A stretch of DNA of 64,000 bases from Pilatotrama ljubarskyi (taxonomy: Eukaryota; Basidiomycota; Agaricomycetes; Polyporales; Polyporaceae). Numbering within the stretch: position 1 is the stretch's first letter; each line of letters starts with the position of its first letter. The notes beneath the pieces were generated by a model that saw nothing but the letters and a program-made list of their open reading frames with translations, made no database searches and had not been told where the DNA came from. The stretch lies in NCBI GenBank assembly GCA_022385805.1, contig MU277732.1:72871-136870 (forward strand), in the 5' to 3' direction. This document shows positions 1 through 64,000 of this stretch, piece after piece. Both the position numbers and the translations under genes were made by a program.

Positions 1-3000
1 CGCACGCCATTTGGGGATCGCTTGTGTCTAAACGAGGGTCCTCCCCGCTCGGGCTTCCATTCATGGTCCCAAGGCGAGAGTGTATATCGCACTTCTCATG
101 GCCTCGCCGCAGAACCCCTCCTTACGGGTATGATCGCATTCAAGTCGCGCCCTTGGGTCGACGTGGCATCGCCATCTCCCGTTCTGCTCGCGAGACGGGC
201 ACAACCTTCTACGTAGAAAGCCATACCGGTGAGCAAACAATGCGCCAGACGAAGAAGGGCGATTCGCACCGTCGATTGCTGCGGCGCGCAAGCCGCTTCT
301 TTTCCCTCCATGAACTCATTGTACCCGACCGGATCAGGTTTACATACGGGAGCAGTCCTCTCCCAGCCCCGCAGGAGCGGATGAAGTGCCAAGGGTAGCC
401 AGAAGGCCACCGGACTCGGGATCAATCCTGAGAATACACATCGCCGAGATGGCGAGGCTCGAGCTGCAGGACACTAGCCTGAGACGATCAAAATCGCCAA
501 AAGTCCGATAGCCTCGGGTCTAGACTGGTGTCCGCAGCGATGACACCCTGGCAGCGACGGGTTAGGCTGGGCAGTAGACATATGGGTGCTTATGGCGCCT
601 GGCAAATAGTTAGAAACATGAATGACAAACCGTATTCGGTGAAGATGAGGACAAGCTTCAATTACGGCCTGCTACTTGGGTGGTCGATGGCTTGGGTAGT
701 ATGCTGATGGCGGTCCTGGGGTGCGACCAAAAGAGGTTCCGCAGTACGCTGAGTCAAGAGTTTTACTCAGTGCCGATGTCGATGTCGCTCCGGCGACGTC
801 GAATGGGGCCAGAAGGGTCATATGGGTGAGGAAACGAGGTTCCCATGGTGCGCCGTTGGACAGAGTGCGGGACGGTCGGATGACTATAGGGAATGGTATC
901 CCTCGATAGATGCCTCAAGCGCGATGGACAGCGCTGTGCAGGTGGACATTGCAGGAGGTGATTGAGAGGGCATTCGAGTAGACTTAATCTTACCAACAAA
1001 ACAGGCCGAACGAGCGATACACTCCGCGCGCGACTCGCCCCTTCATGCTGAGGGCTCTGGAGAAAGGATGTATAAGTGACACGTTCGTTTCCTCGCCGCG
1101 CGGGATCTAACTCTACCCCCGACGCCTATGGAAGTCCTTTCGTTGAAGCTGGGCAGCATCGGACGCCCAGCGCAGGCAAGCACGCGGTGCGCCCCCTACA
1201 CTCCAGGGCCGCCATCATACGGAGCAACCATGAAACGCGATCCGACGTATAGTGGTGCCGAGAGCCATCTCGACCAGCCTCAGGCCATGGTTGTAGGAGA
1301 TACGACGACTTACCGGTCACTCTGGCATATGCGCTCTGAAAGCGCATCTGCCAGCCTTGAAGGATTTCTCCGAGCCATTCATTCGCCAACGCGTGAATTC
1401 GTAGCCCCCATGCAGTAGGGGCCGCCCTGGCGCCAAGCATGTAACGGGCAAACAGGCTGCTTCTCCCGCGTTCAGCCTCGCGGTGCAGGTCAGGGTGAAG
1501 TAGGAGCGGGCTTACCGCAGGGCGCGCATGGTGCAAGCGCCGTAGAGGGGTCACCGTAACGGCCGCCGTCTCTCCCTCACAAGGACGCGATTAACGATAC
1601 GGGTTCAGGACGAGGGAGCCGAACAATCTCTATAGATGCCGACGGACTACTCGGCAACCTATGGAGGTTCGCATCACCGGCAGATCCCCTGTTCCAGAGA
1701 CGCACTCGATCGTCCGAGGGCGCGACAAGCGAAGCGACTGGGCGCGCTATAGCGTAGTGTCTGCCAAACAGCAGCGGAGGCGCATGCCGTACACCGCGGG
1801 ACCGAGCACTGCAGACATGACAGAAACAAACGCACTGTCAGGACGCCAGACGTTGAGCGCAGAGGCGCAGGAAGCGGCAGGGCGCGCGGACCAAAGGACG
1901 TGCGGAGATTCGCGCCGGCAGTGCAAGCATGTTGCGCGGGTATTCGGATGGTGGCATACAACGTCGGACGTTCCGTATCGAGTCATCTTGCCGGCCGTGA
2001 CAGCGACGAGGCACGGCGAGGCCGACCGCGTGTGCCGATCATCCCCGGAAGGTCACGCACGGCGAGAAGCCTCCGTCTGGGCGATTTCCGTGGCAAGAGG
2101 GTGTCCGAATGCGGAGAGAAGGAGGATGAGCGGGATGAGAAGTCGGTAGGGGCAAATGGCGAGCGGTGCATCACGTCGTATTGAGACGTCAGCTTCTTCG
2201 AAGCTCGAAAGCACGATGTGATCGCACTCGGAGAGAAGCGTCGGCCAGACGGACAACACTTTGCAATTGCAGTGAGTTTGTTTGAGCGACTGCTGGCACA
2301 CCCAGCAACGTCAAGTGTGACGGATCGCGGGCTATGGGCGAACCTAGGTCGGGGGTGAAGCGGCAAGAAGGAGAGCCACCGCTGACTCCGGCTGCGAAGA
2401 GACTACACACGAAGTCAGACAAGTGCTGCGGAAGAGCTGGGTGCGAGTGTCCACAGACCTGAAGAGGTACCTCTCGTGCCCTGCGGAGACATCCTTATCA
2501 ACACAGTCAGACAGACCGCATGCAACTCGCTCACCTTGATCAGCAAGTACACAACCATCTATTGGCGCGATGGCTCTCGCCCATTATCCGCGTCCAACTC
2601 GATTGGGCCGTAGAGCATCTGGCAGAAGCTCGATAGCCTCATGGTCGACTCCTCGGCGTCCGATGTCAAGACCACAGCGGCCAATCACATCGCCTGCCGC
2701 CGTCCTTGTCATTACTGTCATTACTCCTGTCCCGCGTCACAGTGCCGCGTCATCGCTGGCCAGTGGCTTGCCCGCACCGGTACGCCCACTCCAGAATGCA
2801 TTCCGACTGCCGGCAGGAGTGTAAGGGGGTAACAGGATTGGTGGGACATTGGCTGTCCAATGAAAAGCGCTGTGCACTTCTGAAGGCGCTGATCCGATCC
2901 AAGGAGGTCTGTTTCCCAACCTAGGGTACGTGCACAACATTCAGGTGACTTGCCTGCCATCTCAGCGAGCGCTCAGCAGTGTTTCGGCCAACAGGCGTCT

Positions 3001-6000
3001 TGTACTATGAGTGTATCAGAAAAACAAGAATGCAACCCGGAAGAGAGGCTCACTGGACGTGCGTGTTTGAAAGGCATGCGTACGTGCGGCCGGGATGTGG
3101 CAGCTCTGGACGGCCGTTCATTTGACATGGTTCTGACATACGGCGATCTCCAATTTCCGCACTATGTCGATTTCAGGGAGACATGAAGGGCATTGGGCAG
3201 TGCATGAGGACCGACCGGGGCAAGGGAGTGGAATACCGCGCGAGCGAATAAGGACCAAGGGGCCGCGACTTGTGACCGCTGTCCGGATACTATTTCCGCG
3301 GAGCATGGGAACAGACGGACAGGGAGGCGAACAGCTGGTCCAGAGAATCCTAGTGGAAGAGTGTGCAGTCATTTGAGGTAAGACCAGCTGTAGCACACAC
3401 CATCTAGGGCTCTGATCCGCAAGGAGCCCTGGTGGCATTCTGAGAACCCTTGACATTTGCGTGTAGTGTCTCACCATTGGGCGCGATATTCCGTCAGCGC
3501 CACGAGCTCATATTGTGAGCCGCCACGGCCTCCTCCTGGTCGTTAATTGATCAGATGTCAGCGTATCTCTGTAAGCCACCGGGTGGGTCGCGATGTAGAA
3601 CACGCTAGTATCCCGCTGTGGAAGGACGGACTGACCGACAGGACGGCGATTACATGTACGTGAACATCTTCATGTGCGGGTGTATGTGTAACCATCTTCT
3701 TGAGGAAAGCCGGCGAACGCAAACAACCTATCTGCCAGACGCCAGGAAACACAGCGTGCCGGTCGACAAGAACCACGTATGACAAGGTACTGCGCTCTTC
3801 CAGACTCACCCTCGGTGATACATGCCATCGCTGGCTGTACGTTTATACTGTGCTGCTAAACGTCAAATCCCACCCCTTGCTACGTAAGGGGAAATCCCAC
3901 ATGCCTCTACTGGACACGGTCCGACGCATTCGCGATCCTCGACCGCGATCCCATCCTACCGGTGACTCAACCACGGCAAATCCAAGGGTCGAGCGGACGG
4001 ACGCAGCATGTGGAAGGCATTAAGCCATTTATGTGATCGCTTGAGGACATCACACATTCCCATGTGTACTGATGTCGCTGCTCCTGAGTATTTGATGGCG
4101 CGCACGGCGTTCAAGTCGATAACTCATACAGGTTGTATGCGCATCCCATTTGGGAGTGTCTTGGGAGAATCATACACGGCCAGTGCCATTATTCGCTGTG
4201 CATTGACTATTAAGCAGTGTCTTTAAACTGAAAGATGAGCGACCTCCTCGACGTACCGAACAATCGAATGCCTGGATCATGAAGCATCAATACATGTCGA
4301 CGAGGTACGAGACAGAGTAGCAAGCGCCCGTCCATCGCTGTGAGCGCCGGACGTTCCGGGAACTACCGGCGGCAACCAGCGGCAATGAAGTAGACGCCGG
4401 ACCGGCTACCTGCGAAGAGCAACTTGAAGCGTCCTCTTCTTTTCTCGCACAAATGGGTCGGATTCCCTCGTTGATTTTCGAACTCATGCACCTCCATTGC
4501 TTCAACAGTCCTATAAGCTCGTCCACGAAGCTGATTACGTTTGGATCGCTGTCCGGGCATTGCTCAAAATACCTGCGGTTCGCGCCGGCGCCGGGCCCGA
4601 TTTGCTGGGGTACCTTCTCGGTGACCTCTCAGACCTGGTGTCCAACGCTCTCCTACGTGGCACCTCCTTCACTGTGGATTTCAAGTAATAGAGAGGTATA
4701 TGGTGATTACCCGAGACCTCTTATGCTCCGCTATGTCTCTATGTCATCAGCGCTATCGAATGCAGTTCTGGAGCCTGGCGACAATGTGGAGAGTTCTCAT
4801 GGACGTTTCGCCGGTGAAAACGAACGCAACACGGACGAGGCCATGAGTTCAGGAAGTACGATGACGCAGGGCATGGATATGATGAGCGGTGAGGCTCCAA
4901 GCATCATGGTTCATATCGTCCTGCAGCCATGTCAGGCAATCGTGGTGGGCCCTGATTACTCCTCCGCCATGTTTGTACCGCCTGATGCTCACTGACGCCA
5001 TACTGACTGCAGACTTTCACTACTTGTGTCCTGTGTCAAGTATGCCCAGCGCGTCCTCCGCGGGTGCGACATCCATCCGGACACTGTTGGGTGGCTCTTG
5101 AGAGAACCGCAACCACATCCAGTGGCCGGCGATCTTTCTCACGGCTCATCCATAGGCGTCCTCCGGCGAACAAAGATTCGATCGTGCGCTGAGCAATGTC
5201 GAGGTACGGAGGTAGTCCACCATAGCGTCAGGCAGCATCTCATTTCCCTTGCACTCCACTCACAGATATCTGGGAACCGTCGTGACGCCGTGCGCCAACG
5301 CCTTCTGGACGCTCATCGTCCGCCGGACGTCCTGCGCATATCGCTCAGGACACATGAACAGATTCACGGAGGCGCGCAGGAAAGGCGTCCCGCGATTGTG
5401 CAGTATGACCTCTGGCGCCCACCGGAGAGCGCACATCCGGATATCTCGTCGCAATCGAGACGCGCATGTTCGCAGATGCGGCGCACGCAAGGTCATCTCG
5501 CCAAGACCCTGCGATAGGGCCTACCATTCGGACGCGCATCAATCTCCTTGCAAGGCGCGCGCTATGGAACGTCGCTGACCCTACCGCCCCCCTGCCGCCC
5601 TCCAGTACGCTTCTCCCTCGACTCGACGTGCGACTAGGCGCTTGGTGGACTCGTCTCACTCCACTTGAATCTTGCTTGCATCTCCGGGGCGCCCACCGCC
5701 TTCCTTGCGGTCATGCGCGTCTTGACCGCTGAGTCTTCGGAGGGAACTGCAGTATCTGGTCTGCCGGCGCTTTCAGATTCCATCTGTGCGAACCGCTGCT
5801 CTGCAAACATCCCTCAACTGCGCCTTGACTTTCTCGTGGGTGAATGGCGAACCTTGTAGGAGCGTTCTGCGCCCAGGACATCGTCACACTTCGGCGAGCA
5901 TTTCGCTTGGAGGCCTTTTTTTCGCCGCGAGCTCCGGCCTGGTGTCTGTTAACGCGTACGATACACGCCGCGCAGGCCCCCACTACCCAACTCTGCGCTC

Positions 6001-9000
6001 TATCCACGCTCGCATCATTGTTGGCGGCTATCAAATACTGTATCAACGCCTCCTCAAGAGAAATGTCATCCTCTGCCCTCCAAGCCCCGGAGTTTTGCCT
6101 ATATCGTCCCTCTTCGTCCTTGGACGTGACCTGGTTCTAGTGCGCGGTCCTGCGAAACGGATTCCGGAGGGCGGGCCGCTCTACTTACGACGGGCAAACC
6201 CCGAGAAAGCTTGACGGCTTTTCCACTCTCGTCACCCCAAGGTAGATGCTTCTCCGAACCTACCGCCTGGCTCTCGGTGTCGTCATTCACCAATCAGGAC
6301 CTCCTCATGGCGAGAAGACGCGTACGCATACAGGAACATTGAGGTACGTTCTCCCATACACCTTTGCCAACACGACGACTTAGAATGCGCAGCAAGTTCA
6401 GACTTATCTGCTGTGGCACTTCGCGCTGCCGCCGCGGCCTGTTGTGGTCGGACGCGCCCCCGGCCTCGACGCTTCTTGCGGCTCTCGATGCGCTTGATTC
6501 AGTACTACATGAACTCTATCAAGTGCGCCCAGGAGGCGAGCCGCAGAACCTTAACCTTGCAATAAATCGGCAGTGCCTGGGAACCACATACTCACGCCGA
6601 AGGTGAGCTGGAACCCTGCAAGACAATAGAGCATCCCTGGGGAAGAGGGTGCGAATCCATGAGGCCATGTCCTCCACCATGAGGCGGGTATAGATGTGGT
6701 CTAGCTCGACTAGTCTCACCCGTCTTCTGGACATATGGGCGTTCTTGTGTACTGCTGATCCACTTGCCGTTAGGGCTAGGTCACGCGCACAGCCAACCAT
6801 ACTCAGCGACAGTCTGGCGACTTCAACTTGGTCCTTGTCTGCGACGGTGTATCCGGACCTCGTTGCTGCGCATGGCTGTCGGAGCTCCATATCCCGCGCG
6901 CCTGTCGATCGCGGCGAGGTGTGAGGAGGAGCTCCAGAGCAGCGACGATCCTCTCGCGCTCTCATCGCCGTGGGGCACGTAGTCTGTCGGTATCTCCATC
7001 CACGGGCACTCCGCTATCGTCCGCCTCTCTTGCGCTTGCAACGAAGCGGACCGGAAGCTAGAATGAACACTAATTCTCCTTCGCAGTTGTCCTCCCCCTT
7101 TCGGTTCCTGACCGTCGTTCTCGCGCTCCATCGGGTCGACGCCGTTCCTTCCAGTCGGGTGCGGACGGCACGACCCAGGCCAGCCCGTTGCCCAAACCCT
7201 CTTTCACGCTCCCCTCCACGATCCTGGAAAGCGCCTCCTCTGTTAGTCTTGATTACGCTCGCGCGAACTCGCGAATGTCCCTTCCCCGAAGCCACGAAGC
7301 ACCCAGCGCGAACGAGCCCTTCCCGCCCGAAGCACCCTCAGCCAGACAGAGCCAGCGAATCGGCGTAGCAGCCGGGCGCGATCCCAACCCTGCGCGCAGA
7401 TTTGGCATGGGTCTGCCGGCGGTACGTAGAACTAGGGACGGGGTTAACGTAACGGCGGTCCCAAACAACCACGCTATGCGCTCTTGATGCCTTGCGCGGC
7501 GCGGACACCGTGTGCTTCTGTGGTGGTGGCGGGTGACGCGACCGTGCAAGAAGCCGTCGTAGAATAAAGCGGGCGGGCTGCGCGCCGCTCTGTGTGCGCA
7601 GGCAACGCCTCTGTCGCCGCCCTACGGCAGCAGGGCGTGATGCTTGCCGCCCTCGCCGTAGAACGTGTGCCGTCTTCAGTACATGTCCTCGTTCATCGGC
7701 TGGAGAGGCGTGCGCGCGTGGGCGCTTGCGGGTGTATTGCAAGGAGCCGAGGTAAGAAGTGTCTCATCGCGGCTGGCGACGCGGCTTCGTGATTTCGCGC
7801 TCTCTTCATGGACCGGGTCGACTTTCTAGATGCCGCGAGATGCAGAAAGTCTGGCAGCGCGAGAGGGCAATATGGCCGGATGCGTACCTCTTACGGCATA
7901 CTAGCCGACGCAATCCATGATCAGCACGGCTCGAAGGGGTTGGCTGTCTATAGCATATACGACGTGTACCGCGTGGTTATCCTCCATCGCTCACCTTGAG
8001 CGAAAGAGTCACCGGTTTGGAACAAGTCCGTCTTACCAGTTCGCTTTGTACGCGTTTCAGTGCTGTTCAGCAGATGCTCCGCATACGCGCGGTGTCGTTA
8101 TCGGCGCGAGACCGTCACAGTATCTGGTCTTCTATGAGTAGACATGTCGTGAAAGGACGACGGAGCCACCCCTGGGTATACTTCGGCTCAGTGTACGCAA
8201 GTTTCGCACGCAATCCGTTAACAGTACACATGCTGACAAGACGTCTGTGAAGGACCTGGGATTACCTCGGGCGTCGCTCCACCGGATAGTTCCCCTACCG
8301 CATTCTACGTTCAGTGGCTGGTAGCCAGGAACTACATGCCGCCTCAAGACATTGGTAGTCGTACGGCCACTTCTAGCAGTGGACTTGTCTTCACTATCGA
8401 AGTCGCCCGCGTCGAAAGCACCGGCCGCTTTGTTCTAAACCTGTCCGAGTGTCAATGTCTCTTATCCGCAGCCGCACATACCCCAAGCGTCCCACGTTTG
8501 GCTCTGGCACTTCGCGTTCCCCGCGCCACAAGGAGGATGCCTGTCGACGCTGCTAACCGTAGACGACATGGGTGCAACCACTCCATGAACCACCAACCAC
8601 CTTCATCGCCCGTATGGGTCACGAAGCCAGCGCGTCCTGGCAGGAAACGTCACCCTGTCGGGCGAAACAGAGAACCGACACGCCGCCCGCCCGCGCCACA
8701 GAGTCACGTAACGCGACGGAGTCAACGCTGCAGGCGATCCGCATGATGGCAGCACGCTCGAAGAGAAGATTCGGACGAGCCAGGACGTACCGAAGCGAGC
8801 GCGCGATTCTGCCTCGAAGCCAGACGCCACAATCGGCAGTGTAGTGGGCGCCCGTCTCGAGGACGTAAAAGCTGCTCCAGGGCGGCGGGGGCTTCAGACG
8901 CCGAGGACTTTGACTCGCCGGAGCGCGTCGGCAGATTGGGACTGCCGACAGACACGGCTGACCCGGCGTTGCACGGTACATGTCCCGGAGTGCGGGGCGC

Positions 9001-11050
9001 GATAAATGCGTTGTTGACGGCGGTGTGCGGACGGCGCGCCCGGTCCCATTCGTGCTGTCGCCGACGTGACGGCGGAAACGCATGGAAGCCAGGCGCTCAG
9101 CGGCTCCCGGCGCCCACGCCTGTCTGCTACGCCGTCCCTCCGACTTCTCATGTCCGAGCACCTGCTTGCGGCAGGTAGTCGATTGGGCAAAAGAGGCGCT
9201 CCTTTGAGGGAGGAAGGTAGGCAACGAGTCATGCAGTCATGGAAGAGAAGGTTCCGAAGAGGATCAAGTTGTCTGTCGGCAGAAGCAGCAGAGGAGGAAA
9301 GGAGGGTGTTGTGGACAGAACTGCGGCGGGATGTGATGTGCGATGTGCTATATGTCTGAGCTAGTAGACAAGTGAGTATCAAGGCGGTATTGCCTCCAGC
9401 AGCACGATGGCGTAGCGTATGACGCACCGTCATGATTACTTGCTTAGTGCGACATTGCAGACATGTCAAGAAGTGGCGGACGAGAGTAGCTCGGACGTGC
9501 TGTACTACGCCGCAGCACCTGAACGAACGCTATCGCTGAGTCTCTCGGAGAAGCCGCGACCGCTAAGTCCGCTCCGGAAGCATTTCATTCGCGTCCATCG
9601 ATGGAGCAATATCAGCATATCGCCTGCCGACGAATAGCTGACCCGAAAGGAGAGCGACGTTCCATCTGAAGCTCGAGAGTTGAAGGCGTAAACGACTCCG
9701 GAACACAAGGACGGCCAGAAGGGTATCATGCAGGCATATGATCGACGTCGACTCTACGCTACAGCTCAGGGAACACGAACGCGCAGCTACACGAAGTATG
9801 GAACTCACCTGACGAACCTAGACAGACTTACGACGATTCCGACGTCGTCATCGCATGCGTAAGGGTACTCTGTGAAGCCTAGAGGCATCAATTACCCTCC
9901 TTCCAGTACGCAGGGCGTATGGCAGAAGCGCACTGATCGGGCACGATAGCCCATGTTGCCTGGAAGGACATCCAGCTCGTGCGATGCTGTTCAGATGCCG
10001 CGGAATCAATCTGAGGGATCATCCCGGATGATGAGTAGACCCACCTGTCTCGTCGGACTGTCCTTGCCATCCTTGTGCAAAGACGTTCTCGTGCACATGT
10101 GGCGAGGGCCCCCTGGAAATTCTTCGAGGGCGTCGCTGGACAGCTGCACCGGTTATGCTGTGCAGGGGAGTGGGGCGGGGAGCAGGTGGAGAAAGATTTC
10201 TGCGACATGCACTGCCAATATTCGCGGCATGAACTGGTAATCCGGACGGCGACCTCCGCCAGCAGTGTCGCGAAATCCGACCAGCTCTCTACTACGACTC
10301 TGCCAGACGCATCGAGGCTCGGTGGATATGTTGTGCTGCTGTCGAATTTGCTTCCGTCCGCGCGCCGTTGAGTCGGGTCCTGCTGCAAAGGACCTGCACA
10401 CGTGGGATATGCCACACAGACGAAAGCAAATGGGCCCTCCTGGTCTGGCTAGCGTTGACAGCTCCCCGCTGATTCGTCCCCGCACCTTCCAAAAGTTCCA
10501 TCTCCGCTCACTTTGCAAGTACGCTCACGAGCTCGCGAGAACATGCAGTCGCTGCTGCCATCCCAGTGCACTCCGAGTCGTTCTCAGAGGCCGCTACTGC
10601 TCGAGCTCGCGCTCGATCGTGTTCCGTCGAACAGAGTTCGGACCAGCGCCACTGCCACTAAGAAGGATCAAGCGATCGCCGTGCCCGGATCTGGATCCAC
10701 GAGAGGAAACGGGACCAAATTCGCGCTCCGGGCGCGCGCAATCTCGACGTCCCCGCCCCACCGGCTAGTCGAGGCTAGTGCACACTTGGTGGCTCCGACG
10801 CTCGACGTCCGGGGCGCACTACAATATCTGTTAGCGGCGGGGGTGGTCGCACTCGTTCGGTACCGCCGTCCGCCCGCACGTGCACAAGCGGATCGACGAG
10901 GAAGCGGGACTCTACGAAGGACGAGGCAGCGGGTCTGTGACCTGGGTTTGCGAGAGCCCAGAAGTGAAGCTTCGGTGAGCCACCGCGCGCTGTGGACGGC
11001 GCCACCCGCAGACCATCGAACACAGTATTGGACAGGACTGTCACGGAATC
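1..11050. other. Gene-free stretch, no supportable feature
   Basis: Short open frames overlap on all six frames, but none shows a family motif, a run of coherent exons or a start context I trust. The base composition is less GC-skewed at third codon positions than in the real genes further right. It may be decayed repeat DNA or distal regulatory DNA of the TEA factor at 15.7 kb; I cannot tell which. Confidence 0.5.
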
Positions 11051-11052
11051 CG

Positions 11053-11164
11053 ATTGGCCGTGCACAAGGCTCGTCCGCAGTGAACGCTGAGCTTGGGCTC
11101 TTCCCGCGATTGGTTCTTCGCGGGAGAGCGCGAGCGTGATTGGAGGGCACGCAGGCGAGCCAAT
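11053..11164. promoter_or_regulatory. Cluster of four CCAAT boxes
   Basis: ATTGG pentamers begin at 11053, 11109 and 11139, and a CCAAT begins at 11160, so four boxes lie within 112 bp. CCAAT is the site of the HAP/NF-Y complex and is often clustered in fungal core promoters. No convincing coding exon follows on either side, so the promoter role is inferred. Confidence 0.4.
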
Positions 11165-11350
11165 CGAAGTTGATCCTCCGCCGAGTAACAGAGAGGGGTC
11201 CCTTTTACCTTGTTGTTTGTCTGGATGCAGTCTGGCGTCCTGAATTAACGCATTCCGGCGAAGGTTGTTGTACTGCTATACTATACATCCTGTACGGCCC
11301 TTCCCTCGTGATTACAATACAGGGAAAGGCATCAGATAGCATCTACTCAC

Positions 11351-11456
11351 CAGCTTGAAGCGCCTGTGGAGCGATAGTCGGTCGAGGTCTAGGCGGAGGG
11401 CACGTTGGACGTCCGAGAATGCGCTCGATGCACTGGTCGAAATCCTCGGTCGAAAA
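11351..11456 (-). other. Exon-like island, unknown gene remnant
   Basis: Read on the minus strand, a 106-nt open segment follows a good acceptor (TTTTGCAG) and ends at a GTGAGT donor. It encodes FSTEDFDQCIERILGRPTC followed by a proline/arginine-rich tail. With the small island at 12019-12054 it could belong to one decayed minus-strand gene. The peptide is not recognised, and the two islands cannot be joined into one model with confidence. Confidence 0.25.
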
Positions 11457-12018
11457 CTGCAAAATGAAAGAGAGGAGTAAGGGGGCACTACTGTCTCATT
11501 AGTGCACACGGGCGTGCTGAGCATCAGAGCTGGTGGCACAACGCGTATCGTCCGTCGAATGCCGATCGGCGCACTTGGGAACGCTACCCTACGCTACCCG
11601 TGTGACCGATGTCGCAAGACATCAACGGGCCCGGGCCCGGGGTGGGTCGCAGAGACGCGGAAGCAAATCCTCGCAGCACAGAGTCGGATGTACTGCTGCC
11701 CCACTGTGTATGGCAGGGTCTGCGTAGGCAAAACGGTTGTAGCTATAGCAGCTCTCGGGTCTGCGACGGGCAGCGGCCTCTTGCAGCATATACTGTACCA
11801 AGGGTACAGGAACGTGAGTGCACGAGCAAATGCATCATCGCGAACGGGAGCAGTTCGCCACAGCGTATATCAGCCTTGTATATCGAGTCTCCTGTACGGC
11901 CGCTGAGTTCAGACGGGGGAACGTGGTCGCTCTTGCAGGGGCTCAAGGGATGGGATCTGTCAGAGAAAGGTCAATAAGAAATCGCTTCAATCACGGCGCA
12001 TGCTATCCGATATCTTAC

Positions 12019-12054
12019 GAGGGCCAACAGACAAATCGTCACGGCGATAGCGAT
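12019..12054 (-). other. Exon-like island encoding a hydrophobic stretch
   Basis: On the minus strand, 36 nt between a CTTGCAG acceptor and a GTAAGA donor encode IAIAVTICLLAL, which would suit part of a membrane helix. It lies upstream, in the minus sense, of the island at 11351-11456. This could be a remnant of a membrane-protein gene or chance. Confidence 0.2.
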
Positions 12055-13778
12055 CTGCAAGTCCGGTCAGTCAACGCTAATTGGCCGTAGTACGGACGCC
12101 TTGCGCAGTCTGCAAAGACATGGAGGAGGACGAACAAGGCCTCGACGTCGGAATCGTCGTCGACGTTGCAGTGCACGATCATGCAGGTGTCGAATACGGT
12201 GTTCAAGCGTCGGGATCCGAGTCGCACGGCTGCGGTCGTCGGACAGCGCGGGGATGAGGCCACGGGCGCTTACAAGAAAGAATCAGCCGTTGATTGCAGC
12301 GCGGGCGGGTTACGTCGGTGGCGCGCTGCTCGCCGACGCCTGACCCCGCGTCGGCATTGCAGCGGGGACGGATGGCGGCACCCTCATGTCGCGCCCGCAC
12401 TCGGCGAGCTGGGCAGCGCCAGCAGCGACGACGCAAGCGAGCATGCAGGCAGGCGCAGACGAGCGGTTGCGGGCTAATCAGTTTACTCGTCATTCCTTCT
12501 CCCAGCACCCGCGGAGCCGGCGCCAGCGCGGGCTAGCGCGAGCGGGCTGGACCCACTGGCCCCCACCACGGGACGCGGCGGGGATCTCGCAGCCATCAAC
12601 TGTTCGCATCTCTCTCCTGGGCTCGGATGCTTTTGCGCGCACACCGCCGCTCATGTCCATCTGGATCCTGGAGGTGGCCCATCTGATCAGCCCGTCCGCA
12701 TGCGTCTTGTGCGTGATCATCTGCCCCGACGAATCTCGCCATCATTGCCCGACCTGCGCACAATCCGCGGATCTATGGGCTAGAGGCTTTCGATGCGTGC
12801 AGCTGATACTCTTTCTCTAAGTGCTCATAGGTACCTAAATACGCCAAAGCAGGACCGACAGGCTAGCTGCAGCTTGTATGATGGTTTGTTTCACAGCCGA
12901 AGCTCGGGCCAATCGCGTGCCGCGCCTGCGCGCCGCGAGAACAACGCAAGACGAGCGAGCAGGCATCTTGTCAACTTGACTGTGCTTGCAATGCAGACCC
13001 CCAGGACGCAATGACGACTCGCTTGGGCTGTTCGAAGATCATCCAGGGAGGCGGTATGTACAGTGGTGTTGTACGCGAACAGCTGTGCATTCCGCCAGGA
13101 ATGGTATGTTGTCGGGATGATGGCAGCGCGTACGCGTCCGCTAGTGCTCTTGCTCAGGTTGTTGTAGCAGAGCCCTAGTCCGACGCCGCCTTCTAGCGCC
13201 TCGGGGGGCGGGGCGGGGACCCTGATTGCAGCTGGTCTCAAGATTTGTCTCTTAGCCTCCGCTGACGTAGCTCTGTACGCAGGCGAACTCGACGGACGAT
13301 CCCGATCGCGAACCCACGCGTCGGACCTCTGCACGAGACACGAGACACGAGCCCGGGACAGGTGTCACAAGCCCGAAGGAAAAAGGTGATCTTTCCTACT
13401 TAGCGCAGGGGCGTGGTATGTTAATTGCGATTATCGCCTAATTGACCGTCATACAGTATCATCCGCCGTTTTATCACTCGCCTCGTTCCCGCGACATGTA
13501 TCGTCCACGGCGATTGGTGCGATGCGGGCGAACGTATCGCTGTTCGTTTTTCACAATATGCCCACGAGTTGCAACAAATTGGAGCTTATCATGGCCCCCG
13601 GCCCGCCCAATAACATCGCGGCGCGCTACGATTGGTCGCTCGGACATGTCCATCCCCCAGAGGGTTTCTTTGGGGCATTTTGCGGCTTTCACGTAACTTG
13701 CGCGTCGCATCGTAGTCTCTTACAGGGCACATAGTTTTGGTAGCGGCTTTTCCCATTGATGGCCTCTGCGACCATTAG
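12055..13778. other. No recognisable feature
   Basis: Only short overlapping frames are seen. There is no motif, no consistent splicing pattern and no obvious repeat. Confidence 0.4.
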
Positions 13779-13914
13779 CCAATACTTACTCTCTTTGCTT
13801 TGATAGAGGTACGGAGGCCCTAAGGGTTCACGGCTGCAGCCAATGAGCAGGCGAGCGTCGGTCTCATGGGCGGCTGCGATTGGCTGCAGCAAGGCTCTTG
13901 CTACACCGGCCAAT
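13779..13914. promoter_or_regulatory. Second CCAAT-box cluster
   Basis: CCAAT begins at 13779, 13840 and 13910 and the reverse form ATTGG at 13879: four boxes in 136 bp. Two more ATTGG sites lie just upstream at 13513 and 13631. This matches fungal promoter architecture, but no gene I can support starts nearby; the next certain gene begins at 15668. Confidence 0.4.
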
Positions 13915-15565
13915 CAGAGAAGCTGGGCGGGCCGACGGGCACTTGGTGCGCGTCGGTGGGCCCGTCGTCATTAGCGCCCACGCGCCCACTGCCATCTGTC
14001 TATCTGCGCCAAATCTGCGTGGAATATCAGACGGTAATTACCAAAAAGTCTCCTAAAGCACACGCGACTGACGAAGACCCGCGTTTGTTACTTTGTTGTG
14101 CCACCAGAGTGCAGAGCGCGCTCGATGATGCGAGAGGGCATATCTGGCAGACGAGCGCATCGTCGATCGTCGCCTCATTCGGATTCAGATTCAAATGGAC
14201 GCGAGTTCTGGAAAGCCTGAAGGAAAGCTGACGCGAAAGGCAGTACGACTCGGGAAGCCGGGGACTGGATTTGGCGGCGTCATCACATCCGCGAACGTAC
14301 GCCGTGACCTCGGGCAGGCGGGCGGAGGGTCGGACGGGTCTGTGAGGGACGCAGGGTAATACGGGGTGCGTATGGAGTGTTATGCAGAATCGATGGTTCA
14401 GAGCTTGGAAGAAGGCACGGCGCCAGATGATTGGGCGGGTGGGGGGGTATGGTTGCATGCTGCGCCACGATTCCGGGGTGAGTCCTGGCTGAACCGAAGA
14501 GGATGGGTGGATTTCCCGGAGCTGATGCTGCGATGCGCGGGAGGCGAGCGCGGCGGCGCATTGGCACAGAGTGCTTTGGCGGCGCACTGCCGAGTCAGGG
14601 GGGCAGCGCGAGAGGGCGAGCTGAGGCGGACGCGTTCGGATACGGGTGCGCGGCGAGCACGCTATGTGATTCGTGTCCGACGCGGTCGAGAGCAGCAGGC
14701 GGCGGGGCGGATCGCCATCAGAGAGGCCCGCAGCTGCGGTGATTCCGAGGAGCGCGAACGGCGCGGAGGGCTCGGGCGCCTGGGGAGAGAGAGAGGCGAT
14801 TGCTGGATGCGGCGCGGGGATGACGGGGCTGGCGTCGAGTGTGCGCTCCGTTCGCGATGTGCACACTCGCGGCCGGACGTCTGACGGAACCCGGTCAGGC
14901 GGTCGGCGCAGACACTCGCTGCACACCGTGCGCGTCACACACAGTCACGGAGGGCCCGCCCCCGGCCGTCCCGACGCAGGAAGCTGTCCAGCCGAGACGG
15001 GCGTGGGCGCGGAAATTCTGGTCGGAAGACATCTACGGCCGCTGCTTGTGCCCTGCTCGCGTCCCGGTTCGCGTGCAGAGTCGCGTCGCGTCGTGTCGTC
15101 GACGGCGAACCCGAAGTGCGAAGCCTGCTGTACCGACGTCGACCCCCGAACCGGACGCTGCCTCGGCGCTCGGAGTGCGGACGACGGCGGGGGCGGGCGG
15201 TGTGCCGGAGCAGCGAAGAGGTGCTCCGGATATCCAGCTGCATTGAGCGCTGTGATTGGCCGAGAGAGGGCATGGGTTCCCGTGTGTCCGGGCGTGGGTG
15301 GCACTCGAGCGTCGACTTGGTTCTCGGTGGGGAGTTCTGTCGGTGTTTTCCAGCGAACTGCATTCCTGCTCCAGGCGGCTTCTAGCGCGCGCCTGCGAGG
15401 CAGAGTGGGACTTTTTAATTAGACCCGCCCGATGGTCTGGGACACCGGCAGATCTTGATCCTGCCCATCGTGCGCGCCTATCTCGTGCGCGAGCGAGCAA
15501 TACCTCTGGGCGTCTGTTGGGTTAGCGTACTGCTCGCCATTCACGCTCCCTTTGCTCATATACCG
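13915..15565. other. GC-rich upstream region of the TEA gene
   Basis: Very GC-rich DNA with long open frames on both strands, the longest 303 aa on the minus strand from 14938. These have no motif, and their arginine/proline/serine bias is what random GC-rich DNA gives. One further ATTGG lies at 15255-15259. The region probably serves as upstream regulatory sequence. Confidence 0.45.
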
Positions 15566-15572
15566 TATATAA
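15566..15572 (+). promoter_or_regulatory. TATA box of the TEA-factor gene
   Basis: TATATAA lies 96 bp before the start codon at 15668 and is followed by a strongly pyrimidine-rich leader (about 15587-15640), the usual arrangement for a well-transcribed fungal gene. Confidence 0.6.
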
Positions 15573-15667
15573 CCTCGACCTATTCCGTCCGTCCTTCCCC
15601 CGCCCTCTTCGTCCCGTTCCCTCCTCCCCTCCCCCGCCGCACAGCGAGCAGACGTGTCGCCGCAGCC

Positions 15668-17605
15668 ATGGCTCCCAACCACCGCGACAACCTCGCTCAG
15701 CACATCCACATCTCCTCCGCCGACGACCTCTCCTACTCCGTCTCCGCCTCCGGCATCAATGACACCATCCAGACCATCGTCACCGGCCGCAAGTGCTGGA
15801 AGACAATGAAGGGCAAGGGTGAGGTCGTCTGGCCCCCATACCTCGAGGCTGCCCTCGTCGAAGGTCAGTCCCCCTCTCCCTATCATCCCGGCTGGGTATA
15901 TGCGCGTCATATCTCGGCCGCGATGTCCGTTGCTTTTTCTCGATCTTATGACTGACATTCCGCGCGTCCATCTAGGCCTCGAGAAGTACCAACCCGTCGA
16001 GTCTCGCACGTCCCGCTCGTTCGGACGCTTCCCCATGCGGAACAAGTTCATCTCGGACTACATCTACAACGTGACCGGCAAGCGCAGGACACCCAAGCAA
16101 GTGGGCTCCCGCCTCCAGCAGCTCCGCGATACCGCCGAGGGCAAGCGCAGTACGTCTATTCGACCTCTATCAACGCGCGCACGCGCATTCAATCCGGGAC
16201 TGACGCGTTTCCGTGCGCAGTTCTCCAGCAGCTGTCCAGCAGGCACCTTGCCATGATGCAGCCCAAATCGGCCAAGTCGCAGTCAAGTTCCGACTCCTCG
16301 TCCGAGCGACCTTCGACCGCCTCCAGTACGAGCTCGACGCCCGCGCCCTCGGCGACTCCTTCGAGCTCCTCGACGAGTACCCTTCCTCCACCGCCGCTCC
16401 GCGTCCCCTCCAGCTACGTCTCGATTGACGTGATCCCTGATCCCGGCATGCCTCTTCCCCCGTTGCGTCTCCCCTCACTTGCGGGCATGGGCTCTCCCAC
16501 CGCGACCCCCTCGACCATCGCGACCTTCGTCCCCTCTCCCACCTCGTCGCCTTCAGGCATGGGCCTTGGCCTGAATGCTTCCGGCCCTCGTGTCCTCCGT
16601 CAGATCGACCCCTCGGTCACCTTCATGTCCCGTGCGCCGCTCGCTGCGTACTCGAGCTTCAAGGTCTCGAGGAAAGGCACAGGCCCTGGTCACGTCCACA
16701 TGGAGCGGACGGAGCTCGAGATGCTCTCGAGCAGCTGCATGCCCATGCCGCAGTGGCCCAGCGAGATGGAGTGCACCTTCCTGTACCGTACGCAGTTCGT
16801 CCCGCGCTTCTGGGAGACCCTGTGCCGCTCGGCAGGTGAGCTATCCGCATTTGTATCGAAAATGGCGCGCATATACTCATGTGTCCGCTTTTCCACCGCG
16901 CCCCAGACCCGTCAGTGTTCACCGTCGTGCAGGAGATCGTCCGCTCTGGTGCCCCCGAGCAACACGCCCCTGAGGACGTCCTCCTCTCGATCGTCTACCA
17001 GTTCAACAACGTCTCGGCGACGCCCCCGCTCTCGCCCGACAGCGCGACCTTCTCCGAGACCGCCAGCCGGCCGAGCACCGCAGGAAGCCAGTTCTCGTCG
17101 ACCAGCGCAGTGAGCTTTCTCCTTTCCCCCGTTTCCCCGCATATACTCACTCATTCTGCGCGGCAGTCGGACCTCGGCTCTGATCTCGACGACATCATGA
17201 TGTTCAACTACCCGCTGGACGTGCCGAGCATGCACAATTCGATGCACGGCAGCCTCCCTCCCCTCCACTCAGCGATCGACATGAAGAGCAGCATGCCCCC
17301 GTCGCTCATCCATGCTGACGAGGATGCGTACGCAAGTCTCCCCCCTACGCCGACTTCCCCGCTCGAGCTGTCCGCCTCGCACCTCGGGTGGCACAACTCG
17401 CTGACGGGCTCGCATGGAGAGTGCGGCCAGGGCCTGTATGGCCTGAGCACCGGCCTGAGCACGGCTGTCGGCCTTGGTGGAGGCGACGTGGCAATTGCGG
17501 GCTCTGGACAGTACATGGGCGTGAGTACTCCTCACGCTACCGCATATAGCCTGCATATCTAACGTGTCGCCATCTCAGAGCTACATGGGCCAGTATGGCA
17601 TGTGA
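15668..17605 (+). CDS. TEA/ATTS-domain transcription factor
   Basis: Six exons: 15668-15863, 15976-16149, 16221-16835, 16907-17109, 17167-17520, 17579-17605. All introns are GT-AG (57-112 nt) and the joined protein is 522 aa. Residues about 44-123 form a TEA (ATTS) DNA-binding domain; CWKTMKGKGEVVWPP and FPMRNKFISDYIY are typical of its helices, and TPKQVGSRLQQLR is its recognition-helix region. The rest is rich in serine and proline, with a possible activation region. The family includes fungal AbaA and Tec1, regulators of development and filamentation that act in the nucleus. The start has a TATA box and pyrimidine-rich leader. Domain identity is firm; the target genes are unknown. The gene stands alone, with long gene-poor DNA on both sides. 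Confidence 0.9.
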
Positions 17606-20600
17606 ACGGTCGTCGGAGAGCCGGCGGTTCCTGTGCGCTATGCCGTACTTGGGCTTGAACGCGGCCTCAACGAGCCGGTGAACAAGTCGAAGGACGGCTT
17701 CGGCGCGACGGGCGTGCGGTGCGTATACCCTGCACAACTACTCGACCCCGCACCCCTCGCGCACGCTTCGTCGGCTCACCAGGACGAACGCGCTACGGCG
17801 GTATTGTCGTCCGGACGGATCAAAGGTGGACCATGGACAGCGGATCTTGGACGGTGCTCTCCCCATGCTCGGTGTCGCGCGCGCCATATCTCGCCATGCC
17901 CCCTTCTTCCTCCTCCCCTCTCCTCTCGATCTATTCTCGCTTCGCTTCACGTCTCGATTCCCGACCGCAAGATCTGTGTCTCTAGCATACCCGTACCACC
18001 ACCTAATCATCGCCCGCTGCACGCTTGGCGCCCACTCCCTTGTACTGTCGCTCTTTCCCCATAATCGCGCCCTCGCGCCGTCCATGCCGCTCCCTTTGCC
18101 CAGGCCCCTGTCGCTCCTTTAATGCACCCGAGCTGGTCGCTACCAAGGCCCTGCGGGCTCGGCACGCGCCATCTTCGGACGTTCCCTGCCTCTGTGCTGC
18201 TTGTCTCATACCTTCCCGTACGAACATTTCGCCCCGTCGCCGTCGCGACGGCAGGCCATTCATCCACCCTTCCATATACGATATTGTTGCATTACTACAT
18301 ACACCAGTGTCTTACTACCTGCGCCCTTTATCCCCTCCATGCTCATCATCTGCCCATTAAAGTTGTCCGGCGTCGCGAGACGTCGGGCGTTCATTGACAT
18401 TCATGCAGACATATGTTTTCTTACAATCTCTTTTCCGCCGCCGCGGCTGCGATCTAGTTCGTACGATATTGTGTATACCTCAGCCATCCGTGTCCCGCCG
18501 TCGGGCTCGTCTACTGTGTCCATTATTACCATGTTACTGCAACTGTTACCATCGTCTCGCCTCGCCTCCGAGTCTCCTGCCGGGGCGTACGCGGCCTCTG
18601 TAATACCTCCCCCGCCGGTACCCAGCCACTGTTAGCGATAGCAGCCTCTCTATCTTTCCCTCTCCCACCCCCGTCGTGTCGTGTCCCGTTCATCGTACAA
18701 TACCATCCTCGTATCATACCACCGTAGTCATCCATGGCTGGAGCCCTGGCCACCGCCTGCCGCTCCGAGCTGTGCATCTTGGGTCTGCTGCCCGCGTATG
18801 CGTACTGATACTCATGTACGCGTTCTGTGCCCGATGAGGGCGCGCGAATGCATTGTATATAGAGCATATATCATCTCGACGCTGTTTTACGCGATATCTT
18901 GGCTCGATGAGTCTCTGCGCGGACGGCACGCGGATGTTCTTGGTACGGATGAGTGAGTACTACTTAGTGAGTAGTGATATCGCCCTGAAGTTTGCTTCGG
19001 CTGAAGGTCCTCGGCGCTACAGTATCTCGTCGGAGCGCCGGTGCTGGACATCGTCCGCGCCGCCGCGCGGACCCGCCGATGCACGGTATGCCTTCCTACT
19101 ACAACCTCGCACGGGCAATCGTTCCCAATCTTCGCGACGATACACACGCACACACTCGGCGGGCTCGCCGCGCCGCGCCAGCCCGCTCGCGCGTGATATC
19201 AACGCGGCGGAGGCACATGGGCCTCGCGGGCCCACGGGCTGCGCCAAGTTGTCCCGGGCTCTGATCGCTACTACTGAGTGTCAGGTACGCCCTTATGTAT
19301 AGACAATATAGTGCGTGCGCCGCCCGATGCGAGCCCGGAGGGTCGAGGCTCGCGCTTAAGCTCGAAGGGCGAGCGTAGGGCGTAGGCTAAAGATTAGGCA
19401 GCGCAAGGCACGCGCACTGCATTACGCTGCGAGATTCGGCGATGTGTACATGTGCGCAGCGCTATCGGGTGACTTGGGGCGCGGGACAAAGTGGTGCAGT
19501 GCATATCTGCGAGTGCGACGACGACTGGGACTCGGAGGGCTGGACGGGACGAGGCGACGAGCGGGAACGGTTGCGCACAGGCACCCGAGCTCGCGATGAC
19601 GCGGGCGGGAAGGGGGGGAAGGTCTATGCAGAGTTCTGTAATTTATGGTGTTCGGAAGAAGCTTGCTGCGCGAGCTGCTATGCCGGTGCATTCGTCTGAA
19701 TCCTGAGGCTCGAATCCTGAGTCTTGACATGACGGGGCGCGGGTGCAGTACCGTCTCCCGTGGAAGGCGTGATAAGTATGCATTGAGCACGACGCCTCGC
19801 AATCGAAGGGTAGGGGGAGGCAGAACGTGGAAAAGAACCCCGTGTTCCGTATCGCAGGGAGCGATGCACAGGAAGTGGCGGGGGCTCCAAGGGCGCTGCG
19901 GTGTGCAATGGTGCTCTGCACAGCGTGCCTAGAACGGAGAGTAAAGGAACATGTCGCTGGAGGGATGTGCAGCGACCTGAGGGCGCAGGGCACATCGCGT
20001 ACGCGATCCACGACGACCGTTCAAGCGCGAATGGAGGGGAAGCCATAGTGGAGCGCGCACTGGCGGCGCGCGCCCCCCTGCACCCCACTTGGGGCGTCGG
20101 GGGGCGCACGACGCCGAGCACGGTGCCTAGAACGGAGAGCGAGTGAGGAACAAGGGCGGCATGGCGGGAACCGAGGCAGGCCCCGTGCAGCACGCAGAGG
20201 CACGTTACGCATAGCTCAGCTGCAGCCCGCGAGGCCGACGCGCTGGAACGCGTCGGAAAGGTGAGAATTGGCGCCATCTCAACAGTGCGCCAGGAGAGAG
20301 AGAGCATCGAGGTCCGATTGTTGGTATCTAGCAACGGAGAGTGCGAGCGGGGTGACGAGCAGGAACCCAATCCGGAGTGCGCGTACATCTTGAGCCATCG
20401 CGATGCAGAGCCAGTGACAACGCACATTACAGTGGGCGTAGTAAGCCCGACGAGAAGCATCGTACCGGGGAGACCCAAAACCTGGAACACCAGCAATCCT
20501 GTCAGGCAATGACTCCTGCCGTGATGTTGAACATACTCGCAAATGCTCGCCGCCGCCGGCCTCCAGTGTTTCCTTCGAACGCGACGAGGTGACGCACCCC

Positions 20601-22770
20601 CGCAGAGCGCGAGGGTAGGGCGGGAGTCCCCAGCGTCTTCGAGATCACAGAAGGTATGACTCTTGCTCAGAGGCAGGAAACAGGGTCAGGTCTCGCGAAG
20701 GCCGCTGACCAGTTGTCCTCGGAGAAGCGCAGAACGACACCGGCGGCAAGAATGTGGTGCTGAGTGCGCGCGACACCCCGAGCGGCGCGAAGTCAGGGCA
20801 TGAAAGTCAAAGTCAACGTCCTCCGGGAAGCCCAGCCATAGAAGACGACGCGCAGAGTGCAGCGATGTGCAGACTGGATCGCGCTGCACACCGATGACGG
20901 CGGCGCAGAAGGCCGGCGTTTGTTACGTTGTTCAATGCACAAAGAATCGGGCGAAGTCGGCGAGTGAGCTCGATGAGCACTTCGAGATGCATAGCCCCGT
21001 GAGCTGAATACGGAATCAGTTCAGGGTCTGCAGGGTAATCGAGCGATCGGGAACACCGGCGGGCGAGCTGCGGGTAGAGAAGGGATGCGGCGCGGCGTGC
21101 GGACGCGCCGGCGGTACCACATCGACGATGCGCGGAAGTGATGGCGGTCGTCAGGGCAGTGGACGAAGAGAAGGTCGAGACAAACTCGAACTGGAAGCGG
21201 AGCCATTCCAAAGTGCGGCAGGGCATGTCATTGATGCACGGACGGACTATCGGCGCACACCGCGTCAAGTTCCTCCAATGATCCGCTATGAGAACCCGGA
21301 CGGACAGCGGGACGGGGCGGAGGTTGGCGGAGGGAGCAAGGGATGGCTTCGCTTGATGGATGTGCGTCGAGTCGACTTGTTGAGTTGACTCGTATTACGC
21401 ACTAGAAGATACGGGGGCGAGACCGGGTGGTCATGAAGCCTAGTGCGATGTCAATCGCTGCAGGCCCGGTGTGTCCGTCCTACGGTGGTGGATCAGGGCA
21501 TGCGCAGCATGATAGGTGTGATCTACAACTCTACAGCCCACCGACACGCCGCACGGGCGCGACCGATCTCTCCCAGACCTCTGTTGAGTAGCCTTTGACC
21601 GCCCGAAACACAAATGCGTCTGGCGGACATCCGGCACATACGACGCGCGAGATAGGACCGTTGACCGAACGGAGATAGGGCGCGTGGAACGCGAGGCCGA
21701 CCGAAAGCGAAGAGAACGCAGGGTCCGTATGTCGAAGGGCGCAGATTAGGATAGATTGTACGGCGGAACATCGTGTATGTGGGCAGCCATGCACGAGTGC
21801 GACACCAGGCCGCGGCTTCTGGTAGCTATCGATGATGGGACCACGCTGCAACTCTGGCGAAAAGCAATAAACTGACATGTCAACGGGTGCAGACGCGGGC
21901 GCACGAGGGCCAAGGCTGCAAAGTCCGAGGACACAGCACCTGCGCTTGTTCCAGCGTTGCCGAGTGGGAGAGGCGATCGTAATACGTACAACCCGGGGCT
22001 GCGAGAGGCTGAGCGGGCCGCCCTACGCACGGTCTCAGGCGTCAGGACCTGGCTGTCAGCGGGAGGTGCCGCAGATAAAGTGAGTACACACTGAAAATAG
22101 CAGACGCGCAATGAAGGTCTTCTCCCGTGAGCTTCAACCGCTGCAGACCTCACGTTCGCCTCGGGTGAGCGTGACGCGCAAGCCTTGGAGAAGCGGGTCT
22201 ATATGGCGTGTGAAATCGGCACGGTAGGCGGCATGCCTTGGCTCTCGCGCTGGCAGGCTTCGGAGGGCCGCCTCGAGGCTCACACGTCCCATGGTTGACG
22301 TGATGAACGGAGCGACGCTGAGAGGATATGGTATCTTGGGAATATCGCCACGAGTGTCTGGAGTATATCAAACTCGAGAAGAACAGAAGCGCACTATATT
22401 CTGGAGCCATTTCAAGGGAGTGACGTCTCGCTGGGTCTGAAAGCCTTTCCTTGGTGAGAGGCGCCTCCAGGTGCTGTACGATGCGCGAGGGGAGCGGACG
22501 AGTCTCGCAGTATGCATAGTACGGGACACCCTGTTCTGTTCGACACATATGTCAATGAGGCGTGTCGGGGTACTTTTTATTTATCTCTCACCTGACAGCC
22601 TTCTTCCAATTACACCCAATCTCTCTTCCAGATCAGTCGTAGTTGATACCCTGAGCCACCATTGTGAGCCTGAAGCCATAATCTGCTTTCTTTCCTGATC
22701 AGATGCAAGCAGATACAAGTTCGCGCGACGTACCCGTATCGAGACGTACGTGTCGATTGTGTATGATCTT
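17606..22770. other. Gene-poor stretch after the TEA gene
   Basis: The first part probably holds the TEA 3' UTR; it is rich in pyrimidines up to about 18.7 kb. A 272-aa frame (19678-20496, minus) and several shorter frames carry no motif. A degenerate direct repeat lies at 19925-19950 and 20123-20151 (listed separately). I see no gene here that I can support. Confidence 0.45.
19925..20151. repeat. Degenerate direct repeat pair
   Basis: GTGCCTAGAACGGAGAG occurs at 19925 and again at 20123, each followed by a related purine-rich stretch ending in GGAAC. The flanks are only loosely alike, so this looks like an old duplication of about 200 bp. Confidence 0.4.
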
Positions 22771-22779
22771 ACTTGAGCT

Positions 22780-23360
22780 GGAGTAAACTTGGAGGCTCCA
22801 GGACAAGTGATGCATGCATAGCAGATCCGAGTCAGCCACCCACAATTGTCAAAGACCACTTACAGCCGTCCAGGAACGCCAAGTTCCGCAAGGTCTCTTA
22901 CTCCCAACGTTTTCAGGAAGACGGTCAAGAGCATGGTCAAGGGAAGGGTCGCTTGCCAACGATGCTGATTATAACTTCGACGAGCGCCCATTGCCGCAGG
23001 TGGCGGGATTTCCCTGTATGGGCATATCCCTCCTTCCACGTGGCTCAACGTGGTTCACATTGCACAACTCGCTGCAGACGGCGGCAGAGATATTTCTCTT
23101 CTGGCTCTCCTCCATAACACCTCTTCAAGTCGAGGAACATGACCAGACTTGCCGTACACCTCTGCGAGTACCTAAGCTGCCTACTGGATTTGCTGCCTTC
23201 CATGCGTCACAAGTTAAATAAATTGCTTCGGCAGTGGAGGATGCTCCCGCAATGGCCGCTTGATCAGTTTCGTGACCCGCGATCTGCAGGGAATCGCTGA
23301 AGGGGAGAGGCCTCAGAGCTGAACAGTATCGCTTTGGTGAGCTTGTCCGTGGGTGCATGG
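22780..23360 (-). pseudogene. Possible hAT transposase relic
   Basis: A minus-strand segment at about 23166-23226 encodes IYLTCDAWKAANPVG. It resembles the conserved LTCDAWQASN block of hAT-family DNA transposases. The frame stops soon afterwards, and further open pieces towards 22.8 kb are in other frames with plausible splice signals (for example an acceptor CTGATCAG). No catalytic DDE set, zinc finger or dimerisation domain can be assembled. Either this is a short decayed fragment or the likeness is chance. Confidence 0.3.
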
Positions 23361-23591
23361 GATTCTTTCAGAACGCGAGACCCGTCGGGTGTGCTGCGGT
23401 AGGTCATGGTATTTGTACACATCCGCGTTGAAAAGAACTGTTGACTTGTACCTTGACATCCCCCTGCTCACATCGGCTTCAGTCGCAACGAGCATCATCG
23501 CTTTGGAGAAACGGTATAGCGCAAAGCTTGTCGAAAGACTGTAGGCAGCATCTCACTTTTGATCTCCAGACGAACATCGGCCGCGGCGGTC

Positions 23592-25210
23592 ATGGAGGCC
23601 AATCGCGACTCATGCCCCTTGCTTCCTCTCGACGTGCTCGAAGATGTCATGGCGGTATCAACCTTTTCGACCATATCTGCACTCATGCAGGCATGCTGGT
23701 ACTTGTATGACGTCGGCCCCAGACATCTCCTCGGCCGAGGTGTCACTTTCACCGACTTGAACCAAGTTCCATCTTTCGACAAGTTCGCACGCGTCCAGTA
23801 TCCACGACGATTCTCCTATATCCGCACCTTGGACATCGCGCTAGGATGTCGCGGAACCTCGGAGTTTGTGAACACGCATCTTCTCGTCTCACTCGTCTCA
23901 CTATTAGAAGATACTGCTTTGCGGATAGAGACGCTCGTCCTACGAGACATGGTCATACGGACCCACCCTACCCATGTCCGCGCTCTCCAGCCCCGTGCTC
24001 TCGAGCTCATCTGCAACGCAATCGAGCACCTCCAAGGCATACGACATGTCGCATTCGGGCCAGCCAGGCACCGCATCTGTCAAATACTTCGAAGGACGTC
24101 CTGGCAACTCATCACCGTCGATCTCGAGTGCGTGCACTGTTCCCACCTCCCTCTCTCCGTAGCCGCTGCTGGTGATCCGTCCGGGCACGTTGGAGCCCTC
24201 AACGTCCTGCAGCGCTGTCATCGGACGCTCCGTAGCGTGCGCTGGAATTGCGCCTTCGCTTTGTACGACCTCGGGGCCCATCTCACACCTGCCGGCACAT
24301 TTGCACATGTGCGCAAGCTTGGAATCGCTCATTTGGGTCCAGCCAGGCCGGGTTTGCTGTCGCACATCGCCTCTTACGTTCGGGCGTTCCCCAACATCAC
24401 AGAGCTCGAAATCATCCCTGCCAACTATTCCCTCCGTCGGGACGAAGCTGCATTGTCCCGTCTACGCACGCAGAATCAAGAAGAGCAAGCCCGCCATGGG
24501 ATGTGGTCGGGGCTCACCCGATGCAGCGGGGATGTCCTAGGCCTCTTCGCCTTGGGTCTTCTCCTGCCCGTCTCCCATCTCGAATGCGTGCCCCGGCGCA
24601 GCGTTCCGTTGCAATCCATGGGAATATTGCGTCGTGTCTTGTCAGACGCCCGCCCTACCTCCTTCTCCATCAGCCTGCATGGTCGAAAAGCCCTGCTCGA
24701 GGAGGGAGGTTTCGTCGCTGTCCTCTGTAATCCTGCGACCCAGACAATCCGCGAGATTCTGGTCGAGGTCCGCTTGGCTGCTGGGGATGTCAAAGACGAT
24801 GCCTCCAGTGTCATGGTACGTCCTCCTACTCTGGGATGCAGCGCGCACGATCTTACGTCTGCCCCGAACCGCCATGACAGGAAGACATCCTCCAATCGTT
24901 GCGCAGTCTACCTACGAACATTCAGACGCTTGATCTGATACTCGACTACTATGTCATCAACCGTCTGTGCTTCGGCGACAACTTCTCTCGTGTGTGGACT
25001 AAAGTCGTGGCCTGGCTTTCCAGCCGCCGATCATACGAGAAGGCTGATCTGGCCGCTTTTGCCGGTCGCATCCGCGCTGCAGTCTCGCATCTGACGGCAG
25101 TGACTGTCCGATTCTCCGACCGCTGCGTTGAGTCGGCTCGGGAACGGTCAGAACTCGGTACGTTGGCGCGCGAGAAGAATCATGAAGATGGAGTTTCGTC
25201 CGCCGAGTAG
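23592..25210 (+). CDS. F-box family protein
   Basis: Two exons, 23592-24815 and 24881-25210, joined by a 65-nt intron (GTACGT to ACAG), give 517 aa. The N-terminus (LLPLDVLEDVMAVSTFSTIS, residues about 10-30) is an F-box-like motif, the part that binds Skp1 in SCF ubiquitin ligases. The rest alternates hydrophobic and polar segments, as in the leucine-rich-like C-termini of basidiomycete F-box proteins. It is paralogous to the minus-strand gene at 31643-33411: the block before ETLVLRD here matches the one before ESLVLRD there, and the last exons also align. The substrate is unknown. I chose the ATG at 23592 over an upstream TTG in the same frame. A later open segment (25210-25310) could be an extra exon. 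Confidence 0.7.
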
Positions 25211-25835
25211 TGGTATCCTCCGCTCGTTGAAGACGTTGGACGTTGATGCGGACGGTTGGCAACTCAGTGTCTCCGACTATCTCGTCTCCGGCCAGATCAT
25301 GGAAGCGGTGCGTTGTACCACGATATGATGAGTAGGTGATTCATGCATATGCACGATTGTAGCATCGGACATTGGTTCTCGACATGGTGGCGAAGCTGTC
25401 CACACTTTTTCGGACTGAATGTCAGGTTCTGCTATAACTCGAAAACTGTCTTGACTCTTGCCTTCCCAATATGCACAATCCCCCACCACCGATTGTATCA
25501 CAGCGCCCTCACTATCCAAGATAGCGAGACAAGCCAACAAAGTAAGTTGTATATGCGTATTACCCACTTGGGACTACTGGTGCCAACGACTTCAAGACTT
25601 TCGAACCTCGCTGCAGCAGCAATCACGCCGACCTTTCCACATGCTCCGCCGGTCCTTGTTCGTTTCGAGAGCAGCTCTTCTAGCTGGCTCAAGCTGAATG
25701 TCTGGCCTCCAGGGTAGCGGTCATGCGCCGCGTCTTCTCTGTTGGATTCTGATCGTTTTCAGTCAAACTTTATGGGATATGTGGTACCTTTCGACTCCCG
25801 GCAGCCGTGCTTGGCTCCTGAGAATATATCCAGTG
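25211..25835. other. Spacer with F-box-like debris
   Basis: An open segment near 25210-25310 (ILRSLKTLDVDADGWQLSV) ends at a GTGCGT donor-like site and may be leftover coding sequence of an F-box copy. The remainder shows no clear gene. Confidence 0.3.
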
Positions 25836-25930
25836 CGCTCGCCCTTCGCATTCGCGTTGCAGTTTCGCATTTGACGAACGTCGCCGCCCGCCGTTCCGAC
25901 CGCTGCTTCAAGGCGGCCCTCATGGGATCT
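25836..25930 (+). pseudogene. Truncated copy of an F-box gene 3' exon
   Basis: Translation gives IRVAVSHLTNVAARRSDRCF, clearly related to IRAAVSHLTAVTVRFSDRCV in the second exon of the F-box gene just upstream (25058-25150). Nothing upstream of this block supplies an F-box or a proper first exon, so this is a partial tandem duplicate, now non-coding. Confidence 0.6.
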
Positions 25931-26728
25931 CGTGTGTACGGGAACTCGTCACCCACGCGGCCTTGGGCTCTTTGGAAGGAGAAGTCACGCTTACCCTCGC
26001 GTCGAGGGGGTCCAGTCCAGGTGGATCGCCACGAAGCCAAATCACAGACGATGGGGTGAAGTAGAAATAGTGGCATCTGCAGGACGTTCATGTGGTGTGG
26101 TAAGTTCACGCCGGCTGATTGCGATTGTCCTATCTCCTGCTGGACGATGAACGACGCGGCGTGTTGTAGCCATCGTGGACTTCGTGTATTGGCTATGCGA
26201 AGGCATGGCAAGTTCCCCGTCGTGATCATCGATCAGTCCTAGTATTGTAGTGTAGCCCATTGACGGTATGGACGAAGCCCACTAGCGCATGATGTATCCT
26301 TCCACTTCCTGTAGGGCACAGCTCCCATGTAATGGATGCATGCACATAACGACACCAAGCCAACTTCACACAGCCTAGATGTTGCTGCAGCACGCGCCAT
26401 CACCACGTCTCTTACACGTCAACTCGGACGCAGCTACAACGCTGTGAGGCATAGCTGGCAGAGGCCCAGATCTCACGCAGCAGGAAGGCGCACAGATCCG
26501 ACACGAGTTGCAATGCATTACTTGACCGTCCACTACCATGGCGAGTACACTAGTACGTTAAGATCCGCTCGTATGCGTATGAATGTAAGTCCGTGACCTT
26601 CGTGACCAAGAATATGAAAACGAAAGGGAGCGAAAGCGAATGGAGGGGGAGGTGGAGAGACATCAAAGTCCCGTTGTCCATCAACGAATCGAACCATCGT
26701 CCTGAAAACAGCACCAAGTCTGTATGCT
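25931..26728. other. No recognisable feature
   Basis: This stretch lies between the F-box debris and the 3' end of the minus-strand glucanase. No motif is seen. It probably includes the 3' UTR of the glucanase. Confidence 0.4.
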
Positions 26729-29700
26729 CTATGCAGCTGGCTGGCACCCCGCAGCCGGAATCGCTGCACCAATGGCGTCCCACGCGTCTGGATACGCGCA
26801 CCCTGCTATCGGCGTAACGGCCGGTGTCGTATCCTGCGCATTGAACCACCCGTTCCCTACTGCCGCCGTCACCGTCACGCCCGGAGTGCTGAACGTGGGC
26901 GGCGGTAGCGTCGCGATCGTGCCCGTCGGCGTGTACTGCGGCAGCTGCGCCATATCCGCCCCGGCGATGTTCGACAGCTGGGGCGGCCACGCGAGGTCTG
27001 CCGTCGCGCCTGCCGCGATCGTCCCCGCGCCCGCGCCGCCGAGCTGCCACGCCTGGAAGTTCCCGTCGAACGGCGCCATCTGCGTCCCGAGGTGCTCGCA
27101 CTTGCCGGACGCGACGCGCGGGTCCGTGGGCATCCAGCCGTTCTGGAGCCCGAGCTGGTACGACCAGAGCGGGGCGCGCACGGAGTTCGTCGTGGAGGAA
27201 GGCCCGATCTTCCACGTCCAGAAGAACCAGTCGCCGAGTGCGTCCATGGAGGCGAGCGCGAAGTTGAGGAGGCCGGCCTTGGTGTCATCCGACCAGCCGC
27301 TGGCGTCTTCCCAGTAGCTGCACCCGGGGCCGTAGGCGGAGTTGTCCGCGGTGTCGGCGTTGACGCCGTTCACGTAAAGCCCGCAGTCGTTGATCGCGTT
27401 GCTGAACTCGCCGGCGAACGTGACGCCAAAGTTAGCGCGACTGAAAGTGTACACTTGTCAGCGGAGTTCAGGACGCGTCGAAAGAGAGACCGAACCTGTT
27501 GTTCATCATCGCGCCCCAAGAGTTGCACGCGAGGAGAGGCCACTGTCCACCCATCTCTTGACCGTCGCCGCCGTCCGCTGTCACATTGACAGGATCCCTG
27601 TTTGCCTTGCCGTTGAATGCGAAGTACGGGTGGGTATCTGCAACACAAAAGTCAGCCCGCATAGAAAGTGCGAACAGGAACCAGACTGACCGAGAGCGAC
27701 ACGGTCAGCCCCGGGCAAGAAATTCGCCCATCCGCCCGGCCCAGAGAACCCGTCGTGGAACGCAATCATAGGCCCGTTACCTGCGCCCGTGCCCGTAACG
27801 CCCCTCACCATCTGGTATGCCTGATAGTAGCTACACACGCTCTCCGAATCAGCACCATTCGGAGTAAACATGCACTGCGCACTCACAAGCTCTCGACCTG
27901 CGGGCGCCCAATCTTCGCCATGAAAGGCTCGTTGATGACGCTGAAGATCGGGATGAGGTCCTTCCACTCCGGCTGCGAGACGAACTCGGTGATGACGCGC
28001 TGGTAGTACAGAGACCGCTCGGCATTCGCAAGCCCCATGGGCCCGTTCATCCAATTGATCGGGCCGGACTTGCCCGAATGGTTGAACCCGTTCTGCGAGC
28101 CGGGAATGGTGTGCAGGTCAAGGTTCACGCGCAGGCCGTATTTGCGCGCCCAGCCGAGGAGACGCAGGACGTACCTGCCCGATACTTTAGCAAGCAACTC
28201 GCGAAACGCAGAAGAAGAGGGAATGGAGCTCACTTCCAGCAGACCTTGGCCAAGAACGGCTCCGCAACGTGCTGCCCGTTCTCATCCACACCGACATCGT
28301 TCCACGCCTCGATCGCCCAGAACGGAATCTGCAGCCGCACCCAGTTCAGACCCGCCCCCGCGATCTGCGCGATATCCTGCTCTGTGATGAACGAGTTGTA
28401 GTGGTCCTCCAGCGCGCTCTGCAGCTGGCCCGCGCCCTTCTGCGCGAGGAGCGTGGAGAGCGTCCACTCGTCGACCGCGCCAGGGTTGGCTTCGTATAAG
28501 GCAGGGACGATGAAGGGTTCGAGGACAAAGAGCCCGCCGAGGTTCACGCCCCAGATGCGGTCACGACCCCATGTCCAGGTCTCGTTCAAGGCGGGAGTCC
28601 AGGAGTTGGGCCGGGCAGAGTTGTCGAAGGGGTTCTCGGGATCGCTTACCCCTGAAGAGAGCGTAGCGTTAGCAGATGTGCTGAGATGTAAGCATAGAGG
28701 ATCATGACAAGTGTGCAAGGCCGCAATGCACAACGTTCACAGCGTATCCATGACGCAGAGACTCGCAATCGCCCATGCTGTGCACAGAGACGACCTGGAT
28801 GCTCTTGACTCGGAAAGAAGCTAGCGCTGAGGCAGAAGCGAGAGCAGCCCCAGCTGCACTCCCTGCAAGCACTAGCCCGCAAACCCACATCCGCGCCGAA
28901 CCCACTAGCATGAGCCCCGGCCTCTCCGGGATCCTGCACCACACCCACCAACTCCCCGGCTACTCGTGTGCACAGCCAGGCATGCCATCACACTCTCCGC
29001 ACAACTCCTGACGTCGCCGTGCGTGACGGGTGAGCAGGCAGAGCCAACTGTCTGCGTCAAATCCCTGAGTGCAAATCTCTGGCAGCAGTCTATCGTTTTG
29101 CATTTTGCTGAAACGCAAGAGCAGCTCGAGCCACGCCGTAGCTTACTGGCTCGCAGACGCTCCGGTCTTCAGCGTCCGGAGAGCCCACTCACGTGAACCT
29201 CGACCGCTCCGGAGTCATACGAGCCATGCACAGCTCCCTCTGGGCAAAAGTACGCACAACCGGGGCATACCACTACGTCGTACACATCGTTCCTGGTGTT
29301 GTCACGGAGGATGCGTGCGCTGTCGCCGCTGTTGGGCGACCAGTGGGGCGGCAAATGCCAAATCAGGCGCGGCGGCATCCATATCAGGACGCACGGAGCC
29401 CCGGGCCGGCGCATTTTCCTTGCGCCACACCTCCGCCACACCGAGAACGCAGAACGGAAGAGCGCGACTCGCACCCTCGGGGAGAGGAGACAGAGGAACG
29501 GAGATGACGAAGACAGAGACAACACTCACAGTAACCCCCAAACTTGTTGTTATACACGAACGTCGTGCCGTCCTCCATCGTGACCGTGCTGCCGTCTCCG
29601 CCAGTGGTGATAGCGGTCTGGACGGGTTTGTCTGGCGAGGTGCTCGATCCGCTGGCGCCATCCCCGCCTGCGTCGTTATTTGATGACGAGCTGGACGCGG

Positions 29701-30067
29701 ACCCGCTCGAGACGCGGGTATGCTGGTTGGGCTTGATGACGGTGAAGTAGACGGGGACGACGACCGCGACGACGACTACGGCCACAATGCCCGCGGCGAG
29801 GACCCAGAACACGGGGCGCTTGTAGAGAGGACGGCGAGGTGGATCGAGCGAATCGCTCGCGTAGCTCTCTTTGGTTGTGGAGGGTAGATCGCCCTCTGCG
29901 GAAGCGGAGGCTGAGGCGGCGGGGAGGATGGGCGCATCGTCGCGCGGGGTGGAGGTGACCGAGAGGTCGGGTATCGAGCCAGAGAGCGGGCGCGACGGGT
30001 CGAGGAAGGGCGAGCCTGCTGACTGCCGGGGCGTGTCGAAGGGGTTGTACTGCGAGGACCGGGACAT
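26729..30067 (-). CDS. Membrane-anchored GH5 exo-beta-1,3-glucanase
   Basis: Six minus-strand exons: 30067-29530, 28651-28234, 28174-27887, 27830-27691, 27637-27496, 27440-26729; 745 aa. The N-terminus is cytosolic and serine-rich, followed by one membrane helix at residues about 86-111 and a Ser/Asn/Gly-rich stalk, giving a type II topology with the enzyme outside. The GH5 barrel follows: GVNLGG, HTIPGSQNG, and the acid/base Glu401 in INEPF. The nucleophile is Glu520 in FAGEFS. This layout matches subfamily GH5_9 enzymes of the ExgD type, which hydrolyse or remodel beta-1,3-glucan of the cell wall. The tryptophan codon of GGYW is split by intron 1, which is unusually long (878 nt). Family is firm; the exact glucan preference is inferred. 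Confidence 0.9.
28652..29529 (-). other. 878-nt first intron of the glucanase gene
   Basis: The donor is GTGAGT and the acceptor CTCTTCAG; joining across it restores the conserved GGYWV motif, so the intron is well supported. Inside, on the same strand, a frame ends DVVVCPGCAYFCPEG just before another GTGAGT. A second frame starting at 28911 begins MLVGSARMWVCGLVLAGSA, like a signal peptide. Neither joins in phase to the next exon. Other introns of this gene are 53-59 nt. Confidence 0.6.
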
Positions 30068-31642
30068 GCTGGGTCCTGGCGTGGTGCAACGCTAGTCTGT
30101 GCGGGTGCGTGAAAGGGGTACCACCGGTGTTGCTGGCACTCGCGCTGCAGGCTGGATATAACACCCTACGAGCGCAGGTGCAGGGAAGCTGGCTGGGCGG
30201 GCCCGGAGGGGAGCCTGAGGCCGAGCTGAGAGCAGGAGGAGGAGAGGGAGGAGGAGAAGGGAAACCAGCGCGCGGTCGGCCGCGCGAGAGCGCGTCCATA
30301 AATTGGATCCGGAGAAATGCACAAGTCAATTGCGGCAGCGCTAGCGAACGCTCACATGTCCGAGCCCGAGCCCTCTCTGCCGCTGCCGTCCTTGTGGCTG
30401 CAGCGCGGCCATCTCCCCCTCCTATTCCGCCTACCCCCATGACCTCGCCCGAGCTAACCAGTCTTCGCGCTCGCGGCATGACGCGCCGTCGCTATGCCCA
30501 CCCTTATAGCTCTGCACTCTTCGCCAGCTGCGATGCAGGCTGTATGTAGGAGGGGCGGGGAACGGAGACTGGATGTTGTGTGCGGTATTCGACGTCCATT
30601 ACAACCAGAGCGCGCGGCCTTGGCCAGCTCTCACGTCGGCATCAATTGCCGGCTCGGAAGGGCTCTATAAACGGCTAAAACGGCAAGGACGATCTCGTCC
30701 GTCTGCCCATCTGCCTCCATCGATTACTCTCGGACACAGCATATCCTCGTCCAAACGTCCGCCACGGAGGGCACAACGCCCTTGCACTGTTGCAGTTGCA
30801 CTGTGTGTGTCTGTGCGAGCCTAGCATGGTACTTTGTGGCTGTGTTACGTGTAATAAATACGAACTTGATGCGTAGCGAAATTGAATGACTGTCACTTGC
30901 AGTATCAGTACCACTGACAACTGTATCAGGCACCGAAGCGCGGGCGGGCGCTTAACCAGTGCAAGTACAGTACATACTAAAGTAAATAATACCGCTTGTG
31001 CCTGACGAGCACCGCGGCTGTCACAAAAAGACACGGCTACCGTTCGCTGGTACGCCAAGCGCATCGCCGACTGGAGGTCCTAGAGGCCCGACGGCGAGGG
31101 GATCTTCAACGAAAACCCTTGGGTGCTCCGGTGCGGATCGGACTTCGGTGTCGGAGGACCGTACTGCACCGCACCAGGCTCGTAGCCTCCGAGCCCGACT
31201 CCGAGCCCGTGTCGTCATGTGCAATGCACACTCGGAGTCGGGTTGTACACCAGGATAGTGACGGAGGCGATGCTAGCCAACGGACATATTCAACGCGCTC
31301 TGCATGTGCGCGATGTAGTATACAGTGCTGGAAACTGCACGACGCTTGATGAATTGCGGAACGCAAGAGCAGGCAAGACCAAGTGAAGGGAAGAAGGGTA
31401 GCGAGGTACAGAGCATTCGATTGCATCCTCTCGAGCAAAGAAAGCATATAAGATAGCATGAACAACGGGACGAAAAGCGACCATCAATGTGCAAATGGCA
31501 CAAGCGCATCCAGGGCGGAAGAGAGGCAAAAAGCACGATGTCGCATGAAAGACGAGCTCACGAACCGACGACACCTGTGTACCACCGCGGCGGCCTTCCC
31601 ATGAACCACCATAGTCGCTTACTTGCGCACAAGCATATCATC
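30068..31642. other. Intergenic, promoter side of the glucanase
   Basis: The left part is the upstream region of the glucanase (minus strand). An orphan TATAAA lies at 30666-30671 on the plus strand, but no plausible coding exon follows it. Near 31.3-31.6 kb there may be 3' UTR of the neighbouring F-box gene. Confidence 0.4.
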
Positions 31643-33411
31643 TCACCAGCCCTCGTCGGAGTCGTCATTGAGATTCAACGCGGTTCCGAACCCCAACTCC
31701 GCCAGCTCGCTAGTCCCCCACTCGTCTTGCTCATCCTCCCCCTCTGAAAGGTCCGCGGGCGACCCGCGTCCACCGCCGTATGGACCCAGCAAGTATCGGT
31801 GCGGCCCCCCGTCGCTAACCCGCCGCACTTCGACGACGTTCCCCAGGCTCAAGGAGGGGACGGCATGCCTGAAGCGGCGCGCGTACTCGGCGACGTCGAA
31901 TGCATTGAGGAAGCGTTCGGCGGGGCAGTGGAAGAACAGCGACCGGCCGCGAGCCCTCCCGCGGGGTGCGGCGTGGCGGCGGCTGAGGAGCCCGTGGTTG
32001 AGTGTGAGCGTGAGGCTGTGCAGTGGGAGGACGGTCAGTGTTTGGAAAATATTCTCCTGTAATCATGCACGGGTCAGCAAACATTCGCAGCGAAGAGTCC
32101 GGTCGCACATACCAGGACGAGTGCCATATCAGCATCCCCCTCCCATGGCGCAAAGCACACCTCCAAATCCAGCTCCCTCAAACACTGCGCCATCGGCGCC
32201 GCAAACAGTGCTCGCACTGCGCCGCCTGGCCCCTCCGCAAACATCGCCCCGCCCACGACGGTCAGTGCGAGCTTCTCCGGGAGCACGTCGTCGATGACGC
32301 TCTGCAGCATCTGCACAAGCGGCCGCGTCACGTCGCCTTCCAGACGAAGCTCAGGGACGTGGCACACGAGCCCGAGCGCGTAGACGTCGACGACGGTGCC
32401 CTCGACGAGCCGCAGGCGCTGCCAGCTCCCGTAGTTCGTCTGGTCGCTCTTGTTCGACGCGCGCAGCACGCGCAGGCCCTGCATCGCGAATGGATCCGGC
32501 TCCGGCACGTACCCGCTTCTCCTCGTCCTTGTCCGCGCCGCGCGCTCGTCCTCGTATATATACTCTTCCTCAGCGTCCTCTGAATCGTACTCCTCGTCCT
32601 CGGAGCGCGTCCCCCTGAGCACGAGGTGTTCGACATTCGGGAACGCGTGGACGTATGCCACCGTCGCGGGCATCGCGCGGCTGACATGCGTCCACCCCGC
32701 GCGGACGTACCGCACGCGCGGGTACACGACGTCGTACCTCACATGGTCCGGGTGCGCGTCGAAGCCTGACCCAGTGAGCTCCTCGAGCGTGTCCGCCTGC
32801 GCCGCGAGGTGCACGATCGGGTTGCGGTCGTCCGGGTTACCCCCGAACGCGCCCCAGCGCGCACGCGGCGAGTCGAGCGCGAGCGTCGCGGAGACGAGCC
32901 CGGGCGGGAGCATGTGGAGCAGCGCGTACGCGCGCTCGTCCAGGTCTTCCATGGTGAGGTGCCTGAGCGTCGTGAGCGAGGCGAAGGCGCCGAGCAGCGG
33001 GGGGTGCAGGTCGACGGAGGGGGAGGAGCCGTCGTCCACGGTGGCCTGGCGTGACGAGCCGGAGCTGAGGACATATTCTGCGTCGCGGAGCACGAGCGAC
33101 TCAAGCACGATGGCGTCGTGGGTGATGAGCACCTGGAGCGCATCCACGGCCTCTGCGGAGAACTCGCCGCGCGAGAGGGTCATTTTGCGGAGGTAAGGAA
33201 AGCGATTGGGTGCGTCTGACAGCATAAACTGTGAGAACGAGATAATGTCCTTGTCGAGCGCGAGAGCCACCCCGGGGCGGAGAAGCAGCCGCGCACCCTC
33301 GGTCTCCTTGTAGAGCGTGCGGCAGGTGCCCATCATCGCCGCGATCGTCCGCGGGGAGGACATCTCGAGGATCATGTAGATCACATCGTACGGCAGAGCT
33401 AGGGTGTCCAT
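31643..33411 (-). CDS. F-box family protein, paralogue of the 23.6-kb gene
   Basis: Two minus-strand exons, 33411-32113 and 32056-31643, separated by a 56-nt intron (GTATGT to TTACAG), give 570 aa. An F-box-like motif opens the protein (LALPYDVIYMILEMSSPRTI, residues 4-23), followed by a leucine-patterned body. An acidic Asp/Glu/Tyr stretch lies near residue 285, and the tail is acidic and disordered. The order of blocks matches the plus-strand gene at 23592-25210, and the intron falls at an equivalent place before the last conserved block, so the two descend from one duplication. It is likely a substrate receptor of an SCF ubiquitin ligase, with substrate unknown. Confidence 0.7.
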
Positions 33412-34110
33412 CTTGGACTCTAGTTAAGTCGTCCTGGCGGAGAGAGATGGCGTGGGAGACAGTCTGATAGTGGACGGCAGGTCGTTGGAAGGTGCGACTG
33501 TCAAGAACGGCCCGACTGTGCTCAAGTTGCGATCAGAGGAACAATCAACATATTTGTTGGATCTCACTTTGTCAAAGCTTGTACTCTCAAGCAGTCGGAA
33601 TCAAGCTCAACGACTGTGTGAACTAACAGCGTTGAAAGGATCAGCTTCCCCCGGGCATCCGTTGGCGTTGCAGCTGCGGCAGACGGCTTGCGGCCCGGAG
33701 GACATGGAGGTCAAGGTCGAACTCAAACCAGTGAGCGCTTGCCCACGGGGAGGTCAACGAGAAGTCGGACTCGCGCACAGCCAGTACCATTTGACGTACC
33801 TGGCGTCGTGGCCTGAGCTGCTCTCCTGGATGGTGCACTACAGTCGACATTCTCTTACATAACCCATACCTCGCTTTAACACAGAGATCTGGAAATCGCA
33901 CGAGATTGAGACGGCCCTGGCTCGTCGGAACAAGACAGACGTATACCTTCAATGCATGCGGACCTGCGTCTATATGTGCAGAAAAAAATAACACGACGGA
34001 AGACTGGAGCCTTGCCGAGATGTATGGATTAAGAGTGTCGACTGTAGTAAGTAAAGGAACAAAACCACGTAAAAATGAACGTAAAAAACTTTTCCACTGT
34101 GATTCTCCAG
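33412..34110. other. Spacer with weak exon-like signals
   Basis: This is the upstream region of the F-box gene. A minus-strand open piece with a GTACGT donor near 33800 and a 136-aa plus-strand frame (33452-33862) are present, but neither carries a motif. An A6 run at 34083-34088 is the T-run terminator of the adjacent minus-strand tRNA. Confidence 0.4.
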
Positions 34111-34182
34111 TGCCCCCAGGCTGGATTGAACAACCGACCTCACCATTACGAGTGGCGCGCTCTACCACTGAGCTATAGGGGC
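34111..34182 (-). tRNA. tRNA-Thr (anticodon CGU)
   Basis: Read on the minus strand, a 72-nt cloverleaf forms. The acceptor stem GCCCCTA pairs with TGGGGGC (one G-U), the D stem is GCTC/GAGC, and the anticodon stem is CGCCA/TGGTG. The loop CTCGTAA gives anticodon CGT, and the T stem is GGTTG/CAGCC with loop TTCAATC. There is no intron. A T6 run lies 22 nt past the 3' end (minus sense). It differs from the tRNA at 44070 by one base in the D loop. Confidence 0.92.
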
Positions 34183-34479
34183 CTCCCCACTCTTCTAGCT
34201 GTATATTATTTTGAGCAGAAATACTTCACCAGAAGTGGGGCCCTGACCGGCCTCACTGGGGCTGCATAGTCTCCCCTAGGCAGACGCCGCGAAGTGCAAG
34301 CACAACGGACGTCTGCTCCGTATTACCCCTCTGAGGCCAAGACCCCCTCAATTCGTAGCAGACTAGGGGCTGCACATACTGTACCCCCGCAAAGTCCCCA
34401 GTTAGTGCTCGCACATGCGGAAGCCAATCTCATAAACAGGCTCTCACCACAAATTGACCTCGTTCGCATGAGCGCCTAA

Positions 34480-36055
34480 CGATGCTCCTCCGCCTCCTTC
34501 CTCCCGATCATACCCGTGCTAGTCTTCGCGCAGTCACTGAGTCACAAGTCATGCCCAAGAGTTCTACCGGAAGCGCTTGAGAGCGCGGGAATGCCCATCG
34601 CGGCATCCACCAGCCAAGCCTCTTGCTGCGGAGGCACGTCGCTGGTGGACAGGATCTTCGTGAGGGGTTCGACGAGGAAGAAGCACAAGATCTTCCTGTA
34701 CCCTGGCTTGGAAGGGTCCGCGAGCTTGAACGGCTCAATGCGGTGATGATACACGTTCGGGAAAGCCACGCAGTACGCACTTGTCCTCCTCTGCGCGTAC
34801 GTGCCCGAGCTCGTTCGCGTGGTCGTACCCCGCGAAGCCGTACGCAGCTTAGAATCCCTGGACGTCGTGGTGCTGATATTTCATCTCGGACACGTCGCGG
34901 CTGCCGACGACCGTGCGGAACGTGAGGCGCGACTCGGTGATGTTGAAGCATGCGTAGTAGTCAAGGCCCGTCGCGACGATGCGAACGTTCGCCATGCCCT
35001 CGACATGCCAGGACCCGCCCGGGGTAGCGCGGGTCGTCGGGGGTGAGGACGACGGGGGGAGTCTGAAGCTGACTCGGAGGGTGCCTGCGTGAAGTTTTAG
35101 CTCGACTCGACCTTCCGTTCTCGGCGGTCAGAACGGCGCGGGGTCCGGGACGAGCGGCCATTTCATCATCCGCTCCCATACTTGACGAAGATCACTAGGG
35201 GCGGCTCCGGACTGAGCACGTCTGAGATGACGCGCTCGAAGAGGGGCACGGAACGGGATAGCATGGACCGGATCGTGGAGTATAGGCCGCGGTGCTCAAA
35301 GGGCTGGAGGTTGTTGACCAGGCCGAACGCCTCGACGCGTCCGTCTTCGGTCAACGAGAAGTCCGCGGGCGCCCACCGATAAGGGGAGGAGACGGCGAAA
35401 GCGTCGAATCTCAGGAAAGCGTCGGAGTTAGATCGTCGAGAGTTGCATTCTTCCTGACTCGATGGACGCAAGACGTCGGAGCCCGCCGCATCGCTGGCAT
35501 GCGCGCGGGATTCGCCAATACGTCGTGAGCAACACAGAGACAGTTGGACGAGATCGAGGACCTGCTTGCTATACCGGGGGGTGCCACTCCTTCTCCTCGT
35601 CAGGAGGAGACCCACGCTATCAACGAGCGATGTCTTCAGGTCGCTTGAGATCACGCTCCGGGATTTGTACAACTTGGGTATTGACGTCGCCTGCGACGAA
35701 TCCTCCATGGCTCAGAGAATCGTCCCATTCCTGTGATACTGTATCCCGGCCCATGAGCGAGCGACACACAAGGAAGCATCAGGAACTCACGAAGTTGCCT
35801 GTCGCCTCGCCTCCTCACGTTCATCCGCCTCGTACTTTAGTTGGTCGAAGATAACATCCCGCTTGCGCTGGAGTGATATCATCTCGAGGTCATCGCACTG
35901 CTTCGCACCGCGGCCGCCGCCGCGTCCAACTACCACTTTCCTGCGCCAGAGCTCGTCAATGAGAATATGGCCGAGCCCCTGGTTTGACTTCGCGACGGTC
36001 TCTTACCCACCCTTGGAGGTTCGGGCTCGAGCGAGGAGGCTCGCCTGAGAGTGTC
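34480..36055 (-). pseudogene. Decayed DUF4246 gene
   Basis: Blocks of the fungal DUF4246 family appear in the right order on the minus strand: HGGFVAGDVNTQVVQI, a VNNLQPFEHRGLY block, VLTPDDPRYPG, GSWHVEGMANVRIVATGL, AAYGFAGYDHANELGHV, AFPNVYHHRIEPFKLADP and LSTSDVPPQQ. They lie in different frames. A frameshift separates VLTPDDPRYPG from GSWHVEG, a stop interrupts just before AAYGFAG, and the C-terminal end is shifted again. The family's function is not established. The gene is intact enough to recognise but cannot make the full protein, unless unusual splicing rescues it. Confidence 0.75.
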
Positions 36056-37168
36056 CGCGATGCGAACTTGCCTTGCTGAACTTGCCTTGCTGACAGCTGG
36101 ACAACCGGCGGCCGTGGAGCGTGCAATGCGAGGGAAACGCTACTGGTCTACTGGATCCCAGCCGTCCGTCCGGGGCCTTGAGCCTAGCCTTCGAATATAG
36201 TCCTGGTAGAGGATAACCTGGAACCTAGGTCGCACGCTACGTCGGGCCTATCGACTTCAATTGCAACCCTACAAGGAGAGATGAGGGAGAGATTTGAATC
36301 TGTATCCGAACGCGGGTGCGTGACGGCCCGTGGTACAGACTCGCCGGCGAAGTCTCTTGGAGCAGCGTTCGGGACGATCTCGAAAGGCTCCAGTGTTGAG
36401 ATATCGAGTGCTGAAGCTTGCGGCCTGACGAGCAGTCGTGTGTTGCGGACTGAGCCGAGCAGCAGCAGCGACCTGAAGGCTCGATAACCTGCAACGACCT
36501 GGAAGGCGACATGGCGCGAGATCGTGCCAGGATGGACGGTGCACGCTGAAGCAGGTACTACGACCTCATTCACTAGTCAGCAACCGACAAATGTTTATTT
36601 GGGCAATGAACGTACTCAGTAGAGCCTGCAGCGTAGTCTGGTATGTGAGTATGCAGATCCAGGCACTCGAGCTTCACCTTGAGCGTCATTTGGATCCGCG
36701 TGTACAACGAAGCTCACGAGCTTCTCAGACGTCCGCTTCGCTGCTGTGCTCATCTTACTCCGACCTTCATCCTGTACGACACCGATGGTCCGACCTGGCG
36801 ATGCGCTCGGTGGGTTACTGCACGCTCGATGTAGAACATGACGCTAAACCTCTTCAGTTCGCGTTGAACTTCCATGACCGGCATCGGCAACTCTCTCTCT
36901 CCGGATTCGGACGGCGTCCCCTGCACTCGCATGCGCAGATCTTGTGAGTTGCCCTCTGCGTTGACGGTCGTACCATGTTCGCCTGGAAGAAGCGCGGCAG
37001 GCGTCGCAAACTTGTACGACGGTTGGCTCACGAAATCAAGGCGGCGAAGCGCGACTCTCGACGTGGTGGTGTGCGCTGTGCCCCTAGGCATGCCTGAAAT
37101 TGGCTCGGCGACCCAGTTTTGCCGTCTACCCATATGTTTATAATCCACACAGTGCGATCATGATCCTC
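36056..37168. other. Unassigned open pieces upstream of panB
   Basis: Minus-strand frames at 36184-36573 (129 aa) and 36750-37148 (132 aa) lack any motif I know. A segment near 36.6-36.75 kb encodes KRTSEKLVSFVVHADPND in one frame, which looks protein-like, but no complete model results. This may be another decayed gene. Confidence 0.3.
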
Positions 37169-37174
37169 TATATA
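37169..37174 (+). promoter_or_regulatory. TATA box of panB
   Basis: TATATA lies 83 bp before the first in-frame ATG at 37257, a usual distance when the leader is short. Confidence 0.5.
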
Positions 37175-37256
37175 GCTGCCCATCCGCGCCATCTCCTGCA
37201 CTTCTCGTAACTCGCAACGACGCTGTCGACCACTTGAAGCACTTGCGGTGGTAGCG

Positions 37257-38540
37257 ATGTTCGGATCGGCCAAACGAACAAAACGCCCGGCGGCTTTTCT
37301 CGATTTCGCGCCCGGCCTCCTCTACCCCTATCGCAGGTGCACTCGAAGATGGATGAGTGTTCGCCCGGAGCAGCCTCACTTCGTTCCTGGTTCAGGTAAG
37401 TAATCCGCCATGTTATCTTTCTCTACGTACCGTTGGTAGCCACAGTAGGCGCAGTACAGCTCGCGACGAATTTTCTTATGCCGCGTGCTATGACATCAGG
37501 ACTTCTTCGCCTAAGTAGATGCCATCCCCCAAGACATTCCCTTTCCTTTTCCCTTTCCTAATACCAATCCCCATGTGCGACACTATACCGACTGACCGAT
37601 CTCCTCAGCTCCCCCGCGCAAAAAGGTGACGATACAGCACCTCCACGCCCTCCGCGCCGCCCGCACGCCCATCACCATGCTCACCGCGTACGACTTCCCC
37701 ACCGCGCGTGCCTGCGAGGCGCACGGCGTCGACATCACCTTCGTCGGCGACTCCCTCGCGCAGGTCTGCCTCGGGTACGACTCCACAACGCGCCTCACGC
37801 TCGACGAGATGCTGCACCACGTCCGCGCCGTCGCGCGCGGCTCGCGCACGCCCTTCCTCGTCGCCGACATGCCCTTCGGCACCTACCACGCCTCGCCCGA
37901 GGACGCCGTCCGGAACGCCGTGCGCCTCGTCCGCGAAGGCGGCGCCGAGGCCGTCAAGCTCGAGGGAGGGCGCGAGCTCGCGGAGACCGTGCGCCGGCTC
38001 ACGCGCGTCGGAATCCCCGTGATGGCGCACATCGGGCTGCTGCCGCAGCGCCACGTCATGCTGTCGGGTTACCGTGCCCAGGCGCGCGACGCGGAGGGCG
38101 CACTGGAGGTGCTGCGGGACGCGCTTGCGCTCGAGGAGGCGGGCGCGTTCGCGATGGTGCTCGAGGCGATCCCGCACACGCTGGGCGCGTACATCTCGCG
38201 GCGCCTGGCGCGCGCGGCGACGATCGGGATTGGGGCGGGCGCCGGTACGGACGGGCAGGTGCTCGTGTGGGACGATATGGTGGGGACGTGGAACGGGCAC
38301 CAGGCGAAGTTCGTGCGGCGCTTTGCGGACGTGAGGGGCGAGGTGGAGAGGGGCGTGAAGGGGTATGTGCAGGCTGTGAAGGACCGGAGCTTCCCAGCGC
38401 TAGAGGAGAGCTATGGGATGCCCAAGGCGGAGTGGGAGCGGTTCGAGCAAACGGCGGGGCCATTGAGGGAGGAGGAGGGCCGTGCGCAGAACGAGGTGAA
38501 GGCAGCTTCTGCTGGCGCTGTCGTGGAGGAGAAATGGTAG
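37257..38540 (+). CDS. panB: Ketopantoate hydroxymethyltransferase
   Basis: Two exons, 37257-37395 and 37609-38540, joined across a 213-nt intron, give 356 aa. The enzyme adds a hydroxymethyl group from methylene-tetrahydrofolate to 2-oxoisovalerate, making ketopantoate, the first committed step to pantothenate and coenzyme A. Visible family blocks are TMLTAYDFPTARACEAHGVD, the Mg-binding Asp94 in VGDSL, Asp133 in ADMPFGTYH, Lys163 in AVKLEGG, Glu232 in MVLEAIP, and GAGAGTDGQVLVWDD. The first 32 residues (MFGSAKRTKRP to YRRCTRRW) are basic with no acidic cluster and look like a mitochondrial presequence. An internal ATG at 37353 would give a 324-aa form without it. The fungal homologue in yeast is Ecm31. 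Confidence 0.93.
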
Positions 38541-39325
38541 TCTTCGTTAAGATTGATGTTTCGTTCTACAGTGTGATACTACGTGCGTGGAGAGGACCCC
38601 TTAGAATTGCATCCAAAAACTGATGAGTGGAGGATCTTGCAAGGCAGGAACGCATGTCAGCGCAGGATCGGCTGGTTGGCGGTGGAGACCCTCGAAGTGT
38701 AAGCATCTCCTGAGTGTGAAACGGTGCGTGATGTCAAGGCATAGTTTATAAGCCGATGAGTGGTGCTACATGGTACATGATGGTAGAAGTACAGCTAAGA
38801 CGAGCGAGAACATCTGGCCGTAGCCATACGACACCGCCAGGAATGACCAAGTACTGCCCGTTGGTGGCGGGCTCGGAAAAGGTGCTTTACATGCATCTTC
38901 GACGCTTTCTCCACAGTGTGCTAGCCGGCGGATGCACGGTGGACAGCTGGGCGATGTCTCCTAGCAGGTGGCCCTTGCATATTCTTGCAGGGCCGCTCCG
39001 GATCGAAGAGTTGACGTTTTCAGCCGGATCTGGGGATTGTCGGGACACTCTACGGCTGGGAAGCACAGTCCACGAGCGTAGCGCATGGACGGGACGACTG
39101 TGGCCGGATGACAACAGAACGTGTCGGTCCGATGGCTCCAAGCCGGCTGGCTTCTTGCCGCGCTCCGGCGGGCTGACATGTCCTCCGAGTGTTTGCGTTG
39201 TGAACGCGGACACAGCCTTGGCCTTGGGGGCGCATATGCGTCATAGTGGTGAGCATCTGGAAGCAAGGCTTCCCGCCTATGCCGCTGGGGGACACGAGAT
39301 TCGCGCGCACGCGTTCACCGTCGGA

Positions 39326-40129
39326 ACTGTGAGAGCCGTCATGAGCATACTGAACAGAAGGGAAGAGTGTTCGACCGAGGGCGTACCTGCTGCATTGCCT
39401 GGCGCATGTGTATAGGGCTTTGGTGAGCTCGATCCTCTGCATGCGGGGTCGGGGAGTAGCCTAGTAGTAGGGTCGCGACGAGGCATCCCTGTGCAGATCA
39501 TGTTCCACGCCGAGCTAGAATGGTCGGATGAGCTTTCCGGGCCACAACGCTCAGTCGGAGAAGGCTGTATTTCGTTCGGCAGTGACCAGAATATGCTCAC
39601 GCGTCTCGCATAGAGACGATGGTGTCGTGTTTGGCCGGATGATGCATGCATTCGCACCGATAACCACAGATGGGTATCCTGCGAGACGTACGCAAGTGAG
39701 TGCAGGAGTCCACTGGTCTGCCCATTGCGCTGCTGCTTACCCGGCGATGTATCTGTTTGGAGCTGTCCCGTAGGCTGGCTGACGCCTTCCGGTTGAATTC
39801 GTGGATCCACGGGTAGGCCTTGACGGACTACGGTACCATCATCCTCGTCGACATGAATGTCGGGCATAGTGTCTGACCCGATGTACCCTAGAGGAGGTAT
39901 CGGCGAACCCATATGCGTTCAGGCGAGCGGAGATGGTTGCCTCTCCGGCTCCTCACCGCTCACCAGTTGATTGCGCATGTTGCGCCTATAGTGAGCGGAG
40001 TATTCAGCGGATGCCCGGAGTTGATTACCCACGCTAGGTTTAGGGCTAACCAAGTCGACATTCGCGGGTGCACTGATCATGCATGGGGACTGTGAGAGCT
40101 CTCGTGAGCATGAGCAGAAGAGCACAGTG
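39326..40129. repeat. Degenerate direct repeat pair
   Basis: A block starting ACTGTGAGAGC at 39326-39369 recurs at 40089-40129 with the same order of GTGAGCAT and CAGAAG words and a few gaps. The two lie 760 bp apart in the same orientation. They could be remnants of an old duplication. Confidence 0.35.
39551..39912 (-). CDS. Small spliced hypothetical protein
   Basis: On the minus strand, 39912-39741 joins 39678-39551 across a 62-nt intron (GTAAGC to CGCAG) in frame, giving 99 aa from MGSPIPPLGYIGSDTMPD to ERNTAFSD. The second part (VVIGANACIIRPNTTPSSL) reads like true protein. No family is recognised, and a further GTGAGC site suggests the end may be spliced onward. It may be one fragment of a larger decayed gene. 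Confidence 0.25.
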
Positions 40130-40648
40130 GGCCAGCTGAGCGCGTACCTGGCGTTGGAAGGACTTGATCATATGTATATGGGGTCAACCCCGCCGGGCAG
40201 TAACCCCAACGTAGGATCGGAGCGAGTCCGTGCACAGCTACGTCTGACATATCACCCAACGGAGCTATGGCGCGAAGACACGGTCTGGGACGAACCGTAT
40301 GGTCTCAAAATCTGTGCTCGTCGCTGCGAGGGTGTGGGCAGTGACGACCCCGATGCTTGTTTGAATCGGAAGCGGGGGACGGGTTCGCGCGGCGCGCGCC
40401 GGAGTGCCACTGCGTAGTCGCAGTCGTTTCCTGCCCTTCGTGGTGCGAAGGTCGGGAAAGCACTCGCGCCGAGGTGAGTCGGTGAACGGCCATCGCGGAG
40501 AACTTCTCTTCCAGAAGTTGGACCGCCGTAGGCCACCATCGGACGCGGGCTGCTGGGCCTTCGGAGGTGATGCACTTGACGAATGGCGAGACTAGGACCT
40601 GCAGAGACTGGAGCGTCGAGGAGTTGGGTGCAAGCGGTAGGTGGTCGG

Positions 40649-40835
40649 TCAGGTCCGAGTCTCCTCCTCGACAACCGCCTTTTTTGCGACGAAGAGCACC
40701 TCAATGGTCTTGGCGAATGCCTCTTCGTCGAGTATTTGGCCGTTCTCGTAGTGGGCGTCCTCGGGCCCTAAACTGGTTACCCACTCGACAGTTAGAGGGC
40801 CGGGTTGTGTCCACTCTCCGTCTTCGGCTTCCAAA
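40649..40835 (-). other. Coding-looking fragment, unknown
   Basis: A minus-strand frame ends with LTVEWVTSLGPEDAHYENGQ and then EEAFAKTIEVLFVAKKAVVE. Its composition is more protein-like than its surroundings. An open piece in another frame just upstream (PEGEVEMEPLLAPEQTLMQ) could be its preceding exon, but no clean junction is found. The family is not recognised. Confidence 0.3.
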
Positions 40836-41378
40836 AGGCTCCACCTCTTGCATGAGAGTCTGCTCGGGTGCAAGCAACGGCTCCATCTCGACTTCGCCTT
40901 CCGGGATGAAAGGCGTGAGCAGAGGGGATGACCGCCGGTGGGTTGCGGCTGGGATGCAGCGGGGCGGAGGAGGCATTGATGAGAGGTTTGTCTGTCAGAG
41001 GGAGAGTGCCGTGAGACACCTCCCCTGAGCGGGGAGGCACGCACCCCTCTCCCGGCAAGTGAGAGAGGAGTGGAGTCCCACTGAGTAGCGACGAAACATG
41101 CCTGCTTATATGCCTCACATGCAAGCCAAACACCGATGTGGTGGCGGGAAAATGTGTTTGTGGCGGTATGCCTGTCAACGGCCATTGTAGCCTCTGGTAC
41201 GCCTCATAAAGTACCGAATCAAGCTCATGCCCCGTGTATCAAACTAGGCGCACGTTGCAGAAGCAAAGCGTACCTTTGACAAGTACTGAGTTGCAAGCGA
41301 TCGCGAGGTCATGAGAGCTTTGAACTCCATGGCGATAGAAAGAAGCAACAACGGACAGTCTACAGGTGAACGCACGTA

Positions 41379-43908
41379 CTATGCGGCCGCAGTTGCCGTC
41401 GACTTTTTGTGTCTTCGTCGTCGCTTCTTCGAGGACGCATCGCCGCCTTCGTGCTGCTCCTCGACCTCCTCCGACTTCCGCTTCCGGCCACCCTTCTCCT
41501 CCCCGCCGTCCTCCCCGCCGTCCTCCCCGCCGTCCTTACCGTAGGTTTCGCCATCCGCGCCGGACAGGATAGCGGCAGCCTTCTCGCGCATGCGCTCCTT
41601 CTTTCCCTTCCGCTTCTTCTTCTCCTGAGCGGCCTTGACAGCTTCGATGCTCCCGGTCACACCACGCTCCTTAAGTTTCGTCTTTAGCTCCTTGAGACGC
41701 GCAGTACGCTTCGCATCCCAGTTGCGGCCCTTGCCCTCCTTCCGGTACGGCGCGATCTTTTTGATGCCCATGTATGAGTTGAGCTCGGCGTCGGTGGCCA
41801 TGAGGATTTCCGCAGGAGTGAGCCCGAAGTTTTGGGGCTCGACCTTCGTGTACTTGAATCGCGTGGGCATGCCGGCGACCTACAGAGAAGCAAGACGTGA
41901 GTGCAAGATAGATGCTAGTGGGGCACGACGTACCATATCGTTGAAGTCGAGGCCATAAAGCTCGTCCATGTACTCCTCCACCTTCCGCTTGCGCATCTCC
42001 TCCGTCCCATCCCACTCCTCTTCGTCCGCAGGCGGGCGCTCCACCTCCGCGTCCATCTCGTCGATATCAACGCCGCCCTCATCCATCTCGTCCTCGTCCT
42101 TCTGCTTTTTCTTCTTTTTCTTCTTCTTCTTGGACGTGCTGTCCTCCTCGTCTTCCGGGGGAACGATGTCGCGGATATCGATATCATCGTCCCAATGCGG
42201 CTTTTCCTCGTCAACCTCGTCACCCTCCTCCACGGCATCGTTCGCATAGATCTTTGCCATCTGTTCGTCATGCTTCGCCGGGTCCCACTCGCCCTCCAGG
42301 TCTAGCTCTTGCAGCGCTGTAGTGGATCCGTCAGCACGGTCCTGTCGGAAGGTCAAGTGGTCAACGACGAACCTTCGGTCTCCTCCAGCTTCTTGCCACC
42401 CTCCGCACTGATGCGCTCGAGCTTCGCGCGTAACTCCTTGAGCTTGAGCGCCTTCAGCCGTTTCACCTCTTCCTTCTTCTTAAGCAGCTCCTCCTCCTTG
42501 CGCGCCTTTTTCTTCTCACGCGCTTCCTTACGAGCCGTGTCCGGCCGCCGGACGAGCTCCGGCAGAGTACGCGGATACCGAGCGATTTGAGCAGCGCCCC
42601 TGAAGATAGGAGCATGTCAGAGCGCCGAGCGCGAGTCATCAGAAAGGAGACTTACGGTTCCTCGAAACGGAAGTTGTACGAGCTCTCGAAGCGTTCCGCA
42701 ACCTCGTCGAACTCGTCCTCATCCAGAGACGCATTGTGACCTGCCTCGGACCTCTCACCGTCGTCCGACTCCGCCTCTGATGTCTCGCCTTCGGACTCTG
42801 AGTCAGCCTCGGACTTGCCCTTCCCTTTCTTCGACCCGGTGATCTCCTTGTATGTAGGGAGACGGCGCGCGGACTTGTCGATCCATCCGCGGTTGAGGAT
42901 GTAGCTGCATGCCGTCAGTCGAGTGTGTATATTTGAGGCGGCCGTAAAGACTCACTTCATCAGGAACTCCTGGTCTTCCTCCTGCTTGCTCTTCGCAGGC
43001 TTCTTCTCCTTCTTGCTCTTCTTCTTGGTCAGACCAGCATTCTCCTCCTCGTCTGCCCCGTCGAGGATCCCAGCGGTGTCTTCATCGACAGTGACCAGCC
43101 TATTGAGGTCTTCACCGACCTCCCGCTGCAGGAACGCGCGGTATTCTTCCTCCTCCTTCTCTATCTCGTCTTTCGTCTTCTCTCGTGGCACCAAAAAGTC
43201 CTCCTCCTCCTCAACATCATCCTTCGCGTCCACGGCAGTATGGAAGGCAGTAATGGTCTCTTGCCTTAGCTCTTGCTGCTCCTCGAGGTGCGTAAGGGGT
43301 CGGGGTGAGGGCGAGCGGGACCTTGCATCCTCCAGGGCCGACGCAAGGGCATGTTGCCGGATAGTAAGGGGTTTTGACTGATTCGAATACGTTATTCGAT
43401 GATCTTGGAGACCGTTTGCAGTAGTTGTGCAAGGGTAGTTGTGATACGTACCTTGTCCTTCTCGCTCCGCTTCGAGAGCTGGATGTCTCTCGTCCGCTGC
43501 TTCTCCTCTATGGCATATGGGCTCAGCGACCAGTTTGGCGGGTACAAACCACATGCATGCCTTCAAAGATGTCTTTCCCGCTCTCGTAAATAGCGGGGTC
43601 TCTCCGCTTGATGCGCGCAAGGGTGCGGAGGATGGCTGCGTCCACGGCCGGAGTGAGTTCCTCGCCGTCCTCGTCTTCAGATTCGGCCTCTTCCGAGTCC
43701 TCCTCGTCCTCTTCATTTTCGTCGACGTCCGAGCCGTACTTTTCCTTGACTAGAAGCCGAGGTCAGAACCTAACTATACACACAATGTTCGACGCCGCTC
43801 ACGCTTCGCTAATTCCTCCCGTTCCTTTTTGTATTCGAATGCCTTCGCATAATGCTCATTGATCGTGAGCGTGTGGATGTCCTCGACGTCCGAATCGTCG
43901 GAAAACAT
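41379..43908 (-). CDS. KRI1: KRI1-like ribosome biogenesis factor
   Basis: Eight minus-strand exons: 43908-43803, 43749-43561, 43507-43452, 43377-42956, 42904-42656, 42599-42373, 42316-41934, 41879-41379; 710 aa. Kri1 binds the small-subunit factor Krr1 in the nucleolus and is needed for 40S assembly. Family blocks seen: MFSDDSDVEDIHTLTINEHY at the start, FLMNYILNRGWIDKSARRL, FRFEEPGAAQIARYPRTLPE, ALQELDLEGEWDPAKHDEQM, and the Kri1 C-terminal domain (PTRFKYTKVEPQNFGLTPAE, about residue 548). A nine-lysine run (about residue 478) and an acidic middle region are typical. Intron 2 (43508-43560) seems to start with GC. The C-terminal tail has a small GGED repeat. Confidence 0.92.
41512..41540 (-). 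repeat. Short tandem repeat in the KRI1 tail
   Basis: A 12-bp unit (TCCTCCCCGCCG on the plus strand) occurs nearly three times and encodes repeated Gly-Gly-Glu-Asp in the KRI1 C-terminus. Its length is likely to vary between strains without shifting the frame. Confidence 0.6.
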
Positions 43909-44069
43909 TTTCGCAAGGGGAAGAGGATGGAGGAGAGGAACGAAGCACCCAGTCTCTGCGGCGCCGGCCCGAAGACTACAGTATTGAATCAGCGACATGC
44001 ATACATGCAGTCTGATTCACTGCACGCGGGACAATTTTTGGTATACAGAATACGGCCCAGCTTTCTGTT

Positions 44070-44141
44070 GCCCCTATAGCTCAGTAGTAGAGCGCGCCAC
44101 TCGTAATGGTGAGGTCGGTTGTTCAATCCAGCCTGGGGGCA
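44070..44141 (+). tRNA. tRNA-Thr (anticodon CGU)
   Basis: A 72-nt cloverleaf on the plus strand: acceptor GCCCCTA/TGGGGGC with discriminator A, D stem GCTC/GAGC, anticodon stem CGCCA/TGGTG with loop CTCGTAA, and T stem GGTTG/CAGCC. There is no intron. A T5 run at 44176-44180 can end Pol III transcription. It lies 161 bp upstream of the divergently read KRI1 start. Confidence 0.92.
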
Positions 44142-44446
44142 TTGCACGCTCCTAGACATCTTGTTTGTATACCAATTTTTCCTGTTTTTGGGAGCTGGAT
44201 ATTGTGCGGTACAGTACTACTTCCAGTATATATGTCCCAACATGCTTTGGAACCTGCGAATTCAGCACGAATGCCTGGCGAGGGGCTGTTGCTTGACGCA
44301 TCGGACTGGTGTGTCACACGTGCGCGTGACTTGGAGTCACAACTCCATGTTCGGTGCGCCTGGTCCGGCGCGACTTGACCTGAGCCACAGCCAACCTCGA
44401 CTACTTCGCACTTCGAGCTATCACCCCTCTCTCCAAATCATACGCG

Positions 44447-47119
44447 ATGCGGACACGGCGCAGGCCTGTGCTACAAGATAAGACCCCAGTGAACACCCCG
44501 CAGAAACCCAAGGCTGCTCGCGCATCCGCCAAGACCCAACTTGTCCCTGTCGTCGAAATTAAGGCTAAAGTCCATCACGCGGGGAAGGGCAAGTCGAGAG
44601 ACGATGATCGCAAGTCGATGAATGTCGACGTGCATTCTGGTGCGTGCTACAGCCCAGTCGCAGCATGTTCATCTCACGAACGGGACGGCGCGACAGAGGG
44701 CCCGCAGAGAGGCCAACAGCCACCAGAGGGGCGACATGCAGCAACACAGGAACCGCCGACGCCTGTACAGAAACCCGTCGCGCGCGCAACCGCTAGAGCA
44801 AGGCGAGGAAGAGGACGAACGGCGGGGACAGGCGCGAGGAAGGAGAATTCTCATCGTATGTCCATTGCCGTCGTCCGTTCCACCGAGCTCGTCCAATCGT
44901 CCACCATCGTCCCAGAAGTCCTCGCGCATACGGACGCGCTTCATGCAAACGATGATACTTCGCAACAATCTAACATAGAAGCCCGCGCGCATCCACCCAA
45001 TCAGGTGCTCCCTCGCAGTCCCTCCCCAAATCCCGAGGCGAATGAGAACGCGCCTCAACCACTCCCAGAGAACAGCGCCCCCTTGCGGCATATCTCCACC
45101 CCGGAGTCTCCCACTGCTGGTCGCCAGCCGCCGCTCGCGCGAAAGCGCAAACCGCTCCAGCCAGCCTCCGTGCCAGAACCTCAACGATACAACACGCCGG
45201 ATACGATCCCAGTCGCTGAGGACGATAGCTCTCACTCCGATGCGATTAGAGCGATATTCGATACTCCTTCGCCGGCACGTATCATACGTGCACCAATTCC
45301 GGTACAGTCAACACCTCTTGGTGGTCGGCTGGAGAAGTACTCTTCGCCCCTCCGTCCTGTGCCGGCCCGAGGTCGACATGAGAGCAGCATCCGACGATGG
45401 AATCACGGTGTCTCTCGCGCCTACTCTCCTCTCCCACCGTCATCACCCCCGCCCCCATCTCCTCCTACCCAAGAGCCTGTTGCGGGACCCTCTCGTCTTC
45501 GTTCTCAACTTCAACCTCCACCTGGACCCCGGTCGGAAAATGAGTTCGACGACAACATGGAGAACGAGGCACCTCATGTCCCTGTGTATGTTTCACGAGA
45601 GCATGATAGCGATGACGACCCGTTCGGTCTTCTCGCAGCCGAGCGCAAGGTGAAGGCTTTGCGGCAGCGCCGTGCAATGGCGGAGTCCTCTCGAGCACCA
45701 GGTATGCCTCGCGCACCGCTTGGAACGCTTGCTGTAGACGAAGTGCCGTCCTCCGACGTCCCTATTCCTGACCATTTGCCGACCCCCCTGCCTTCTGACG
45801 ATGATCATAATATCGACGACCTCTACCTCGACATTGACCCGGTCCGCCCCGGAATTCCTCGCCTCGAGCGTGTCGATGATGAACATGAGGAAGCAGCGGT
45901 CGAAGAGGAGGAAGATGACGGAGATAAGGAGAACGTCCCAACCGCCGACTATGACCTCGACGAGGACAAGGAGAACCTCCGGCCTCCGCATCTCGCGCGG
46001 CGAGACGACGGCAGCGATGACTCCGCGGCACTCGACCTTCCCCTGGAGAACGACGAAGACGCGGAGAACGCTCCCCCCACCCCTGAGGAATCGAACGACG
46101 AGAACCTGCCCATCCCTCCTCTGCTCGCCGCCTCCGCAAAGAAAATCGGCGTCGCGGAGCTGTTCGAGCCGTCCTCGTCCTCGGCAAGCCCGACCCACGC
46201 GCTGCGCACTCCCCACAAGCACCGCAGCGCGCACAAACGCACGCCCCTGCCGACCCCCCACTTCTCGGATACGGTCTTCTCTGACTCGCCGCTCACCGCC
46301 AAGTCCATTGGCAGGCGCGACTCGTCGCCCTCCCCCATCAAGCCCATCTCCGTCGCCCCTCGCCCACGACCGACGGCTGGGCCGTCTGGGGTGCGCCAGC
46401 CGTTCGCTCCGCTCGAGATGGAGGTGGACGAGCCTACACCAGAACCTTCCCCGAAGCCTGTAGCTGGCCGAAAACGCACGCGTGCACAGGCGGAGCAGAG
46501 CGAAGGAGACGACTCCTCGGATCCCCGCGCGGCAGTGCGTAGACTGGAGAGCCTCCTCCCGAAACGCTCCAAGGCACGCACAGCGTCGTCGACGGCGCGT
46601 GGTCGTGGTCAGGAAACGGCTAGGGCAACTGGACGCGGCCAGGGAAGGGTAAGGGGGCGAGGACGCGGACGCGGAGCTACCGCTGCTGCAAAGGAGAAGG
46701 GTAGGGCGGTCCCCGTGGAAGAGGACGGGTCGGAAAGCGACGTGGAGAACAGCGACGTGTCATCTTCGCCGCCCAAGGCGAAGAAGGCGAAGACGACGCG
46801 TGGAACGGGTAGTGGTCGTGGGGCGAGCACCAGTAGGGGCAGAGCCCGAGGCAGGTCCGTCGCGCCAACCAGTACGAGTGGCCGTCCGACGAGCAAGCGC
46901 GGCCGGTCGACTTCCAAAGGGAAGGGCAAAGAACGTGCGGAAGAGGTCGACCCTGGGGAGGACGAGGTGCGTGGTATCGCTTGCGATGGTCAGGAAAGAG
47001 CCTGTCTGACGGATCCGGATGGTGCACAGGAAAGGGCGAGGAAGCGCCAAGAGCGCATCGAGTACTTCCGGAAGTTGCAAGAGTACAGCATCGAGAAGGA
47101 GGACGTCTACGTGATATAA
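44447..47119 (+). CDS. Large disordered nuclear protein with KEN boxes
   Basis: Read as one exon it has 890 aa, rich in Pro, Ser, Glu and Arg, with no folded domain recognised. Three KEN motifs lie at residues 132-134 (ARKENS), 494-496 (DKENVP) and 508-510 (DKENLR), the signal by which the anaphase-promoting complex marks proteins for destruction. A conserved-looking block DDPFGLLAAERKVKALRQRR sits near residue 388, Arg-Gly repeats with AT-hook character near 720-760, and a short motif (IEYFRKLQEYSIEKEDVYVI) closes the protein. An in-frame 63-nt segment, 46967-47029, has GTGCGT, CTGAC and CACAG signals and is probably an intron, leaving 869 aa. The features suggest a cell-cycle-regulated chromatin protein; the family is not identified. 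Confidence 0.75.
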   Translation: MRTRRRPVLQDKTPVNTPQKPKAARASAKTQLVPVVEIKAKVHHAGKGKSRDDDRKSMNVDVHSGACYSPVAACSSHERDGATEGPQRGQQPPEGRHAATQEPPTPVQKPVARATARARRGRGRTAGTGARKENSHRMSIAVVRSTELVQSSTIVPEVLAHTDALHANDDTSQQSNIEARAHPPNQVLPRSPSPNPEANENAPQPLPENSAPLRHISTPESPTAGRQPPLARKRKPLQPASVPEPQRYNTPDTIPVAEDDSSHSDAIRAIFDTPSPARIIRAPIPVQSTPLGGRLEKYSSPLRPVPARGRHESSIRRWNHGVSRAYSPLPPSSPPPPSPPTQEPVAGPSRLRSQLQPPPGPRSENEFDDNMENEAPHVPVYVSREHDSDDDPFGLLAAERKVKALRQRRAMAESSRAPGMPRAPLGTLAVDEVPSSDVPIPDHLPTPLPSDDDHNIDDLYLDIDPVRPGIPRLERVDDEHEEAAVEEEEDDGDKENVPTADYDLDEDKENLRPPHLARRDDGSDDSAALDLPLENDEDAENAPPTPEESNDENLPIPPLLAASAKKIGVAELFEPSSSSASPTHALRTPHKHRSAHKRTPLPTPHFSDTVFSDSPLTAKSIGRRDSSPSPIKPISVAPRPRPTAGPSGVRQPFAPLEMEVDEPTPEPSPKPVAGRKRTRAQAEQSEGDDSSDPRAAVRRLESLLPKRSKARTASSTARGRGQETARATGRGQGRVRGRGRGRGATAAAKEKGRAVPVEEDGSESDVENSDVSSSPPKAKKAKTTRGTGSGRGASTSRGRARGRSVAPTSTSGRPTSKRGRSTSKGKGKERAEEVDPGEDEVRGIACDGQERACLTDPDGAQERARKRQERIEYFRKLQEYSIEKEDVYVI

Positions 47120-47609
47120 TCTCCGTTTGTTTGGTTTTCTCTCTGTAGTGTGCCGTCGCTCTCTCGTTTGCCAGTGCTTTCACGCTCTATCGTAGATTAT
47201 GACTTCCCGCATGGACGGTACCCTAACCATATTTGTACAACAGTGTACATACGTTCTTTCTGTTGGCCCTTCTATCCTACGGTGCGCTTTGACTGGTACC
47301 CGGCTTAGTGTAGGACCCGGGTGCCTTGTATGGGCAGATTGGTTATGACCTGTGTATCTGTATATGTTTCTATGTTCGCAATCAATCACGTATGAACCTA
47401 GGTCTGCTCTCCTTTGTCGAGGCTCCTCGATACGGTGAGTGCAGTCTGCAGGGCGGCGTCCTTCATTACTGTCAGCGGCTATCTTGTTCGAACACTGTCT
47501 GCAGTGGAGATGTACCATTCCTGTGCCATCCAAAAATGTGAGACCGCCACACAGAGGACACAAAGAAAGGTCGTACAAGCGGCCACTCGGCCAATGTGCT
47601 CGCCCTTCT
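47120..47609. other. 3' flank of the KEN-box gene
   Basis: This holds the likely 3' UTR of the plus-strand gene and the end of the relic beyond. No feature of its own is seen. Confidence 0.4.
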
Positions 47610-47910
47610 CTACTCTGCGCCGAAGACCAAGACGCGAAGCTCGATCGACTGGCGGTGCGGGGCATCCTTCGGGCCGTGAACGCGGAATGCGGAATGCGGG
47701 GCCAACCGCGCCTCGCCCGTCTCCGAGTCGTAGCACTTGATCAGCGTGACCTCGTCCGGGGTCTGCTTTGACAAGTAGTACCAGGCATGGTCCGGATTGT
47801 AGCGAACGCCGAACGTGCGACCCTCCGCATAGGGACGAGGTCGCGCCCGGAGGAAGGGTCGGCCACGGCCATATTCGCCAACCGCAACGCTGCCTGGTGA
47901 CGGTCAAGTG
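47610..47910 (-). pseudogene. Relic of a CmcJ/AsaB-like oxygenase gene
   Basis: The minus-strand frame 47873-47610 encodes the C-terminal signature of the fungal CmcJ/NvfI/AsaB family: FGVRYNPDHAWYYLSKQTPD, then EVTLIKCYDS, APHSAFRVHGPKDAPHRQSI and ELRVLVF before a stop. Just upstream, ANMAVADPSSGRDLVPMR lies in another frame and would normally join it through a few missing residues, so a deletion has broken the gene. The N-terminal half with the metal-binding region is not found. Family members act as hydroxylases or desaturases in secondary metabolism. Confidence 0.7.
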
Positions 47911-49223
47911 TCTGACCAGTGTCCGTGCGCGCCGTGCAAGCAGTGGGTCCCATGTTGCTAATCATGCATCATGCTTTAATACACGTCCAGCCGCGAGCAT
48001 GAGAGGAGGCTGCGCGTCAGGCCAAGCCTGCTCAGCCTCTGAGCCACCAGCGAAGAACTGACTGAACGCCACAGACCTAGTTCCCAATGCGGGACAGCAC
48101 TGATAATATGGCTCGCATCCTCCTGACTTCGACCTCTCACCGGTGTGGCCTGCGCCGTGCAGATAGTTCAGTGAAGGGTAAGTAATCATTGCGTGATGCC
48201 AGTAAAGCAGCACTTACCACCACCCCGCGACGTGATGTGTGATACCAGGCTACAGCGCGTCCACGTACGCGAAGTCCCTCGTCGCAATCCGTCGCAATAC
48301 TGCCTAGTGTGCGAACATTCTCACAAGAAACTGGTTAGCATCTGCAGGCCAATACGCCGGATCGCCGATGGAGGAGCAAAAGTGCGACTCCTTGGAATCC
48401 GATCTCGGGATTTCAGGGTCAGATGCCGAACACACTACGTTCCCGAACGTAACGTTTTCCGTACCGGAGGCGCAAGGGTATGTCTGACAAGATGATGTCT
48501 CCTTGTCTCCTTCAAGTTGTGGGATGGAAATCATAGACTATAAGCCTCTTATGTCTGAAAGGCATGGCGTGGCTCGCGCCCAGCGCTGCGATCAGCACTC
48601 CCCGACGGATGCCTCTAGTGGCCCGGAGACATGCTCGTTCGAGTCGATATGGCGGGTTAGAATGCTACGAATTCCCCGCTCGGCGAGATCTGGGCTGACT
48701 GAGCGCACTTGAACCCGCCTTCTTGACTCTGATAAAGGTCGACATTCCACCGAGTGGACTCCATGGGCGTGAAGCCCATCAGTTTTACTGTTCGCGAGCG
48801 TTCCAGCCAGCGATTGTGAACACTACTTACTACTAGCACCGAGCGAGCAGTCGCTTCGTGACATATACAAAAGTCTCTCTTCCAAGCTCATCTAAACTCA
48901 AGCTCGGCTGGGCTGTTCGACAGAGAGGTGAAAGAGGACAGAAGGGATCGATATCCGGCCCATGCGGCGTAGAAGTGGAGTCCAAATGTCGCCACGATAC
49001 GTTCTCTGCGCATATGGCGAACTAAGCTTATGCATGTTGCCTTGAGGTCTGGAGAATATCACTGCCTTGCCAGACCGAGCAGATTGGCGTCTGGAAGTGC
49101 AGGCCTCCCAATGCTTGTGTCGCACCCTCCCAATCTGGACAGTGCATGCATACATTCTAGCTGTACAACTGTAGCACAGTCAGACCGGACAGGTTATTCG
49201 TGGAGATGCAACTAACCTGTGCA
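47911..49223. other. Debris upstream of the oxygenase relic
   Basis: Short minus-strand frames, for example around 48.3-48.5 and 48.66-48.84 kb, could derive from the lost N-terminal part, but none carries a clear motif. Nothing else is seen. Confidence 0.35.
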
Positions 49224-50346
49224 TTACTTGCTCTCGCCTAATAGGGTATTCAATGTCCGAGCTACGATGCCGACGGCCTCCTTCACCAGCTCCAGGTCAG
49301 CAGGCCTCACTAGGCGCATTATCCGACCCTCGAACTTGTCTGGATGGAATCGTAGCATCGTCTCTCGCAACTTCTCCTTCCTGTCCTTCTTCGCGACTGC
49401 CGCATCCTCCGACACTGGAACTTCAGAGGGAGGTAAGAGGAATGCGGCAATGGCCTCCGCGGTGAGGTCTTCCACGGTCACGACGGGACGCTCGTCGGGC
49501 GTGGATGGGGGAGGAGGCATAACCGGCCATGGTACGTCTCCGAAGCGCAGCGTGCCTTCAGCATGGGCGCTGCTGCCCGGGGCAAGTAGCTCCTTCCACC
49601 GTGCCTCGTAGCTTTCTCGAGCTTCAACGGCCCGCAGACGTTCCTTCTGGCTCCTGCGCTTTCTCCGCTCCTCCTCGGCGGCCAGTTCCAGGCGTCGAGT
49701 CTCTTCTCGGAGAGCCTTCTGGCGCTCGCGTCGCGCTTTGCGTTCCGCTTCACGACGCACACGTTCTTCGTGTTCCGCGGCATGCTTTTTCCTATGGTTT
49801 CACTGTTAGCGGCAGAGGAAGAGAGAAAACGGCCTGAGCGTACCGCCACATGCCCTCCCGCACCCATTCCGCATAGTCTTCCTCTTCCATGTACGCCGGG
49901 TTGATTCCTAGCTCGTCGTCCATCCTGTCCATACCGCCGCCCCTCCACCGCCTGGGTATATGCGCATACGAGTTCATGGAAGCCTCGACAGTGTCCAATC
50001 GTTCGTCCTCCCCCATAGCCTCCTGCAATTTCTCCCGAAATCGCATCTCCTCGATCTCCGCTTGTATGCGGTCATAGTCCGGTTTGTGTGCTCGATGACT
50101 ACCCGCCGTCGAGCTTGACGATGCAGGCTGAGGTCCATACTCAGAGTCGCTGTCCTCGTAGCCTCCCAGGCTGTCCTCTGTTCGCTGACGTTTGCTGCTT
50201 CCATGGCGGTGGTCGTCGTATGGATCGTCCTCTTCGTCAGCATGGCGCCTCTTCGCAGCCTTGCGAGCCGCTTTCTGCGCCTTTCGCCATTGCCTCTCAG
50301 CCTCTTCAGCGGGTGTCCGTTTCAGGCGCAGCTTCCCTTTAGCCAT
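49224..50346 (-). CDS. NFKBIL1-like protein with J-like C-terminus
   Basis: Two minus-strand exons, 50346-49844 and 49791-49224, with a 52-nt intron, give 356 aa. The N-terminus is basic (KLRLKRTPAEEAERQWRKAQ), followed by a serine-rich linker, a charged coiled-coil-like stretch of Arg, Glu and Lys (about 168-240), the block RFGDVPWPVMPPP, and a C-terminal helix pair with RFHPDKFEGR. Long basic coiled coils before a W/F-HPD-K/R-F motif are characteristic of NF-kappa-B inhibitor-like 1 proteins in animals and their fungal relatives; the HPD tripeptide recalls J-domains. A role in RNA processing has been proposed for the family. Here the name rests on layout and short motifs only. Confidence 0.65.
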
Positions 50347-50818
50347 GGGGGTCTCGTAGTGGTCGTGGGCAAAGGAATACGAGGAGCTACTGGCTTCAGC
50401 CGGTGGCGCAAAGCGTTGTCGGATACCGGTCCGGACTCCGCCGCATACGCTCGAGGTTGCCGCGACATGGGAGTTCGCTGTTCACGACGACGCCGACGAT
50501 CGACGTTCTGACAGCCTCCTGGCCAGGGTAGGTAATCCTCTTCTCATTATTCTCTCCAACGACAGGCCCAGTGACCGTTGAGCGTGCTGTCTCTGTCCCG
50601 CAATTATAGCGGCGAGCGTCCCTGGGCCGACGATGCCGGTGGAACGTTTGTGGACCACGCTGCCCGATGCCCAGATAAGTCAAGGCCCACATGCTCTCGA
50701 ACTCTCGCCCATGCCGTGCAGAATGGAGGGCGATCACCGACGCCCAGGCCGTCGCCCACTCCCATATAACGTACCGCCGCCGTCTCCTTGAGGCCGCTTT
50801 TGCACTGTAATAACCGTC
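50347..50818. other. Divergent promoter region
   Basis: 472 bp between the start codons of the NFKBIL1-like gene (leftward) and nagA (rightward). No clear TATA box is found; both 5' leaders must lie here. Confidence 0.5.
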
Positions 50819-52659
50819 ATGTCCTCTCCAAACGGCCTCATTTGCTTCACGAACTGCTTGCTGCCTACAGAAGATGGGAGTCTTGTACTGAAGGACCTGT
50901 GGATTGACGAGAGACGCGGAGTCATCCTCGATTCCCAACGGACCTTCTTCCAGCGCAAGGAGAGGCCGGACAGGACCATTGACCTCGGCGGGAACATCCT
51001 CAGGTAAGCATGTTAAGCTGCCCAGTTCCATGGGATTGGCATGCAAACTGGACGCAGTCCGGGATTCATAGATATCCAAATAAACGGCGCATATAACTTC
51101 GACTTCTCAGTATACGAAGGCGACGATGAGACCTATAGAGCCGGTCTGAAGCGCGTAGCTGAGAACATTGTTGAGACTGGGGTAACATCGTAAGTACAAA
51201 CCTACGCCAGTTTTCGAGCACGATTGAACGAATCCATGGCGTAGACTGCTGCCTACTATTATCGTGAGTGTCATGGCGTGACTCCCTGCTCAGTGAGGTA
51301 CGAACCAACCTCTCCAGACTCAAGAAAGATCGCTCTACCCGAAACTCCTCCACCTCCTCCGCCCGTACAGCGCTCCCAACTCGGCGACTCTTCTTGGCTG
51401 GCATGCCGAAGGTCCCTTCATCCAGTTTGCTAAGCGCGGCGCGCATGCACCCCAATTCCTGATTTCCGCGAAGGAGGAGCTGAAGTCCTTTGAGGACGTC
51501 TACGGCAAAGAGAACCTCGCCGAGACTGAGGATTGGCTTATGGCCGGGGACGGCCAGGACGCGGTTGGCGTGCGCGTCATCACCGCCGCGCCCGAAATTG
51601 ACGGTGTCATGCCCTCAGTTGACGAGCTTGTCCGTCGTGGGATCGTCTTCTCCATTGGCCACAGGTAAGCTACCCCCTAGCGATATAAGCAAGATATGGC
51701 ACTCACCCGGACGCAGTATCGCGTCAACGGACATCGCGACCGCCGCAGTGCAGCGCGGTGCACGGCTTATCACTCACCTCTTTAACGCAATGCCTCAACT
51801 GCACCACCGGGACCCCTCCATCATCGGCCTGTTGGGGGCGTCTCCACATCTGTCCTCCGCGCATTCCCCGGCGTCGCCGTCGCAGCCGCACTTCCGCGGG
51901 CTTTCATCCCTGCACCGCGTACCGTCGGTGGTGAAGCGCGCGGCGGCGCAGGAGGGCCCGAAGGCGACGTCCGAGGCGTTTGACGACGTGCAGACCCCGC
52001 CGCAGACGCCGGTGCTCCGGGCGCAGGAGGGCTTTGAGCTTGGCCTCCAGAAGGGCAAGGTTGCGGACTTGTCGTTCGAGAGGCCGTTCTACGAGCTCAT
52101 CGTGGACGGGATACACTCGCATCCCAACTCTGTCCGGGTGAGCATCTCTCGTTCTCCCCTGTCTCGACGCGTTTGTTCAATGTACATATCGCAGCTGGCG
52201 TATTCGGCGTACCCTGAAGGCTGCATCCTTATCACCGATGGTAAGTCGCTGGTACAGTCCACTGGGCTGTGCCTCCGGTGCTGATAATTTTTCATCCCCG
52301 CCCCCTTTCCAGCGATGAAAATCCTCGACCCGCACCTCAAGGATGGCGTGCACGAGTGGCGGGACGGCAAGCGCTTCGTCAAAGACGGCGACAAGCTGTA
52401 CCTCGAGGGCACGGACACGCTCGCCGGCTCCGTCGTCACGCTCGACAAGTGCGTGCGCAACTTTTCGCGCTTCACGGGCTGCTCGCTCGGCGAGGCGATC
52501 AAGTGCGCGACGTTCAACCCGGCGCGCTGCCTCGGCCTCGAGCACAAGAAGGGCACGCTCCGCCCCGGCGCAGACGCGGACCTCGCCGTGCTGGACAGGA
52601 AGGGCAACGTGTTGAGCACTTGGGTCAAGGGCCGGGAGGTGTGGACGAGGGCGGAATGA
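50819..52659 (+). CDS. nagA: N-acetylglucosamine-6-phosphate deacetylase
   Basis: Seven exons: 50819-51003, 51058-51189, 51245-51263, 51318-51664, 51717-52137, 52195-52240, 52313-52659; 498 aa. It removes acetate from GlcNAc-6-phosphate, in chitin and amino-sugar breakdown, in the cytosol. Amidohydrolase signatures: [13 protein letters not shown], metal-binding Glu143 in HAEGPF, His227 in IGHS, His248 in THLFNAM, His361 in VDGIHSHP and catalytic Asp383 in ITDAM. Exon 3 is only 19 nt and encodes part of TSLLPTII. An insertion of about 60 residues (about 270-330, Ser/Pro/Gln rich) makes the protein about 100 residues longer than bacterial NagA; it sits between His248 and the substrate-binding His361. 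Family assignment is firm. Confidence 0.93.
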
Positions 52660-53003
52660 GCGGTCTAGTCGCGGTGATAGTGAAGAACGTGTAACTTGTT
52701 CGACTTCTTGATGTGGGGTAGCTGCGAGCATGTACACTCGGATAGGAACGGGACTGGAATAGACTGACCAGTAGTATTAGTGGTAGTAAGAGAAAGGAGG
52801 GCATAGGCGGACGAGAAATACAGGACGCTCGTACAGTCCGTTTTCGTTTCCTTCTGCTCGTAAATAACCCAGGGAATACATCGAAGATCGAAGCAGTGCG
52901 CAGAACGCTCTAGGTAGATAAACCAAAAAACCACAGCACATCGTACACCTCGCACAGTACTGTCGGGATAACAACGCCACAGGACGTCACACTACGCCAA
53001 CGA
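52660..53003. other. Convergent 3' region of nagA and NMNAT
   Basis: 344 bp between two stop codons; it must hold both 3' UTRs. No other signal is seen. Confidence 0.5.
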
Positions 53004-54236
53004 CTACGACGCAGAGGAGGTCGATGCTTCCTTCTCCTTGCCCTTCTCCTTCTCCGCCGCGATCGCGCCCGACGCTGCGGTCGCATTGGGGCCATCATCC
53101 TTGTACAGCCCGTGTTCCTCAATATAGTCCACAACGGGCGCGGGGAGGAGGTAGCGCACGCTCAGCCCGCGGCGGAGGAACAAGCGGACCTTCGTCGACG
53201 ACACGTCGTTCTGGACGAGCTGGTGGATGAGATGGATGTTGTGGCGCCAGCGCGAGAGGCTGTCGATCGCCTGGTCCATGTCCGCGCCCGCGCGCTCGAT
53301 GATGAGGACGCCGTATCGGCCGAGGATGTGATCGAGGTCCGCTTCGGACCACACGCCCGGCTCGCTCATCGTCGCAATGAGGTCAGACCCCGCGAGGAGC
53401 ATAATCCGCGCGGGCTTGCGCGCGCCGTCGGGCGTCTCGATCCCGCCGCGCTTCGTGTTTATCTCGTAGTCGAAGTGGTCGAGCACGACGGCGGTGCGCT
53501 GGTACGACTGGAAGGCCTCCCAGGGGTCGACCATGAGCCATTGTGATGTCTGCTCGGCGGCGAGGTTGCACATGTTCACTCTGCGCGGGACAGCGGATTA
53601 GTCACTGGTATCGGCTATAGCACAAAGGAGTGCGGTATGTGTAGGATGCGCAGACCAGGACGGAGCGCTACATATCGCAGCGGTCCGGCTGACATCGAAC
53701 GAGGGCGGTGCACTCACACTCTGGAAGAGCCCCATAAGACGTACCGACAGAATACTGACACACTATCTGCGCGGGGGGTATGCCAACTTCATCGCAGCAA
53801 CGCAAGATGAGGTGCGGGGCCCTCACGTGACCAAATTCGCGAAGCAGAGATTCCTGGGCTGCGGCCGCAGGGAGCACTGCTTTGCTCCAACCATGCTCAC
53901 ACCACGAACATGACGAGGGTGAAGGAGGATATGCGATGAAACAACGGACACTCACCGATGATGCGCACTGAGGAGGCCGGGTTTCTTGTACTGGTCACTG
54001 ACCGGGCTCAGGTATCCGGCGACGATTTCGAAATCGGTATTTTGCCGGACGTAGTCCTTTGCCATTTCGAACATTCGGAGGTGGAGGTATGTGACGGGGC
54101 TAAATGAGCCGCATGCGACTAGAACGAGAGGCTGCTTGTCTGGGTTGCGGAGGACGCGGGCCAGCCGATGGGTCGGGAACTGGTAATTTGGCGGGTTTGT
54201 GAACTCGCGCGTCGGCGGTGGTGATGCAGAGCTCAT
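53004..54236 (-). CDS. Nicotinamide/nicotinate mononucleotide adenylyltransferase
   Basis: Two minus-strand exons, 54236-53956 and 53580-53004, give 285 aa. The enzyme joins ATP and NMN (or nicotinate mononucleotide) into NAD(+) or its deamido form, the last common step of NAD synthesis. The nucleotidyltransferase signature GSFSPVTYLHLRMFE lies at residues 43-57, with T-x-x-H in place of the HxGH form, as in other eukaryotic NMNATs. The second ATP-binding motif SSTKVR is at 221-226. VDPWEAFQ and AGSDLIATM are also family blocks. The C-terminus ends in a charged Lys/Glu/Ser tail. The intron is 375 nt, long for this genome, but removing it restores AHHRVNMC exactly as the family requires. Confidence 0.92.
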
Positions 54237-55021
54237 GTCTGCGGTATCCGGGTGGGGTATTCAGGGGAAAGGGTTGAGGATGGGGAGGAGACGAGGGGGC
54301 GGAGGGCTTGGATGGTGGCTGAGGAGGCTGAACAGATATCAAGCCGACGAGAGTAAGATGGATACTAGAGTCATCCGTTCCCACGCTGCGTGCGCACTGG
54401 TCTGGCGTTTTGTCCATTTCTGGGTTGCCCGATCGGGCGCACGGAGGCCTCTCGTACTTTCCGAGCCTAGGTTCGGCACATCCGTGGGCGGCGAGCGGGA
54501 GGAAAGATGAAGTGCTGAAGGAGTGGGGAAGACTAGGGCGAGGAGCGTACAAGTACCTTGATGCCTGGCGGAAAACGTCCGGACTGCTGCGAATCTGATC
54601 TACCCGAGCTGGCCGCGCCTCTTTCTATCGTGCACTCATCTGCACATCCCCTACACTTTCAAGAGCTCCATCGAACAAGTTAGAGCGAGTGGAGATCGTC
54701 GCTCTTCCCTTGCAGGCGTCGTGAAGAAATTTCCTGCAGGCCTACGTAGAAGCTTGCACACAGCAGATCGGCCGCTTCTCCGACTTTCGCGGACGACTCC
54801 AGTCGTACTCCATCCAGGCTTTTCCTTCGTGCCTACTCGATTCATGTGCATAAGCACTGCCCCTTGGCTCTAGTACCGCCTACGCTGTTATACACTGCGC
54901 AATTCGCCTATTTGAGCTTATGGCATTCAATCTCGTGTGTCCACGACGTTCTTCAGGTGAGACGTACTCATGATCGGTGCTATAGAGACACGCTCATAAA
55001 GAAGGTGACGCCAAAGCGCGA
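54237..55021. other. Upstream region of NMNAT
   Basis: No gene is seen. The first few hundred bases must contain the NMNAT promoter (minus sense). The right part borders the LTR. Confidence 0.45.
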
Positions 55022-55287
55022 TGTTGAACTAGGCGCTTACTAATAGCAGCATAGTCAACCGGTCGCACTTAGTCATAGGTGCTGACACACGGACAATAGA
55101 GTTCGTGGCTGGTAGATACTGGATAGTTCTAGCACAGCCACATGTACAGTAGTATATAAGACCGCTCTGTAGGAGCGGACCTCTAAGTCGCTTTCTTCTC
55201 TCAACCACTACGTGTGCCTCTATCAAGTGCTCCACAGGTAAGCTGAGCCTAGCGGGCTTTCTGCTGCGTGCCAAGCCCTGCTCAACA
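55022..55287 (+). repeat. Copia-type long terminal repeat
   Basis: A 266-bp unit starts with TGTTG and ends with CAACA, a perfect 5-bp terminal inverted repeat of the TG...CA type. It contains a TATATAA at 55153-55159 and is followed directly by a primer-binding site. The orientation is plus. No second copy and no gag-pol sequence are seen in the window, so the element is truncated or interrupted by the neighbouring DNA transposon. Confidence 0.75.
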
Positions 55288-55302
55288 GGTTATGAGCCCT
55301 GC
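55288..55302 (+). promoter_or_regulatory. Primer-binding site matching initiator tRNA-Met
   Basis: GGTTATGAGCCCTGC touches the LTR end. Its complement GCAGGGCTCATAACC is the anticodon stem-loop of eukaryotic initiator tRNA-Met, as recalled from yeast. Copia-type retrotransposons prime on such a cleaved half-tRNA rather than on the tRNA 3' end. Confidence 0.75.
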
Positions 55303-55391
55303 TTGACATCAGCAAACCGAGCATTTGCATGTAGGCGCCTGTAGACCACGATGGACGAGAGAGAGCGCGACAGGCGCTCGTCGCGCATGAC

Positions 55392-55504
55392 GGGATACTG
55401 GAGAGGAGTTATAGATCTCTGTCGGCGTGCGTCATATGCGGCCTGTACTGTAGAGAGCCCGTCGCATGACGCGAAAAGATGTAGGGCAATACCTGTAAAC
55501 GTCG
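55392..55504 (+). repeat. Candidate left inverted repeat
   Basis: Shares short ordered words (GGGAT-CTG-AG, TGTCG, GGCCT-GTA, GCGAAA, GGGC, CGTCG) with the reverse complement of 63635-63736. Several gaps are needed, so the match is suggestive only. Confidence 0.35.
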
Positions 55505-55669
55505 TATACGAGGTTAGTATGCATTGCGCTCTCGAGTGCTACCATGCCAAGGCTGGCACTGCCGTGAAGTCATATCCTCGCGCACTCCAGTCGGACTTCC
55601 GCCGAGCGCCATTCACTCGCGCATGCCGCTACACTGTATCCAACGATTTCAGGCCAATGCGCGCCATTA

Positions 55670-58600
55670 TTACAGCGGCGCGAAGCCCTCTACGGCAAAG
55701 ACAAAGTCCGGCAAGTCGTCCTCTTCCCCTCCCCACTCGTTCTCTCCGTCACCGTCCTCGCCCACCTCCTCACCTTCCCACCACTCGTCCTCCGCAAAAA
55801 CATCCTCCTCGTCCTCGTCTTGGTCAATCTCGTCCGGCTCGTCGACGTCTGGATCATCTTCCTCAGGCTCGTCTACGTCCGGCTCGGCATCTGACTCAGT
55901 GTCGTCCGCGAGCGTACCTGCGGCCTCATCCTCGTCCTCCAGGCGGCGCACAAGCTCCAGCGCCTGCGCATGATGGCCATCTTCAGCCTGAGAGATCGCT
56001 GAGCGGTCTGTAGGGTCTGGGGATCTAGACGCGTGGCTGGCTGAGCCGAGATAGTCCTCGGGCGCGCCTGGAGGGTTCGCGCGAAGAGCATGCTGCCGGG
56101 ATGTCGCCAAATCGACGCCGTTCTCGCGATGGCCGACGCCTCCGCCGAGATACCGCATGTACATGTCCCGGTCGACGAATCTGGAATATATAGGTCTTTA
56201 GCAAGGGATAAACGACTTAGTTGGGTTATTTGAACACTCACATGCAGGCGTAATAAAGCTCGTAATCCTCGTCGTTGTCAGCTGCACGCCTAGCAAGTCT
56301 TGACGGCGGTAGAAGGTCACCTGTTGTACCATAGGCGAACGCCGGGATAATATAAGCACCTCGGAGGACGTCGCTGGGGTCGACGAAGCCGAAAGGCGTC
56401 TTATTTGGGTCAGCCGTGTCAATGAACCGCAAGCGAGGGAGTCGCCGTTCTTGGAACCCAGACATATACTTGTCCGAGACGTCGAGCTCGAACCATCGCA
56501 CCCACAAGAATTCCACGCGCTGCCATTTCTGCATGGACCGTGTCGCTCCAGGACCGGTGTACCGAACGTCTGCATGGAAGATGTCGACGACCCGGGCATA
56601 CCAGAACGGGTGTGCATCAGAAGTGTCGTCTGCAAGGAGCATGATATCTGCGTGCGTGGAGGGCTTGATAACGTCTTGGTCGCGCCGCATATCGTATGTC
56701 GTGTAGTTCAGCCGGAGGGTCTTATGGCGATAGATCCGCTCGTCTTGAATCTCTATCCCGTCCAGTTGCCTATTTGTGAAGGCCGCGGGCTCGTTCATCG
56801 ATCCAGGATCAAGCATCCTGCCAAGGAGGTGTGCGCGAAGGAGGGGTATGAAGTTCTAGGCATACTGTCAGCCTGCGAAAGGTGATCATGTTGCGAGACA
56901 CATACCTGCACCGCAGGATCACTGTCATGCTGCGCGAGCCAATTACGCAGGCGGAGGGACAGACGACGAGTCTGTGAGATCGCATGATGGTCGCGCGGGT
57001 GGGTCGGTGGCAATGGCGAGTCTGCGCGACGGTCGGATTCGTGGCCGCTGAGCTCATTGGGTTGAGACGTGCTTGCCATTGATCGCGCGCGACGCGCTAA
57101 CCGCAAACGCTCCCTGCGAGGAACATAGTCGTCATGCTCTCGTAGCGCACGGAGAAGCGCGGACCGTCGCTGGTGCTTCGCGATCTGGATTTCGTACTTG
57201 ATTTTGTTAGTGCGCGCGTAGAATCGCTTGACATGCCGGTGCTCCAGCTCGCCCTGCGCCAAGTGAATGAGCTGCGAGCTGATATTAACAAGTCATAGTA
57301 CTTACGACTTGCGTGTTTGTATTATCCAGCGTCCCAACAGCTTCCACCGAGTCGGGATAGTCCGGCAGACTGTGGTACTTGTACGTGTTGAGCACATTGA
57401 ATTGGACGACTTTGTGGGCGCGGTCCGGCGTATCCATACCCTGCTTCTCCTGACGACGCACCCGAGCGTCGGCTTCCTTAGCCAGCTCATGGGTCTCGTA
57501 GCGCTCGCAGGTCGTGCCCGCAAAATGGCGCATTGCTTCCGTCATGTGCCCTGTGGCGGTTCGGAAGATGGCGAGCGTCACTTCGGTATGGAGTCTGAGC
57601 TTCGCAAGAGCGTGCCAGTTTGCAAGCTCGTATAGCAGGTCAGAGACCGTTTGATCATCGCGTTGAGGGAGCAGGCCTTCGATTGCCGGCATAAAACACT
57701 GCGAATTATGTTAGCGCATGTGGGACAGTGCCGCATCGGAGTCGAAGACTCGCTATGAGGAAGTCTTCGTAGTCGCGCGCTGCGAGTTTCTTGCGCGCAC
57801 TGACGTCGTTCCAGAACTTGCGGATCTTGTCGCGCCCAAACGTCGGCATGTCGCTGATGTGCCAAAATCTACCCTAAAGCCGTGGGGTTGAGGCCGAGAG
57901 CCTTTGTAGGTCGAGGCCTCTGACGGGCTGAGCTGAGGTAGATGGCGGGGTCAGGAGATGTAGCGGTTCGGCCGGGGTGCCCTTGAGGCGAACGTCGCGA
58001 TGCGGCAAGGGGATCTAAGCGAACAGAGTCCTTCGCAGGTGTTCGCAAGCTCTTCGCGGATGTTCGCAACCGTTCGCGGGTCTTCGCAGGTACTCGGCAC
58101 GCTCTTCGCAGTCTTGTCGGGCTCAACGCGGACGCGGAGGGACTCGGGGATTCGTCGCAGCTACGCAGTGTTCAATAGCAACTCAGTGTAAGACGCGAAC
58201 AATGAAGAGGAAGGCCAAATGCTCAATAAGAAACTCGACGCGGCGAAGTAGTAAACGCAAGGGGGACGCGAACGCGGACGCAGCTAGGGCTCAGTGAGAT
58301 CTCTGCTCTCGAGAGGGGGGATGGAATCTGGATTGCTGCGCTGCGAAGCGCGAGTATTTTACATCGGTGCCAAAATGGCGTGCTACGCATGTGACCCCGG
58401 ACCGGACCTTCGCGCTGTCGAGCCGGCTGCGAACGCACGGACCTAGCGCCGGGGGCATCTTCAGGGCAGGCTGGTGCGAAGGACTTCGCTCCCCAAACGC
58501 CTGGTCATCCACCGGGTTCTGCGCAATGGCTGCACGCTGGGTTTCTTGCGGGACTTTGCGATCCGTTGCGGAGGCTGCGAAGCTGCGAAGGCGGGCGAAG

Positions 58601-61079
58601 CTGCGAGGGCCTGCGAAGCTGCGAAGAACTGCGAAGAACAGCGAAGATGAGCGAAGATGCGCGAAGGGAGCGGCTTCGGTGCTCCGCGGCCTCGTGCGCG
58701 GAGTGGGGTCGCATCATCGCGCATCCTGAAGATTGTTCTGATGTCAGCATTGTTGCACTGATGATATGCTGCTGTTAGATACGTGTTGAGAATTGCTCAC
58801 CGTCGGTTAAACTCCTGCAGGGCATCGTCGCCCTGTGCAGCTAGAAGGCGGAGAAGATGGGTGAACGTCCCCTTCCACACGCCGAGCTCAAACTCGTGCA
58901 TGAGGTCAGGGACAAAGAGGTCGTAGAAGTTCACGCCGAAACGTGCGAGGCGTGATGAGAACGCGGCCTTCCAGTCACCTGCCATCAGAGAGTTTGCAAT
59001 GAAACGACAACTATCACACGCACCTGTATGGGATTGAGCGATCCAGAATCGAGGTACTTCTTGAGTCTCTTGCTGGACAGCGCGTAACCCTTGTTGAATA
59101 CCAGCTTGCGTGCCCGAAGTATGTCTCGACGGAGCCCAGGGCTGTCAAACCGGCCATTGCCAGCGCGTCGGTCCACGTCATGAGGCATCCCAGCTTCGCA
59201 TAGCTCATCATGAGTGACGAGGCAGCGCGGGCATGGGTGCTTTGAGAGTGGCTTCAGAGCGGTCAGAAGGATCCTTCAAAAAGGCACACCAGGAAGACGT
59301 TAGCATGTGGTTGCAATATGATAGAGAACGACCGACTTACTTCTCGGGATAGTCAGCTGAGTACGTAAATATCCGCGGAAAAATTCGCCGCACGACACCA
59401 TCTCCACAGGTGACCAGGATGCCGTTCTCGTAGGCATCCAAGAACTCGTCGTCAAGGAGCAACAGCCAGATTTGTTGCATGAGCTCCCGCTTGCAGAACG
59501 TGAGGACGTCGGTGGATGGGGTGGAGCGGTGGACTTCTTTATAGTAGTCCTTGAAGTTATCGGGGAGCTGGGAGTATAACAGTCAGTACAGCTTGCTACG
59601 CGACATCCGAGAGGCAACTTACTGAGGGTATGTATGCGAGATGGTGTGCCGCAAATTCAGTAGGCATCCCGCGGATGTACTTCGAGAGATTACCGAGATA
59701 GAGATAGATAGGCCACAGGGCCGCCGAGCCGAAGGATGTGAGGTGGGTGGAATCTGACCAGAGGAGGATTGACGCGATCACGTACTCGACGTGATCTCCA
59801 TCAGCAGGACTACGGGGCCGCGCACGAAGCTTCTCTGCCTCGCGCAGCATGGCATCGCTGTTGTAGCTGTCGGTGTAGACACGTATGGGCGGTGGCGAGT
59901 TGTCATTGGCATCTGCCGCACCCGGGGCTGGCGGATCTGTTGACGTCGACGGCGGAGGAGGTTGCCAGAAGAGCTTGTGGGGAAACCAATGCAACCGCTC
60001 TGCGAAGTGTGCCTCTTCTGCAGCACCTCGGATCACCGCTGTGAGCTTGCGATGATGGACTCCGTTGACCCTGAATGTGGGCGCGGCGGCCTCAGAGGTG
60101 TTCTTGGCCTTCGTCTTCGGGAGCGGGATCTCCACGGAGCTCTCGATCCACCCGTCTTCCTCTGAGAACACACCCTTCTCAGGCAGATGCTGATCGATGG
60201 CCTCCTGGGCTGTGCGCGCGCGGAAGCTCTGCAGATCCTTGGTTGAGAATCCCCTGGAGCAGAGAACGTCGATTAGGTCGTCGAGGTCGTCCATGGATTT
60301 GGTCAGCGAAGCGTTGTAATGCCAGTCATAGAGCCGAAATTGGGAGACATTGGCGAAGGGACCGAACGGTGATGCAGCAGGGGCAGAACGCGGCTCCTCA
60401 GGACACGGCATATTGACTCCGATGGCGCTGTTCCGTGTGAGCCAGAATATTGACTTATATTGCTGTGCTGCTGGGACCTCGGCATCCGGGTCGCGCGCGA
60501 ACGCCTGTGCATCGCTAACAGAAGAGAGGGAGATGTTGGCTTCTGGGTCGCGCTGGGGTGGAACCGCGTACTCCCGATAGATGCCAAGGGAGTCAGGTGG
60601 TGTGCACCATACGTCTTCGTCATCTGCAGCGTCCTCAACTGTAGGCGAGTCGTAGCGTGGTGGTGACGGTGCAGGAGGGTCTGGGAAGGTGTCCTGGAGA
60701 TGGGCTGGGAGATCCTCCTTGGTGGTGGGAATGTAATCAACCAGGCGTTTAGGAATACGTGGGCGGCGGCCAGATCGAGTTGTTGGGGGCGGAGGGGGAG
60801 ATGGCATCCTGGGAGCGACCTGCGTGTATGCGTCAACAATAACGCAGCAATACCCTCAAAAAAATCAGTATAAATTACCTCCGCAAAATCCGCCCCGTCC
60901 CCCTCTAGCCGAGGACGCTTGCGCTGCTGCTCGTCCTCTTCATCCTCGCGGACGCGTTTACTGAGTGCCGTGGCGATACTGGACAGCCTGAGCGTGCACT
61001 TTTTGTGGTGAATTGCGAGGCCATGCTCGCCTTTATCAGTAGTAAAAATGCATCCAGGTGCGCCGCAAGCCACGAGCAT
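55670..61079 (-). CDS. Plavaka-family transposase
   Basis: Ten minus-strand exons: 61079-60879, 60819-59623, 59567-59341, 59273-59024, 58967-58801, 57868-57754, 57698-57306, 57253-56906, 56855-56242, 56180-55670; 1340 aa, open throughout. The N-terminus has a zinc-finger-like CGAPGC...HGLAIHHKKC motif (residues 5-28) and a basic stretch. Core blocks: LLWSDSTHLTSFGSAALWP (Asp423), CPRCLVTHDELC, LFVPDLMHEFELGVWKG (Asp646), ARDYEDFL, GELEHRHVKRFYARTNK (Glu852/Glu854) and FVDRDMYMRYLGGGVGH near the end, followed by an acidic tail. These are characteristic of Plavaka transposases; the named acidic residues are candidates for the catalytic triad. Intron 5 is 932 nt and repeat-bearing; intron 6 (57699-57753) begins with GC. 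Expected to cut and move its own element in the nucleus. Confidence 0.85.
58031..58116 (+). repeat. TTCGC repeat cluster inside transposase intron 5
   Basis: TTCGC occurs seven times in 86 bp, mostly as CTTCGCAG or GTTCGCAA, at irregular spacing of about 10-20 bp. It faces the GCGAA cluster at 58572-58667. Confidence 0.65.
58572..58667 (+). repeat. GCGAA repeat cluster inside transposase intron 5
   Basis: GCGAA occurs nine times in 96 bp, largely as CTGCGAAG, and is the inverse complement of the left cluster. Together they bracket about 455 bp of otherwise unremarkable DNA. Confidence 0.7.
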
Positions 61080-61335
61080 GATGAGGCGTTGTTGAATGAG
61101 CCGGATGAGATTGACGGCGGGAAGGTGAAGTGCGAGGCGCCCAAGACGCGTCGCGCGCCGATCGCGTCTGCGCGCGGTGTTGACACGTGACCGCATATAC
61201 CCAGTCGTCTCCTTGGACTCCAGAGGACGCGACCTCTTCTCGCCCCATCCTGCATTGCGCGTGCTATAAATTCACCGCTGCCCTGGTATTTGAGCACTCC
61301 CCTTCTTGTCCGACAACCACTACCATCCCTCCTCC
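61080..61335. promoter_or_regulatory. Shared promoter of transposase and DUF6698 genes
   Basis: 256 bp separate the two start codons. A TATAAA at 61265-61270 suits the DUF6698 gene (66 bp to its ATG). A CACGTG E-box lies at 61184-61189, about midway. No clear TATA box faces the transposase. Confidence 0.5.
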
Positions 61336-63195
61336 ATGGCACCAGGCTTTTCTAGCCTCGTCCGCGTCTCCAAGACCACCAAAGCTGCGCGGGTGCCTCC
61401 ATCCCCTCCGCGCAACTCCTCCAATGTCCCATCCTCGCCTCCACGTCTCCCGCAGCCTTCTTCACCCACTTCCACGCAGTGTACCAATTCGCGAGCGCCA
61501 CGCGTGCGCCGCCAGCGGCAAGAGGTTGGGTCTGATGAAGAGGACGAAGAGCCAGTGCCGAAGCGTTCAAAGAAGCCCGCGCACCAGAAGAAGAGCGCAT
61601 ATAACGAGGAAAGTGGTGACGACTCATTGCTAGACACCTCCGCCCCTCCCCCGCGTGTTCCACAGGCCATTACGGAGTACAAAACCGTCATGGAATGTGA
61701 CAAGTACTGTTTACTCCATGCACCTGCAACCTATATGCGTGCTAACCATTCCCAGACAGTCCGCGCGCATCCAAAATGGTGTCGAATACCTATACGAAGC
61801 TGCACGCGCCTTGCCACGCGTCATCGGAACATTCGTGGACTACGACACTGTCCTCGTTGAGGGCTTAATTAAGGACGGCAAATTTTCTGATGCTGACCCC
61901 GAGTATCTTGAACGGTAAGTCCGTATGTTCATGTTGATGTCAATATATACTCACAAGCTGTACGTCACACAGCGAGTTCAACAAGTACCGGGAAGTCAGG
62001 GTCTATTATAAGTACCTCAAAGAGGCCATGCCCGGGCTTGCTGATCATACCCCCTACCTCCGGCGCCATCCTGATTTTGTCGGGCAACTCTCGAAATGGG
62101 CAAGTAGTTGATTCTGTCCAGGTAGAACAAGCGGCTCACACATTTGAGCATTTCCGTTTAGTTGAAAAAAGTCGCCGGGAAGGCCCGCAGCGATGATCTC
62201 ACTCGACTGCTTAAGGAGATATATCTCCTCGCGGAGATGCCCAGGGAGCTCCTCGATAAGCCTCGACGGGGATTCCAGCACCCGTTCACTGGGCGGCTCC
62301 TCTGTCCCGTCAAGATGCTGCCACAATTTGATGCTGATCCTGAGAAGTGAGTGCGCATCTGACCCACCATCTCATCACTGACAGTCTTGCACCAGATTCT
62401 GCCGAGAGGTGCGCAATATGACCCCCGCGCGGCTGCCGATCACTGGCTGCGACTACCCGATGTTCCTGTACGACATGAAGCTGTACGTCCCTGGGAAAGC
62501 AAAGCCCGGTTTTATGAAGGGTGGCCTGCTACTGCAGGTAAGTTGCATATTCCCCAGTGCCAATCAGATCACGCAAACTGACAGGCACACTCTCAGGCCG
62601 TCAAGTGCATCATCACTGGTCCTATGTCCGCAAAGGCGTCTTCCAGCGCTGGCAGGGGCCGCACGAAGCCGAAGGGGAAGCCGCCCCTCAGCCGCAAGCT
62701 CCCAGGGTTTGAGGACGGATCGGACTTCGGCATCATGACGATCATCTATGTAGCCGCTCTGGTAGGCCGTGTACCCCGGTGTGCCTTGCTGCGGCGAGAG
62801 CTCATCATCAGGTCCATCATGCTGACACGTTCACAGTTACGCTTTGCGCTCAACTCTCAAGGCGAGTGGTGCGCGGACAATGGCGACTTCGAAGGCCTCC
62901 GATTCACCCGCAGCATTCTCACGATTTTCTTGCGCGACGACAATTACCTCGACGAGATTGAGGAGTGGTACAAACTGTGAGCGCGAACATCAAGACAAGT
63001 ACGCACGCGCATGCTGATACACTTTGTAGCCGCGTGTTCGGGAATCACTCTGACGACGATGAAGGTGCTCCAGATCGACCACCGACCGCATATGACCTGT
63101 TCCTGGCCGAGATTGAGGCTGAGCAGCAGGACGACGAAGAACAGCACCCCAGGAATAATGGCGCGCTCTCGGGAGATGCAGAGTCAGCTGAGTAA
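61336..63195 (+). CDS. DUF6698 protein, transposon-associated
   Basis: Eight exons: 61336-61703, 61756-61914, 61973-62099, 62162-62346, 62396-62537, 62597-62761, 62837-62976, 63030-63195; 483 aa. The first 115 residues are Ser/Pro/Lys-rich and probably unstructured. DUF6698 blocks follow: VAGKARSDDLTRLLKEIYLL, RRGFQHPFTGRLLCPV, GCDYPMFLYDMKLYVPG, GGLLLQAVKCIIT, GIMTIIYVAALLRFALNSQG and EEWYKLRVFGN. The function is unknown; it is divergently paired with the transposase, so a role as its partner or regulator is inferred. Intron 3 (62100-62161) uses a GCAAGT donor. An alternative acceptor at 62585 would add four residues. The last codon GAG and stop TAA overlap a GTAAGT, and splicing there would still end in a stop at once. 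Confidence 0.8.
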
Positions 63196-64000
63196 GTCCC
63201 CTGACGAGAGCGCAGTGCGCCATATGAGCGGATGGTACTGATACAATCGGTTCCCAGGTAGTGACTCCAACTTCCACAGCCTGCCCGTGCCTTCCCACTC
63301 CTTCTTCCTATCGGTGGCCGCTCTCTGCCTGTGCTCTGGTCTTTCTCTCTCTAAATCTGGTCTCATCCTTGGATGCTTCACTGGCCTAAAGCACGGAACT
63401 GCTTATCTCTCGGCGACTCCGCCACTTGGACGGGCACCGCGCGCGCCGGCGCCCATGTAGCTACGTAGATACCGCACTGCCCCGTGGGGCCTAATCAATG
63501 CCAGTTTCATGCGCCATAATGGTTCGGGCTCGCGGTGTATGCGAGTAGCAGTACGGGCGTGCGTTCGCTGCGGCGGCACACAGTATCGCGCAGGAAGGTC
63601 TGAGGCGCGCTGTAATAACCCACAGTGAGTCGGGCGACGTTATACCGCCCTCTATCGCATTTCGCGCCGTACATGACACAAGTTTACAAGGCCTTACGAC
63701 GGGCTCGACATACCTGTGTAGCCTCCTACAGCATCCCGAGCGCCGTTCCGTAGAGTGCTGCAAGCGCGCGCGCCCGAATCTAGACCGCATTGTCAACCTT
63801 CGCGCGCCCGTCTACAGAACACTGTACTATGCCACCGTGGTCTAATAGACTCCATGGGTTCCCGGCATAAGTTCATCGTGTACTACTGGGTCTGTAGCGT
63901 ACTACCTAGCCTATAGACTACCCTAGGTTGCTACAAAACGTTGCGCCGATATGCTGATGGACGCCTGAGCATGCGCCCTCGTTGGCTGCAACTCGGTGCT
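63196..64000. other. Right flank of the transposon
   Basis: No gene is seen. The candidate right inverted repeat lies at 63635-63736. The last 260 bp show nothing recognisable, and the element could run out of the window. Confidence 0.4.
63635..63736 (-). repeat. Candidate right inverted repeat
   Basis: Partner of 55392-55504 in inverse orientation, as described there. Also of note, TAGACCACGGTGG in the minus sense near 63.84 kb resembles TAGACCACGATGG at 55350, further out on the left. Confidence 0.35.

What the first reader, a model, noticed from the sequence alone, without database searches (positions are those of the whole stretch)
55670..63195. Intact two-gene Plavaka transposon with a divergent DUF6698 partner
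A complete 10-exon transposase and a complete 8-exon DUF6698 gene stand head to head over 256 bp, with no lesion in either. Seen: both open frames and all splice signals. Known: Plavaka is a CACTA-related transposon group, and DUF6698 has no assigned role. Inferred: the pair forms one mobile unit in which the DUF6698 protein helps or restrains transposition.
Basis: partly seen in the sequence, partly recalled or inferred. Interest (0 to 1): 0.75.

Follow-up and report, generated by a model that had tools for sequence, protein, structure and literature searches.

The report
Two-gene mushroom transposon, slightly damaged
This stretch of a wood-rot fungus genome holds a complete jumping-gene unit that carries two genes head to head, a cutting-and-pasting enzyme and a partner of unknown role, and the evidence indicates that the two have moved and evolved together for a long time.

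Summary
The two genes are there, and they form one mobile unit. The element runs 55307-63959 (8,653 bp), with ends CATCAGCA...TGCTGATG and a 2-bp duplication (GA). It sits inside an LTR-like repeat whose uninterrupted copies show the empty site. Ends and duplication fit PlavakaB (Kojima 2025).

All 12 DUF6698 loci found in this genome lie beside a transposase of one Plavaka lineage, 11 divergently. Five of 8 loci searched have both ends plus a duplication. The gene trees agree (Mantel r 0.96, 9 loci). In the one unsaturated comparison both genes are under purifying selection (dN/dS 0.12 and 0.08). Short derivatives without the genes share both ends.

The role of DUF6698 is not shown. My best guess is a transposition cofactor, like TNPA of En/Spm. 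No paper in the searched library names DUF6698. New variant of a known kind.

The parts
55307..63959 (.). Whole element, 8,653 bp: PlavakaB-type DNA transposon with two divergent genes
   Evidence: Inverted ends plus 2-bp duplication; uninterrupted copies of the host repeat give the empty site; non-autonomous elements share both ends to the base
55307..55314 (+). Left terminal inverted repeat CATCAGCA
63952..63959 (-). Right terminal inverted repeat (reads TGCTGATG on +)
55305..55306 (.). Target site duplication GA, left copy
   Evidence: filled TTGA[element]GACGCC against empty TTGATGCC
63960..63961 (.). Target site duplication GA, right copy
55022..55306 (.). LTR-like repeat interrupted by the element, left part (continues at 63960-64000)
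   Evidence: 42 further matches at 90-99% identity (capped list); the right part follows it directly in 12 of 15 places where the right part was found
55670..61079 (-). Transposase gene, exons 61079-60879, 60819-59623, 59567-59341, 59273-59020, 58978-58801, 57868-57754, 57698-57306, 57253-56906, 56855-56242, 56180-55670
   Evidence: model; PF18759, E 1.8e-24
57855..58716 (.). 862-bp repeat inserted at the start of transposase exon 6; candidate duplication TCGC at 57851-57854 and 58717-58720
61336..63195 (+). DUF6698 gene, 8 exons, 483 aa
   Evidence: PF20414 E 6.5e-40
61080..61335 (.). 256-bp divergent interval, presumed shared promoter region
   Evidence: coordinates; function inferred
63831..63959 (.). 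Right end block of about 129 bp shared with non-autonomous elements
55307..55477 (.). Left end block (69-171 bp) shared with non-autonomous elements

Best explanation
The stretch is one cut-and-paste DNA transposon of the PlavakaB type that carries two genes head to head. The transposase cuts at CATCA...TGATG ends and leaves a 2-bp duplication. The DUF6698 protein is a conserved second component of the same element, most likely a cofactor that works with the transposase, for example by binding the terminal regions or by holding the two ends together, much as TNPA works with TNPD in plant En/Spm. Shown: one unit, joint movement, joint descent, selection on both genes in one pair of copies. Inferred: that DUF6698 acts in transposition, and that it acts positively. 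The window copy itself has an insertion in its transposase and may now depend on other copies.
For: Ends, duplication and empty site. 12 of 12 DUF6698 loci found adjoin this transposase lineage, 11 of 12 divergent. Ends plus 2-bp duplication at 5 of 8 loci searched: window, C60, C28a, C3, C122. Whole-unit copies: C111/C122 DNA similarity begins exactly at the right terminus and runs in two blocks through both genes, and C28a/C3 blocks begin and end at both termini. Congruent gene trees, Mantel r 0.96, P 0.0001 for 9 loci; r 0.80, P 0.006 for 7 loci after one of each close pair was dropped. dN/dS C111/C122 0.12 for the transposase (1,091 codons) and 0.08 for DUF6698 (203 codons). Non-autonomous derivatives with the same ends. 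Outside this genome: Trametes pubescens TRAPUB_2243 (DUF6698) and TRAPUB_2244 (Plavaka) on a 7,639-bp contig, and a T. cingulata pair on a 29,324-bp contig.
Against: No fold match for DUF6698 in the PDB, so no structural hint of DNA binding. No clear array of subterminal repeats: excess shared words at the ends in 3 of 5 elements, none in C60 and a weak one in C28a. Other Plavaka loci in the same genome have no DUF6698 match nearby, so it is not needed by Plavaka transposases in general. Between distant lineages DUF6698 changes faster than the transposase (identity 22-43% against 38-55%; rough dN/dS up to 0.44 for window/C60). For 13 of 29 DUF6698 proteins (12 from Suillus, Coprinellus and Lentinula, 1 from a metagenome) no partner was seen in the truncated list.
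Confidence: 0.55

Rival explanations
1. DUF6698 is an anti-silencing factor: it keeps the element expressed by removing or blocking host chromatin marks and does not take part in the cutting reaction, as proposed for the TET/JBP genes of other fungal transposons, some of them PlavakaB.
For: Some PlavakaB families carry a TET/JBP dioxygenase, and such a role is proposed for transposon TET/JBP genes (PMC12730594, passages and part of the discussion read). An anti-silencing gene would also be co-inherited and under purifying selection.
Against: The DUF6698 proteins scanned match no enzyme family in Pfam and the predicted fold matches none in the PDB. A factor acting in trans on all elements might be expected to swap between lineages, as TET/JBP genes are reported to do; here the trees agree.
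Confidence: 0.2
2. DUF6698 is a self-limiting regulator that binds the shared 256-bp interval or the transposase and lowers transposition.
For: Divergent genes over a short shared interval suit autoregulation (reasoning). The window copy has no close DNA relative in this genome, and the C111 lineage has one, C122.
Against: Low copy number alone does not show restraint. Why a selfish lineage would keep a restrainer over deep divergence is harder to explain (reasoning).
Confidence: 0.12
3. DUF6698 is a captured passenger or a host-benefit gene carried by the element, with no role in movement.
For: Cargo genes are known in fungal mobile elements (recalled, not tested here).
Against: Same partner and nearly always the same orientation, and matching trees across lineages that differ by about 60% of transposase residues.
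Confidence: 0.1
4. The adjacency is a coincidence and the genes are separate.
For: One locus of 12 (C19) has the genes in tandem and no ends were found there.
Against: 12 of 12 loci linked; termini enclose both genes; empty sites lack both.
Confidence: 0.01

Closest known systems
PlavakaB transposons (Kojima 2025, PMC12730594; abstract, passages and part 1 of 2 of the discussion read)
   Same: Plavaka transposase domain, CATCA...TGATG termini, 2-bp target duplication, Agaricomycete host
   Different: Second gene is DUF6698, not TET/JBP. The text search for DUF6698 found no paper; the supplementary sequences were not seen.
En/Spm (CACTA) with TNPA and TNPD (PMC2613891, passages read)
   Same: Related transposase superfamily; two element-encoded proteins, large transposase plus smaller partner; derivatives that keep the ends
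   Different: Termini and duplication differ (CACTA and 3 bp against CATCA and 2 bp); separate divergent genes, not one spliced locus; no subterminal array shown; homology to TNPA not tested
Pfam PF20414 DUF6698
   Same: Window protein matches over profile positions 2-206 of 206
   Different: The Pfam description is 'family of unknown function'; no link to transposons is given there
PIF/Harbinger (Nuwa) with a Myb/SANT second protein
   Same: Two-gene DNA transposon with an accessory protein (named in PMC12730594)
   Different: Different transposase superfamily (recalled); the window DUF6698 protein matches no Myb/SANT profile in Pfam

Membership tests
Plavaka / PlavakaB | Plavaka transposase domain (PF18759) above its cut-off | tested here: met
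   87 bits against 26.3, E 1.8e-24
Plavaka / PlavakaB | Termini 5'-CATCA...TGATG-3' | tested here: met
   55307 CATCAGCA, TGCTGATG 63959
Plavaka / PlavakaB | 2- or 3-bp target duplication | tested here: met
   GA, confirmed against two aligned empty copies
[quoted passage not shown]
   Invariant D409, D524, C542, C545, E821, E823 (P0057 numbering) in the 15-row alignment, kept in the window model as SDSTHL, ADYPEK, CPRC, GELEHR (by eye); the H pair was not assigned
Plavaka / PlavakaB | Tree position in PlavakaB and not PlavakaA | not tested
   Kojima's sequences were not at hand; placement rests on termini and duplication
DUF6698 (PF20414) | Score above the curated cut-off over the whole profile | tested here: met
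   137.5 bits against 23.7, profile 2-206 of 206
CACTA (En/Spm) proper | CAC...GTG termini with 3-bp duplication | tested here: not met
   CATCA...TGATG and 2 bp
CACTA (En/Spm) proper | Array of subterminal repeats bound by the second protein | tested here: inconclusive
   Excess shared 11-mers at the ends in 3 of 5 elements; binding not testable here

The most novel reading that the evidence does not exclude
DUF6698 is the second essential subunit of a distinct two-component Plavaka lineage, with a fold unlike any solved DNA-binding or transposition protein, and DUF6698 genes annotated across Agaricomycete genomes are transposon genes of this lineage and not host genes.
Probability: 0.4. Interest if true: 0.7.

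Novelty: new variant of a known kind. Interest (0 to 1): 0.56.

Why it matters
It gives a protein family of unknown function a concrete home and a testable role, and it supplies exact ends for a mini-element assay. It also shows that in this Plavaka lineage a second gene has stayed with the transposase through deep divergence. In the searched library this partnership was not found: 0 papers hold the word DUF6698; of the 11 that hold Plavaka I read passages in three only. If the link holds in other species, annotators could treat DUF6698 as a transposon marker in polypore genomes.

Tried and rejected

Fusion proteins: no listed homolog carried both Pfam domains (only the best 120 of 680 transposase hits were listed).

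Tree of 84 transposases labelled by 'DUF6698 on a contig of the same length' showed weak clustering only (9 changes, shuffled mean 11.4, 13 of 500 shuffles as low). Its labels are incomplete: P0115, labelled unlinked, proved to be the C28b copy, which is linked, and P0097, 87% identical to P0102, is probably the C122 copy (also 87% to C111), although the NCBI contig lengths of both differ from those here.

Ends search: 8 loci could be searched on both sides. The pattern (CATC or ATCA with a 2- or 3-bp duplication) was set after the window's ends and Kojima's description were known. C111, C64 and C28b gave no terminus pair with a duplication. By eye, one search shows likely ends without a matching duplication at C64, C28b and C95, one end only at C111, C126 and C83, and none at C19. 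Shuffles kept single-base composition only.

The 2-bp duplication fits 4 of 7 non-autonomous elements with both ends seen (L071, L072, L076, L077; not L073, L074, L078; L077 read by eye after a shift in the printed end); 4 further right-end matches had no left end in the fetched stretch.

Mantel test: 9 of 12 loci used; C126, C95 and C83 dropped because the transposase is partial or, at C83, not found by the profile. A first attempt failed with an error. dN/dS: 11 locus pairs were asked for; in three the transposase could not be compared (C83). Apart from C111/C122, dS is above 1.3 or undefined, so values such as 0.06 and 0.11 for C28a/C3 are weak support.

Plavaka loci of weak profile score without a DUF6698 match nearby (C27, C5, C13, C8, C38 at 252 kb, C60 at 96 kb) do not appear in the two transposase searches (43 of 68 and 43 of 69 candidates scored). 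I did not establish which lineage they belong to. C164, C114 and C141 are of this lineage by those searches but are cut by contig ends (for C141 inferred from the missing N-terminal part).

Viral contigs: 43 stretches matched the transposase patterns, none confirmed.
Full report
What is in the sequence. The transposase frame (minus strand, 61079-55670, ten exons, 1,345 aa) and the DUF6698 frame (plus strand, 61336-63195, eight exons, 483 aa) are present as described, with 256 bp between start codons. Pfam gives PF18759 Plavaka, E 1.8e-24, for the first and PF20414 DUF6698, E 6.5e-40, for the second. The window is contig C63, 72871-136870, of a 33.1-Mb genome.

Intron 5 of the transposase contains an 862-bp repeat (57855-58716); a capped search lists 42 further matches in this genome at 80-100% identity, some of them fragments. 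It is flanked by TCGC on both sides; by eye 2 of 9 other copies also show a matching 4 bp, and 4 of 9 share sequence beyond the right end. Of 120 relatives scanned, 28 match the surrounding motif, 27 with 11 residues and 1 with 16; the window model has 14. The copy may still be expressed by exonisation of the repeat end, or may be dead; no RNA data were available. Two introns are GC-AG (the DUF6698 one read by eye). The NCBI model of the DUF6698 gene (P0001, 305 aa) differs from the 483-aa model at several exon borders.

The ends. DNA searches of the flanks showed that 55022-55306 and 63960-64000 are two halves of one repeat: at 12 of 15 places where the right half was found, the left half adjoins it without the 8.65 kb between. 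Two such copies were aligned base by base: empty site CTGCTTGATGCC, filled site CTGCTTGA[8,653 bp]GACGCC, a 2-bp duplication GA plus one substitution. The element starts CATCAGCA and ends TGCTGATG. These are the PlavakaB features given by Kojima 2025 (PMC12730594, passages read): CATCA...TGATG and 2- or 3-bp duplications. Both genes lie inside, so they arrived together. The interrupted repeat is 97-99% identical to the three copies compared, so the insertion is probably not ancient.

Derivatives. Six elements of 1.37-1.49 kb share the first 69-171 bp and last 122-129 bp of the window element exactly to its ends. Among 7 with both ends visible, 4 have matching 2-bp duplications. They look like non-autonomous relatives, and they confirm the boundaries independently.

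The pair elsewhere in the genome. A DUF6698 search gave 34 exon matches that group into 12 loci (all 30 first-look candidates scored). All 12 have a transposase match of this lineage nearby: eleven divergent (C60, C28 twice, C111, C3, C64, C122, C63, C126, C83, C95) and one in tandem on the same strand (C19). Three of these rest on partial transposases: at C95 the C-terminal part, at C126 the first part before the contig ends, and at C83 only a 57-residue piece (43% identity, E 5e-7) that the profile search did not find. The strong-scoring Plavaka group in the same genome (C6, C29, C51, C23, C11, C21, C88 and others) has no DUF6698 match near it, nor do six weak-scoring loci whose lineage I did not establish. 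So the partnership belongs to part of the Plavaka loci here. Three more loci of this lineage (C164, C114, C141) are cut by contig ends and say nothing.

The unit as a whole was copied. A search for inverted CATC-type ends with 2- or 3-bp duplications gave one solution each at 5 of 8 loci: window (GA), C60 (GT), C28a (GG), C3 (GC), C122 (AG), lengths 7.6-8.7 kb; at each locus at least 39 of 40 shuffles gave none or scored at most 8.5, against 9 to 15 for the hits. C111 and C122 are 80-84% identical in DNA from the right terminus through DUF6698, interval and transposase, in two blocks, up to a nested 1.6-kb element in C111; C28a and C3 share blocks that begin and end at both termini.

Shared descent and selection. 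Over 9 loci with both proteins nearly complete, distances correlate (r 0.96, P 0.0001; r 0.80, P 0.006 for 7 loci), and both trees hold the groups C111+C122 with C28b, C28a+C3 with C64, and C60 with the window. DUF6698 is the faster of the two between distant lineages (22-43% identity against 38-55%). For C111/C122, dN/dS is 0.12 (transposase) and 0.08 (DUF6698); in the other pairs compared dS is above 1.3 or undefined, with rough ratios from 0.06 to 0.44.

Other fungi. No tool here gives fungal gene order, so contig lengths were compared. Of 14 DUF6698 proteins from other Polyporales, 6 share species and contig length with a Plavaka protein among the 120 listed of 680; of 13 others (12 from Suillus, Coprinellus and Lentinula, 1 metagenomic) none do. 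Only two of the six contigs are short: Trametes pubescens, 7,639 bp, with consecutive locus tags TRAPUB_2243 and TRAPUB_2244, and T. cingulata, 29,324 bp. The other four are 0.4-1.1 Mb, so they show little. The truncated list makes these counts lower bounds, and the link outside Polyporales is open.

How it probably works. The transposase keeps the acidic and cysteine residues that are invariant among 15 relatives. In plant En/Spm two proteins are required, the transposase TNPD and TNPA, which binds subterminal repeats (PMC2613891, passages read). DUF6698 may play a similar part: its core is basic (pI about 9.2) and helical by prediction, but no fold match or clear subterminal array backs this. 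Anti-silencing, as proposed for TET/JBP genes of other fungal transposons, is the main rival.

Novelty. The search 'DUF6698' found 0 papers. 'Plavaka' found 11; I read passages in three (PMC12730594, PMC9674265, PMC8290104), and none of those passages names this partner. Papers behind subscription and the supplements of Kojima 2025 were not seen.

Noticed in passing
C129:11334-12190 (G000): The same repeat family that interrupts the window transposase also lies between two pieces of a Plavaka transposase at C129.
   Followed up: no
C111:57927-59524 and C126:43627-45229: Nested elements of about 1.6 kb with CATCAGGAAAAAGC ends and 2-bp duplications (TC, TA) inside or next to two of the DUF6698 elements.
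   Followed up: partly
C19:413045-419586: The most divergent pair has transposase and DUF6698 on the same strand; no ends were found.
   Followed up: partly
L068-L078 (C150, C39, C83, C21, C42, C48, C19, C73, C166, C66, C7): Eleven places share the window element's right end; seven also have a left end of the same type, and six of these were compared in full.
   Followed up: yes
window 55022-55306 and 63960-64000: Abundant LTR-like repeat, 42 further matches at 90-99% identity in a capped list; may be a solo LTR of a recent retroelement.
   Followed up: no
window 50830-54240: Flanking frames that by eye resemble an N-acetylglucosamine-6-phosphate deacetylase (+) and a nicotinamide-nucleotide adenylyltransferase (-); names recalled, not tested.
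   Followed up: no
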